52,424 nucleotides of DNA, taken from the NCBI GenBank assembly GCA_017502875.1, contig JAFVUF010000003.1, forward strand, positions 1 to 52,424, in the 5' to 3' direction. Source of the DNA: Clostridia bacterium. GTDB lineage: Bacteria; Bacillota; Clostridia; Oscillospirales; CAG-272. Shown one piece after another: positions 1-52,424 of the stretch (within the stretch, counting starts at the first letter, position 1; each line of letters opens with the position of its first letter). The position numbers and the translations under genes were made by a program. The notes beneath the pieces were generated by a model. It saw only the letters and a program-made list of their open reading frames with translations, was not told the DNA's origin and made no database searches.

Positions 1-1626
1 GTTATCGGAAACGATAAGATAACCTGGCTTGACGGCAAGACCTCTCTCGGTGATAAGGAAATGCTCGTTTCCTCCGAAATACTTAGCCAGGCGATGAATA
101 AATCATCGGTAAACAAGTATGACACTCTTGTCGCCGCGCTTCAGCAGACCGGCTTCTACGATGATAATTATAAGAACGATTTTAATACCTTGATTGAGAG
201 GATAGCAAAGAGAGTTTATGCTAAGCAAATCGTTGAAGCAGGCGGCGAGCGTCTTGAAAAAGCAAAAGCCGAGCATTGGCAAAGCAATCCTACCGATCCT
301 CAAATGATAGAGTTCATCGCGGACAATCTCCCCTATTCGCCTAATACTGATACTGAAAATTGGCGCTACGGTCTCAAAACGCAATATGAGGTTATAGGAG
401 CTATGTATAAGGAGCTGATTAATACCGTTTACGGTATTGACGTTTCCGTAGCATATCCTGATTTCAGCGACCGAATAGCATATAGCGCATTTTACAGCCA
501 TTTCTACGCCTCCGAGGACAAGGACGGGAATATGAGCTTTACGGTTTCCGCAAATACTCTTGTCAGCGTTTACGCAAGGCTCTACGCATACAACCTTATC
601 TATGCTCCGACAAGTACCATTCATAACGATAGAAGCTTCGTAGAAACTATCGTTAAAAATAATTACGGAATAGACGTTGACGATTATTTTGATGACGAGC
701 AATACGATGACGCAAGAAGACGTCAGGAGTCCGCTAATGCATACTCAAATTATCTTTCTAATCAGTACAACAACTCAACCTACGGCGACGTAAGCTATTC
801 TGATATTTTCGCGCTCGCTATGCCTGCCTATTTTGAGCTTTCCGGTATTACCTACTCCGAGCTTCTTTCCGGCTACTATATCTCTACCTCTACTTGGGAG
901 GACGGCAACGAGGTAACTAAGGATTACAGAGATTATAAGATCGTAGGCTTCTTTGAGAGAACCGAAATGACCGGAGGTCTCATTATCTCCGATACCTTCT
1001 ATAACGCTTGGTGTGAATACAGAGATGAGGAAGGCTATTACTACTACAAGTACGCTCCTCACGAGCAGGGCATTTACGCCTTCGCTATCGCTCCTATGGG
1101 AACGGACACCGATTTCATTCGTAAGCTCGTTGAGATGAGCTACGATGAAAACGAGAATATTCGCTTTGAGCTTCAGAATCAGGTTATGGACACGCTTGAT
1201 ATGTTCAACGAATTTATTGAGACGGGCGCGACAATATTCATCTTCGTCGGTCTTGGCTTTGCTGTCTTTGCTTCTCTTATGATGATGAACTTCATCAGCA
1301 CCTCTATCTCCTATAAGAGACGCGAAATCGGTATTCTCCGCGCAGTCGGCGCGCGTTCCTCGGACGTTTTCAAGATATTCTTCTCCGAGGCGCTCATTAT
1401 AGCTCTTATCAACTACGTTCTCTCCATTGTTGCTACGATTTCCGCGGTCAAGGTGCTTAACTACTTCGTCCGTCAGGAAGGACTTAACGTAACGCTTCTT
1501 AACTTCGGTATAAGACAGATAGTCCTTATGCTAGCTATAAGCATATTCGTCGCTGCTCTGGCAAGCTTCCTCCCGGTATGGAATATCGCGAGACGTAAGC
1601 CTGTTGACGCTATAAAGAATACGTAA
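1..1626 (+). CDS. FtsX-type ABC transporter permease, C-terminal part (5' end outside window)
   Basis: The reading frame is open from base 1, so the first ATG at 61 is internal and the N-terminus lies upstream. About 390 residues of a soluble, Tyr/Asp-rich extracytoplasmic segment come first. A membrane module follows: a first helix (IFIFVGLGFAVFASLMMM), the segment ISYKRREIGILRAVGA, and two further helices, ending in a basic tail. The pairing of a large extracellular domain with the RREIGILRAVGA loop is characteristic of the FtsX/MacB permease family, which works with an ABC ATPase in mechanotransmission or export. The partner ATPase is not visible, and the substrate cannot be deduced. A terminator follows directly. 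Confidence 0.82.
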   Translation, partial: VIGNDKITWLDGKTSLGDKEMLVSSEILSQAMNKSSVNKYDTLVAALQQTGFYDDNYKNDFNTLIERIAKRVYAKQIVEAGGERLEKAKAEHWQSNPTDPQMIEFIADNLPYSPNTDTENWRYGLKTQYEVIGAMYKELINTVYGIDVSVAYPDFSDRIAYSAFYSHFYASEDKDGNMSFTVSANTLVSVYARLYAYNLIYAPTSTIHNDRSFVETIVKNNYGIDVDDYFDDEQYDDARRRQESANAYSNYLSNQYNNSTYGDVSYSDIFALAMPAYFELSGITYSELLSGYYISTSTWEDGNEVTKDYRDYKIVGFFERTEMTGGLIISDTFYNAWCEYRDEEGYYYYKYAPHEQGIYAFAIAPMGTDTDFIRKLVEMSYDENENIRFELQNQVMDTLDMFNEFIETGATIFIFVGLGFAVFASLMMMNFISTSISYKRREIGILRAVGARSSDVFKIFFSEALIIALINYVLSIVATISAVKVLNYFVRQEGLNVTLLNFGIRQIVLMLAISIFVAALASFLPVWNIARRKPVDAIKNT

Positions 1627-1659
1627 TTTAACCCCTTTTAAGCAAAATCAAGATAACCT

Positions 1660-1690
1660 AAAAAGCCGAAGCAAAAACTTCGGCTTTTTA
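1660..1690 (+). terminator. Intrinsic terminator after the FtsX-type permease
   Basis: GCCGAAG (1665-1671) pairs with CTTCGGC (1678-1684) around an AAAAA loop. The stem is extended by A/T pairs and followed by a T run. Confidence 0.9.
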
Positions 1691-1713
1691 AATGCAAATT
1701 TTAACAAAAAAGG

Positions 1714-1742
1714 TTGACTTTTCTTAACTAATATGGTATATT
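1714..1742 (+). promoter_or_regulatory. Sigma-A type promoter for the GH88 gene
   Basis: TTGACT (1714-1719), 17-bp spacer, TATATT (1737-1742). It lies just after the preceding terminator and about 40 bp before the start codon. Confidence 0.8.
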
Positions 1743-1782
1743 ATTCTTAACAATAAATCCCCACTAAAAAGGAGAAACAGTT

Positions 1783-2970
1783 ATGATACCTGCAATTCCC
1801 GAAATTATTAACAAAGAAAAATACGGCGACTTTGACCTTCCCCGCGAAAAGCTCGAATATGCTCTTAACGAGGCTATAAAGAAGATCGACTTCGCTATTC
1901 CTACATTTACCGATAAATTCCCGGAGCATTCAAGCGTAAACAACGTTTACGAAGCCGTTGATAACGATGCCGGCTGGAACACAGGCTTCTGGACAGGAAT
2001 ACTTTGGCACGCATATGAGATGACGGGCAACGAGAAGTATAAGGAGGTTGCGCTACACCATATCCCCTCCTTCTATGAGAGAATAGACAAGAAGCTCGGC
2101 ACTGACACTCACGATATGGGATTCCTTTATATTCCCTCCTGCGTCGCAGCTTACAAGCTGACAGGAAACGAGCTTGCAAAGAAATCCGCTATTATGGCTG
2201 CTGATCACCTCATTACCCGTTACCACGAGAAAGGCAAGTTTATTCAGGCTTGGGGCAAAACCGGTGATCCGGAGGATTACCGCCTTATCGTTGACTGTCT
2301 GCTCAATATTCCGCTTCTCCATTGGGCTACCGAGGTAACAGGCGATCCTAAGTACCGCGAAATCGCTTTGAAGCATTTCGACACCACAATAGAGGTATGC
2401 TGCCGTGAGGATGCGAGCACCTACCATACCTATTTCTTCGATTTAGAAACCGGAGCTCCTAAGAAGGGTGTTACTGCTCAGGGTGCAAGCGATGACTCCG
2501 CATGGGCAAGAGGTCAGGCGTGGGGTATTTACGGTCCTCTGCTCACTTATATCTACGAGAAAAATGAAAAGGCGATGAGTGTATTTAAAGCTACCGCCAG
2601 CTACTATCTGAACTATCTCCCCAAGGACTACGTAGCATACTGGGATCTTATATTTACCGACGGAGACAACGAGCCTCGCGACTCCTCATCAGGCGCCATC
2701 TGCGTCTGCGGTTTACTTGAGGGTATCAAGTATATGGACGAAAATGATCCTCTCCGTAAGATTTTCGTAAACGCTACCAAGAGAATAATGAATTCTCTTA
2801 TCGACAACTATCTCACAAAGGATATTCCCGAGTCTAACGGTCTGCTTGTACGCGCGACTTACAGCAAGCCCGGCGACACAGGCGTTGATGAAATGAATAT
2901 CTGGGGCGACTACTTCTATATGGAAGCTATCCACAGAATGCTCGATCCCGATTGGAAGCTTTACTGGTAA
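1783..2970 (+). CDS. Glycoside hydrolase family 88, unsaturated glucuronyl hydrolase
   Basis: The 395-residue protein is a cytosolic (alpha/alpha)6-barrel type enzyme with no signal peptide. GH88 enzymes hydrate the 4,5 double bond of unsaturated uronyl residues left by polysaccharide lyases and so release the terminal sugar. Visible family features are WNTGFWTGILWHAYEMTG (about 65-82), THDMGF with Asp111, IVDCLLNIPLLHW with Asp171, and ASDDSAWARGQAWGIYG. Asp111 and Asp171 have nearly the spacing of the two catalytic Asp residues of Bacillus UGL (88 and 149). The start is set by AAGGAGA just upstream. It is a single-gene unit with its own promoter and terminator. The PL8-like and heparinase-like lipoproteins near 33-39 kb are plausible suppliers of substrate. 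Confidence 0.9.
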   Translation: MIPAIPEIINKEKYGDFDLPREKLEYALNEAIKKIDFAIPTFTDKFPEHSSVNNVYEAVDNDAGWNTGFWTGILWHAYEMTGNEKYKEVALHHIPSFYERIDKKLGTDTHDMGFLYIPSCVAAYKLTGNELAKKSAIMAADHLITRYHEKGKFIQAWGKTGDPEDYRLIVDCLLNIPLLHWATEVTGDPKYREIALKHFDTTIEVCCREDASTYHTYFFDLETGAPKKGVTAQGASDDSAWARGQAWGIYGPLLTYIYEKNEKAMSVFKATASYYLNYLPKDYVAYWDLIFTDGDNEPRDSSSGAICVCGLLEGIKYMDENDPLRKIFVNATKRIMNSLIDNYLTKDIPESNGLLVRATYSKPGDTGVDEMNIWGDYFYMEAIHRMLDPDWKLYW

Positions 2971-3025
2971 GCTTTGTTACAAAAAAGAGTTTATATCAAC
3001 AATTATTTTACATAATCAAAATATG

Positions 3026-3062
3026 GCACAGCCGTTTGGATTTCCTTTCGGCTGTGCTTTTA
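3026..3062 (+). terminator. Intrinsic terminator after the GH88 gene
   Basis: GCACAGCCG (3026-3034) pairs with CGGCTGTGC (3049-3057), followed by TTTTTAA. Confidence 0.85.
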
Positions 3063-3114
3063 ACATTGGTATAGAGTTATTAATAAATCTTAATAACATT
3101 TTGCTAAAAAGGTA

Positions 3115-3143
3115 TTGCAAAAACCAAAAATATATGTTATAAT
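3115..3143 (+). promoter_or_regulatory. Promoter of the tRNA-Glu gene
   Basis: TTGCAA (3115-3120), 17-bp spacer, TATAAT (3138-3143). It lies about 14 bp before the mature tRNA 5' end. Confidence 0.8.
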
Positions 3144-3157
3144 AGCAGAGCGATTGA

Positions 3158-3232
3158 GGCCTGTTAGTCAAGCGGCTAAGACGTCGCCCTCTCACGGCGA
3201 AGGCAGGGGTTCGATTCCCCTACGGGTCACCA
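3158..3232 (+). tRNA. tRNA-Glu, anticodon CUC
   Basis: Full cloverleaf of 75 nt with an encoded CCA. The acceptor GGCCTGT pairs with ACGGGTC, with G:U pairs. The anticodon stem TCGCC/GGCGA closes the loop CTCTCAC, giving anticodon CTC that reads GAG. The T arm contains GGTTCGATTCC. The discriminator base is A. It is a stand-alone tRNA with its own promoter and terminator. Confidence 0.95.
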
Positions 3233-3270
3233 AAACAAAAAGGACACCATACGGTGTCCTTTTTGTTTTG
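3231..3270 (+). terminator. Intrinsic terminator after tRNA-Glu
   Basis: AGGACACC (3241-3248) pairs with GGTGTCCT (3253-3260) around ATAC. A-rich and T-rich arms extend the stem (CAAAACAAAA with TTTTGTTTTG). Confidence 0.92.
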
Positions 3271-3272
3271 CC

Positions 3273-3406
3273 GGCTCGTTTGAACGAGCCCCGTAACGCA
3301 GTTACTGGGGGTTCGTATTAAGGCAAAGCGCTGCTTTGCCGTCAATCTTCGTCCTCGTATCCTTGGTTGCCACTTTCTCATTGTTCATTGAGGACGAAAT
3401 TCCCCG
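3273..3406. repeat. Hairpin-rich non-coding spacer between tRNA-Glu and trxB
   Basis: Four inverted repeats sit in about 130 bp: GGCTCG/CGAGCC (3273-3278 with 3285-3290), GTAAC/GTTAC (3293-3297 with 3301-3305), GGCAAAGC/GCTTTGCC (3322-3329 with 3333-3340), and a long-range CGTCCTC/GAGGACG (3350-3356 with 3390-3396). No convincing ORF is present. It may be a dispersed palindromic element or a degenerate mobile-element remnant. No transposase is nearby. Confidence 0.5.
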
Positions 3407-3427
3407 TAATACCAAAAGGGTTGCTCA

Positions 3428-4342
3428 TTATACATTAAGATATTCCTCCGCGAAGTGCGCCGCCGTTGCTCCGTCAGAAACCGCTGTTACAACCTGACGC
3501 AACGACTTCGTTCTTACGTCTCCCGCGGCGAAAACTCCGCTTACGTTAGTTTTGGTGGTCTCGTCAGCTATGACGTATCCGTTTTCATCAAGCTTAAGCT
3601 CGTCAAAGAGCTTGGTCGCCGGGTCTCTGCCTATGCTTACAAACAGACCGTCAATTTGTATCTCTCTTTCCTCTCCTCTGATACTGTCCTTTACCTTTAT
3701 CGCTTTGAGTCCGTCATTTAATACAAGCTCGGAAATTACGCTGTTTTTGACAAGCTCCACGTTTGTTGCTTTCATAAGCGCGTCAAGGTATATCTTGGTC
3801 GCTTTGAATGAATCTCTGCGGTGAATTAAAATTACCTTTTTTGCTAAATTCGATAGATACAGAGCGTCTGAGACTGCCGTATTGCCTCCGCCAACAACAG
3901 CCACCGTTTTATCTTTATAGAAGCGTCCGTCGCAGTGAGCGCAGTAATGTACTCCTCTGCCTGTAAGCTCCTTTTCTCCTGTAATCCCAAGCTTCCTCGG
4001 ATTTGCGCCTGTCGCTACAATGACGCTTTTGGCAAGGATTTCAGAGCTGTCCGTTATTATCCTCTTAGGTTCATTTTTAAGCTCAGCCTTAATAACCTCC
4101 CCGTACTCCGTCCTCGCGCCAAAGCGCTCCGCGCCCGCTTGCATCTTCATGCCGAGAAGGTATCCTTCTATTCCCTCGTCGTATCCGGGGTAATTATCTA
4201 TCACGTCAGTTATAACCATTTGTCCGCCTATCGACATTCTTTCGATAATCACTGTATCAAGTCCAGCTCTTGCGGAGTATAGCGCCGCTGTGTATCCTGC
4301 GGGACCTCCGCCGATTATTGCTACGTCGTGTATTTTATCCAT
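3428..4342 (-). CDS. trxB: Thioredoxin-disulfide reductase
   Basis: A 304-residue FAD/NADPH flavoprotein of normal family length that reduces thioredoxin in the cytosol. It has the FAD-binding GGGPAGYTAALYSARAG near the N-terminus, the redox CAHC pair (Cys134, Cys137), the NADPH-binding GGGNTAV at about 151-157, and a C-terminal GVFAAGDVR FAD motif. GGAGG lies 6 nt before the ATG. It is transcribed alone on the minus strand. No thioredoxin gene is adjacent. Confidence 0.95.
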   Translation of the reverse strand: MDKIHDVAIIGGGPAGYTAALYSARAGLDTVIIERMSIGGQMVITDVIDNYPGYDEGIEGYLLGMKMQAGAERFGARTEYGEVIKAELKNEPKRIITDSSEILAKSVIVATGANPRKLGITGEKELTGRGVHYCAHCDGRFYKDKTVAVVGGGNTAVSDALYLSNLAKKVILIHRRDSFKATKIYLDALMKATNVELVKNSVISELVLNDGLKAIKVKDSIRGEEREIQIDGLFVSIGRDPATKLFDELKLDENGYVIADETTKTNVSGVFAAGDVRTKSLRQVVTAVSDGATAAHFAEEYLNV

Positions 4343-4374
4343 ACTTACCTCCGTTTTTTATTCTTTACAATCCT

Positions 4375-4405
4375 ATTATACACGTATTTTTTACGTTTTT
4401 CAGTG
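4375..4405 (-). promoter_or_regulatory. Probable trxB promoter
   Basis: The minus strand carries TATAAT at 4375-4380, about 32 bp before the start codon. The -35 region is poor. A short palindrome (ACGTA-AAAAA-TACGT) lies immediately upstream and could be a regulator site. Confidence 0.5.
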
Positions 4406-4410
4406 ACTTT

Positions 4411-4446
4411 ATCACAAAATGGGCTGTTGCGAACGCAACAGCCCAT
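4411..4446 (-). terminator. Intrinsic terminator after the transaldolase gene
   Basis: GGGCTGTTGC (4421-4430) pairs with GCAACAGCCC (4435-4444) around GAAC. Read on the minus strand, ATTTTGTGAT follows. Confidence 0.85.
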
Positions 4447-4471
4447 TAACATGTACTATACTTTGCCGCTT

Positions 4472-5122
4472 TTAATTGTTCACGCTTGCCCAATCGGAAA
4501 GAAATTTTTCAATTCCCTTATCGGTCAGTGGGTGCTTAGTCATATCCACGAACACCTTATAGGGCACGGTTGCGATATCGCAACCCGCAGCTGCCACCTG
4601 AATTACATGCAAAGGGTTTCTAATAGATGCCGCGATAATCTCTGTCTTTATTCCCTGCTTTTTAAAAATATTCGAAATTTCGGAAATCAGATCCACGCCG
4701 CAGAAGCCAATGTCGTCCAAGCGTCCTACAAAAGGACTGACGTAAGTGGCGCCGGCGACTGCCGCCAAAAGCGCCTGCCCTGCTGAGAAAATCAGTGTAA
4801 CATTGGTCTTCATGCCGAGAGCTGAAAGTCGCTTCACTGCCTTCAATCCTTCCACACACATGGGGATTTTAATAACAAGATTGGGATTTCCAATGGCATT
4901 GTAAAGCTCCTTCGCTTCCTCAACCATCTTATCCGCCTCCAAAGAAATCACCTCAGCGCTAATCGGGCCGTCCACAACGGTTCCGATTTCCTTGACGGTT
5001 TCTACAAAATCCCGTCCTTCCTTGGCGATCAGCGAGGGATTGGTGGTAACACCCGAAACGATTCCCATATCCGCCGCTTTCTTAATATCATCTACATTTG
5101 CCGTATCAATAAAAAATTTCAT
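4472..5122 (-). CDS. Fructose-6-phosphate aldolase / transaldolase (TalC type)
   Basis: The start is placed at the ATG encoding [10 protein letters not shown] (codon 5120-5122), the family N-terminus. AGGTG lies 8 nt before it; the frame stays open further upstream, but that stretch covers the promoter. The protein is 216 residues, the usual length of the small class. [11 protein letters not shown] and VIKIP with the Schiff-base Lys85 are visible, as is the late GCDIATVPY. The family transfers or cleaves dihydroxyacetone units (transaldolase or F6P aldolase activity); the sequence alone does not separate the two. It is divergent from a DeoR-type regulator that probably controls it. Confidence 0.92.
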
Positions 5123-5145
5123 TTCCAATACACCTACTTTTTGTC

Positions 5146-5173
5146 TTGACATTTTCAAAAATTCTGATATAAT
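5146..5173 (+). promoter_or_regulatory. Promoter of the DeoR-family regulator gene
   Basis: TTGACA (5146-5151), 16-bp spacer, TATAAT (5168-5173). It overlaps the divergent aldolase promoter, and the two -10 boxes share bases. Confidence 0.85.
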
Positions 5174-5200
5174 TATAACATCATGCGCATTTAAACACAA
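5172..5200 (-). promoter_or_regulatory. Promoter of the transaldolase gene
   Basis: On the minus strand, TTGTGT (5195-5200), 17-bp spacer, TATAAT (5172-5177). It is interleaved with the plus-strand promoter at 5146-5173, so one bound regulator or polymerase would affect both directions. Confidence 0.75.
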
Positions 5201-5263
5201 TACATGGTGATATTTTAGATAAATACGCAATATTTTTTAACATTTGAGCAAAAAAGGAGCAAA

Positions 5264-6001
5264 ATGAGCATTACAAAACGTCAGGAAGAAATTCTTGAGC
5301 ATCTAAACGAGCATATTTTTTTAACGGTCGAACGGCTCGCAGAGCTGACATTCACCTCCGCCTCCAGTATCCGAAGAGATCTTTCTACACTTCAAAATCT
5401 TTCCTTAATCAAGCGCACACACGGCGGCGCGTCTATTTTCAATGCCGTAAATCAAGCCATTCCACTGAATAGCCGTATGTCGAAAAACATTACGGAAAAA
5501 CAGCGGATAGCAAAAAAGGCCGCCTCACTCTTGCGCGACGGGCAGTCAGTTATGTTGGACGGCTCCTCCACAGCAGGTTTTCTCGTTCCATATATAGCCA
5601 AGCACAAGGATATGATTTTATTCACCAACAATATGCACACCGCCATCAATGCGGTAAATTACGGCATTACCACACATTGCATCGGTGGATTTTCGGTAGA
5701 TCACTCAGCCGTCCTTTCGGGGACACAGGCATATCGGACTATTTCCGAGATATATCCCGATATCCTTTTCTTTTCCTCAAAGAGTCTAAGCAGAAGCGGT
5801 GTCATTTCCGACCCCATACAAGAGGAAAACTATATTCGCTCTCTTATGCTGGAGAATGCAAAATGCTCCGTTTTCCTTTGCGATAGCGAAAAATTCGACT
5901 CGGAGGCTCTTTACGGATTGACGACCTTAGAAAATATTGATGTCTGCGTATTCGATAAGCCATATCCGGAATTGAGGACACGGTGTCGGATTCTGGATTG
6001 A
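5264..6001 (+). CDS. DeoR-family transcriptional regulator of sugar metabolism
   Basis: A 245-residue protein with an N-terminal winged helix (QEEILEHLNEH, then LAELTFTSASSIRRDLSTL as the HTH and RTHGGA as the wing). A C-terminal DeoR sensor domain of the phosphosugar-isomerase fold follows, with LDGSSTAGFLVPYI and FLCDSEKF. Family members bind sugar phosphates. The divergent aldolase gene and shared promoter region make that gene the likely target. AAAGGAG precedes the ATG. The effector is unknown; a fructose- or dihydroxyacetone-type phosphate would fit. Confidence 0.9.
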   Translation: MSITKRQEEILEHLNEHIFLTVERLAELTFTSASSIRRDLSTLQNLSLIKRTHGGASIFNAVNQAIPLNSRMSKNITEKQRIAKKAASLLRDGQSVMLDGSSTAGFLVPYIAKHKDMILFTNNMHTAINAVNYGITTHCIGGFSVDHSAVLSGTQAYRTISEIYPDILFFSSKSLSRSGVISDPIQEENYIRSLMLENAKCSVFLCDSEKFDSEALYGLTTLENIDVCVFDKPYPELRTRCRILD

Positions 6002-6075
6002 TACAAACGGAATTGTCGGGAAAATTAAAGAAATCCTGAGCTTTAGACCTTATTGGATTATCAAATACATACAAA

Positions 6076-6113
6076 ATGAACGAGGTACAGAGTAACATCC
6101 GTACCTCGTTCAT
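6076..6113. terminator. Bidirectional terminator between the DeoR gene and atpC
   Basis: A 13-bp perfect stem: ATGAACGAGGTAC (6076-6088) with GTACCTCGTTCAT (6101-6113). T-rich sequence follows on each strand. It would end the regulator mRNA and the long ATP synthase mRNA arriving from the other side. Confidence 0.75.
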
Positions 6114-6207
6114 CTATATTTTTCTTCTGCGTAAACGTAGCAGGCGCCTCTTTATCAGTAAGTTGACTGCTCTATCGCAGGTCGCCTTTTGGTTGCCTTT
6201 TTACGTA

Positions 6208-7868
<1,661 letters not shown>

Positions 7869-7886
7869 TTATTCTCCTTTCTCAAA

Positions 7887-8690
7887 TTATACGCCGCTTC
7901 CCGCAACGATCTCTGTTATCTCCTGAGTTATTGCGCCCTGTCTGGCTCTGTTGTATTCAAGACCGAGGCGGTCTATCATTTCCTGAGCGTTCTTGCCAGC
8001 GCTGTCCATCGCTACACGGCGCGCCGCAACCTCACAGGCAAAGCTTTCCTTTACGCAAGAGATTATCATACCCGCTATATACTGAGGAATGACCGCGTCA
8101 AGCACGGTAAGCTCATCGGGCTCAAAAACGGCGTTGCTTGATTTTTCGCCGCCGTTCTGCGATAGCGGCAGAAGCCAATTCACGTACGCCTCCTGGGACA
8201 TAAGTGAATTATATTTTGAGCATACTATTCCGAATTTGTCGAACTTGCCCTCTTTAAAATCACGGCAAACGCCGTCGGCTATCTCCCTTGCTCTTTCATA
8301 AGGGAAATTCTCCGCGTACTCGATAACCTCTCCGAAGCGCTCACACGCTCTTTTACCGATAGGGATTATCTTAGCGCTCGGATATTCTCTGAGCAGACGG
8401 AAAATATTGGCGTTATACCCTCCCGCAAGTCCACGGTCTCCCGCTATAACAACAAGGCACAGCCTATCTCCCGTACGCTTTGACATATACTGAGTTTTTT
8501 TGCACTCTTCATAAGCTGTAAGAAGCGAAACTGTTTCCAAAAGCGCGCTCGCGTACTCTTTTCCCTTATTCATCGAATCGGTAGCTCTGCGTATCTTCGA
8601 CGACGCCACAAGCCCCATTGCTTTCGTAAGGTGAAGCGTGGAATCTACGCTCTTTATACGCACCCGCAGTTGTTTGATATCAGCGCCCAT
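7887..8690 (-). CDS. atpG: F-type ATP synthase gamma subunit (central stalk)
   Basis: A 267-residue rotor shaft protein. The N-terminal helix (LRVRIKSVDSTLHLTKAMGLVASSKIRRA) and the C-terminal helix (AMDSAGKNAQEMIDRLGLEYNRARQ) form the coiled coil of the family. The middle Rossmann-like part contains LCLVVIAGDRGLAGGYNANIF. It is slightly shorter than the common 285-290 residues. It starts 4 bp after the atpA stop with AGGTAGGGAA as its ribosome binding site. Confidence 0.95.
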   Translation of the reverse strand: MGADIKQLRVRIKSVDSTLHLTKAMGLVASSKIRRATDSMNKGKEYASALLETVSLLTAYEECKKTQYMSKRTGDRLCLVVIAGDRGLAGGYNANIFRLLREYPSAKIIPIGKRACERFGEVIEYAENFPYERAREIADGVCRDFKEGKFDKFGIVCSKYNSLMSQEAYVNWLLPLSQNGGEKSSNAVFEPDELTVLDAVIPQYIAGMIISCVKESFACEVAARRVAMDSAGKNAQEMIDRLGLEYNRARQGAITQEITEIVAGSGV

Positions 8691-8694
8691 TTCC

Positions 8695-10188
8695 CTACCT
8701 CTTCATCTCTTGCAGCGCTTTTTTAAGCTCTTCTATATCCTCGTCGCTCCAGCTTCCGCCCTCAACACGCGTAAGGAAATCAGAATATTTATTTTCCATA
8801 AGCTCGTAAAGTCTGCTCTCGTAACGCTTTACGTCCTTTACGGGAGTGTCGTTTAAATATCCGTTGATAACGGCGTAAACGATTGCCACCTGACAGCCTA
8901 CTCTCACAGGAGAATTCCTTCCCTGTTTAAGCACCTCGACTATGCGTTCACCGAGAGCGAGTCTTGCCTTGGTATCCGCGTCAAGATCGCTTCCGAACTG
9001 AGCAAACGCCTGAAGCTCACGGTACTGCGAATAAAGCAGCTTCAGCTCACCCGAAACCTTCTTCATTCCTTTAAGCTGCGCCGATCCTCCGACACGGCTT
9101 ACCGAAATACCGGGGTTTATCGCCGGCATAACGCCCGCGTGGAAAAGCTCTGTTTCAAGGAATATCTGACCGTCGGTAATGGATATTACGTTAGTCGGAA
9201 TGTATGCGGAAACGTCGCCCGCCTGCGTTTCTATCAACGGAAGCGCCGTAATTGAGCCTCCGCCGTACTCGGGAGCCACGCACGCGGCTCGCTCAAGCAG
9301 CCTTGAATGTAGATAGAAAACGTCTCCGGGGTACGCCTCACGTCCCGGAGGACGTCTGATAAGAAGCGAAAGCGCGCGGTAAGCGACGGCGTGCTTGGAA
9401 AGATCGTCGTATATTATCAGCACGTCCTTTCCCTGCTCACGGAAATACTCCGCCATAGCGCAGCCCGAATATGGAGCTACGTACTGAAGCGGCGCGGACT
9501 CCGATGCCGAAGCGGATACTATAATGGTATACTCCATCGCTCCGTTTGCGGCAAGCTCGTTTGCTATCTGTACTACGGAGCTATTCTTCTGACCTATCGC
9601 TACGTATATGCAGATAACGTTTGAATTCTTCTGGTTTATTATAGTGTCGATAGCGATTTCCGTTTTACCTGTCTGTCTGTCGCCGATGATAAGCTCACGC
9701 TGACCTCTGCCTATCGGTATCATACTGTCGATAGCTTTGATTCCCGTCTGAAGCGGAACGGAAACGCTTTTTCTTTCGATTATACCCGGAGCCTCGGATT
9801 CTATCGGACGGGTAATATCGGTTACGATAGGGCCCTTTCCGTCAATAGGCTCTCCGAGCGCGTTGACTACTCTGCCGAGCATTGCCTCTCCTACGGGTAT
9901 AGACAATACCTTACCTGTTCTTTTTACAGAGGTACCCTCTTTGATACTGTTATTATTGGAAAGCAATGCTACCGAAACCGTCTCGGTCTCCAGATTCTGA
10001 GCCATACCAAAGCTTCCGTCCTCAAATTCCAGAAGCTCGCTCGCCATACAGTCGCGAAGCCCGTAGACACGCGCGATACCGTCTCCGACAAGGATAACGG
10101 TTCCGGTCTCCTTCATCTCTATTTTTGCCTTGTAGTTCTTTATCTGTTCTTTAATTACGTTACTGATTTCTTCCGGTCTTGTGCTCAT
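8695..10188 (-). CDS. atpA: F-type ATP synthase alpha subunit
   Basis: A 497-residue F1 subunit with non-catalytic nucleotide sites. The P-loop is GDRQTGKT (169-176). The signature [17 protein letters not shown] carries the conserved arginine that completes the catalytic site on beta. The N-terminal helix ([16 protein letters not shown]) binds the delta subunit. Its ATG overlaps the atpH stop as ATGA, suggesting translational coupling. Confidence 0.97.
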
Positions 10189-10715
10189 GTATTCATCACT
10201 TCCTTTACATCATATAAGCGATGGCGTAAACTGCCGTCCATTATCCTGCCGTCAATCTCAACTATCAAGCCGCCCAGCAAGGACGAGTCAACGAAATACT
10301 CCGCCTGAACCCTTCCCTTATTCATAAGCTCAAGCTTTTCAATTAATTTTCGCTTTTCCTCTGACGTAAGCTCCACGGCGCTTGTTATAACCGCGTTAGC
10401 AACGCGCTCGGACTCGTCAAGAAGCGCTTTGTATACATCTACTGACTCCGTAAAGCATGAAATTCTTCCCTTCTCGCACATAAGCTTTAAATACGAAAGA
10501 ACGTGCTCGGGAACAGTATCCGCAAAAGCCGCCTCGATGGCGTTAAGTCGCTCCTCTAAGCTTATGCTCGGAGAGCTTAGCATATCCGCATACCGCGGAT
10601 TTTCAAGGAACACATTTTTTACTCTGTCCAAGGCTTGAGCATATTTTTTTTGTTCATGCTCCTCGCAAGCGAGCATAAAAAGCGCGGCTCCGTACTCTTT
10701 ACTTATTTCAGTCAT
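10185..10715 (-). CDS. atpH: F-type ATP synthase delta subunit (OSCP)
   Basis: About 176 residues. The N-terminal helical domain begins [16 protein letters not shown], and the C-terminal part ends [26 protein letters not shown], the typical delta/OSCP ending. A GTG at 10724 would add three residues; the ATG at 10715 is preferred because AGGTG lies 6 nt before it. The gene overlaps the end of atpF. It links F1 to the peripheral stalk. Confidence 0.92.
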
Positions 10716-11214
10716 TTCCGTCACCTATTTTTTCAATAAAGGAATCAATAAGCTTCCGATGATCCTCGGTATTAATCTCGCGCTCAAGCATTTTCTCGGT
10801 AAGAGCGCCTGAGACCTCAACGATTTCACGCTTGATGCCGTCAGTCGCCTTGCGGCGCTCAAGCTCAGCCTCGCTCTGCGCTGTACGGACAATACTGTCG
10901 GCGCGCTCCTTTGCCTCGGCAACTATCTTATCGCCGCGATTTTTGGCGTTATCGGTAGCCTCCTGCAAAATAGCGTCAGCCTCGGCGTTAGCCGTAGAAA
11001 GCTTATTTTCCCACTCCTCGCGGCTATCGATAGCCTGCTTCTCCGCTTCCGCAGCCGATGCGTACTGATCATCAATTTCCTTCTGGCGCTGCTCTATCAT
11101 TCTCTTTACAGGCTTGAAAAGAAACTTTTTTACGATGACAAACAAAATCGCAAGATTGGCAAGAGAAATCAATATCTGCCATAGATTGACAGAAATGATG
11201 TCCAACGTTTGCAT
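10708..11214 (-). CDS. atpF: F-type ATP synthase b subunit (peripheral stalk)
   Basis: A 168-residue protein with one N-terminal membrane helix (ILISLANLAILFVIVKKFLF, about 14-33). A long charged coiled coil rich in Glu, Lys and Ala follows and ends in a delta-binding region. Only one b-type gene is present, so the stalk is presumably a homodimer. The gene lies 11 bp after atpE. Confidence 0.93.
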   Translation of the reverse strand: MQTLDIISVNLWQILISLANLAILFVIVKKFLFKPVKRMIEQRQKEIDDQYASAAEAEKQAIDSREEWENKLSTANAEADAILQEATDNAKNRGDKIVAEAKERADSIVRTAQSEAELERRKATDGIKREIVEVSGALTEKMLEREINTEDHRKLIDSFIEKIGDGND

Positions 11215-11225
11215 ATCTTTTCTCC

Positions 11226-12453
<1,228 letters not shown>

Positions 12454-12487
12454 TTTATAATCACCTCCTTAAAAGCCATTCGTTTTT

Positions 12488-12874
12488 TTAGGACTGCTTT
12501 TTATCGAAAAGCGTCCGAAAGCAAATAGCTAATCGCGGGAAAAACACGGGAATAACGACAGTCCACGTGCTAAAGCACGGGAGTACTACTCCGATTATCA
12601 CCACGACGGTTAGAAACAAAAATCTATAAGTTCTTGAAAGCTTCAGGGCGTTCTTCGCGTCCTTCTCCTCTTTTTCGAGGGCGTTCTGAACGCCAAGTCC
12701 CATCAAAAAGAAATTCAGGATAACGGCAGCTCCGCTTAACACGTTACCTAAAATAACCGTATAATCCCATTTATTTATAATGAGAAAAACTCCCTGCATA
12801 AGCATACTCAGGATAAGCACCCATATCGCTATGTATTTCGTTTCCTTTATTACGGCTTCATCAATTTTTTTCAT
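12488..12874 (-). CDS. ATP synthase subunit I-like membrane protein
   Basis: A 128-residue protein with four predicted membrane helices (starting near residues 15, 38, 85 and 105). It is the first gene of the ATP synthase operon. Position, size and topology match AtpI-type proteins, which help assemble the c ring. Sequence conservation in that family is low, so the call rests mainly on context. Confidence 0.7.
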   Translation of the reverse strand: MKKIDEAVIKETKYIAIWVLILSMLMQGVFLIINKWDYTVILGNVLSGAAVILNFFLMGLGVQNALEKEEKDAKNALKLSRTYRFLFLTVVVIIGVVLPCFSTWTVVIPVFFPRLAICFRTLFDKKQS

Positions 12875-12969
12875 TATATTTTCCCCGTTAAAAGCGTAGC
12901 GAAGCCAACATCAAAAAGCTGTAAGCTCACTTTCATTTAATTTAAAATAAAAAAATACTAACGCTCAGT

Positions 12970-12998
12970 ATTATATCATATTCATTAATTTAAGTCAA
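12970..12998 (-). promoter_or_regulatory. Promoter of the ATP synthase operon
   Basis: On the minus strand, TTGACT (12993-12998), 17-bp spacer, TATAAT (12970-12975). The predicted 5' untranslated region before the atpI-like gene is about 90 nt. Confidence 0.88.
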
Positions 12999-13038
12999 TA
13001 GATTTTGCTTTGCAATTTTGTTATCAAAAATTAAATTT

Positions 13039-13551
13039 TCATATTTCAGGTACTATATAGCCTCTACTGTCAAGCGCCCTCTCAATCTTATCGAGTATTT
13101 CCTTTGAGTCGGCGCGAACCGTGTGATAATGATATCCGCCCGTAATATTCATAAGCTCCACAGACTGCCCTGTTCTCACACCCTCAAGAAACTGTCTTAC
13201 GTGAAGCCTTGAAAATATATTGAGCTGCGCCTCTATCCGCCCGTATACCTTGTGCCAGACAAACACGTTAGCAACCGTTCCGCCAAGCTCCACTATCAGC
13301 GTAAGCTCGTCCTCGGTTTGCGCTGAGGTGTGGCGCACCTTGAATACTCTTTCCGCAAGCAGAGATTTCTGAACAATGTATCCGCTGCTCGTTGAAAGTA
13401 TATTGTATCCCGTCGCCTTCAAGACCGTAATATCCTGTACTATTATCTGTCGGGAAACTCCAAAGCGCCTCGCCAGCTCTCCGCCCGTTATAGGCTCTTG
13501 CGTTGATAAAAGCAGACTCGCCATCGCTTTTCTTCTTTCAGCTACCTTCAT
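13039..13551 (-). CDS. niaR: NiaR-type niacin-responsive transcriptional repressor (HTH + 3H domain)
   Basis: A 170-residue protein with an N-terminal winged helix (ITGGELARRFGVSRQIIVQDITVLKATG). A C-terminal 3H domain carries His74, Glu82, His141 and His143. The spacings 74-82 and 74-141 equal those of the metal ligands His79, Glu87, His146 and His148 in Thermotoga NiaR. The family represses NAD-synthesis and niacin-uptake genes when nicotinate is available. Its own promoter contains TGACA repeats that might be an operator. nadD lies elsewhere in the window (29.7 kb). Confidence 0.9.
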   Translation of the reverse strand: MKVAERRKAMASLLLSTQEPITGGELARRFGVSRQIIVQDITVLKATGYNILSTSSGYIVQKSLLAERVFKVRHTSAQTEDELTLIVELGGTVANVFVWHKVYGRIEAQLNIFSRLHVRQFLEGVRTGQSVELMNITGGYHYHTVRADSKEILDKIERALDSRGYIVPEI

Positions 13552-13586
13552 TATACCACCCCTTATTTTGATATTGCTTTGTTTTT

Positions 13587-13615
13587 ATTATAACATCCGC
13601 ATTGTCATCTGTCAA
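13587..13615 (-). promoter_or_regulatory. niaR promoter with a possible autoregulatory site
   Basis: On the minus strand, TTGACA (13610-13615), 17-bp spacer, TATAAT (13587-13592). The -35 box is part of a direct repeat TGACA-GA-TGACA, a candidate site for self-repression; the promoter is clear, the operator is inference. Confidence 0.82.
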
Positions 13616-13673
13616 GTTTGCTGTAAAGCTTTTTTGCCAAAAAAGAAATATCAAAAAAGTTTTTGAAAACCCC

Positions 13674-13702
13674 TTGACAAAGCGTTTTATTTGTGGTATA
13701 CT
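13674..13702 (+). promoter_or_regulatory. Promoter of the infC-rpmI-rplT operon
   Basis: TTGACA (13674-13679), 17-bp spacer, TATACT (13697-13702). Transcription should start near 13709, giving a leader of about 160 nt. Confidence 0.88.
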
Positions 13703-13708
13703 AACCGA

Positions 13709-13856
13709 GTACAAAGAAGCAGAACATCTCCGTTCTCACCTATGAGGCAATCGCGCTTCACGGTCAATAAACAAGTGCCACGGCGCGCCATAGGTGTGTC
13801 GCGTGTAGGTTTGCGGGGAGATTTTCTGAAATCTTTACCGCATTTTTTATTTTGAT
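13709..13856 (+). ncRNA. Structured infC operon leader (probable L20-type autoregulatory leader)
   Basis: A non-coding leader of about 150 nt with a long-range helix, CACCTATG (13737-13744) with CATAGGTG (13789-13796). An intrinsic terminator before the first gene closes the leader. In Bacillus subtilis, ribosomal protein L20 binds the infC leader and promotes termination. Position and terminator fit that mechanism, but the L20-binding motif itself was not verified. Confidence 0.65.
13813..13853 (+). terminator. Attenuator hairpin in the infC leader
   Basis: GCGG (13813-13816) pairs with CCGC (13838-13841) and encloses AGATTT (13819-13824) with AAATCT (13829-13834) around TCTG. ATTTTTTATTTT follows. 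It ends a few bases before the infC ribosome binding site. Confidence 0.8.
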
Positions 13857-13870
13857 GGAGGTGCTTTACT

Positions 13871-14416
13871 ATCAAAACCACTAACGGAAAAGAGCATGTC
13901 ATTAACGAAGATATCGAGTTTGCTCCCAACAAAAACGTCCGTGTAATCGGCGACGACGGCGAGCAGTTCGGCATCATCACCTTTTCGCAGGCTCTCAATA
14001 CCGCGTACGACAGAGGTCTTGACCTCGTGCTTATGTCCGCTCAGGCTGAGCCGCCCGTATGCAAAATCATGGACTACGGTAAATTCCGCTTTGACCGTGA
14101 TAAAAAAGAAAAAGAAGCTCGCAAAAAGCAAAAGGTTATTGAGGTCAAGGAGATTCAGCTCACCTGCTTAATCGACGTCAACGACTTCAACACTAAGGTT
14201 AATCATGCGCGCCGCTTCCTTACGGACGGTAACAAGGTTAAGGTTATGGTAAAGTTCAAGGGACGTCAGATGTCCCGTCAGGATGTTGGAAAAGAGCTTC
14301 TTGAACGTTTCAAGGGTGCGTGCGCGGACCTCGGTTCTCCCGAAAAGGCGCCTATTCTTGAAGGAAGAAATATGATAATGTTTATCGCTCCGGCTAAAAC
14401 AGCCGCGGCAAAATGA
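13871..14416 (+). CDS. infC: Translation initiation factor IF-3, ATC start codon
   Basis: 181 residues. The annotatable ATG at 14027 is internal and would remove the conserved N-terminal domain. In frame upstream lie VINEDIEF and VRVIGDDGEQFGIITFSQAL, and an in-frame TGA at 13853 limits the search. The only well-placed start is ATC at 13871, with GGAGG at 13857-13861 and 9 nt spacing. IF-3 genes are known for AUU/AUC/AUA starts, which IF-3 itself discriminates against. The C-terminal domain (EIQLTCLIDVNDF, VKVMVKFKGRQMSR) is complete. First gene of the rpmI-rplT operon. Confidence 0.93.
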   Translation: MKTTNGKEHVINEDIEFAPNKNVRVIGDDGEQFGIITFSQALNTAYDRGLDLVLMSAQAEPPVCKIMDYGKFRFDRDKKEKEARKKQKVIEVKEIQLTCLIDVNDFNTKVNHARRFLTDGNKVKVMVKFKGRQMSRQDVGKELLERFKGACADLGSPEKAPILEGRNMIMFIAPAKTAAAK

Positions 14417-14430
14417 AAGGAGTTTTAACC

Positions 14431-14628
14431 ATGGGAAAAATCAAAACACACAGCGCTTCCGCTAAGAGATTTAAGGTTACTAAAAGCGGAAAGGTAAAAT
14501 TATCTCACATGAACCGCCGCCACAAGACTGCTCTTAAGAGCTCCAAGCGCATGAGAGGTCTCCGCAAGGCTGGATATCTCAGCGAGTCTATGGCTCCCAA
14601 TATCAAGAGTCTGCTTCCCCGTGTTTAA
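14431..14628 (+). CDS. rpmI: 50S ribosomal protein bL35
   Basis: 65 residues, highly basic, with the family pattern MGKIKTHSASAKRFKVT, then HMNRRHKTALKSSKRMRGLR. The ATG at 14431 is chosen over a TTG/ATG at 14413 because AAAGGAG lies at the right distance and the family begins here. It sits between infC and rplT as in most Firmicutes. Confidence 0.96.
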   Translation: MGKIKTHSASAKRFKVTKSGKVKLSHMNRRHKTALKSSKRMRGLRKAGYLSESMAPNIKSLLPRV

Positions 14629-14662
14629 TTTTGCGGGCATTACTATCTAGGAGGAATTAACA

Positions 14663-15016
14663 ATGGCAAGAGTTAAAGGCGCTATGATGACGCGCAAAAG
14701 AAGAAAAAAGATATTAAAGGCCGCAAAGGGTTACTGGGGCGCAAAGTCCAAGCATTTTAAGATGGCTAAACAGGCCGTTATGAAGAGCGGTAACTACGCT
14801 TTCGCCGGCAGAAAGATGAAGAAGAGAGATTTCCGTAAGCTCTGGATCACCAGAATTTCTGCTGCTACCAAGGCTAACGGCATGAACTATTCTACCTTCA
14901 TCAACGGTCTCAAAAAGGCTGGCATCAACCTCAACCGTAAGATGCTTTCCGAGATCGCTATCGCTGACGCCGCCGCTTTCGCAGACCTCTGCGCTAAGGC
15001 TAAGGCTGCTCTTTAA
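14663..15016 (+). CDS. rplT: 50S ribosomal protein bL20
   Basis: 117 residues, of standard length. [20 protein letters not shown] and [21 protein letters not shown] are family hallmarks. It binds 23S rRNA early in assembly, and in Bacillus it also represses this operon through the leader. TAGGAGG precedes the ATG. Confidence 0.97.
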
Positions 15017-15032
15017 TCTACATTCGCTTTCA

Positions 15033-15068
15033 AATCAGGCTGAGTAATATTCGCTCAGCCTGATTTTT
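15033..15068 (+). terminator. Intrinsic terminator after rplT
   Basis: AATCAGGCTGAG (15033-15044) pairs with CTCAGCCTGATT (15054-15065), followed by TTTTGG. Confidence 0.9.
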
Positions 15069-15103
15069 GGGTTTATATAACGCTTTAAAAAAAGGTTTAA
15101 GCT

Positions 15104-15904
15104 ATGAATTTTGAAAAAATAACGTCAAGAAACAATCCTGTCATAAAAGATGCCGCTAAGCTTTCCGATAAAAAATACCGCGAAAAATGCGGTCTTTTTG
15201 CATTTGAGGGAAGAAAGCTTTTAACCGAGGCGCTAAGCAGTAACGCGCCGCTTGAAAGGATACTCGTAACGGAAAAGGCGTTACCTTTACTGCCCTTAAA
15301 CGATATTAAATGCAAGATAACCGTGGTAAGCGACGAGGTTTATGAAAAAATTTCCTTCGAAAAATCGCCGGAGGGAATATTCTGTATATCAAAACCTCTT
15401 GACAAATTCCACAATATATATATAATATATAGAAGGGAACATTTTACTGACGGCACTTTTTTCCTGCTCGACGGAATACGCGATCCCGGTAATCTCGGCA
15501 CAATTCTCCGTACCGCCTCCGCCTTTAAATGCGGCGCTGTAATAATGAGCGAGGACTGCGCTGACGTTTACAACAGTAAAACCGTTCGCGCGTCAATGGG
15601 CGCAATTTTCCGCCAGAGGACCGCGCGGGTTAAGGATATGGTCGGAACGGTTAAGGAGCTTATTGCCTCCGGAAAAACCGTCTATTCCGCAGCGCTTGAC
15701 AAAAGCTCCGTTTCGCTTTTCGAGCTAAACGCCGATAAGGATGTTTGCTTTATCGTCGGAAACGAGGGGAATGGAATAAACGCCGAGGTGATAGCCGCTT
15801 CAAGCGGAACGGTGATAATTCCAATGGAAGAAAACACCGAGTCGCTTAACGCCGCGGTGGCTTCTACCGTTCTTCTTTACGAGCAATACCGTCAAAGACC
15901 TTAA
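15104..15904 (+). CDS. TrmH/SpoU-family RNA 2'-O-methyltransferase
   Basis: A 266-residue SPOUT enzyme. The N-terminal substrate-binding domain (about 1-95) starts ITSRNNPVIKDAAKLSDKKYR. The knotted SPOUT domain carries DGIRDPGNLGTILRTA (motif 1), YNSKTVRASMGA (motif 2) and IPMEENTESLNAAVA (motif 3). The family uses SAM to methylate ribose in rRNA or tRNA. The frequent Firmicute neighbours of rplT are such rRNA methyltransferases. The exact target nucleotide cannot be read from sequence. Confidence 0.9.
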   Translation: MNFEKITSRNNPVIKDAAKLSDKKYREKCGLFAFEGRKLLTEALSSNAPLERILVTEKALPLLPLNDIKCKITVVSDEVYEKISFEKSPEGIFCISKPLDKFHNIYIIYRREHFTDGTFFLLDGIRDPGNLGTILRTASAFKCGAVIMSEDCADVYNSKTVRASMGAIFRQRTARVKDMVGTVKELIASGKTVYSAALDKSSVSLFELNADKDVCFIVGNEGNGINAEVIAASSGTVIIPMEENTESLNAAVASTVLLYEQYRQRP

Positions 15905-15930
15905 AAAAACAGAAAGGAACCTTAAACGCT

Positions 15931-17700
15931 ATGTACGATTGCAGATATTGGCTTTGGCTTAGTCTTATATTCGAGCCCGGCTCTGTAAGATGCGACGCGC
16001 TTCTGCACGCCTTCGGAGATAATCCAAAGGCTGTTTACGAGGCTGACAGAAAGGACTACGAGAATATCTGCAAAAATAATTTAAGGCTCGTAAACGCGCT
16101 ATGCGACAAGAGTCTTGACAGAGTATATGAGGTTCTTAGCTTCTGTGAGAAAAACAACGTAGGTATACTGACCAAGGACGACCCGAAATATCCCTCTTCC
16201 CTACTCCGTATACAAGGTCAGCCGCCCGTTCTCTATTACAAGGGTACGGTTCCCGATTTCAGCAACAGACTTACGTTAGCGACGGTAGGAACGAGGAGCG
16301 TTTCCGAATACGGAAGCTCCGCTGCCTACACCATAGCTCACGACTTAGCCGCGGCAGGCGCGATAGTGGTAAGCGGAATGGCGCTCGGCTCCGATACCGC
16401 CGCGCACAGAGGCGCTCTTGACGCCAATGGCACTACCGTGGCGTTTCTCGGCTGCGGCATTGACAGAGTGTATCCAAGGGAAAACGAGGGTCTGATGCAA
16501 GAGATAATAAATAACGGAGCTGTAATGACGGATTATGCTCCGGGCGCAAGACCTGAGGGCAGACATTTCCCGATAAGAAACCGACTTATAAGCGGCGTAA
16601 GCCACGGAGTTCTCGTTATTGAGGCGGCTAAGAAAAGCGGCGCTCTTATAACCGCGGAGCATGCGTTAAAGCAGGGTAAGCTGCTCTACGCTATCCCCGG
16701 AAGAATAGGCGAGCTGGCAAGTGAGGGCACGAATAAGCTTCTTATTTCGGGCGCAAAAACAGTTACCTGCTCAGGTGATATACTCGACGACTTCCGCCAT
16801 CTGTTCAACATAAAAGAAATCCAAAACAGAAGCGGATACACTCAGTACAGAACCTCGCCCGCGGACGACTTCAAGGAGCCTTACAGAACGCCAACCTTTA
16901 ATCCTTACGCTAATCCTACCAGCACCTACGCGAGCAAAACGGATAAGGCGAATATGAATACCAATTTCAGACCGTGTCCGCCTGAGCCTAAAATAGCCGA
17001 GCCGACTCCCGAGCCTGAGCCTATCGTTCTTCACACCAAGGCGCCTTTGCGTCAAAGTCCTATGTATACAGACCTCGGTAAAATGCCGATGCTAGGCAGA
17101 GACGTCAAAAAGGTAAGCGAGCCGAAGCCTGTAATAATTTACAGTGAGTTTGAGGACGAGAAAAGCGCAAAAAGCTATATGTCGCTCAGCGACGAGGAAA
17201 AGGCGGAGCTTGAGGAGATTGATATGCTCGCTCACCGCCCGATACTCCGTTACAGAGATGACCCTATTCCGCCCGGCGGATACACCGTTGAGCTTACACC
17301 GGAAAAGATAGCCCGATTCGAAAGGATATCATACGAGGCTGAGGCGCGGCAAAGCTTAATAAATAAGGAGAATATGCTGAAGCCGCAGCCGGTATTCGAT
17401 TGTGTAACAGACTTTAAGGAGCTGGCAAAGCTCAATGAAAAGGACAAGGAGATACACGCAGAGCGTGAAAAACTCAGAGCAGAGGCAAGAAAAAGAGGTG
17501 TTACCGATTACACAGGCCTTTCAAACGTCGAGATAAGAGTTATAAAGGAGCTTGAGGACGGAAGCAGACTTACCGCCGACAATCTTACAAGAACAGGCAT
17601 ACCGCTTTCAAAGCTTCTCCCTGTGCTTACGGTTCTTGAAATCAAGCACAGAATAATTCAGACTCCCGGCGGATATTATGAAATAAACAAGGATTACTAA
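15931..17700 (+). CDS. dprA: DNA processing protein DprA with a very long linker
   Basis: 589 residues against the usual 280-380. After an N-terminal SAM-like region, the Rossmann domain is intact (GTRSVSEYG, VSGMALGSDTAAHRGAL, TVAFLGCGIDRVYPREN, FPIRNRLISG, SGALITAEHAL) and ends near residue 290. Residues about 295-520 are a Pro/Glu/Lys-rich, low-complexity stretch with no recognised fold. A winged-helix DprA C-terminal domain follows (LSNVEIRVIKELEDGSRLTADNL, GYYEIN). DprA loads RecA on incoming single-stranded DNA. It is followed by topA, a common order. The linker is probably disordered. Confidence 0.9.
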   Translation: MYDCRYWLWLSLIFEPGSVRCDALLHAFGDNPKAVYEADRKDYENICKNNLRLVNALCDKSLDRVYEVLSFCEKNNVGILTKDDPKYPSSLLRIQGQPPVLYYKGTVPDFSNRLTLATVGTRSVSEYGSSAAYTIAHDLAAAGAIVVSGMALGSDTAAHRGALDANGTTVAFLGCGIDRVYPRENEGLMQEIINNGAVMTDYAPGARPEGRHFPIRNRLISGVSHGVLVIEAAKKSGALITAEHALKQGKLLYAIPGRIGELASEGTNKLLISGAKTVTCSGDILDDFRHLFNIKEIQNRSGYTQYRTSPADDFKEPYRTPTFNPYANPTSTYASKTDKANMNTNFRPCPPEPKIAEPTPEPEPIVLHTKAPLRQSPMYTDLGKMPMLGRDVKKVSEPKPVIIYSEFEDEKSAKSYMSLSDEEKAELEEIDMLAHRPILRYRDDPIPPGGYTVELTPEKIARFERISYEAEARQSLINKENMLKPQPVFDCVTDFKELAKLNEKDKEIHAEREKLRAEARKRGVTDYTGLSNVEIRVIKELEDGSRLTADNLTRTGIPLSKLLPVLTVLEIKHRIIQTPGGYYEINKDY

Positions 17701-17804
17701 CAGATTTTGGGGCAAAATATAAAAGCCCTCTTTTCCGTGGGCGAATAAAAGCCTTACGGAGCAATATACAATGTACCGTGAAAACGGTAGAATGGAGATT
17801 TTAA

Positions 17805-20042
17805 ATGGCAAATTTAGTTATAGTTGAGTCGCCCTCAAAGGCGACTACCATAAAAAACTACCTTGGTTCAGGTTATAAGGTAATTGCGTGTCAGGGCCAC
17901 GTCAGAGACCTGCCCAAGAGTACGCTCGGAGTTGACGTAGACAACGACTTCGCTCCGCATTACATTAATATCAGAGGCAAGGGCGACCTTATAGCCACCC
18001 TCAAAAAAGAGGCTAAAACTGCGGGTAAGATTTTTCTCGCAACCGACCCTGACCGTGAGGGTGAAGCTATATCGTGGCACCTCGCCAACGCGCTCGGACT
18101 TCCTATCGAGCAGACCAAGCGCGTATCCTTCAACGAGATAACAAAGCCCGCGGTAAAGGCCGCTATAAAGGCTCCCAGAAATATAGATATTAAGCTTGTT
18201 GATTCTCAGCAGGCAAGACGTATTCTTGACCGTATAGTCGGTTACAAGCTCAGTCCTTTCCTTTGGAAAACCGTCAAAAGCGGTCTTTCGGCAGGAAGAG
18301 TTCAGTCCGTCGCTACAAGAATAATAGTTGAAAGAGAGCAGGAAATAAACAGCTTTGTTCCCGAGGAATATTGGCTTCTCGACGCCGCCTTCAACGAAGG
18401 AAGCGTCAAAGCGAGATATTTCGGTAAAGCGGGCAACGGCGCAAAAACCGAGCTTAAAAACGAGGCTGAGACCATGGCTATCGTAAAAGAGCTTGAGGGT
18501 CTTCCCTTTACCGTCAAAAGCGTAAAGAGAGCTATCCGCCAGAAGAATCCGGCTCCGCCCTTCAACACCTCGTCTATGCAGCAGGAGGCGGCTAAAAAGC
18601 TTGGCTTCCAGTCGCAGTACACTATGCGAATAGCGCAGGAGCTTTACGAGGGTATCAATCTCGGCTCCGAGCACGGCGGTACCCACGGTCTTATCACCTA
18701 TATGCGTACCGACTCCCTCCGTGTTTCCGCGGAGGCGACCTCCGCAACCAAGGACTATATCGCCGAGAAGTACGGAAACGATTACGTTCCCTCTCAGACG
18801 CGAGTCTACAAAACAAGAGATAACGCTCAGGACGCTCACGAGGCTATCCGCCCCGCTGACATAACGCTTGAGCCGGACTCTATTAAGAAATACCTCTCCC
18901 CAGGTCAGTATAAGCTTTACAAGCTGATATGGAGCCGCTTTGTTGCCAGCCAGATGGCAAACGCTCAGTTTGATACGGTAAGCTCCGATATTCAGTCGGG
19001 CGACCACATTTTCCGCGTAAGCGGATACGTTGTCAAATTCAACGGCTTTATGGCTCTTTACGAGACTGACGACGAGGAGGAAAGCGAAAGCAACCGCCTG
19101 CCCGACTTAAAGAAAGGTCAGACGCTTACTCTTGACGAGCTTATCCCCACACAGAAATTCACCGAACCGCCCGCAAGATACAACGAGGCTACTCTTATCA
19201 AGTTCCTTGAAGAAAAGGGTATCGGACGCCCCTCGACCTTCGCGCAGATTATCTCCACGATAATCTCCCGCGGATACGTAAAGCGCGCCGGGCACTCTCT
19301 CGTTCCCACCTCGCTTGGCGAGATAACGACTCAGATAATGCTTGATAACTTCCACGACATCGTTGACTATAAGTTCACCGCTCAGATGGAGGACAGCCTT
19401 GACAGCATAGCTGACGGCGAAAACACTCTTGTTTCCGTACTTAAAGGCTTCTACAAGGGCTTTGCCGAAAACCTCGAAAAAGCCGAAGCGGAGGCAAAAA
19501 ATATGTCCATCGTTATCCCAGAGGAGCAGACCGACATTATCTGCGACAAGTGCGGAAGCGTTATGGTCGTCAAAAACGGCAGATTCGGTAAGTTCGCCGC
19601 TTGTCCGAATTACCCCGAATGTAAGAATACCAAGCCTCTTGATTCCACCGCGAAGCCTGCCGCCGAGCCTGAGGATACAGGTCTTACCTGCGAGAGCTGC
19701 GGCGGAAAGCTCGTTATAAGAAACGGCAGATACGGCTCGTTCTACGCTTGTGAGAATTTCCCGAAGTGTAAGTTCACAAAGCAGATTACCAAGGAAATAG
19801 GAGTTCCCTGCCCTAAGTGCGGCTCAAGCGTGGTCTCCAAGCGCGGAAAGAACAGCTTCGTTTTCTTTAGCTGCGAGAAGTATCCCGAATGCGACTTTTC
19901 TTCATGGGACCAGCCCGCTAAGGAAAAGTGTCCCGTTTGCAACGGAACTCTTATGATTAAGAAGGGTAAGAAGCTTATTTACTGCTTTAACAAGGAAGAA
20001 TGCGGATATTCCGCTCCGTACGAAGTAAATGACGATGAATGA
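17805..20042 (+). CDS. topA: DNA topoisomerase I (type IA)
   Basis: A 745-residue enzyme that relaxes negative supercoils. The Toprim domain starts with [18 protein letters not shown], and [13 protein letters not shown] is its acidic metal site. The active-site tyrosine is Tyr299 in ITYMRTDS. Four C-terminal zinc-finger units follow: CDKCG...CPNYPEC, CESCG...CENFPKC, CPKCG...CEKYPEC, and a degenerate CPVC...CFNKEEC. The last codons overlap the start of trmFO. Confidence 0.97.
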
Positions 20043-21366
20043 TAAAAAAGTTACCGTTGTCGGTGCCGGACTTGCCGGCGCTGAGGCGGCGTACCAGATA
20101 GCTAAGCGAGGCGTTTCGGTAACGCTCTACGAGATGAAGCCGAAAAAACGCACTCCAGCGCATTCCTCGGATAAATTCGGAGAGCTGGTATGCTCCAACT
20201 CCCTTCGCTCACTCCAGATAACCAACGCCGCGGGTATGTTAAAGGACGAGCTTCGCAGGCTTGATTCGCTTATTATGGCGGCGGCAGACGCAAGCGCGGT
20301 TCCGGCAGGGGCGGCTTTGGCGGTTAACCGAGAGGAATTTTCGAGCTTTATTACCGATAAAATCAAAAATCACCCTCTGATAACGGTTATCGAGGAGGAG
20401 GTCGAGCGTATTCCAAAGGACTGCGTCTGCGTTATCGCAAGCGGTCCGCTTACCTCTGACGCTCTCGCAAGCGATATTTCCGACTTTTTTGGCGATAAAA
20501 GGCTTTACTTTTTCGACGCGGCGGCTCCGATAGTCGACGCACAGTCGCTTAATTATAATATAGTTTTCGCTCAGTCCCGTTACGACAAGGGAGACGCCGA
20601 TTATCTCAACTGCCCTATGGATAAGGATCAGTACCTTGCCTTTTACGAGGCGCTTATCGGCGCTGAGGAGGCGGCACTTCACGGCTTTGACAGGGAGGAG
20701 CAAAAGGACCTTACCGTATTTGAAGGCTGTATGCCCGTTGAGGTAATGGCTAAAAGAGGCGTTGACACTCTGCGCTTCGGTCCTATGAAGCCGGTTGGTC
20801 TTACCGACCCGAAAACAGGACGCGAGCCTTACGCCTGTGTTCAGCTCCGAGCCGAAAATAAGGAAAAAACAATGTATAACCTCGTAGGCTTCCAGACTCA
20901 CCTTAAAATAGGTGAGCAGAAGCGTGTTTTCGGCATGATTCCCGGTCTTGAAAACGCCGAATTCCTACGCTACGGAGTTATGCACAGAAACACATATATA
21001 AACTCTCCCGGACTTATTCAGCCCACCTACGCCACCGTCGTCCGTCCCGAGCTTTTCTTTGCCGGACAGATGACGGGTGTCGAGGGATATATCGAGAGCG
21101 CGGCCTCCGGCCTGCTCGCGGGAATCAACGCCGCCAAAACGGCGCTTAGCGAGGCTCCGCTTATATTCCCCGAAAGCACCGTTATCGGCTCTATGGCTGC
21201 TTACGTCAGCCGCGGCGGTACGGGAAAATTCCAGCCTATGAACGCTAATTTCGGAATTATCGAACCACTCGGCTTTAAGGTCAAAGGTGGCAAGAGCGCA
21301 CGAAACGAGGCGCTATACCGTAAGGGCATGGAGGCGCTGGATAAATTTATCGGAGAGAATTTATAA
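20035..21366 (+). CDS. trmFO: Methylenetetrahydrofolate-tRNA (uracil-5-)-methyltransferase
   Basis: 443 residues from the ATG at 20035; an ATG two codons earlier (20029) is an equal alternative. It is a folate- and FAD-dependent enzyme that makes m5U54 in the tRNA T loop. The FAD fold is [38 protein letters not shown] and the late [15 protein letters not shown] are TrmFO hallmarks and separate it from MnmG. It overlaps topA by 8 bp, as often seen in Firmicutes. Confidence 0.95.
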
Positions 21367-21408
21367 AACCGCTTATAAAAAGCAATATTTTAAGGAATAA
21401 CCGTTAAT

Positions 21409-22815
21409 ATGAACGAAAATTTCAATTTACTAACCGTACAGAACGCGCTTGACTACGTTTTCAAGGACGCCTCGCTTATTAAGACCGCCTTCGTACATAA
21501 ATCCTACGAGGCGAAGGGCGAGGAAAATAACGTAAGTCTCGCGTTTCTCGGAAAGCAGCTGCTCTCCTTCGTTCTGTGCGACTATATTACGTCAAGACTT
21601 CCCTATTCTGACGAAAAGCAGCTTTCTTATCAGACCGAAAGCTACCTTTCAGCTCTGAATACGGACGGCTATATAAAGGAAAAGGGGCTTAGCCGCTTCG
21701 TTATGCTTTCCGCTATAAACGAGCCTATGCGCGACACGTCCACGCTCGGCAAAGAGATATTCTACGCCATAGTCGCGGCTATCTACCGAGACGGAGGTCT
21801 GCCCTCTCTTAAAGGCTTTCTTATGCCTATCATTCGGGCTTGCGGCGGCGATACCCACTATCAGCCGACAACCGAGGGTAAGATAATTACAGGCGCGGAC
21901 GAAGGCTCTGACGGCGCTCCGCATATAAAAAACGAGCGTCTGAGACGCCCCGCAAAAAGCGGCTCAATAGGCTTTTCAAAGGCGGAAACCGTTAATAATG
22001 AAGCCGTAAAAAAAGCAGAGCCTACTAAAAAAGAAAAAAACATATCAAAGCTATTAAAGAAAAAAGAAGACGTTGGCAAGGCGTTACGGGAAAAGCCTCA
22101 AAAAAAGGCTAAAAAGGAAGAAATCACCTCTATTCCCGAGCGAGAGGAAGCGCCAAGGCAAGAAAGAAAATTCATTCGCGACCCATTCGCGCCCGTAAAG
22201 CTCTCTGACGAGCTTCGTAACTTTAAGCCGAAAAAGCCTTCAAAATACGAGGAAAAGTCCGCAATGCCCGAAAAGCCGCTTAGAGAGCCTACGCCGTCCG
22301 CCGTTACGCAAAACGACGACGCAAACTACAAATCGCTCCTTCAGGAGTACGTTCAAAAGAATATTCGCTCGTCAAACGTTCTTCTTAAATACGGGGTAAC
22401 TCAGGTTGGCAGAGGTAAATGGCGCGCTGAGATAAAGCTTCAGGAGCATTCACTCGCGAAAGGCGAGGGAGACAGCAAAAAGGAAGCCGAAAAGGCTGCC
22501 GCAAGGCTTGCCTATCAGGCTATATGCGATAAGAGTACAAGCGAGCATAAGTGGTTCGCTTCGCTCGGAAACGGCTCTTTTACGGTAAACGAGCCCTCCT
22601 CCGACTACGTTTCAAAAATCAATCAGCATTTCCAGAGGCTTAATCGCTGCTCAAACGTTCCCGTTGCGTATGAAAAAAAGAATTCGGGAAAACGAAAGGA
22701 ATTCCTCGTTTCCGTTGTATTCGACGGAAAGGAAATAGCTGAGGGCAGAGCAAGCACGCTTAAAGAAGCAAAGCAGAACGCGGCTAAGGTCGCCTGCGAG
22801 AAATTAGGAATATAA
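21409..22815 (+). CDS. RNase III-like pseudoenzyme with two dsRNA-binding domains
   Basis: 468 residues. Residues 10-145 align colinearly with the catalytic domain of the neighbouring Rnc: VFKDASLIKTAFVHKSY, LAFLGKQLLSF and IFYAIVAAIYRDGG match YSFENKGLLSEALTHSSY, LEFLGDSVLEI and AFEALLGAIYLDSG. The metal-binding acids are gone: Rnc Glu48, Glu51, Asp55 and Glu127 correspond to Val42, Ala45, Lys49 and Tyr119. A Lys/Glu/Pro-rich linker (150-305) follows. Two dsRBD-like units complete the protein (about 306-373, ending GDSKKEAEKAAARLAYQAI, and 399-466, ending ASTLKEAKQNAAKVACEKL). It lies 2 bp before rnc. A non-catalytic RNA-binding or Rnc-partner role is inferred. I do not recognise a named family. 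Confidence 0.85.
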   Translation: MNENFNLLTVQNALDYVFKDASLIKTAFVHKSYEAKGEENNVSLAFLGKQLLSFVLCDYITSRLPYSDEKQLSYQTESYLSALNTDGYIKEKGLSRFVMLSAINEPMRDTSTLGKEIFYAIVAAIYRDGGLPSLKGFLMPIIRACGGDTHYQPTTEGKIITGADEGSDGAPHIKNERLRRPAKSGSIGFSKAETVNNEAVKKAEPTKKEKNISKLLKKKEDVGKALREKPQKKAKKEEITSIPEREEAPRQERKFIRDPFAPVKLSDELRNFKPKKPSKYEEKSAMPEKPLREPTPSAVTQNDDANYKSLLQEYVQKNIRSSNVLLKYGVTQVGRGKWRAEIKLQEHSLAKGEGDSKKEAEKAAARLAYQAICDKSTSEHKWFASLGNGSFTVNEPSSDYVSKINQHFQRLNRCSNVPVAYEKKNSGKRKEFLVSVVFDGKEIAEGRASTLKEAKQNAAKVACEKLGI

Positions 22816-22817
22816 AA

Positions 22818-23531
22818 ATGTCAAACGGTAAAAATTTATGTACGCTTGAGCAAAAGCTCGGATATTCCTTTGAAAACAAGGGGCTGCTTTCCGAGGCGCT
22901 CACTCATTCCTCGTACGCAAACGAGCTTATGCAAAGAAATATCCCCTCAAGGTCTAACGAAAGACTTGAGTTTCTTGGAGACTCGGTGCTTGAAATTATA
23001 GCCAGCACCTATCTTTTCGAAAGCTACGCCGACGTTCCGGAGGGTGAGCTTACCAAGATACGCTCCGAAATAATCTGCACCGACGCCCTCTGCGATTACG
23101 CAAAGGAGATAGGACTCGGCGACTATCTGCTTCTCGGAAACGGCGAAAGAAAGTACGACGGCAAAAACAAGCCCACAACACTTGAAAACGCCTTCGAGGC
23201 TCTGCTCGGCGCAATTTATCTGGACAGCGGCTGTACGCTTGAAAGGGTTCGTGATTTCGCTATCCCCTACATCTCAAAAAGAGCTAAGGAAGCGGAAATA
23301 GACTCCACTGATTATAAGTCCGAGCTTCAGCAGATAATCCAGCAGACTCCAGGTGAAACGCTCAGCTATGAGGTTACCGACAGAGTAGGCCCAGATAACG
23401 CTCCGACGTTTACCGTAGCGGCGCTGCTCAACAGTAACGTTATCGGTACGGGTACAGGTCATTCAAAGCGCAAGGCGGAGCAGAATGCCGCTAAAAACGC
23501 GCTTACAAGGTTCTTTAAAAAGAGCTACTGA
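22818..23531 (+). CDS. rnc: Ribonuclease III
   Basis: 237 residues with the full signature NERLEFLGDSVLE (Glu48, Glu51, Asp55), ENAFEALLGAIYLD (Glu127), and a C-terminal dsRBD (about 165-234, with GTGHSKRKAEQNAAKNAL). It cleaves double-stranded RNA in rRNA and mRNA processing. One oddity: the residue corresponding to the metal-ligand Asp114 of E. coli is Asn124 here. It starts 2 bp after the pseudoenzyme gene and precedes the radical SAM gene and smc. Confidence 0.95.
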   Translation: MSNGKNLCTLEQKLGYSFENKGLLSEALTHSSYANELMQRNIPSRSNERLEFLGDSVLEIIASTYLFESYADVPEGELTKIRSEIICTDALCDYAKEIGLGDYLLLGNGERKYDGKNKPTTLENAFEALLGAIYLDSGCTLERVRDFAIPYISKRAKEAEIDSTDYKSELQQIIQQTPGETLSYEVTDRVGPDNAPTFTVAALLNSNVIGTGTGHSKRKAEQNAAKNALTRFFKKSY

Positions 23532-23535
23532 GAAT

Positions 23536-24549
23536 ATGAAAAAACACGTTAATATTCCCGTTTTTATTCCGCATTACGGTTGTCCTAACGCCTGCGTTTT
23601 CTGCAACCAGAAAAAGATAACCGGAAAGCCCTGCTACGATAAAAACGAGGTCGTAGCGGAAATCGAGGACGCGCTGAAAACTGTTGACACGGATAACACC
23701 GAGGTCGAGCTTGCCTTCTTCGGCGGCAGCTTCACCGCTATTCCCGAAAACGAAATGCTGGGTCTGTTGGAGGTCTCGGATATCTTCCTGAAAAGAGGAC
23801 AAATAAACAGTGTAAGGCTCTCTACCCGTCCCGACGCTATAACGCCTTATATCCTTGATATTCTGAAAGCTCACGGCGTAAAAACGATTGAGCTTGGGCT
23901 TCAGAGCTTCTCGGACAAGGTGCTTTGCGCCTCTAAACGGGGGCATACCGCGTCTCAGTCGGCTTCAGCCTGCAAGCTTATAAAGGAGTACGGCTTTACG
24001 CTTATCGGTCAGATGATGGCGGGACTTCCCTGCTCCACTGTTTCAGACGAGCTTTACACGGCGAATATGATTTGCTCGCTCGGCTGCGACGGCGCGAGAA
24101 TTTATCCTACGGTTGTATTCCCGGATACCGAGCTTATGAGAATGCAGGAGGCGGGTGAGTATACGCCGCTTTCAACCGAAGACGCCGTTATGCGTACCGC
24201 GGAAATACTGAAAATATTTATTGATAACGGTATTCCCGTTATCAGAATAGGGCTCTGCTCAAACGAGACGTTAAGCGACCAAAGATACGCCGAAAGCTAT
24301 CACCCCTCTGTCGGTGAGCTTGCGCTTAACCGTTACTATCTTATGAAAATGACCGATATGCTATCTAAAAGCCCCGACACTTGCGGTAAAACAGCTCTGT
24401 TTTACGTTTCAAGGGGTAAAATAAGCCAGGCGGTAGGTCAAAAAAGAGCAAACGTCCTTGCTCTTATCAAGCGATTTTCGCTTAGGGACGTAAAGATAAA
24501 GGAAAAAGATGAATTAAGGGCGTTTTCGCTCTTGCTCGATATAAAGTAA
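23536..24549 (+). CDS. Radical SAM protein, Elp3-like
   Basis: 337 residues from the ATG at 23536; the open frame that begins at 23485 inside rnc is unlikely to be used. The cluster motif is Cys16-x3-Cys20-x2-Cys23 in HYGCPNACVFCNQ. FFGGSFTA, STRPDAI, ELGLQSFSDKVL and GLPCSTVSDELYTANM follow, as in Elp3/HemN-type radical SAM enzymes. The Elp3 acetyltransferase half is missing. Genes of this type often lie between rnc and smc in Clostridia. Substrate unknown; tRNA modification is possible. Confidence 0.87.
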   Translation: MKKHVNIPVFIPHYGCPNACVFCNQKKITGKPCYDKNEVVAEIEDALKTVDTDNTEVELAFFGGSFTAIPENEMLGLLEVSDIFLKRGQINSVRLSTRPDAITPYILDILKAHGVKTIELGLQSFSDKVLCASKRGHTASQSASACKLIKEYGFTLIGQMMAGLPCSTVSDELYTANMICSLGCDGARIYPTVVFPDTELMRMQEAGEYTPLSTEDAVMRTAEILKIFIDNGIPVIRIGLCSNETLSDQRYAESYHPSVGELALNRYYLMKMTDMLSKSPDTCGKTALFYVSRGKISQAVGQKRANVLALIKRFSLRDVKIKEKDELRAFSLLLDIK

Positions 24550-24565
24550 AAGAAAGGAAGTACAT

Positions 24566-27500
24566 ATGCGTTTAATCTCACTTGAGCTACATGGGTTCAA
24601 ATCCTTTCCCGACAAAACGCTGCTTAAATTCGCTCCCGGTGTAACAACTGTCGTTGGACCTAACGGAAGCGGTAAAAGTAACATTTCCGACGCTGTGCGA
24701 TGGGTTCTCGGAGAGCTGTCCACCAAGAGCATTCGAGGAAGCAAGATGGAGGACGTCGTTTTCAGCGGCGCTGACTCTCGTAAGCCTATGTCCTTTGCCG
24801 AGGTCTCCATAACCTTTGACAACCGTGAGGAAGCAGGCTTTTCCCGTCTTGCGAGCGACTACGACGAGGTTACCGTTACACGCCGATACAACAGAAACGG
24901 CTCCAGCGAATATATGATAAACCGCCGTCCCGCACGCCGTCAGGATATTCTTACGCTCTTTATGAATACCGGTGTCGGACGCGACGGCTACTCTATCGTA
25001 AGCCAGGGTAAAGCAGCGGAGATAATTTCCCAAAAGAGCGACGAGCGCCGTAACGTTTTCGAGGAAGCGGCTGGTATATCCAAATACCGCTACCAGAAAA
25101 CCGACGCTGAAAAGAAGCTCGCCGAAACCTCCCTTAACTGCGAGCGTTTAGCGGATATTCTTGCCGAAAAGAAGCATACGCTTCACCGCCTTGAAAGAGA
25201 CGCCGAGAAGGCAAGGCAGTTTATTGAGGTTTACGAAAAGAAAAAGGAAGCTGACGTTTCCCTCTCCGTTTACGATATAAGCTGCACAAAATCCGAGCTT
25301 TCCGAAAAAAAGGAGAAGTTTGAGGTTCTGGCAAGGTCTCTTAATATCGCGGACAACGAGATAACCGACGATAATAACGAGTACGAAAGACTCGATATTG
25401 AGAAAAACAGGGTTAAAGAGAAATCCTCAGCTCTTACGGGTAAAATCGAGGATATGGCAAACGACCGCTATTCAAGCGATACGAGAGTTCAGGTCTTGAA
25501 AAACGACCTTGAGCATCTTACCAAGAACATTTCCGCCACCAAGGAAAAGCTAAGTGAGCTGAGCGAGGCGTTAAAAGAATACAACGCAAGCGCTGACAAG
25601 GCAAGCGAGGCGCTTACCGCCGTAAGAGGCGAGCACGACGCCCGCAACGCAGAAAACGATAAATTAGCCGCCTCTCTTGAAGCAATGAAGGCTGATATGG
25701 ACAAGCTGGAGCTTGATATTGAGGCGGAGCTGGAGCTGAGCGATACCTTAAACGATAAGCTCTCCCGTCTTCGCATTGCTGGAGCTGAGCTTGAGGGCTC
25801 GGAAAGCTCAAGCGTTAGCCGCAGAGCCGAGCTTGAAAAGGAAATCGAGGACACCAAGCGCTCCACTGAGACGAGCAGAAGCGGTATGGAGCAGTATAAG
25901 CGCCGTATGGACGATTATACCGCCAAATCCGACAAGCTTAAAGCTATTGAGGAGCAAAACAATGCGGAAGCTGACAGGCTCAGACGTGAGCAGGAGGAGC
26001 TTAACCAAAAGATAGTTACCTACGCCTCCGACATCAGAGACGTCCGCACACGTATTGATAGCCTTCGCCGTATGGAGGAGCTGTTTGAGGGATATCCTCA
26101 CAGCGTTTCCGCCCTTATGAGCGCTTCAAAGGCTGGAAAAATAAAGGGTATAATCGGTCCTCTTTCTCATATCTTTTCGGTAAAGGGAGACCTTTCGCTC
26201 GCTATCGAGACGGCGCTCGGCGCAAATATCCAGAATATCGTTACCGAAACGGACGAGGCGGCAAAATCCGCTATACTTTGGTTAAAGCAGAATAACGCCG
26301 GACGTGCCACCTTCTACCCTCTCAACACAATGCAGGTAACTCCCCTCGCCGTAAACGAGGCGGAGCTTAAAAAGCACAAGGGCTATATCGGTATAGCCTC
26401 CGAGCTTATAGAGTACGACGCTAAGTTCGACAGAGTAATAAAAAATCTGCTCGGCAGAACGCTGGTGTTCGATAACATAGACAACGCAAACGCAACGTCC
26501 AAAGCCTACGGCTACCGCATAAGGATAGTAACTAAGGACGGACAGCTCATAAACGCCGGCGGTTCCTTTACGGGCGGCGCGGCAAAGCGTGAGTCAGGCG
26601 TACTCAACCGAGCCGCTACCATAGAAAAGCTCAGCGCCGACAGACTCAAGCTTGAGGGCGAAAAGAAAATCGCGGAGGATAAGCACGAGGAGGTTACCGA
26701 GAAGCTCGGCGAGCTGCTTACAAGGTCTCAGGACAACCAAAGCAAGCTTAAAATAATCTCTTCTCTGTACCAGGCTGACCTTACCCACTACACCGCGTTT
26801 GAGGCTCAGCTTAACACCGTAAACGAGAATATCGCAAAGCTGGAGGAGCAGCTTGCCGATATCGACAGCAGCGAAAACAGATTAAAGGCTGAAAAGGAGC
26901 GCATCGCTTCTGAAATCGAGGACGTAAAGCTCTCGCTCGAAAAATGCGAAATGGCAAGAGTCGAAAAAACTGAAAAGCGCGCCCAAATGCGCGCTCAGTA
27001 CGACGAAAAAACGGGCGTTTACAACAAAGCGCTTATAGATATCGCGGGACTTAAAAAGGACGTTGACGCGGCAATGCGCGAGCTTGAGCTTCGAATTGAG
27101 GCTAAGACCGCGTGTGAAGCTCAGATAGACAGCGCAAAGCAGTCTATTGAAAACGACAACGAGTCCATAAGGTTAAAGAACGAGGAAATCGTACGCCACG
27201 CCTCTCAGACTCAGGCATTCGCTGACACCATTGCTGAAATGACCGCTGAAAGAGATGAGGCGGAAAAGCTCGGAAACGAAATCGAAAGCAAGATGTCGGC
27301 GCTCAAAAAGCAGATAACCGACAAGATGAGCGCAAGAGAGTCGCTTTCAAACGAATACACAAAGATTGAAGGCCGTATTGAAAATCTCACCGAGGCAGTC
27401 GACAGCAGAATCGCTTACCTTCTCGAAGAATATAAGCTTACCTTCTCTGACGCCGAGGCGCTTAACTACCCTGCCGTTACAAGTGAAAACCGCAAGGAGA

Positions 27501-28165
27501 TCGAGCAGACGCTCACCGAGCTAAAGGAGCAGCTCCGCAAGGTCGGTAACGTTGACCCGAATTCTATCGAGGAGTATAAGGTAGCGAAGGTCGAATACGA
27601 CGATATGAGCGTTCAGTTCGACGATCTTACCAAATCCAGAGAGGAATTCGAAAACACCATTGAAATCCTTGAACGTGAGATGACTACCAAGTTTGTGGAG
27701 GTAATGGCGGAGATAAACATAGCATTCAAGCGTGTTTTCCGTGAGCTGTTCGGCGGCGGAAACGCCGAGCTGGTGCTTACTGACCCCGATGACGTTCTCC
27801 ACTGCGGTATCGACATAAACGTCGCCCCTCCCGGAAAGATAATCAAGAATCTTTCGCTTCTTTCGGGTGGTGAGCAGGCGTTCATCAGTATCGCTCTGTT
27901 CTTTGCTATCCTCCACGTTAACCCCTCCCCCTTCTGTATCTTCGACGAGATAGAGGCGGCGCTTGACGAGGTAAACGTAGCGATGTTCGCAAACTACATA
28001 AAGAAATACTCCGACAAGACTCAGTTCATAACCATCACTCACCGCCGCGGCACAATGGAGGTCGCTGACACGCTTTACGGTGTTACCATGGCGGAAAGAG
28101 GTATCTCAAAGGTTCTCACCCTCAACGTAAACGAGGTTGAGTCCAAGCTCGGAGTAAAGCTGTAA
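24566..28165 (+). CDS. smc: Chromosome segregation protein SMC
   Basis: 1199 residues. Walker A is GPNGSGKSN (31-39). Long coiled coils flank a hinge near residues 505-680 (VSALMSASKAGKIKGIIGPL, then NAGGSFTGGAAKRESGVLN). The C-terminal head has the signature SGGEQAFISIALFFAIL near 1100 and Walker B FCIFDEIEAALDEVN. The signature usually reads SGGEKAL or SGGERAL, so GGEQAF is a departure. SMC with ScpAB compacts and aligns chromosomes. AAAGGAAG precedes the ATG. Confidence 0.96.
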   Translation: MRLISLELHGFKSFPDKTLLKFAPGVTTVVGPNGSGKSNISDAVRWVLGELSTKSIRGSKMEDVVFSGADSRKPMSFAEVSITFDNREEAGFSRLASDYDEVTVTRRYNRNGSSEYMINRRPARRQDILTLFMNTGVGRDGYSIVSQGKAAEIISQKSDERRNVFEEAAGISKYRYQKTDAEKKLAETSLNCERLADILAEKKHTLHRLERDAEKARQFIEVYEKKKEADVSLSVYDISCTKSELSEKKEKFEVLARSLNIADNEITDDNNEYERLDIEKNRVKEKSSALTGKIEDMANDRYSSDTRVQVLKNDLEHLTKNISATKEKLSELSEALKEYNASADKASEALTAVRGEHDARNAENDKLAASLEAMKADMDKLELDIEAELELSDTLNDKLSRLRIAGAELEGSESSSVSRRAELEKEIEDTKRSTETSRSGMEQYKRRMDDYTAKSDKLKAIEEQNNAEADRLRREQEELNQKIVTYASDIRDVRTRIDSLRRMEELFEGYPHSVSALMSASKAGKIKGIIGPLSHIFSVKGDLSLAIETALGANIQNIVTETDEAAKSAILWLKQNNAGRATFYPLNTMQVTPLAVNEAELKKHKGYIGIASELIEYDAKFDRVIKNLLGRTLVFDNIDNANATSKAYGYRIRIVTKDGQLINAGGSFTGGAAKRESGVLNRAATIEKLSADRLKLEGEKKIAEDKHEEVTEKLGELLTRSQDNQSKLKIISSLYQADLTHYTAFEAQLNTVNENIAKLEEQLADIDSSENRLKAEKERIASEIEDVKLSLEKCEMARVEKTEKRAQMRAQYDEKTGVYNKALIDIAGLKKDVDAAMRELELRIEAKTACEAQIDSAKQSIENDNESIRLKNEEIVRHASQTQAFADTIAEMTAERDEAEKLGNEIESKMSALKKQITDKMSARESLSNEYTKIEGRIENLTEAVDSRIAYLLEEYKLTFSDAEALNYPAVTSENRKEIEQTLTELKEQLRKVGNVDPNSIEEYKVAKVEYDDMSVQFDDLTKSREEFENTIEILEREMTTKFVEVMAEINIAFKRVFRELFGGGNAELVLTDPDDVLHCGIDINVAPPGKIIKNLSLLSGGEQAFISIALFFAILHVNPSPFCIFDEIEAALDEVNVAMFANYIKKYSDKTQFITITHRRGTMEVADTLYGVTMAERGISKVLTLNVNEVESKLGVKL

Positions 28166-28182
28166 TTTAAGGAATTATTACT

Positions 28183-29088
28183 ATGGGATTTTTTGATAAG
28201 CTTAAAAAAGGTCTTCAAAAGACCAAAAACGCTATTAGCGCGCAGATGGATTCCCTTTTCAAGTCCTTCGTCGCTATCGACGAGGATATGCTTGAAGAAC
28301 TGGAAGAAATACTCATCGCAAGCGACGTGGGAGCTGTAACGGCTTCCGAAATAATCGAGCGCCTGCGCGATGTTATAGCTACAGAGGGACTTACCGAGGC
28401 GTCTCAGGCTAAAAAGGCTCTGTCCGATATACTCGTCGAAACCATCGGCGAGGGCGAGCCTCTGCGTCTGGACACTAAGCCCTCAGTTATTCTCGTTATT
28501 GGCGTTAACGGAGTTGGCAAGACAACCACTATCGCAAAAATAGCAAATCACCTTGTTTCAAAGAAGAAAAAGATTATGCTTGCCGCGGGAGATACCTTCC
28601 GTGCCGGCGCTATCGAGCAGCTTCAGATATGGGCTGACAGAGTTGGCGCTGATATAGTTAAGCACACCGAGGGCTCAGACCCCGCAGCCGTCGTTTTCGA
28701 CGCAATCAGCGCCGCTAAAAACAGAGGAAGCGACGTTCTTATCGTCGATACCGCAGGCAGACTTCATAATAAGAAGAACCTTATGGACGAGCTTGCAAAG
28801 ATTAACCGAGTTATCGGCAGAGAATTGCCAGACGCTTCAAGAGAGACGCTTCTTGTTCTGGACGCAACAACCGGTCAGAACGCCGTAAATCAGGCAAAGG
28901 AGTTTAAAAACGCCGCCTCTATCACGGGGCTTGTGCTGACTAAGCTTGACGGAAGCGCAAAGGGCGGTATCGTCTTCTCTATCAAGAAAGAGCTTGGTCT
29001 GCCTATTAAGTATATAGGCGTTGGCGAAAAGGCTGACGATATGGAGCCGTTTGACGCCAAGGATTTTGTTCGCGCTCTATTCGATTAA
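28183..29088 (+). CDS. ftsY: Signal recognition particle receptor FtsY
   Basis: 301 residues, with N and G domains only and no long acidic A domain, as is common in Gram-positives. GTPase motifs are GVNGVGKT (107-114), DTFRAGAIEQLQIW, VDTAGRLHNKKNLM and TKLDGSAKGG. It docks ribosome-SRP complexes at the membrane. It follows smc by 17 bp, the usual order in Firmicutes. Confidence 0.96.
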   Translation: MGFFDKLKKGLQKTKNAISAQMDSLFKSFVAIDEDMLEELEEILIASDVGAVTASEIIERLRDVIATEGLTEASQAKKALSDILVETIGEGEPLRLDTKPSVILVIGVNGVGKTTTIAKIANHLVSKKKKIMLAAGDTFRAGAIEQLQIWADRVGADIVKHTEGSDPAAVVFDAISAAKNRGSDVLIVDTAGRLHNKKNLMDELAKINRVIGRELPDASRETLLVLDATTGQNAVNQAKEFKNAASITGLVLTKLDGSAKGGIVFSIKKELGLPIKYIGVGEKADDMEPFDAKDFVRALFD

Positions 29089-29099
29089 AGGAGCAAAAA

Positions 29100-29690
29100 A
29101 TGAATATAATTTTAGCTACACACAATAAAAACAAGGTCGTGGAAATGCAAAATGCGCTTTCAGAGCTTTTCCCCGACGTTGTCGTTATGACCGCAACCGA
29201 GGCAGGCTTTACCGATGATATTGAGGAAAACGGCGCTACCTTTGAGGAAAACGCGCTAATAAAAGCTCGCGCGGTCAGCAAAAAAGGCTATATTTCGGTG
29301 GCCGACGACTCAGGTCTGTGCGTACGCGCGCTGAACGACGAGCCGGGCATATACTCCGCAAGATATGCGGGAGAGCCGAAAAGCGATGAAAAAAATAACG
29401 CTCTGCTGCTTGCCAACCTTAGCGGCAAGAATGACAGAAGCGCGTATTTCGTAAGCGCTATCGCTTGCGTGCTTCCAAGCGGAGAGGAATTCACCGTTAG
29501 AGGTGTAGCCGAGGGTGTTATGCTTACTGAGCAAAAGGGCGAGGGTGGCTTTGGGTACGACCCGCTGTTCTTCTTCCCTCCTCTTAACAAGACCTTTGCA
29601 GAGCTTACCACCGAGGAAAAAAACAAGGTGAGCCACAGAGGTAACGCCATTCGCCTATTCGCAAACGAGCTTTCAAAAAGATTTAAGTAA
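29100..29690 (+). CDS. rdgB: Non-canonical purine NTP pyrophosphatase (RdgB/HAM1)
   Basis: 196 residues. ILATHNKNKVVEMQ, VADDSGLCVRALNDEPGIYSARY, GGFGYDPLFFFP and the C-terminal SHRGNAI are the family motifs. It hydrolyses ITP, XTP and dITP to the monophosphate and so keeps deaminated purines out of nucleic acids. AAAGGAG lies immediately upstream, 11 bp after ftsY. Confidence 0.95.
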   Translation: MNIILATHNKNKVVEMQNALSELFPDVVVMTATEAGFTDDIEENGATFEENALIKARAVSKKGYISVADDSGLCVRALNDEPGIYSARYAGEPKSDEKNNALLLANLSGKNDRSAYFVSAIACVLPSGEEFTVRGVAEGVMLTEQKGEGGFGYDPLFFFPPLNKTFAELTTEEKNKVSHRGNAIRLFANELSKRFK

Positions 29691-29706
29691 ACGGAGATAA
29701 AATACA

Positions 29707-30330
29707 GTGTTTGAGCTTGCTATCTACGGCGGAACCTTCGCTCCCGTTCACAACGGGCACGTCATAGCCGCCAAAGCATTTTTTGAGGCGGTAAACCCCG
29801 ATAAGCTTCTTATTATCCCTACGCTTATCCCGCCCCACAAGCAGATAACCTTTCATGACGAGCCGCTTGACCGTCTTGAAATGCTTAAACTTGCCTTTCA
29901 AGACGAGCCACTGTTTAGTAAAAAGATATTTATCTCGGACTATGAGCTTAACTCACCTCCTCCGAGCTATACGGTAAACACTTTAAGGCATTTCCAAAAA
30001 GATGATCAGCGCATCACTTTCCTTGTCGGAACAGATATGTTCCTGACGTTAGACGAATGGAAGGAGCCTGAGGAAATATTCAGACTTTGCAGAATAGCGC
30101 TGATGAAGCGAGAAAGTGAAATAAGTGATATTTCAGCATATATTGACAAAAAGCTTTCGATTTATCGCAATAAGTATGACGCGGATATAATCATCATCAA
30201 CCACCAGCCCATAGAGATAAGCTCATCGGATATACGGAACGGTGATGATAAAACCCGCAAGAAATATCTACCGAAGTCAGTTTACGACTATATAAAGGAG
30301 CGAGGAATTTATGAAAATAACGGAAAATGA
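29707..30330 (+). CDS. nadD: Nicotinate-nucleotide adenylyltransferase, GTG start
   Basis: 207 residues from GTG 29707, with CGGAG 10 nt upstream. The first residues (ELAIYGGTFAPVHNGH) are the start of the nucleotidyltransferase fold with its HxGH motif. ISSSDIRNG near the C-terminus is the second motif. The enzyme makes deamido-NAD from nicotinate mononucleotide. Its coding end overlaps yqeK by 20 bp. Confidence 0.95.
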   Translation: MFELAIYGGTFAPVHNGHVIAAKAFFEAVNPDKLLIIPTLIPPHKQITFHDEPLDRLEMLKLAFQDEPLFSKKIFISDYELNSPPPSYTVNTLRHFQKDDQRITFLVGTDMFLTLDEWKEPEEIFRLCRIALMKRESEISDISAYIDKKLSIYRNKYDADIIIINHQPIEISSSDIRNGDDKTRKKYLPKSVYDYIKERGIYENNGK

Positions 30331-30925
30331 TCTTATTTTTCTTCGTTCCGAGCTACAAAAGCATATAAGCGGCAAACGTCTTGCTCATTCACTTGCGGTC
30401 GAGACTGAGGCAATGGCTCTCGGAAAGCTTTTCGGCTTTTCCGAGGAAATACTGCTAAAGCTAAGGTGCGCGGCTATACTCCACGATATCACCAAGGCAA
30501 AAAATACCGATGAGCAGATACGTCTCTGCAAGGAATTCGGTCTGCCTGTAAGCGACGATGATATTATGAGCCCAAAGGTTTTTCATTCTCTCACCGGCGC
30601 TCACGTAGCCGCCAAGCTTTATCCGCAGTACGTTGACAGCGAGATTTTTAACGCCATTAAATATCACACAACAGGCAGAGCTGATATGTCGGTGTTTGAA
30701 AAGCTGATATATCTTGCCGACTATATTGAGGAAACGAGAGATTTTCCAGACTGCGTTGAGCTCAGAAGATATTTTTATTCCGCTGAGCCTACTAAGGAGC
30801 ATCTTGACCGCACGCTTCTTCTCTCGTTTGATATGACTGTTCGCAATCTTCTTAATGAGGGCTGCGCTATCCACAGAGCCACGGTTGAAGCGAGAAACTT
30901 CCTCGTTGCAAGCATAAATAAATAA
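30311..30925 (+). CDS. yqeK: HD-domain hydrolase YqeK (diadenosine tetraphosphatase type)
   Basis: 204 residues with the metal-binding HD set: His26, His58-Asp59 (AAILHDITKAK), His92, His98 and Asp137 (YLADYIE). This matches YqeK, a symmetrical Ap4A hydrolase. In Firmicutes it stands between nadD and rsfS, as here. GAGGAATTT precedes the ATG inside the nadD end. Confidence 0.92.
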   Translation: MKITENDLIFLRSELQKHISGKRLAHSLAVETEAMALGKLFGFSEEILLKLRCAAILHDITKAKNTDEQIRLCKEFGLPVSDDDIMSPKVFHSLTGAHVAAKLYPQYVDSEIFNAIKYHTTGRADMSVFEKLIYLADYIEETRDFPDCVELRRYFYSAEPTKEHLDRTLLLSFDMTVRNLLNEGCAIHRATVEARNFLVASINK

Positions 30926-30942
30926 AATCAAGGAACAAAGCA

Positions 30943-31329
30943 ATGTTAAAATTCACATCAAAGCAATTACAGTCGCGCATAGGACTTGTCCGCGCAATAT
31001 ATCAGGTGCTTGACGACAAGCAGGCTGAACGTATAAAGGTGTTAAAGGTAGAAAAACAGACCTCCCTTTGCAATTATTTCGTAATCTGCGAGGGCAGAGC
31101 GACTACTCACGTTAAAGCTCTTGCCGACGAGCTTGACGAGGTTCTCGGTCTTGCGGGAGTAACTCCGATACACAAGGAGGGAATGGGCGAAGGAAATTGG
31201 GTAGCGCTTGACTACGCCTCCGTCATAGTTCACATTTTCGACCGTCCAAGCAGAGAGTTTTACAGTCTTGAAAAGCTATGGAGAGACGCTACCGTCGTTG
31301 ACGTTGACAAGCTGACCTCAAAGGAATAA
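30943..31329 (+). CDS. rsfS: Ribosomal silencing factor RsfS (Iojap)
   Basis: 128 residues. LCNYFVICEGRATTHVKALADELDE, GNWVALDYASVIVHIF and FYSLEKLWRDA are family motifs. It binds uL14 on the large subunit and blocks subunit joining under starvation. Last gene of the topA-to-rsfS run. Confidence 0.95.
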   Translation: MLKFTSKQLQSRIGLVRAIYQVLDDKQAERIKVLKVEKQTSLCNYFVICEGRATTHVKALADELDEVLGLAGVTPIHKEGMGEGNWVALDYASVIVHIFDRPSREFYSLEKLWRDATVVDVDKLTSKE

Positions 31330-31344
31330 GTTTAAATATTACGC

Positions 31345-31381
31345 AAAAAAACTGCCGAGTTAAAAACTCGGCAGTTTTTTT
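31345..31381. terminator. Bidirectional terminator between rsfS and a convergent lipoprotein gene
   Basis: ACTGCCGAGTT (31351-31361) pairs with AACTCGGCAGT (31365-31375). A and T runs flank the stem, so it works on both strands. Confidence 0.93.
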
Positions 31382-31395
31382 ACTGTTTTGTTAAA

Positions 31396-32949
31396 TTAAG
31401 CAGCGGGAGTAAGACGGTAATATTCGCCTGTCGATACTCTTACAAGAGCTACTCCGGAATCAGTAACAGCTACTACGGATATTCTCTGTCCGTAGGTTGC
31501 AACAAGATTTCCTGCTCCGTTGTAATAGCTGTACGTTGTGTTACCGTCGGATACTGTACGTATACAGTAGAGATCAAGCTCTCCATTACGTCCGTCATAA
31601 TAAGTATTCGTACTGTTTGCCGCAATTATCACCGTAAGCGTTCCGTTATAGAATCTCGCATACTCGGTTCCGTCATCGGTATCCTTAGTGAGAATAAGAT
31701 AATCCTTGCCGGAGGAGCTGACCTCATAACCGTTTGCCTTGAGGTCATAAACCTTTGTGAAGCTGTAATCGTAGACAGCGTTATCGCTCCAGATGTACTT
31801 ATTGTTAGAGCCAATATCCTCTGATATAGTAATAGACTTGACAACATCACCCTTTTCATTAAGAACATGGATGTTTCCGTACTCATCTATTACACTGAAT
31901 ACTCCGGAATTAAACTCAATCCACTTAGCGCCGTCAAAGGTATCGGCAACGGTTGCCTTAACCTTTAAATTGTTATCAAAAATTGCGTACGTAGCCGTGC
32001 TTTCATCAATCAGCTTATCAACAACGTAAGTTATTTCAGCAAAATTAAGATCGAAGTCCTCAACAAAAATCTCGTCATACATATCGAAATCAAAACCTTC
32101 ATCGGTGTTAATGATAAAGTCGACCTCTACTTCCTTAGCTGAGTTCTTCTTAACGTTGAATATCTCGGTAACAATATTAAACTTCATGCCCTCAATGTAA
32201 ACATCATAATCAGCAGCATCAAAGGGAAGCGGTATAAACCTCTGGATAACTACGTTGCCATTGTAGAGAACGAAGCACTCATACTCAGAGGACTCGGGAA
32301 CAGTATAGCCTGCTACAAACGCGCCCTTTTTGTCCTTAACAACTATTGTGTCATCTTCAAAATAGTAGTTGTAATCTAAACCGACTACATCAGCGCTGGT
32401 GATGGGATTGAACTCGTCAACGTCAAAGGACTTAACGATAGCGCCCTTATCGTCGAGCATATACGCCGCGCCGTTAAATATAATGACCTCGTCGTTATAC
32501 TCGGCGTATTCCGGATCAGTTGTGCTCTCGGCAATTGCCGCGCCTCCCGCAGCTCCGAAAAGCTTAGCGCCGGTAACCTCACCGTCCTTTTTGGTTGTCA
32601 GTATGAAGTAAGCAACGTTGTCGCCTATTTCATAAAGCTTGACGGTTGCCGTAAGCAGTGAGCCGTCAGTCGCCTCAATAAGCTCATAGGTAAATACGAC
32701 AGTAGCTGTGGCAAGGTTGTAAACCTTATAGACAATCTTGCCCTCCTGTTCATCAACGAAAAGAACGAGGTCTGCCACAGATTGGCTATGCGCTCCAAGT
32801 CCGTCTACCTTTGTGGAAGCAGCAAGAATCGGCTCCGGTTCAACATCTGTATTATAATACTTAAGCATTGAGCCCGCGCCGCATGAAGCGAATACCATGA
32901 TGAAGCATAGAGTAAGCGCGACAAGTGATATAATCTTTGCCTTTTTCAT
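31396..32949 (-). CDS. Surface lipoprotein of unknown function
   Basis: 517 residues with a lipoprotein signal peptide; the lipobox ends FASC with Cys23. The mature part is acidic and beta-rich, with many short alternating hydrophobic strands and recurring phrases of the type VYNLATATVVFTY, VYDLKANGYEV and AIVKSFDVDEF. A beta-propeller-like solenoid is possible, but I recognise no family. AAGGAGG precedes the ATG, and a full-consensus promoter drives it. It lies beside the PL8-like and heparinase-like lipoproteins on the cell surface. Confidence 0.8.
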   Translation of the reverse strand: MKKAKIISLVALTLCFIMVFASCGAGSMLKYYNTDVEPEPILAASTKVDGLGAHSQSVADLVLFVDEQEGKIVYKVYNLATATVVFTYELIEATDGSLLTATVKLYEIGDNVAYFILTTKKDGEVTGAKLFGAAGGAAIAESTTDPEYAEYNDEVIIFNGAAYMLDDKGAIVKSFDVDEFNPITSADVVGLDYNYYFEDDTIVVKDKKGAFVAGYTVPESSEYECFVLYNGNVVIQRFIPLPFDAADYDVYIEGMKFNIVTEIFNVKKNSAKEVEVDFIINTDEGFDFDMYDEIFVEDFDLNFAEITYVVDKLIDESTATYAIFDNNLKVKATVADTFDGAKWIEFNSGVFSVIDEYGNIHVLNEKGDVVKSITISEDIGSNNKYIWSDNAVYDYSFTKVYDLKANGYEVSSSGKDYLILTKDTDDGTEYARFYNGTLTVIIAANSTNTYYDGRNGELDLYCIRTVSDGNTTYSYYNGAGNLVATYGQRISVVAVTDSGVALVRVSTGEYYRLTPAA

Positions 32950-33001
32950 TTGAAATATCCTCCTTAGAAATTGTTAAACAGCTTTATCTGTTTACACTTG
33001 C

Positions 33002-33030
33002 ATTATAGCATTTTGCGATATATTTGTCAA
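33002..33030 (-). promoter_or_regulatory. Consensus promoter of the unknown lipoprotein gene
   Basis: On the minus strand, TTGACA (33025-33030), 17-bp spacer, TATAAT (33002-33007). All twelve hexamer bases match consensus. Confidence 0.92.
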
Positions 33031-33109
33031 CAAATTTCCCTATTTTTGTTCAAAAGCACACATTTTAAAGATAGTTTATGCAAAATTTCGTTTAGTTTTG
33101 TAGTAACAA

Positions 33110-33154
33110 TGCACAAAACAGCAACAGGGCTACCGCACCAGCGATAGCCCTGTT
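33110..33154 (-). terminator. Intrinsic terminator after the PL8-like gene
   Basis: AACAGGGCTA (33123-33132) pairs with TAGCCCTGTT (33145-33154). On the minus strand GCTGTTTTGTG follows, so the T-run is modest. Confidence 0.7.
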
Positions 33155-33165
33155 ATTAAGAAAAT

Positions 33166-35595
33166 TTACTTGTTGATAACTATGGTAAGCGACTGTCCGC
33201 TTGCCGCTACGGTTCTGTCAACGGTAACAGTTGTTCCGTTAAGAGTGATTCCCGCAGAGGAGGAAGCGGAATCAACGGTTCCGGTTACTCCGATATTAAT
33301 GTTACCGGGAGTAGTGGAGGTGGTCTGGGTGATATCCGCAACAGTTACGGTGATTTGCGTATCGGTTTCCTTTATAATAACGTTACACGCGAAATCAGCG
33401 GATACTTCTCTGGTGCCCGCGGCGTTAGCGCAGCTCGCAGCCTCCCAGAATACGTAACCCTCAACTCCGGAGGAAACATCAGCGACCGCCTGAACCTGCT
33501 CGGTATTGGAAAGAACCTTGTAGCCGGGGGTCTGGGTGTAAGCAAAGAAATCATTCATATTCATAGCGGTAGAAGGAATGATAACGTATTCATAGCTCTT
33601 ATCGCTTACCTCGGAGATAGGCTCATTAAATCCAGACTCCGCGTTATAAACGTAATCGGAATGATCGAGCCATACCTCAATGAAGTTGCCTCCCTCAGTC
33701 TCGCTGAGAGAATATTTAAGCACGTCGTTCTTTGCCTTGGGAACGTAAATTCCGCCGTATCCGAGAATGAAGAACGCCTCGGGAGCTTCCTCAACCTTGT
33801 TTTTAGCGAGCGTTTTATCACCGCTCTGCAAAGCAGATGTACATATTGAAGTATAGTTGCCAACGTATACGTTTTCTACTACGGTTTCAATAGCGTAGCC
33901 TGTCGAAGCGAACAAATCCTTGGGGTTACTAATACCGGCGCCAAGCGCTACTATCTCTCCGTCAAGGAAGAACCACGATTTCTTAGCCGTAAGTCCTACT
34001 GACGTAAGCTCACTGTTGTTATTTATAAAGTGGTACGCGGAAACCGCAATATTGCCATTTACAACCGAGCCTGAATTATAAACAGAGCCCGTATAGCCGT
34101 CTGACATGGTGTCTTTTCTGTCTCTGGAGTCAACCGTTGTACCGGGAATTCTCGTTCCCTTAACATACTTCCAATAACTGCTGCCGGGAGCGTATTCGGT
34201 AGTATAAATCATAAGCATACCGTCTCCGGTGTACCAACCCTTACCGTTAACCGCGTTTTCCGACGTTTGCTCCTCCTCATCATCTTCATCCACAATCAGA
34301 CGGTTATATCTGGTTTCGTACTTTGCGGTACGGTAGGAAGAAAGCGAAAGAGAAGCAGAATATGCGGTTCCAATAATGTTAAGTCTGTCTATTTTAGCGA
34401 AGTTGAAAGCGCCGTTTACGGTCTTGGCGGTGATATCCTTATCCTTAACTATATCCTCGTACTCAGTCGCGCCGAAGGTCGTGAGATATGCGTTGAAATC
34501 GGAATTCGGAGATTCGCCGTAGCCCTTAACTATCGACCTGAGCTCCGTTGCCTTAGCAGCATCGCCGGTCTCCTCGAAATACTTAGCGAGAGCGAGCATA
34601 GAAGATGCCGCGCGTCCGCCGAGTTCCTCTGTGTCCTTGAGGTAGGAAGCCGCGCCGGAGGCAAATGCCCTTCCGTTATAAATAGAAGGAACTATACTGT
34701 TAATAGCCCAGTTGTAAAGATACTCAGGAACCTTGAGCTCCGCGGCGAAATCATACGCCTCGCCCTGAACAGCATAGGCTATCTCTACCATTTCAGAGAA
34801 AGCGATTACTCCGTAAGAGCCGTTAGCGGCGACCTTGTCGTCCGAAACAAAGGAACCGTCAGCATAAAGCCCTGAGCCATTGGTAACATTTACCGCAGAA
34901 GCGGAAAGTACGCCGACAGAATCTTTTATAAGCTCCTCTTCACCGATAAGCGCTCTGCTTGCGACAACTATGTATGCGGAACGGGCAAGCTTGACGCCTG
35001 TTCCGACAGGAGTAACGAACCTACCGATAACGGGAGCTATATAGTTCTCCATCTTGCGCTTGCTGATTTTGTTCTTATCTCTGAGTATAAGCATCGTCCT
35101 TACCAGACTTTCAGCAACGTCGCTACGCTCATCTACCGTATACTGGGAATCCTTGTACTCCATCTCGTCGTCATCAAGGTTAACATCATCCAGAGTATAA
35201 AGCTCCTCGCTGCCGTATTCAAGAGCCTTCTTTATTATAGACATAACCTTATGGCTATGATAATGCTCAGAGCCCTTGGTCGCCCATGCTACCGTACATT
35301 TATAAATATTGCTGTAATGAATACCGGGGTACGACGAATCAGGCTCAAGCCACTGCTTATCCCAATACCCCTCCGTGCTGAAATATGTCTTCAAGTATTC
35401 AACCTCAGCGTCAAGACTCGCTATGTATTCAAGCGATTCCTCACTTTTTTCACTGAGCTTACCGTCGCCTATCATCATCTCAACGAGCTTATCGCTTACT
35501 CTCGACGTTGACTTGCCGCATCCAAGCATCCATAACGGAAGCATAGAAAGAACAAGAATGACAACGATGACTCTTGTCAAGCAATTAATTTTCAT
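33166..35595 (-). CDS. Polysaccharide lyase family 8-like lipoprotein
   Basis: 809 residues with a lipoprotein signal (Cys26). Family 8 lyases (hyaluronate, chondroitin AC, xanthan) are recognised by NGKGWYTGDGM (453-460 core), RIPGTTVD (482-489), TAKKSWFFLDGEIVALGAGI and ETVVENVYV. An alpha-toroid comes first, then beta domains. At the catalytic loop, DGSFVSDDKVAANGSYG (246-262) keeps Tyr261, but Asp252 stands where the general His is expected (DGS-x3-H). The usual NWW..EIG segment with the catalytic Asn is not seen. An acidic insert (about 435-445) is unusual. Activity is therefore uncertain. Confidence 0.82.
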   Translation of the reverse strand: MKINCLTRVIVVILVLSMLPLWMLGCGKSTSRVSDKLVEMMIGDGKLSEKSEESLEYIASLDAEVEYLKTYFSTEGYWDKQWLEPDSSYPGIHYSNIYKCTVAWATKGSEHYHSHKVMSIIKKALEYGSEELYTLDDVNLDDDEMEYKDSQYTVDERSDVAESLVRTMLILRDKNKISKRKMENYIAPVIGRFVTPVGTGVKLARSAYIVVASRALIGEEELIKDSVGVLSASAVNVTNGSGLYADGSFVSDDKVAANGSYGVIAFSEMVEIAYAVQGEAYDFAAELKVPEYLYNWAINSIVPSIYNGRAFASGAASYLKDTEELGGRAASSMLALAKYFEETGDAAKATELRSIVKGYGESPNSDFNAYLTTFGATEYEDIVKDKDITAKTVNGAFNFAKIDRLNIIGTAYSASLSLSSYRTAKYETRYNRLIVDEDDEEEQTSENAVNGKGWYTGDGMLMIYTTEYAPGSSYWKYVKGTRIPGTTVDSRDRKDTMSDGYTGSVYNSGSVVNGNIAVSAYHFINNNSELTSVGLTAKKSWFFLDGEIVALGAGISNPKDLFASTGYAIETVVENVYVGNYTSICTSALQSGDKTLAKNKVEEAPEAFFILGYGGIYVPKAKNDVLKYSLSETEGGNFIEVWLDHSDYVYNAESGFNEPISEVSDKSYEYVIIPSTAMNMNDFFAYTQTPGYKVLSNTEQVQAVADVSSGVEGYVFWEAASCANAAGTREVSADFACNVIIKETDTQITVTVADITQTTSTTPGNINIGVTGTVDSASSSAGITLNGTTVTVDRTVAASGQSLTIVINK

Positions 35596-35983
35596 TTGTT
35601 TTCGCTCTCCTTACTGTATTGTGAATTGCAGGAATTGTGTCCAAATAATTAACGGGCTCAAAAAACCTGAATCCAGGTGCAACACCACTATTTATAAACG
35701 ATTATATTATATTCGATTCAAAAATGGTTGAATAAACTGTTAACAATTCGGGCAAACACGAGCATTTTTAAAAAACGTCGTTTTGCCATTATTTACTTTG
35801 CACAAAGCTTGTAGGTCTTTTTTGTTTAATATCACAATTTGAGCATTTTAAACAAACAAAGAACAGCATTCGAAAACGAATTTGTAAGATTAATAATATT
35901 GTTACAATTTTCGTATTGCATTTCTTTATTTAATATGTTATAATGTCTGCAAGCAAAACAATGCACAGAAAGGGTTGATTTTT
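35596..35983. other. Divergent intergenic region between the PL8-like and heparinase-like genes
   Basis: 388 bp, AT-rich, with no convincing gene. It contains the plus-strand promoter at 35916-35944 and tandem TATAAT-like boxes on the minus strand near 35699-35710. An inverted repeat TTGTTTAA (35822-35829) with TTAAACAA (35848-35855) is a candidate operator for joint control of the two genes. Confidence 0.5.
35916..35944 (+). promoter_or_regulatory. Promoter of the heparinase-like gene
   Basis: TTGCAT (35916-35921), 17-bp spacer, TATAAT (35939-35944). Confidence 0.75.
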
Positions 35984-38900
35984 TTGAAAAAAGCAATATC
36001 AGTATTGCTGATTATTACTACCTTGTTAGGTTGCTGCGTAGGATTCTTCGCGTGTAAGCCGAAGGACGACGATCCGACAGTAGTAGAAGGCGGTAATATT
36101 AAGAACAATTCAACGGTCGTTCTCAACCTGGAGAACGATTCAACGCTCTCGAAATCAGGACTTACTAAATCAGATAAGGTATATGATCTTTCCGGAGCTA
36201 CTTCATCAGCTAAATGGGAGGTAAGCAAAAACAAGATTATTACTCTCGATTTTGACAGCAAAGGCCTCTCCGACTACAAGGAGCTCAGCTTCTGGATGCT
36301 TAATGATTCTGATGTTGACGTCAGCTTCACCGCATTCTTCATAATGGAAGACGGTGAAGAAATCAGAATCAGCGGTACGCTTATCTATCAGCATACCACC
36401 CGTCCGGCTAAGATTAAGGTTCAGAATATAAACGCCGCTCCCGGCTGGAACCAGTATAAGCTTGCGCTCAGCGAGGTAGAGCCTCTTGAAGACAAGAGCT
36501 ATGCTTACGTAGCGCCTGAGGACAAAAAGGACGAAGGCACTATTGACGTTAAGTTTGATAAGTCCAAAATAGTCGGAATCAAGCTTGACGCTCATAACTC
36601 CAACGTTCTCAACAGTAAGAATGTAAACTTCTACATAACCTCTATCTGTGGTAATAACGTAAAGACAGGTACTATCTTAGGACACGCTATTCCCAATATC
36701 GAAAACGCGGTATGCTTCTATGAAAGCTCTAACGCTTATCTCTACAACCAGAACCGCTATGTTTACGATTTTGACGAGAAAAACGTTCTCCCCGGCAACA
36801 ATACCAACACCACTTTGGTTCCCGTTGAGATTCTCGCCAGACACAGAGGCGCGCAAATAACGGCGAACGATAAAGAAGCAAAAGTTATTTCATTTAATTA
36901 TAAGGGCAATTCGTATACTTTTAAAGAGGGAGATGAAATCTCCTTTGTCGGAGATGAACGCGGATTCAGCGCAGGCGTATCTTTAAAAGAAACCGTTGTC
37001 GCATTCGGCGAACACCTTCTCATTCCTATGGAAACCGCCGCTGAGATATTCGGCTACCATCTGTATTTCGATCAGATGGGTCTTGCCGTATTCTCGGACA
37101 TTGACCTCAAAGAAAAATATCTCCCTACGCTTCACGCGGATTACCGTTCCGATGTGGAAAGGGGTATGCCCGCGGTTTACAACATAATTCAAGTAATCGC
37201 GTTCAAGAATTACACCGGCGCTGAAATAATCGAGGATATGAACGCTATCCACGGCGAGGACGGCCACACTAAGCTTATGCTCACCCAGGAGCAGTTCGAC
37301 CAGCTCAAGGAGCGCGTTAAAAACGATCCGATTTACGCTTCCTGGCTCAAGAGCTTCGAGGCTGAAAGAGCTAAGGGTACCTCGTATTATGAAGCAGGTC
37401 TTCCCGTGTTCAACCTGAATGACGGAGAGCGACTGATGGGTGTAACCAACGCCACTACACTACAGTTGCTTGATCATGCCTTCCTTTATAAGATGACCGG
37501 TAATGAGGACTATGCGTTAAAGGTTAAGAAGCTTTTGCTTGCAGCCAGCAAATTTAAGGACAACTTCCTTACCGGCTGTAAGAGCTGGCATCCTGAGCAT
37601 ACTCTTGATACGGGTATTATGATGTATGGCTACGGCGTTGCTTATGACTGGTGCTACGATTATCTCGCAAAGGACAAGAAGGACCTTAAACAGATTGAAA
37701 ACGGTATGTGGGAGCTTGGCTTCGGAGCTTACATGGGCTTCGGTGAGCTTTACGAATGGTGGGATAACGAAAAAAACCTCAGCGATTACAACGACGAAAT
37801 GTTAAATGACGATGACCCTGCAACCACAGAGTTTATCGGTCGAGCGTGGAGTTCCAACCTATTCTTCATTAATGACGGTGAAAGATTTAGAAAGTATGAC
37901 TTCACAAACCGCATATGGAGCAACAACTGGGGCGCTGTTTGTAACGGCGGCGTGGTAGTTGCCGCGCTCGCGTTCGCTAACGTAAACACTGAATTCAGAG
38001 CTGCGTCAGAATACCTTCTCGACTGCACACTGTTCTCCTTCCCCATTTCTATGTATACCAGTTACGCTCCTGACGGCGGTTACCCCGAAGGAGTTGCTTA
38101 CTGGTCCTTCGGTACTGAATACTCTATTTACATCATGTCTTCTCTCAGTACGGCGATAGGCTCGGATTTGGGCTTCCTGAACGCCCCAGGATTCCGTGAG
38201 TCATTCTACTTCGTAAACTCTCTGTCTTCCGCAAGCGGTTGGATATGGAATTTCCATGACGCCGTAGAGAGCCGTTCGGATTCTAAGAAATTCTTCTGGT
38301 TCTCTCACGTCTCCGGCAATAAGGAAATCGCGGGCATTCGTTACAACTTCCTCGTAGACCTCAAGGAAAATCTTGATGTTTGGGACCTTATGTTCTACAA
38401 TTCCGATAATATATCAAAGGACGTTCAGCTCGACCTTGATTATTGCTACTACGGTATAGCAACCGCTGCGTTCCATTCAAACTGGACAGATAACTCTTTG
38501 TTCTGTGGATTACATGGCGGACCTAACGACGCCTCTCACGGCCACCTCGATATCGGTAACTTTATACTTGAATACGGCGGAACAAGATTCTTCTGCGACC
38601 TTAGAAGAGATAACTACGGTCTTGCGGGCTATAACAAGGGTGTTGACTACTTTTCTCAGCCCTACCGTTATTGGTATTACCGTAACAGAGCAGAGGGACA
38701 TAATACCTTAGTTATTAATCCTACGTTGGTTGATACCAATAACAGAACAGCCGGCGTTGCTCAAGGCAGAAACTATGACTCAAGAATAGATGCCGTTTCA
38801 GCGGTTTTGCGATTTGAAAGCGGTAAAACTTCCGCTTTAGCGGTAGTTGATATGGCTTGCGCGTATTTTGATTCCGTTCCCGTATATTACGCTTGTTCAA

Positions 38901-39505
38901 ACTGCGGGTATGAGACTACCGCTATTTGCACGAGTCCCAAATGTACAGGAAAGAACAATCAGCTGAAGCTTGACTATGTAGGCGGCAAATACGTGCTCAA
39001 GTGCGTCGCGTCAGGTTGCACGGCAACTATTGACGCGGTCTGCGAAAGCTGCGGCGGCACTCTCGTTGAAAAGCGTAACGGTATACGCGGAATGTACGTA
39101 ACAGAGAACCGTTCAACTGTTGTAATTCAGGACGAAATGTGGTTAAACGCTCCCGCTAAAAAGGTTTATTGGATGGGCCACGTTGCTGAGGGCGCAAAGG
39201 TTACGGTTTCGGACGATATGCAGTCTGCTCTCGTTCAGCTTGACGGTAAAACGCTGCTTGTTCAGATAGTCGTTCCCGACGGCTATACAGGAACATGGAG
39301 ATTCGAAACTCAGGCGGCTGACTACCTCCCGGAGACCGGACTTGTTATGGTTCCCGGTGAAGCACCGCGAGACGGTTTACAGAAACTCGTCGCGATAAGC
39401 GAGGGTACCAGCGAGATAAAGCTTGCGGTTGTTTGTAAGCTCCTCTCCGCCGGACCTCACAGCTACACATGGACTGACATCGAGGATTGGACCGTAGATA
39501 GATAA
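35984..39505 (+). CDS. Heparinase II/III-family lipoprotein with an internal zinc-ribbon-like insert
   Basis: 1173 residues from TTG 35984 (AGAAAGGG at good distance; a TTG three codons earlier is too close). A lipoprotein signal is followed by a beta domain (about 30-225), a copper-amine-oxidase-N-like segment (LLIPMETAAEIFGYHLYFD) and an alpha-toroid with NNWGAVCNGG (Asn647) and YPEGVAYW (Tyr700). A C-terminal beta region with SHGHLDIG (His852, His854) resembles uronate polysaccharide lyases. Residues about 966-1030 form an insert with four Cys pairs (C971-x2-C974, C-x4-C, C-x4-C, C1020-x2-C1023). Likely a surface lyase; substrate unknown. Confidence 0.83.
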   Translation: MKKAISVLLIITTLLGCCVGFFACKPKDDDPTVVEGGNIKNNSTVVLNLENDSTLSKSGLTKSDKVYDLSGATSSAKWEVSKNKIITLDFDSKGLSDYKELSFWMLNDSDVDVSFTAFFIMEDGEEIRISGTLIYQHTTRPAKIKVQNINAAPGWNQYKLALSEVEPLEDKSYAYVAPEDKKDEGTIDVKFDKSKIVGIKLDAHNSNVLNSKNVNFYITSICGNNVKTGTILGHAIPNIENAVCFYESSNAYLYNQNRYVYDFDEKNVLPGNNTNTTLVPVEILARHRGAQITANDKEAKVISFNYKGNSYTFKEGDEISFVGDERGFSAGVSLKETVVAFGEHLLIPMETAAEIFGYHLYFDQMGLAVFSDIDLKEKYLPTLHADYRSDVERGMPAVYNIIQVIAFKNYTGAEIIEDMNAIHGEDGHTKLMLTQEQFDQLKERVKNDPIYASWLKSFEAERAKGTSYYEAGLPVFNLNDGERLMGVTNATTLQLLDHAFLYKMTGNEDYALKVKKLLLAASKFKDNFLTGCKSWHPEHTLDTGIMMYGYGVAYDWCYDYLAKDKKDLKQIENGMWELGFGAYMGFGELYEWWDNEKNLSDYNDEMLNDDDPATTEFIGRAWSSNLFFINDGERFRKYDFTNRIWSNNWGAVCNGGVVVAALAFANVNTEFRAASEYLLDCTLFSFPISMYTSYAPDGGYPEGVAYWSFGTEYSIYIMSSLSTAIGSDLGFLNAPGFRESFYFVNSLSSASGWIWNFHDAVESRSDSKKFFWFSHVSGNKEIAGIRYNFLVDLKENLDVWDLMFYNSDNISKDVQLDLDYCYYGIATAAFHSNWTDNSLFCGLHGGPNDASHGHLDIGNFILEYGGTRFFCDLRRDNYGLAGYNKGVDYFSQPYRYWYYRNRAEGHNTLVINPTLVDTNNRTAGVAQGRNYDSRIDAVSAVLRFESGKTSALAVVDMACAYFDSVPVYYACSNCGYETTAICTSPKCTGKNNQLKLDYVGGKYVLKCVASGCTATIDAVCESCGGTLVEKRNGIRGMYVTENRSTVVIQDEMWLNAPAKKVYWMGHVAEGAKVTVSDDMQSALVQLDGKTLLVQIVVPDGYTGTWRFETQAADYLPETGLVMVPGEAPRDGLQKLVAISEGTSEIKLAVVCKLLSAGPHSYTWTDIEDWTVDR

Positions 39506-39514
39506 AATAAAAGT

Positions 39515-39550
39515 AAAAAAGACTGTCCCACTTGGGATAGTCTTTTTTAG
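39515..39550 (+). terminator. Intrinsic terminator after the heparinase-like gene
   Basis: GACTGTCCC (39521-39529) pairs with GGGATAGTC (39535-39543), with one G:U pair. A-run and T-run flanks are present. Confidence 0.85.
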
Positions 39551-39608
39551 TGAAGAGTGAAAAGAGTAAAAGTGAAGAGTTATTTTTTAAATATTTTTTT
39601 GAAAGTTA

Positions 39609-39637
39609 TTGACAAAACACAAAAGCTGTGCTATAAT
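39609..39637 (+). promoter_or_regulatory. Consensus promoter of the T-box/symporter unit
   Basis: TTGACA (39609-39614), 17-bp spacer, TATAAT (39632-39637). All twelve hexamer bases match consensus. Confidence 0.92.
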
Positions 39638-39643
39638 CCTTAA

Positions 39644-39916
39644 CAGATGCGATGACCGAAAACAAGTAGTAAACATCGCTTGCCGCACAGAGAAGCGTCG
39701 GTTGGTGCAAGACGCGGGCAGCATTTTTACGAATACATTTCGTGAGCATATAAGTCGATTTTTTTTGTAGGCTTATACGGATTCCGTCCGTTACAGCGGA
39801 GAGCAATTAAATCCTTTGATGCGTTGCTTATAAGGCTCGTTTTGTGAGAAATGGGCGAACTGAGGTGGTACAGCGGTATTTTATCGCCCTCTGCGTTTAT
39901 GCGGGGGGCGTTTTTG
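39644..39916 (+). ncRNA. T-box leader, probable specifier UAC (tyrosine)
   Basis: A leader of about 270 nt. Stem I is supported by an AG-bulge-like CAGAGAAGCGTC, the distal loop GGTTGGTGCAAGACGC, and the specifier strand GAATACATTTCGTGAGC. In the usual GAA-NNN-A pattern the codon is TAC (39734-39736). The conserved T-box GAACTGAGGTGGTACAGCGG lies at 39857-39876; its TGGT bulge would pair with an ACCA 3' end, which suits tRNA-Tyr. A terminator closes the leader. T-boxes raise expression when the cognate tRNA is uncharged, so the downstream transporter probably imports the amino acid or a precursor. Confidence 0.9.
39885..39916 (+). terminator. T-box terminator hairpin
   Basis: CGCCCTCTGC (39885-39894) pairs with GCGGGGGGCG (39901-39910), with G:U pairs, followed by TTTTTG. 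It competes with the antiterminator formed by the T-box sequence. Confidence 0.88.
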
Positions 39917-39968
39917 TATGCCGTTTACTATAAATTAGGTTTTTTATTTGAAAGGTAGGTTTTTAAAA

Positions 39969-41597
39969 ATGACAACCACTGTTTTAACCTGTGTACTGCT
40001 CGTGCTTTTCTTTGGTACAATGATACTTACGGGCGTATACTGCCGCAAGCACGCCACTGACGTAAACGGCTTCGTTCTCGGCGGACGAAACGTAGGTCCT
40101 TGGCTCACCGCATTCGCATTCGGTACCTCCTACTTCTCAGCAGTTATATTCGTAGGTTACGCGGGGCAGTTTGGCTGGAACTTCGGTCTGGCGTCCACCT
40201 GGATAGGTCTTGGAAACGCTTTTATCGGCTCGCTGCTCGCATGGGTGATTCTTGGCAGAAGAACCCGTCTTATGACTCAGCATATCGAGAGCAAGACCAT
40301 GCCCGACTTTTTTGAGAAGCGATACGGCTCAAAATCACTTAAAATAGTGGCTTCGGTTATAGTGTTTATATTCCTTATTCCCTACACCGCTTCTCTTTAC
40401 AACGGTCTTTCGAGCCTTTTTAGTATCGCTTTTGAAATTCCCTACTGGGTCGTTATCGTCGTAATGGCGGCTCTTACCTGCGTTTACGTCCTATTCGGCG
40501 GATATATGGCTACCGCTATAAATGATTTCATTCAGGGAATTATAATGCTCATAGGTATTATCGCCGTTATCGCAGCCCTGCTTATCAGCAACGGCGGTCT
40601 TGGTGAGGCGGTAAAGCAGCTTTCTCTTATTGAGTCTACATACCCCGATACGGTGGGCGCTCAGGGCGCTTTTACATCCTTCTTCGGCGCTCAGCCCTTC
40701 TATCTGCTCGTAGTAGTTCTGCTCACGTCGCTTGGAACCTGGGGACTGCCTCAGATGGTAGGCAAGTTCTATTCAATCAAGAACGAGGACGCTATCAAAA
40801 AGGGCACAATTATTTCCACTCTGTTCGCTATCGTTGTCGCGGGCGGCTGCTACTTCATCGGCGGCTTCGGACGTCTCTACACCGATATGCTCGTCGGTGA
40901 GGGCGGAGATCCCACAAGCTTCCGCAACTTTGATTCGGTGGTTCCGACTATCCTTTCCACTCTGCCAGACATAATAATTGCGGTAGTAATTATTCTCGTG
41001 CTTGCCGCCTCAATGTCTACGCTTTCTTCTCTTGTGCTTACCTCAGCCTCTACCCTTACTCTTGACGTCATTATGCCTATTCTTAGTAAGAATAAGCCGC
41101 AGTCCGACCTTAACGAAAAGAGTAGCCAGAAGAAGCAGTTAATAATACTCCGTGTTTTTGTTGGATTCTTCGTCGCTGTTTCCGCTGTCATAGCAATAGT
41201 TAAGGATATGAACCCCGAATTCACCTTTATCGCTCAGATGATGGGTGTTTCGTGGGGCGCGCTTGCGGGAGCGTTCCTCGCTCCATTCCTCTACGCTCTT
41301 TACAGTAAAAAGATAACTCCCGCGGCATGCTGGGTAAGCTTCATTTTCGGTACGGGAATTGAGATAGTACAGCTTGTGCTTATGTTTACGGGTATCAGTG
41401 TAGCGAATATCCCATTCATAGGCTTCGTATTCACTAACTCGCTCTACTCCGGTGTATTCGCCATGGTAGGCGGACTTATTCTCGTTCCGATAGTAAGCCT
41501 GTTTACACCTAAGTGCGACAAGGAAAAGGTTGACGGCATTTTCACCTGCTACGATACTCAGGTAACGGTATCAGTTACCGATACTCTCGGAAAATAA
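39969..41597 (+). CDS. Sodium:solute symporter (SSS family), T-box controlled
   Basis: 542 residues with about 13 membrane helices. The N-terminal FVLGGRNVGPWLTAFAFGTSYFSAVIFVG and the Na+-site region ASMSTLSSLVLTSASTLTLD are SSS features. The ATG at 39969 is preferred to a TTG at 39948 because AAAGGTAGG lies between them at proper distance. The family covers proline, pantothenate, sugar and other solutes. The upstream T-box points to an amino acid, most likely tyrosine. Na+ drive fits the sodium-type ATP synthase c subunit. Confidence 0.9.
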   Translation: MTTTVLTCVLLVLFFGTMILTGVYCRKHATDVNGFVLGGRNVGPWLTAFAFGTSYFSAVIFVGYAGQFGWNFGLASTWIGLGNAFIGSLLAWVILGRRTRLMTQHIESKTMPDFFEKRYGSKSLKIVASVIVFIFLIPYTASLYNGLSSLFSIAFEIPYWVVIVVMAALTCVYVLFGGYMATAINDFIQGIIMLIGIIAVIAALLISNGGLGEAVKQLSLIESTYPDTVGAQGAFTSFFGAQPFYLLVVVLLTSLGTWGLPQMVGKFYSIKNEDAIKKGTIISTLFAIVVAGGCYFIGGFGRLYTDMLVGEGGDPTSFRNFDSVVPTILSTLPDIIIAVVIILVLAASMSTLSSLVLTSASTLTLDVIMPILSKNKPQSDLNEKSSQKKQLIILRVFVGFFVAVSAVIAIVKDMNPEFTFIAQMMGVSWGALAGAFLAPFLYALYSKKITPAACWVSFIFGTGIEIVQLVLMFTGISVANIPFIGFVFTNSLYSGVFAMVGGLILVPIVSLFTPKCDKEKVDGIFTCYDTQVTVSVTDTLGK

Positions 41598-41599
41598 AA

Positions 41600-41642
41600 A
41601 AGAACAAGGGCTTAACATGTCGTTAAGCCCTTACGTTTTCTT
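41600..41642. terminator. Bidirectional terminator between the symporter and trmK
   Basis: AAGGGCTTAAC (41606-41616) pairs with GTTAAGCCCTT (41622-41632). The minus strand continues with GTTCTTTTTT. Confidence 0.85.
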
Positions 41643-42313
41643 TAATTTGAAGCAGCGTTTATCTGAGCTTTTATACACAGTATTTCAGCTTCGTTTCGGT
41701 TTTCCGCGCTTTCTAAGCCTTTAAGTCTGATTTTAAGCGCGCTAAGTACCCTATCTGAGTATCCCTTTTCAAGAGGGTCGCCTTTACGCTCAAAGCTGCC
41801 GAGCAGCTGTTCCCTTTCGGTAAGCGAATAGGGCGTTCCGCTGTATTTACAGCTTATCACGGCGTAAATTCTTCCGCCCGACTCTATTTTTACCTCATCG
41901 GTCATTTCAAAGCCGTTTTCAGCGAGGTAGCATCTAAGCTCCTCTGCCTTGCTCATAGGTTGAAGCACAAAACGGAAGCTCGGCGATTTCAGTCGCCTGT
42001 CCTGCTCTATTATCTGCGCTATCAGCTCTCCGCCCATTCCCGCAATAACAATGTCGGTTTCACCGTCAAAAGCTACACCAAGCGTTCCGCTTGTGCAGTA
42101 CGCAGTTATTTTTTCTCCGCAGCCCGCCATTTTTGCGTTATTTACGCCCTTTTCAAGCGAGGGCGCGCTAATATCCGTAATTATACATTCGGGCGTCTTG
42201 CCGCTTAAAATAAGCTCTACGGGGACATATGCGTGGTCGGTTCCGACGTCGCACACTGTAACTCCGCCTCTAACCGCTTCACACAGCGTTTTTAATCTCT
42301 CGTCCTTCAACAT
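41642..42313 (-). CDS. trmK: tRNA (adenine(22)-N1)-methyltransferase TrmK
   Basis: 223 residues from the ATG encoding MLKDERLKTL. AAGGA lies 7 nt before this ATG; an earlier ATG (42334) has no good site and would add seven residues. The SAM site is CDVGTDHAYVPVEL. VIAGMGGELIAQII and FVLQPMSKAEELR follow as in TrmK. A C-terminal helical tail completes it. The partner gene often found beside it (nif3-like) is not present. Confidence 0.9.
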   Translation of the reverse strand: MLKDERLKTLCEAVRGGVTVCDVGTDHAYVPVELILSGKTPECIITDISAPSLEKGVNNAKMAGCGEKITAYCTSGTLGVAFDGETDIVIAGMGGELIAQIIEQDRRLKSPSFRFVLQPMSKAEELRCYLAENGFEMTDEVKIESGGRIYAVISCKYSGTPYSLTEREQLLGSFERKGDPLEKGYSDRVLSALKIRLKGLESAENRNEAEILCIKAQINAASN

Positions 42314-42392
42314 TTTCTCGTCCTTATCCATCATTTATTGGGTGAATTCCCATAAAAAGACTCAAACGGTGTAACCCGTAACTTAAAATTCG

Positions 42393-42433
42393 ATAAAAAA
42401 AGCCGTCCAAAGCATTTATGCCCGGACGGCTCT
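42393..42433 (-). terminator. Terminator after the DUF1858 gene
   Basis: AGCCGTCC (42401-42408) pairs with GGACGGCT (42424-42431), with an inner GCAT/ATGC. TTTTTTATCG follows on the minus strand. Confidence 0.85.
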
Positions 42434-42440
42434 TTTATTT

Positions 42441-42638
42441 TTACTTGCTTATAGCCTTATTAAGCTTCTCGACAAGCGCGTCCGCATCGGTTCCGTGAAC
42501 GTCGCATGCCTCCTCTACCGTCTCTCCTCTGGAGCAGGGGCAGGTAAGGCAATGCATACCGATTTCAAGGAATATTGGCTCGGTTTCGGGATGATTGTCA
42601 AGAATATCGCCTATAATAGTATTCTTAGTAATAACCAT
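42441..42638 (-). CDS. DUF1858 small redox-disulfide protein
   Basis: 65 residues. The motif HCLTCPC (Cys30, Cys33, Cys35) within IGMHCLTCPCSRGETVEEAC is that of the DUF1858 / hybrid-cluster-associated disulfide domain. The fold is a small helical domain, and a redox or metal role is assumed. It is a single gene with its own promoter and terminator. Confidence 0.85.
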   Translation of the reverse strand: MVITKNTIIGDILDNHPETEPIFLEIGMHCLTCPCSRGETVEEACDVHGTDADALVEKLNKAISK

Positions 42639-42676
42639 TTTATTTTAATCCTTTCGCTAATCTTTTTCTATTTCAT

Positions 42677-42704
42677 ATTATAGCTTTTTTTCAATTATTG
42701 TCAA
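42677..42704 (-). promoter_or_regulatory. Promoter of the DUF1858 gene
   Basis: On the minus strand, TTGACA (42699-42704), 16-bp spacer, TATAAT (42677-42682). Confidence 0.85.
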
Positions 42705-42777
42705 GTCAAATCAAAAAATATTTACGATTAACGACAGTTGTTTACAAATGCGCCTTTTAAATTTTATATTTAAATGC

Positions 42778-42783
42778 TATAAT
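42778..42783 (+). promoter_or_regulatory. Probable -10 box of the duplicated-domain lipoprotein gene
   Basis: TATAAT lies 35 bp before the ATG. No good -35 hexamer is seen at 17 bp (TTTTAA), so an activator or another sigma factor may be involved. Confidence 0.45.
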
Positions 42784-42817
42784 CAGTATAGTATTTTACA
42801 TTTAAAAGGAAATTTTT

Positions 42818-43969
42818 ATGAAATCGACTGTAAAAAAGACTGTAGCTCTTTTGCTCATCGCTGTAATTGCGCTCACCGCGCTTTCATCATGCACAGTAGA
42901 AAAGGCTTATCCGGGCGCGCCTAAGGGTATGCGTCCCTGTAATGAGGGGGAGCAAGGTGTCATTATGTACGTTCCCGCAAGCTGGAGCGTTGACACATCA
43001 AACAGAATACCTACCGCTTATTTTTCAAATACCGAGCAGTCTATGCTGACGCTTGTAACCGTACCCAAGGACGATTGGAAAAACGGTAATCCGGAAAAGA
43101 CTATACCTCAGTATTGGAATGAGCAAAAGGCAAAATTCGCCACAATGAAGGAATTCACCGTTATTAAACCCTCTGAAAATGCCAATGACGAGCTGTATTT
43201 TACTGACGTTATCGCTCAAAACAAGCAGCTTTTTGAGTACAGATATTCATTCAAGCTCACAAAACAGGACGGAGATACAAAATACCGCTTTTCGCAGGCT
43301 TTCGTTGAAAACCCTCTGACGTCCGACCTGTATATTATAACTTACAGCGCCATCGATAGCCATTTTGATTCTCACCTTGAGGATATTTCAAGCGTCTATA
43401 AAAATCTTAAATTTGTTACCGAGACCGAGCCTATGCAGGACACTGCTCCAAAGCCGTCATTTGTAACCGTAGAAAACACTCCCGATGGCTATTCGGCGCT
43501 TACAGGTAAGCACGTTGACTACGTTCTGTTCGTTCCGAGCGACTGGACACCTGTGCTTAATACAGGTATCACTGCCGCCTCCGCGCCGAACAATCCGTCA
43601 GTTACCTGCAGCGTTACAGGCTTTAATCTTGAAAACGACGACGCGGCTATCACTCCATCGGATTTTGACAGCTATTTCGCGGCGCTTGAAGCAACTGTTA
43701 AGGATTCATTCGGAAATATAACCTTTGACGATGAAAACGTCAAATATACCGCCGATACCATAGGTATTATCGGCTCTGAACACGTGATTGATGCCAGAAA
43801 TTATGTTTACCGTGTAACGTTTGACGGAAATGAATACACCTACGACCAGTATATTGCGGTATTCCGCGGCTACGTTTACCAGATAACCTTCTGCTGTAAG
43901 ACCTCGGATTACGGCGCTTACGCCGCTGTGTTTGACGCCATTGCCGATAATTTCAAATTCAAGCTCTAA
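42818..43969 (+). CDS. Lipoprotein with two tandem related domains
   Basis: 383 residues. The signal peptide ends LSSC with Cys25. Two halves (about 36-203 and 212-383) show the same order: a PKGM/PDGY start, a VIMYVPASW or VLFVPSDW strand, and a C-terminal FEYRYSF...YIITYSA...F or YVYRVTF...YQITFCC...F block. This looks like a duplicated PsbP/DcrB-like fold, but the family name is only a suggestion. AAAAGGAAA precedes the ATG. Ribokinase follows 23 bp later. Confidence 0.78.
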   Translation: MKSTVKKTVALLLIAVIALTALSSCTVEKAYPGAPKGMRPCNEGEQGVIMYVPASWSVDTSNRIPTAYFSNTEQSMLTLVTVPKDDWKNGNPEKTIPQYWNEQKAKFATMKEFTVIKPSENANDELYFTDVIAQNKQLFEYRYSFKLTKQDGDTKYRFSQAFVENPLTSDLYIITYSAIDSHFDSHLEDISSVYKNLKFVTETEPMQDTAPKPSFVTVENTPDGYSALTGKHVDYVLFVPSDWTPVLNTGITAASAPNNPSVTCSVTGFNLENDDAAITPSDFDSYFAALEATVKDSFGNITFDDENVKYTADTIGIIGSEHVIDARNYVYRVTFDGNEYTYDQYIAVFRGYVYQITFCCKTSDYGAYAAVFDAIADNFKFKL

Positions 43970-43992
43970 AAAACTAAAAGGACAGGAAATTA

Positions 43993-44922
43993 ATGAAGAT
44001 ATTGACAGTCAGCTCCGCAAATATGGACCTGAGTATGCGTGTTAAGCTCGCGCCCGAAAAGGGGCAAACGCTTACGGGGGATTCCTATAAGTACGTTCCC
44101 GGTGGCAAGGGCGCAAACTCCGCTACCGCGGTAGCAAAGCTTGGCGGAAAATCGGTTTTCTGCGCCGCGCTTGGTAACGACTCTAACGGAAAAGCTCTTA
44201 TGCAAATATACGAGAGCACAGGCATTGATACAAGCTATATTTTAACTTCGGACAACCTCCCGACAGGGCTTGCGGCAGTAACGGTAGAGGACGACGGCTC
44301 AAACAGAATAGTGATATTTTCAGGAGCTAATGCAGCTCTAAGCGCAGAGCACGCTATCGCTGCCGCAAAAGAGGCAAAGCCTGACGCCGTTTTCTGTCAT
44401 TTTGAAATTCCCTACAAGACTGTTGTCGAGCTTTCAAAATATTGCCACGAGGCTAATATTCCTATGTTCATTGACGCGGGACCCGCGGACTCGACGCTTG
44501 AGCTTTCCGAGCTTGCTCCAATTACGGTATTTTCTCCCAATGAGACGGAGACGGAGACGTTCACGGGGGTTATGCCCGTAGATGACGAAAGCTGCGTTCT
44601 TGCGGTGAAAAAGCTTATGGAAAAGGTAAAGGCTGAGTATTATGTTTTAAAGCTCGGCGCAAGAGGCGTTGCGGTATACGACGGAAGCAAGCTTAGCATT
44701 ATTCCTACCTATCCTGTAAAGGTTGTTGATACCACGTCGGCAGGCGATTCCTTTACCGCCGCTATGACGCTTGAATATATGCGTACAAAGGATATCATTC
44801 ATGCTTGCAGATACGGCAACGCGGTTGCCTCCGTAACCGTATCGAGAGCCGGTGCGGGCGAATCCATTCCCACAAAAGACGAACTTGATGAATTCATCAG
44901 GGCTATGAAAATCACTATTTGA
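43993..44922 (+). CDS. PfkB-family carbohydrate kinase, ribokinase-like
   Basis: 309 residues. GGKGANSA (37-44) is the N-terminal PfkB signature, and DTTSAGDSF contains SAGD (249-252) with the catalytic Asp252. FSPNETE is also typical. The closest match by eye is ribokinase (ribose to ribose 5-phosphate), but other sugars cannot be excluded. No rbs transport genes are nearby. It is followed directly by the yqgF gene, perhaps as one transcript. Confidence 0.88.
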   Translation: MKILTVSSANMDLSMRVKLAPEKGQTLTGDSYKYVPGGKGANSATAVAKLGGKSVFCAALGNDSNGKALMQIYESTGIDTSYILTSDNLPTGLAAVTVEDDGSNRIVIFSGANAALSAEHAIAAAKEAKPDAVFCHFEIPYKTVVELSKYCHEANIPMFIDAGPADSTLELSELAPITVFSPNETETETFTGVMPVDDESCVLAVKKLMEKVKAEYYVLKLGARGVAVYDGSKLSIIPTYPVKVVDTTSAGDSFTAAMTLEYMRTKDIIHACRYGNAVASVTVSRAGAGESIPTKDELDEFIRAMKITI

Positions 44923-44940
44923 TTGAAAGGAGCTTACCGC

Positions 44941-45375
44941 ATGGGTGAATTACCGAAGGGCAGAGTTTTGGGCGTTGATGCCGGAACCGTTCGCACAGGT
45001 CTGGCTATAAGCGATACCGACGGCTTTCTCGCAAGCGTTCTTTGCACAGTAAAAGCAAACGGACTTCGCTCTCTCGCCGCGGAAATAAAGACCAAGGCTG
45101 AGGAAAACAAGGCTCGGCTCATCGTTATCGGTCATCCGATAAATATGAACGGAACGCTCGGTGAAAGCTCGGCAAGGATACACCGCTTAGCCGACGAAAT
45201 TCGCGCTATATGCGATATTCCCGTTACTCTTTTTGATGAGCGCTGCACCACAATGGTAGCCGCGAGTATACTGAATATGACTGACACGCGAGGCTCAAAG
45301 CGCAAGGCGGTCATTGACAATCTGTCTGCCGAAATTATTCTGCAAAATTATCTTGACAGCGAAAGAAGAAAATAA
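44941..45375 (+). CDS. yqgF: YqgF/RuvX-type RNase H-fold nuclease (putative pre-16S rRNA nuclease)
   Basis: 144 residues. GVDAGTVRTGLAISD is the first acidic motif, VIGHPINMNGTLGESS the second, and LFDERCTTMVA the third. The ATG at 44941 follows AAAGGAG; a TTG at 44923 lies before that site. The family acts in 16S rRNA 5' end maturation and is called a Holliday-junction resolvase homologue. Confidence 0.93.
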   Translation: MGELPKGRVLGVDAGTVRTGLAISDTDGFLASVLCTVKANGLRSLAAEIKTKAEENKARLIVIGHPINMNGTLGESSARIHRLADEIRAICDIPVTLFDERCTTMVAASILNMTDTRGSKRKAVIDNLSAEIILQNYLDSERRK

Positions 45376-45406
45376 AAAATTCCGACCTTATAGGTCGGAA
45401 TTTTTT
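45374..45406. terminator. Bidirectional terminator between yqgF and the AI-2E-family genes
   Basis: The perfect arms 45374-45388 and 45392-45406 (core TTCCGACCT with AGGTCGGAA) close a TAT loop. A and T runs flank it. Confidence 0.93.
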
Positions 45407-46865
45407 ATTTGTGTTTAAATAGAGATTTTAGTTTAGAATAAACCCTTTTTGCTCTGTCGGTCTTTTTGGAAAGCTTATCCTTCATTTCGTTATAAACATG
45501 CGCGTCATCTCGTTTTTCCACAAGATACGTTGACATGTCGGTTCCCTCTTCGATGTTATAATCCGCATCTGACGTTTCAACCGACGCATTCTCAAAATAC
45601 GCCTGAGTTCTGTCTGAAAGTCCCTTTTCACGAAGCTTTTTCTCACACAGCGCCTTAAATATCGCGTATACAAGAGCTACGAACGGGATTCCTATAAGAA
45701 TTCCCACAATTCCAAAGAAGCCACCCATGACGATAATCGCGGAGAACACCCATATTGCAGGAAGGTTATCCTGCCTTCCCGCATTAAGAAACGGCTCGAT
45801 GTATCTTGAATCCAGAATATTAATGAGAACTGAAATAACCAGATATAAAAGCGCGTATCTTACGTCAACGAGTAGAAGTATAAACGTTCCCGCGCCTATA
45901 CCTATTATGGGTCCGATGAATGGGAAGAATGATGAAACGCCCATTACCACTGCCAGAAGCACCGCATACGGAGTCTGGAATATAAACAGGCATATGAACA
46001 TAAGAATTCCGATTATCATTCCGTCAAGAAGTCTGACTACTATATAATCCCTGAATATGCTTTTACTCTTTCTGACAATCCAACACAAGTTCTTATATGC
46101 TCTTTCAGGCAACCATACCTTACATATATACTGTATACGTTCAATATGCTTCTTTTCACCTATAAGCAGATAAAGAGAAAGGAATATACCGATTATCAGA
46201 TTTTTAGTCTCGGTAATGATGGTCAATGCCGACGAGAAAATATTCGGGAGCGAATTATTTATCATCTCGCCAAGCGAAGCAAGTATTCCGTCAAACGCAT
46301 TCTTGACTATCTGCGCTCCTGCTCCGGAATTTACAACAAGGTTATATCCCTCAGGGTTACGCAACGAAATGGCAAAGAGCTGCTCAGCCGCATCTTTCCT
46401 TAAATCCGGCATTACGTCGTAGTAAACGTACACAGACTCACCCGTAAGCGAGGTTACAAGTTCAGCTGTTCGGTGCTGAAAGCTCTCGACGTACTGCATA
46501 AACTTTGAGCTGAATTTATCATAGTTTGATATAATTTCCGGTATTACGGTCATACAGAAAAGCGTTATAAGCGCAATGACCACAACGTATACTATCACAA
46601 CGCTCAAAAAATGCCTAAAGCCTATCTTTTTTTCCTTGCGGTTGCCAAGAATCTTGGTTTCGGTAAATCTTACAAGCGGGTGTAGCAAAAACGCTATTAC
46701 AAAGCCGTAAATTATAGGCTTAACGACCTCGAAAATAAAATCGGCAATCTTCGGAACTACCGAAATATTTATTCCTATGATAACGCAGAAAACACAGAAA
46801 AGCGCTACTAAAAACACGTATAGCGCTACCGTGTTCCGCTTCTCGTTAGGCTCGAAAAATTTCAT
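45405..46865 (-). CDS. AI-2E/PerM-family membrane protein (1)
   Basis: 486 residues with about seven or eight membrane helices. Family motifs include the FLLHPLVRF region, DGMIIGILMFICLFIFQTP, FFPFIGPIIGIGAGTFILL, and GGFFGIVGILIGIPFVALVY. The C-terminal 100 residues are cytosolic and charged. It is translationally coupled to the gene before it by an ATGA overlap. The family includes transporters of diverse or unknown solutes; nothing here shows autoinducer-2 export. Confidence 0.85.
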   Translation of the reverse strand: MKFFEPNEKRNTVALYVFLVALFCVFCVIIGINISVVPKIADFIFEVVKPIIYGFVIAFLLHPLVRFTETKILGNRKEKKIGFRHFLSVVIVYVVVIALITLFCMTVIPEIISNYDKFSSKFMQYVESFQHRTAELVTSLTGESVYVYYDVMPDLRKDAAEQLFAISLRNPEGYNLVVNSGAGAQIVKNAFDGILASLGEMINNSLPNIFSSALTIITETKNLIIGIFLSLYLLIGEKKHIERIQYICKVWLPERAYKNLCWIVRKSKSIFRDYIVVRLLDGMIIGILMFICLFIFQTPYAVLLAVVMGVSSFFPFIGPIIGIGAGTFILLLVDVRYALLYLVISVLINILDSRYIEPFLNAGRQDNLPAIWVFSAIIVMGGFFGIVGILIGIPFVALVYAIFKALCEKKLREKGLSDRTQAYFENASVETSDADYNIEEGTDMSTYLVEKRDDAHVYNEMKDKLSKKTDRAKRVYSKLKSLFKHK

Positions 46866-48202
46866 TTCCCATCCACCTCCGAGTTACTGTCCGAGGTGTC
46901 TTCCTGCTCAATATCTTCCCCAAATCTCTCCGAAAGCGCTACGTTTTCGGACTGCTCGCCCTCGCCGTACGGTCTTTCATCGTAGTAATAATCGAGATCT
47001 TCTATACTATGGGACTGCCTTATGCTATCTGCGCCGTTTTCCGTCTCTGCCGCCTTTTTGGCATTCAATCTCGCTTCTGTCTTATCGTTAATATACCTTC
47101 CGAGAATAGCGAACACCGGAACAGCTATCACCATACCCGCAAGACCGAAAAGTCCGCCCATTACGGTGATGGCAATAAGAACGTAGATAGCGGGCAGACC
47201 TGTGGAGCTTCCGAGTATTCTGGGGGCGATAAGGTTGCCGTCTATCTGCTGAATAACCACTATTATGATGAGGAACCACAGGGCTTTAAGCGGATCGGCA
47301 ATAAAAATTATCAGAACACTCGGTATACCTCCGATAAAGGGTCCGAAAATAGGAATTATGTTTGTACATGCGATAAGCACGCTGATTAGCGGAACGTACG
47401 GTATATCGAAAATAAGCATCGCAACCGCCGTAAGTATCCCCACCATTATCGCGTCAAGAAACATACCCATAAGGTATTTACCAAAGGTCTTATCCGCGTA
47501 TTTCACTCCGCTACGGAGCTTCTTGATACGCTCCTCCTTGAAAAATACGTGTAGAACCTTGTTTATCTGCGCGAGCACCAGCTCCTTCGAGAAAAGAAGG
47601 TATCCCGCAAAAACCAAGCCTATGATTATATTTTTCAGCTGAACCACGAGTGAACCGAAGAATCCCATTATATATGGCGAAAACTCGGTAACAAGACCGT
47701 AAATGACCTCAATAATCTTGGAAAGCGGCGCTGAAAGCACAGAAAAGTCAAATACTGAATTGAGCCACGCAACAAGCGCTCCAAGCAGCTTCGACTGCTG
47801 GGAGATATTATTCATCCATTCCTGAAGCGACTGCGAATAAACCGCAAGATTAGCCTGAAGGTCGGTAAAGCTCTTGCCTATTTGCGGCACTACCGCGTAA
47901 ATAAGCAGTGAAAAAGCGGTAAGGAAAACAATGTACGTAAGCGATACGCTCAAAAGACGGCGAATGATACCGTGTCTTATCCTAATAAGTATTTTTTTCT
48001 CAAAAAGATTAGCAATTGGAGTTAGTATATAGGCTATTATTATTCCGTAAATAAGCGGAGCGAGAACCTCAAATACCTTTAAAATACCCGCCCAGACGTA
48101 TTTTATATATACACCGAGGAAAATACAGAAAATGACCGCGGCAGAAACAATAGCCGCATAAATAGCATAGGTTGTATATTTTTTATTCCAATTTATCTTC
48201 AA
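46862..48202 (-). CDS. AI-2E/PerM-family membrane protein (2), TTG start
   Basis: 446 residues, a paralogue of the downstream gene (IPIFGPFIGGIPSVLIIF, GGLFGLAGMVIAVPVFAIL). The start is TTG 48202, with GGAGG 8 nt before it. The C-terminus is acidic and disordered (ERFGEDIEQEDTSDSNSEVD). Helices and soluble middle segment match the family. A consensus promoter precedes it, so the two genes form an operon. Confidence 0.85.
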   Translation of the reverse strand: MKINWNKKYTTYAIYAAIVSAAVIFCIFLGVYIKYVWAGILKVFEVLAPLIYGIIIAYILTPIANLFEKKILIRIRHGIIRRLLSVSLTYIVFLTAFSLLIYAVVPQIGKSFTDLQANLAVYSQSLQEWMNNISQQSKLLGALVAWLNSVFDFSVLSAPLSKIIEVIYGLVTEFSPYIMGFFGSLVVQLKNIIIGLVFAGYLLFSKELVLAQINKVLHVFFKEERIKKLRSGVKYADKTFGKYLMGMFLDAIMVGILTAVAMLIFDIPYVPLISVLIACTNIIPIFGPFIGGIPSVLIIFIADPLKALWFLIIIVVIQQIDGNLIAPRILGSSTGLPAIYVLIAITVMGGLFGLAGMVIAVPVFAILGRYINDKTEARLNAKKAAETENGADSIRQSHSIEDLDYYYDERPYGEGEQSENVALSERFGEDIEQEDTSDSNSEVDGK

Positions 48203-48237
48203 AGCTGCCGCCTCCTTTTATATAAATATTCAAGTAT

Positions 48238-48266
48238 ATTCTATACCATATTTCTGTTCTTGTCAA
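48238..48266 (-). promoter_or_regulatory. Promoter of the AI-2E-family gene pair
   Basis: On the minus strand, TTGACA (48261-48266), 17-bp spacer, TAGAAT (48238-48243). Confidence 0.82.
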
Positions 48267-48398
48267 CAAAAAAACAAATATTTTATTTAAATTTAAAATC
48301 TGCTTAACTATTTCAGCGCCGATTTTTGCATACTATTTCATTTTTTGGGATATATTATTAGGTGAACATAGGCTGTATTCGGGAAGGGATTACTTGAT

Positions 48399-49505
48399 AT
48401 GGAAAGACGCGAAACAATTAAAAAAACGGTAATCTACGCTCTTGTCCTAATTGGAATAGCGATATTTTTCAAGTTTTTTGCATCGCTCTTTTTGCCGTTC
48501 ATTATTGCTTTGGGTATCGCTTTCATACTGAACTACCCAATCAAGCTTCTTCACAGACGAACCGGTCTTTCAAAGCGCATACTCAGCGCCCTTACCGTAT
48601 CAGCCGTAACTTTTTTGCTCGGTTTTCTTGTTTTTTTGCTAATAAACCGCCTTATAAACGAGTTAAGGAGCTTTATCGTATCGGTAAGCGAAAACGCGGA
48701 TAGGTACATCTCGGATTTCTTTAAGCTTATAGATAAAATAACCGAGCGAATACCGTTTATTGACGCCGTTGGAGCTGACCTTTCCGAGACCGTTACCGAT
48801 GTGGTTAAGGGTATGCTTACCGCTGTTACCTCACGCCTCCCGGGCATAATCGCTAACATCATCGCTATGCTACCCCATATTCTTTTGTTTACCGTTATCA
48901 TAATACTCGCTTCCTACTACTTCTGCGCCGATTTTGACAAAATTAAGGAAAATATTTTATCCGTTCTTCCTGAAGGCGCGCGAAACGCGCTCTCGCGATT
49001 CAAGAAACGGCTTACTGATACGGGACTGAAATATCTTAGGGCATGCGCCGTTATGCTCATTATAACCTATTTTGAGCTGTTGGTTGGTTTTCTTATGTTA
49101 GGTATTCCGTACGCCTTCTCACTTTCGCTTTTAGTCGCAGCGGTGGATATGCTTCCAATTTTCGGCGTTGGAACGGTGCTTGTTCCGTGGGCGATATGGT
49201 GTAAGCTTTCCGGAGATACGTATACCGCGATAGGACTTCTGATTATTTTCGCTACGGTAACTGTAATCCGACGTTTTATTGAACCAAAGGTTATAAGCAC
49301 GGGGATAGGGCTTTCTCCGATAACTACCCTTTTCGCCATGTACGTAGGATTTCGTCTTTTTGGACTTACGGGTCTTTTCTTTTCACCCTTAGCTGCTATA
49401 CTTATACTGCATGCGTTGCCTGAGGAGCTGGCTAAAAAACTGGGCTTTTCCGGTGGAAAAGAGGTGAAAAAAGAGGATGAGCTGAATGAAACGAAATCGG
49501 GGTAA
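48399..49505 (+). CDS. AI-2E-family membrane protein (3), YtvI-like
   Basis: 368 residues with about eight helices. LPFIIALGIAFILNYPIKLL, IILASYYFCADFDKIKENIL, DMLPIFGVGTVLVPWAIW and GLTGLFFSPLAAILIL resemble the sporulation integral membrane protein YtvI branch of the family. If correct, the organism may have a sporulation programme; no other sporulation gene is visible here. It is divergent from the two paralogues. AAGGGA lies before the ATG. Confidence 0.8.
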   Translation: MERRETIKKTVIYALVLIGIAIFFKFFASLFLPFIIALGIAFILNYPIKLLHRRTGLSKRILSALTVSAVTFLLGFLVFLLINRLINELRSFIVSVSENADRYISDFFKLIDKITERIPFIDAVGADLSETVTDVVKGMLTAVTSRLPGIIANIIAMLPHILLFTVIIILASYYFCADFDKIKENILSVLPEGARNALSRFKKRLTDTGLKYLRACAVMLIITYFELLVGFLMLGIPYAFSLSLLVAAVDMLPIFGVGTVLVPWAIWCKLSGDTYTAIGLLIIFATVTVIRRFIEPKVISTGIGLSPITTLFAMYVGFRLFGLTGLFFSPLAAILILHALPEELAKKLGFSGGKEVKKEDELNETKSG

Positions 49506-49547
49506 CAAATCGTTTACAAAATATTTTCGCAAAAAGTCAAAAATCTA

Positions 49548-49576
49548 TTGACAAACAAAACCAATAGGTGTATAAT
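49548..49576 (+). promoter_or_regulatory. Consensus promoter of rpsU
   Basis: TTGACA (49548-49553), 17-bp spacer, TATAAT (49571-49576). All twelve hexamer bases match consensus. Confidence 0.92.
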
Positions 49577-49629
49577 ATTAAAGAATTAATGTAAAGTTCC
49601 TTTGCAGATAGCGAGGGGAGGGATATAGA

Positions 49630-49806
49630 GTGGCAGAAGTCAGAATCAAGGACAATGAATCTCTTGAAAACGCGCTCCGCAGATTTAAGAGACAGGTAAC
49701 TAAGTCGGGCATAATGGGCGAAATGCGCAAGAGAGAGCATTATGAGAAGCCGAGCGTAAAGCGCAAGAAGAAGTCCGAGGCAGCAAGAAAGCGCAAATAC
49801 AAATAA
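49630..49806 (+). CDS. rpsU: 30S ribosomal protein bS21, GTG start
   Basis: 58 residues: [20 protein letters not shown], then [20 protein letters not shown] and a basic [13 protein letters not shown] tail. GTG 49630 follows GGAGG with 8 nt spacing. It is a normal bS21, important for start-site recognition on the small subunit, and has its own strong promoter. Confidence 0.96.
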
Positions 49807-49834
49807 TTTCGTTTTCGTGCCAAAAAGCAAAATA

Positions 49835-49870
49835 AAAGGGGTTGTTGCACAAGGCGATAACCCTCTTTTT
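49835..49870 (+). terminator. Probable terminator after rpsU
   Basis: GGGTTGTT (49839-49846) pairs with GATAACCC (49856-49863) with G:U pairs, followed by TCTTTTTG. The stem is weaker than others in the window. Confidence 0.6.
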
Positions 49871-49900
49871 GTTTTTGAGTAAAGAAAGGCAGTTCATATT

Positions 49901-51199
49901 TTGAAGAAAAACGACTTACTTAACGTTAAGGTAACGGATATAAACCATATGGGACTGGGCGTCGCCAAATGTGATGGCGCGGTCATTTTCGTGCAGGGCG
50001 GAGTTACCGAGGACGTTTTGAAAATAAAGATAATCAAAGAGGCAAAAAGCTATTACGTTGCGAGAATTGAGGAGATACTCTCCCCTTCTCCTTACAGAGC
50101 CGAGCCTATTTGTCCAAGCTATAAGAGATGCGGCGGCTGTATCTATCAGAATATCACTCCCGAATACGAAAATAAGCTTAAAGAAGCCCGTGTAAAAAAC
50201 GAGTTTTCAAGGTTTGGGGTGAGGTGCGAGAGCTTTGAGCCGATTGCTTACGCTAAGCTTTCAAATTATCGGAACAAGCTTCAGTGTCCCGTATCCGAGG
50301 ACGGAATGCTTGGGTTTTACGCGCAAAAATCACACGAGATAATAGATATCGAGAGCTGCGGGCTTCAAGAAGTGATGATGGAGGAAATATATTCCTACAT
50401 AAGAACACTCATTCAATCGCACCCGCGGTCAGAAATTCGACACGTTTATCTGCGTTGCGGAGTTGGAACAGGCGAGGTAATGGTGTGCTTTGTTTGCCGT
50501 GGCGAGAGCTTTGACGGACAAGCTGAGCTTGTAAAGGAAATCACGGAGCGCTTTTCGGAAATAAAGAGTGTTCTTCTTAACGTAAATCCCGATGACACAA
50601 ACGTGGTTCTCGGTAAAAAATGTATTACACTCTACGGCAAAGACTATATCGAGGACGTCCTCTGCGGTCTGCGTTTTAAAATTAGTCCGCTTTCGTTTTA
50701 TCAGGTCAATCATAGCTGCACCGAGCTTCTCTACCGCGCCGCCGCTGAGTTTGCCGAGGTAACGCCAAACGATACCCTTGTCGATTTGTTTTGCGGAATT
50801 GGAACTATTGGACTTTGTGTTGCTTCCATCGCGCCCGTAAAGCGACTTATCGGGGTTGAGATAGTTCCTGAGGCTATACAGAACGCAAAGGAAAACGCTG
50901 AATTAAACGGCATAACTAACGCTGAATTTTATTGCTCGCCTGCGGAGAAATTCGATTTCGGAGCGCCGGACGTGCTAATCGTTGACCCTCCACGCAAGGG
51001 GCTTGCTCCCTCGCTTATCGAAACAATAGGTAAGGTTGCCCCGAAAAGAATCGTTTATATTTCCTGCTCTCCCGATACGCTTGCCAGAGATTGCTCGATG
51101 CTTGAAAAACACGGATACACGGTGGAAAAATGCAAGCCGGTTAATATGTTTCCACGTACTTCCCATGTTGAATCTGTCGTTTGTCTGACGAGGAAATAA
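49901..51199 (+). CDS. rlmD: 23S rRNA (uracil-5-)-methyltransferase, RlmD/RlmCD type, TTG start
   Basis: 432 residues. A TRAM domain (about 1-60) is followed by an Fe-S cluster set (Cys71, Cys77, Cys80, Cys153; CPSYKRCGGC). The SAM-binding DLFCGIGTIGL, IVDPPRKGL and YISCSPDTLARDC with catalytic Cys389 follow. It ends PRTSHVESVVCLTRK. TTG 49901 has AAAGG 11 nt upstream. The last 11 codons reappear in diverged form at 51940, see the repeat entries. The target uridine (747 and/or 1939) is not decidable from sequence. Confidence 0.92.
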   Translation: MKKNDLLNVKVTDINHMGLGVAKCDGAVIFVQGGVTEDVLKIKIIKEAKSYYVARIEEILSPSPYRAEPICPSYKRCGGCIYQNITPEYENKLKEARVKNEFSRFGVRCESFEPIAYAKLSNYRNKLQCPVSEDGMLGFYAQKSHEIIDIESCGLQEVMMEEIYSYIRTLIQSHPRSEIRHVYLRCGVGTGEVMVCFVCRGESFDGQAELVKEITERFSEIKSVLLNVNPDDTNVVLGKKCITLYGKDYIEDVLCGLRFKISPLSFYQVNHSCTELLYRAAAEFAEVTPNDTLVDLFCGIGTIGLCVASIAPVKRLIGVEIVPEAIQNAKENAELNGITNAEFYCSPAEKFDFGAPDVLIVDPPRKGLAPSLIETIGKVAPKRIVYISCSPDTLARDCSMLEKHGYTVEKCKPVNMFPRTSHVESVVCLTRK

Positions 51200-51386
51200 G
51201 TGATTTTGACCCTAAAATGGGCATTTTTCAGCCTTTTTGAGTGGTTTTGAGATAAAAATTCAAAAAATCGGTGTTCAAAATCAAAAAATGCCCCAATTTT
51301 TCGTTGGGACAAATGTGAGTTTTGAGCAATACTCGAAAATACAAATTACAGCAGTTTAGTATAACATATCGAAAGGAGCAGCCTTG
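51164..51386. repeat. rlmD-3'-end repeat, copy 1
   Basis: About 220 bp that begins with the last 11 codons of rlmD (HVESVVCLTRK) and runs to the ribosome binding site of the next gene. Shared blocks with copy 2 include GTCGTTTGTCTGACGAG, the hairpin CCCAA-(7)-TTGGG, GGGACAAATGTGAGTTTTG, a TTTTGAG/CTCGAAAA hairpin, ATAACATATCGAA and AAAGGAG. The heptamer TTTTGAG recurs within it. Read on the minus strand, the CCCAA hairpin is followed by CATTTTTTG and could be a terminator. Confidence 0.85.
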
Positions 51387-51875
51387 ATGAAAGTCAAAAT
51401 GAAAATCAAATATCGAAAGCTTTGGCTATTTATGATTGGTGTTGCATTTTTGTTTATATTGCTCGTTTTAATGGCAGTAGCTTTTATTACTGAAGATCAT
51501 AACTATGCTCTGGCGATTTTATGTTTACTGATTGGTGTTGTAATTCTTGTCGCTACTTATTTCCGTTTTAATTATGGAATAACGATCACTGAAAAACGTG
51601 TAGTAGCCATCGAGCAAGCAAGAATTAAAATACTGCGATATGACGATGTAAGCAGTATTGTTGTGAAATTTACTGACGAAAGTGTTGTTGCTTACATAAG
51701 AATGAAAAATCAGAAGGAATATACTTTTGTTTGGGACAGCATATTCTTGGGAACAAACGTTATTCTGCCATCTCACAACAAAATTAAACTATATGATGAA
51801 TGGGTGGAGAAAAGCATCGCGAATCTATCCAATTGCCCTAAGGTAAAAATTCAAAACTTTTATAGAACAAAATAA
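51387..51875 (+). CDS. Small membrane protein with a possible PH-like domain (cassette gene 1)
   Basis: 162 residues from ATG 51387, with AAAGGAG 8 nt upstream; an in-frame TTG directly before it is not needed. Two membrane helices (about 13-33 and 40-58) form a hairpin. A soluble beta-rich C-terminal domain follows (YGITITEKRVVAIE, KILRYDDVSSIVVKF, YIRMKNQKEYTFVW), reminiscent of bacterial PH-like domains. The function is unknown. Its codons are more AT-rich than those of rlmD. It lies between two copies of the rlmD-end repeat. Confidence 0.75.
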   Translation: MKVKMKIKYRKLWLFMIGVAFLFILLVLMAVAFITEDHNYALAILCLLIGVVILVATYFRFNYGITITEKRVVAIEQARIKILRYDDVSSIVVKFTDESVVAYIRMKNQKEYTFVWDSIFLGTNVILPSHNKIKLYDEWVEKSIANLSNCPKVKIQNFYRTK

Positions 51876-51940
51876 AATATACCTTTTGGCTTTACAACCC
51901 CCGTTTTTGGCACAAAAATATACCTTTTGACCTTATGACC
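51874..51940. repeat. Two 26-bp direct repeats with a 41-bp period
   Basis: AAAATATACCTTTTG begins each unit (51874 and 51915), followed by a similar 11-bp end (GCTTTACAACC and ACCTTATGACC). The second unit abuts the rlmD-end remnant exactly at the junction. It may be a recombination-site accessory or a protein-binding repeat. Confidence 0.75.
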
Positions 51941-51975
51941 ACGTCGAGAGTGTCGTTTGTCTGACGAGAAAATGA
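51940..51975 (+). pseudogene. Remnant of an rlmD 3' end (last 11 codons and stop)
   Basis: The frame encodes HVESVVCLTRK and TGA, identical at protein level to the rlmD C-terminus. Five of the 11 codons differ (CAT/CAC, GTT/GTC, GAA/GAG, TCT/AGT, AGG/AGA) and all five changes are silent. So it derives from another functional rlmD allele or homologue rather than from a recent copy of this one. No upstream rlmD sequence is attached. Confidence 0.8.
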
Positions 51976-52165
51976 TCCGAAATTGGCTCAAAATGGGCAA
52001 AAACAAGCTGTTTTGAGCGATTTTGAGACAAAAATCCAAAAAAACGGTGTTTAAAATCAGAAAAAGCCCCAATTTTGCGTTGGGACAAATGTGAGTTTTG
52101 AGCAAGACTCAAAAGTTCATTTTACAGCAATACGGGATAACATATCGAAGAAGAAAGGAGTTACT
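51940..52165. repeat. rlmD-3'-end repeat, copy 2
   Basis: About 225 bp that aligns along its length to copy 1: it begins with the rlmD-end remnant and ends at AAAGGAG before the next start codon. Hairpins CCCAA/TTGGG and TTTTGAG/CTCAAAA are retained, the latter perfect here. Many substitutions separate the copies in the spacer, so the duplication is old or the copies arrived separately. Confidence 0.85.
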
Positions 52166-52424
52166 ATGTACGATATTCAAAGCAGATGGAAGCTTGAAGG
52201 TAATATTTTGAGATATTATGGCTTGAGAAATCAGCCCAATATGTTCAAAAATGCTGTTAAACTTACCAAGAAGCAAAAAACTATCATTGAAAAGCTCCCC
52301 TGTGATTTGACAGATGACGAAATTAGCATATTGAAAAATCTCATTGGTGCACAGATTGTGAAATTCGAAAGTAAGAGAGTAATTCCTTCTAATTTGTACG
52401 AAGCAAGATTTTGCACAACTTGTA
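52166..52424 (+). CDS. Unidentified protein, N-terminal part (cassette gene 2, cut by window end)
   Basis: 86 codons from ATG 52166 remain open at the last base. AAAGGAG lies in the repeat just before it. The segment has no signal peptide or membrane helix and contains LTKKQKTIIEKLPCDLTDDE. It reaches a Cys pair (RFCTTC), which may begin a metal site. No family is recognised. AT-rich codons match cassette gene 1 rather than rlmD. Confidence 0.7.
   Translation, partial: MYDIQSRWKLEGNILRYYGLRNQPNMFKNAVKLTKKQKTIIEKLPCDLTDDEISILKNLIGAQIVKFESKRVIPSNLYEARFCTTC

Follow-up and report, generated by a model that had tools for sequence, protein, structure and literature searches.

RNase III is active as a dimer that contains a single processing centre. 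Proteins of this type that have lost catalysis are known, such as mL44 of mitochondrial ribosomes, which carries an RNase III-like domain and a dsRBD. To our knowledge, RNase III dimers with only one active site have so far been studied in cells with engineered proteins and in kinetoplastids. Artificial E. coli RNase III heterodimers with one functional subunit were reportedly obtained by Conrad in 2002. In kinetoplastid RNA editing, KREPB6, KREPB7 and KREPB8 are dead RNase III partners of KREN1-3, and the authors of PMC9508840 suggest that this pairing may limit cleavage to one strand. RNC1 of maize chloroplasts is likewise a protein of catalytically inactive RNase III domains, according to a passage of PMC8708148. 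Thus, dead RNase III domains are already known in eukaryotes. For bacteria, we found no RNase III pseudoenzyme in the literature that was covered, mainly titles and abstract openings of open-licence papers, which leaves the absence of such reports unproven.

Here, we describe a candidate for such a protein, pseudo-Rnc, encoded directly upstream of rnc in a 52,424-nucleotide stretch of DNA from a Clostridia bacterium (contig JAFVUF010000003.1), which we refer to as the window. Like bacterial Rnc (TIGR02191), it combines an RNase III fold with a dsRBD, but three of its catalytic acids are replaced, it has a second dsRBD and a linker of 157 aa, and its score falls below the cut-off of this NCBIfam equivalog (108.9 versus 166.25 bits). 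With KREPB6-8, as described in PMC9508840, it has in common an RNase III domain that lacks key catalytic residues, an active RNase III in the same cell and an RNA-binding module within the same polypeptide. The KREPB proteins, however, are eukaryotic, mitochondrial and equipped with a matrin-type zinc finger, whereas pseudo-Rnc comes from a bacterium, is encoded beside rnc and carries two dsRBDs, and no zinc-finger model of Pfam matches it at E values up to 1. Furthermore, KREPB6-8 heterodimerisation is backed by cross-linking and mutants in PMC9508840, whereas that of pseudo-Rnc is a proposal from sequence. RNC1, which is also inactive, has two RNase III domains rather than one RNase III stretch and two dsRBDs, and mL44, although similar in its domains, differs in that pseudo-Rnc gives no match to PF22935 at E values up to 1. 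Finally, the Mini-III proteins of Bacillota have the RNase III fold and constitute a second RNase III-type protein per cell, but they lack the dsRBD (stated in a passage of PMC8708148), of which pseudo-Rnc has two PF00035 stretches; separate ORFs of Mini-III size are found in all seven genomes of the genus. Judged by its catalytic residues, pseudo-Rnc would thus stand outside the active RNase III family and, having no zinc finger, outside the KREPB family, and its working mode may be KREPB-like.

Domain organisation of pseudo-Rnc

The pseudo-Rnc frame runs from ATG to TAA and ends 2 bp before the start of rnc, which encodes 237 aa (Table 1). A first-pass annotation, made from the letters of the DNA, had described a domain colinear with the catalytic domain of the neighbouring Rnc, a basic linker of about 150 residues and two dsRBD-like units, and it had recommended a Pfam search as a check. 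This architecture is borne out. Blastp aligns the two proteins colinearly (27% identity across 157 columns; E 3e-10), the linker counts 157 aa with a pI of 9.7 in the window protein and is basic across the homologues (pI 8.2-9.6), and the Pfam profiles PF14622 (residues 20-138; cut-off 35 bits), PF00636 (29.7 bits; cut-off 27) and PF00035 (85.6 bits over two stretches; cut-off 23) are all matched above their cut-offs. An RNase III fold is also indicated for the homologues, since both PF14622 and PF00636 are matched in seven of seven at E values up to 0.01.

Table 1. Features of the pseudo-Rnc and rnc genes in the window
Feature	Position	Strand	Evidence
RNase III pseudoenzyme CDS (468 aa), predicted	21409..22815	+	ORF; homologue in 7/7 genus genomes
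RNase III domain without catalytic acids, residues 10-142	21436..21834	+	PF14622, 52.5 bits; profile match to structures 1o0w, 3n3w, 1yyk
LAFLGK, altered form of the LEFLGD signature (E40 to Ala, D44 to Lys; Phe46 = Aquifex Phe41 'ball', retained)	21538..21555	+	Alignment
Tyr119 at the E110 position (E. coli E117)	21763..21765	+	Alignment
Basic linker, length-variable, residues 146-302 (84-265 aa in seven homologues)	21844..22314	+	pI 9.7
Linker motif FIRD(A/P)(L/F)xxVxLs, short, conserved; FIRD in 6/7 homologues	22171..22218	+	
dsRBD 1	22327..22518	+	PF00035, 43.9 bits; 32.9% identity to the Rnc dsRBD over 70 columns
dsRBD 2	22606..22806	+	PF00035, 54.4 bits
rnc, intact RNase III with E48, E51, D55, E127 and one dsRBD	22818..23531	+	TIGR02191, 246.7 bits (cut-off 166.25)

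A PF00035 search of the whole genome found three dsRBDs in total, one in Rnc and two in pseudo-Rnc. The pair matches the tandem dsRBDs of PKR (1qu6; profile positions 326-465). In dsRBDs, a lysine usually opens the second helix and contacts RNA, and the lysines at this position, K358 and K452, one in each domain, are invariant in all seven homologues. The whole protein is basic (pI 9.4), in contrast to the acidic Rnc encoded next to it (pI 5.1). Given its kept dsRBDs, pseudo-Rnc probably binds dsRNA. As a separate observation, the short FIRD motif is conspicuous within an otherwise variable linker and resembles a binding motif for some partner.

Loss of the catalytic acids

In what follows, residues carry Aquifex aeolicus numbers, which were taken from the alignment and from the ball-and-socket passage of PMC3991619. 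The first-pass annotation had proposed that Val42, Ala45, Lys49 and Tyr119 take the place of catalytic acids. The alignment places these residues opposite E48, E51, D55 and E127 in the neighbouring Rnc, which correspond to E37, E40, D44 and E110 of Aquifex, so that the window protein reads V, A, K, E and Y at E37, E40, D44, D107 and E110. For E37, however, the loss is not a property of the clade, as four of the seven homologues still have Glu there. The other three acids are replaced in every homologue, E40 by Ala, Ser, Val or Ile, D44 by Lys, Arg or Met and once by Glu, and E110 by Tyr, Leu or His; a conserved clade without these acids, which had been named as support for the original reading, therefore exists. 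A different register that would restore the acids can be ruled out, since LxFLG is invariant in all seven sequences and aligned without gaps.

Outside this clade, the three acids are kept almost without exception. We aligned 108 other RNase III rows; letters are present at E40, D44 and E110 in 106, and Glu, Asp and Glu are kept in 105. The sole exception is a misframed fragment, which represents reading frame two of a gene with a frameshift (L093). Of the two rows that are blank at these positions, one is likewise a frame of L093 and the other is the Rnc of genome G003. Within the genus, a complete Rnc that keeps all three acids stands beside pseudo-Rnc in six of the seven genomes (six of six complete copies), the seventh being G003, in which the contig end cuts the gene after its first three acids.

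Published E. coli mutants help to interpret these replacements. Table 1 of PMC8708148 gives D45A as inactive in vivo, with low activity in vitro and dsRNA binding retained, and E117K, E117A and E117Q as inactive but likewise able to bind dsRNA. Because mutants at D45 and E117 lose activity, the replaced residues of pseudo-Rnc argue strongly that it does not cleave RNA. The same table lists poor dsRNA binding for E41A, D45E and D45N, which weakens the case for dsRNA binding by pseudo-Rnc.

The fifth position, D107 (E. coli D114), also a metal-ligand position, varies among proteins with the other acids in place. It is Asn in the window Rnc (Asn124), in five of the six complete Rnc of the genus and in 11 of the 50 Rnc examined, with E40, D44 and E110 kept. 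In addition, a group of RNase III proteins from Clostridia (L049, L050, L051, L053, L054 and L059) has Ser aligned at D107 and keeps E40, D44 and E110; this is a divergent set, scoring only 77-103 bits against the window Rnc.

Hydrophobic core and dimer interface

In a set of 50 Rnc (6 from the genus, 31 from the family and 13 from the order), 34 columns reach a conservation of 90% or more. We counted such a column as kept when six or seven of the seven pseudo-Rnc rows have the same residue. By this measure, pseudo-Rnc retains 10 of the 15 non-polar columns, 1 of the 11 with a charged residue or His, and 2 of the 8 others (Gly, Ser or Asn). The difference between non-polar and charged or His columns is significant when the eight Gly, Ser and Asn columns are left out (Fisher p 0.005, from counts entered by hand). 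As far as residues can tell, this pattern shows that the fold is kept and the active site lost, and it does not by itself indicate dimerisation.

For the dimer joint, the evidence points in two directions. Phe41, the 'ball' of the RNase III joint in the ball-and-socket passage of PMC3991619, and Gly43 are both kept in seven of seven homologues, and a passage of PMC8708148 lists the E. coli variants F42G, F42D, F42R and G44D as inactive. On the socket side, which should receive the Phe41 ball of Rnc, the Arg found at Aquifex K71 in 50 of 50 Rnc is absent from all seven pseudo-Rnc (Leu in five, Thr in one and Lys in one), and the L67 position holds Ala or Pro in three of seven, in a stretch around which the alignment is less certain. 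The missing Arg speaks against a normal joint, which is at least partly rebuilt, and with these changes at the socket dimerisation could be altered or lost.

Gene neighbourhood and taxonomic range

A homologue is present in all seven genomes examined of the genus, a group of uncultured Clostridia, always directly upstream of rnc. The spacing of 2 bp to which the first-pass annotation had drawn attention is found in the window, but other genomes have gaps of up to 210 bp (2, 17, 22 and 26 bp in four genomes; 132, 143 and 210 bp in three, with the start in G005 taken as the ATG after AAGGAG). The same annotation had presented the gene as an operon partner of Rnc. The position of the gene agrees with this, but all surrounding genes are syntenic across the genus, and adjacency is therefore weak evidence of physical partnership. 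In the window, topA, trmFO, the pseudo-Rnc ORF, rnc, a radical-SAM-like gene, smc and ftsY all lie on the + strand, with topA, trmFO, smc, ftsY and the radical-SAM-like gene named from their protein sequences. Since scans of 19900-24700 for promoters and terminators remained at chance level (3 found versus 3.3 expected and 8 found versus 7.3 expected), it is from strand and spacing that we infer a common transcript for pseudo-Rnc and rnc. No known structured RNA reached the Rfam gathering score within 19000-25000.

The neighbourhood also varies in one respect. In five of the seven genomes, trmFO and the pseudo-Rnc gene lie 1.0-1.1 kb apart with another ORF in between, which matches PF02504, presumably the PlsX family, in the two copies scanned (G001 and G002). 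This ORF is missing at 21367-21408 of the window (genome G000) and in G005 (L034:12028-12130), where the space is too short for it.

The proposed survey of the gene upstream of rnc across Clostridia thus found conservation in the whole genus, but the gene is restricted to this genus within the genomes surveyed and not spread over the class. The profile survey of the family (196 genomes; best E value per genome) found no homologue outside the genus, nor did those of the order (295 genomes) and of the phylum (398 genomes) among the matches listed, up to 1e-20 and 1e-24, respectively. With a profile built from the clade alignment, the listed matches outside the genus reached at most 93 bits, compared with 334-702 bits in the best stretch of members. 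The genome samples of family, order, phylum and class overlap and are even draws rather than complete sets. In the class sample, a PF14622 search of 393 genomes gave two or more matches in 24 genomes apart from G000. Most of the second matches are of Mini-III size, and none adjoins rnc in the 25 genomes in which they were located (these 24 and G032).

Other RNase III-like frames were seen away from rnc. Separate frames of 318-430 aa occur in seven genomes of the class (G275:C20, with two frames in this genome, G313:C2, G492:C93, G536:C50, G619:C9, G725:C16 and G790:C10) and may form a second family; it is possible that they are relatives of pseudo-Rnc far from rnc. In G032, which belongs to another genus of the same family, two more RNase III-like frames keep the acids (L039:8076-8555 and L041:423-1427); both are on contigs other than that of its rnc, and one, at 159 aa, is too short to include a dsRBD.

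Origin and selection

Pseudo-Rnc is probably a diverged paralogue of rnc, with a bacterial Rnc as its parent. In the tree, the seven pseudo-Rnc RNase III domains group together (99/98) at the end of a long stem (1.86), and the six Rnc of the genus form a separate clade (98/92). Uniting the pseudo-Rnc clade with that of the genus Rnc costs 3.41 log-likelihood units and is not rejected (p-AU 0.397). The placement of the clade is unsettled, and pseudo-Rnc may have come from the rnc of this genus by duplication. Pseudo-Rnc evolves far faster than Rnc. The mean pairwise identity of the RNase III domain is 38.6% for pseudo-Rnc (21 pairs) versus 67.1% for Rnc (15 pairs, excluding G003, which somewhat flatters Rnc conservation), and that of the dsRBDs is 45.9% and 45.6% versus 74.0%.

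In spite of this divergence, the reading frame is open in seven of seven genomes, with no internal stop even though identity between the RNase III domains falls as low as 27%. Three pairs were examined for selection, and dN is lower than dS in every case that allowed dS to be computed. For G002 and G006, dN/dS is about 0.30 in the RNase III domain and about 0.10 in dsRBD 2, rough values with dS at or near saturation. The absence of stops from seven divergent copies, together with dN/dS, therefore argues for selection for a protein, and the description of pseudo-Rnc as a conserved, fast-evolving and, by its residues, catalytically dead paralogue beside an active rnc is well supported. An assembly or frameshift artefact is ruled out, as the frame is open in seven separate genome assemblies. 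Nor does the gene look like foreign DNA, since its GC (0.477) and GC3 (0.529) are just slightly under those of rnc, trmFO and smc (0.487-0.522 and 0.55-0.592). A mobile or phage origin was also rejected: there was no relative in viral contigs, where one of two short patterns was matched by 73 stretches, none of them confirmed. Phage records gave no relative at E values up to 1e-5, and pseudo-Rnc has no PADLOC match.

Possible modes of action

The explanation that we tentatively consider best is that pseudo-Rnc pairs with Rnc as a heterodimer with one active site. A diverged rnc paralogue would have had its metal-binding acids replaced and would have acquired a second dsRBD along with a long basic linker, while keeping much of the hydrophobic core and the Phe of the dimer helix. 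Expressed from the cluster that also encodes Rnc, it would join an Rnc monomer by way of their RNase III domains, and the resulting dimer, with one active site and three dsRBDs, would nick one strand or be steered to chosen duplexes, while Rnc homodimers would persist for rRNA. We favour this reading because the Phe41 ball is kept and because there are precedents in kinetoplastids and, reportedly, in engineered E. coli enzymes. Counting against it are the altered socket, a divergence much quicker than that of Rnc and a range confined to one genus in the surveys.

Nearly as likely, though by no means secure, is a close rival in which pseudo-Rnc does not touch Rnc at all: a free-standing dsRNA-binding protein, homodimer or monomer, that competes with Rnc or shields or remodels duplexes, its dead domain being a scaffold only. 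Two dsRBDs with their invariant lysines, a PKR-like profile match of the pair, a basic protein beside an acidic Rnc, remodelled socket residues and fast evolution would all suit such a protein, as would the E. coli E117 mutants of PMC8708148 (Table 1), which are dead in cleavage yet competent in binding. A pure dsRNA shield, however, would need neither the RNase III domain kept in seven of seven homologues nor its invariant Phe41 ball, and the gene always adjoins rnc.

We consider it unlikely that pseudo-Rnc is a ribosome or RNA-maturation factor whose dead RNase III domain holds structured RNA, in the manner of mL44 or of maize chloroplast RNC1. RNC1, with its two inactive domains, is a precedent (PMC8708148), and mL44-type chains do appear in the profile search, but the matches are weak (E 0.001-0.003) and lie in dsRBD 2 or a short segment, and the mL44 endonuclease model PF22935, which pseudo-Rnc fails to match, is matched by the neighbouring Rnc at 1.2e-8. 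Because matches to group II introns (RF00029) occur in two of the seven genomes, with 150 of 161-222 candidates scored in four of the seven, a common need for intron splicing is not evident, and the Mini-III-sized ORFs of all seven genomes also speak against such a factor. A role in guide-RNA maturation with Cas9 is unlikely as well, as there is no Cas9 match in seven of seven genomes, two of which are 79-81% complete. Least probable by far is a functionless, decaying duplicate of rnc. Fast evolution, a variable linker and lost catalytic residues are what decay would produce, but the open frames, the excess of dS over dN, the invariant residues of dsRBDs and core, and an extra dsRBD conserved in seven of seven homologues are not.

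To return to the heterodimer that we prefer, a still more tentative proposal can be attached to it, namely that this is a natural bacterial RNase III heterodimer, in which the dead subunit would add two dsRBDs and make Rnc either a targeted enzyme or a nickase with a single site. Control of RNase III by a pseudoenzyme, hitherto described for kinetoplastid editing complexes, would then have arisen independently in bacteria through rnc duplication. Pseudo-Rnc may thus steer or restrain Rnc. If the genus has indeed fixed a cleavage-dead, tandem-dsRBD RNase III beside rnc, it would offer a compact two-gene system in which a pseudoenzyme reshapes a conserved RNA-processing enzyme.
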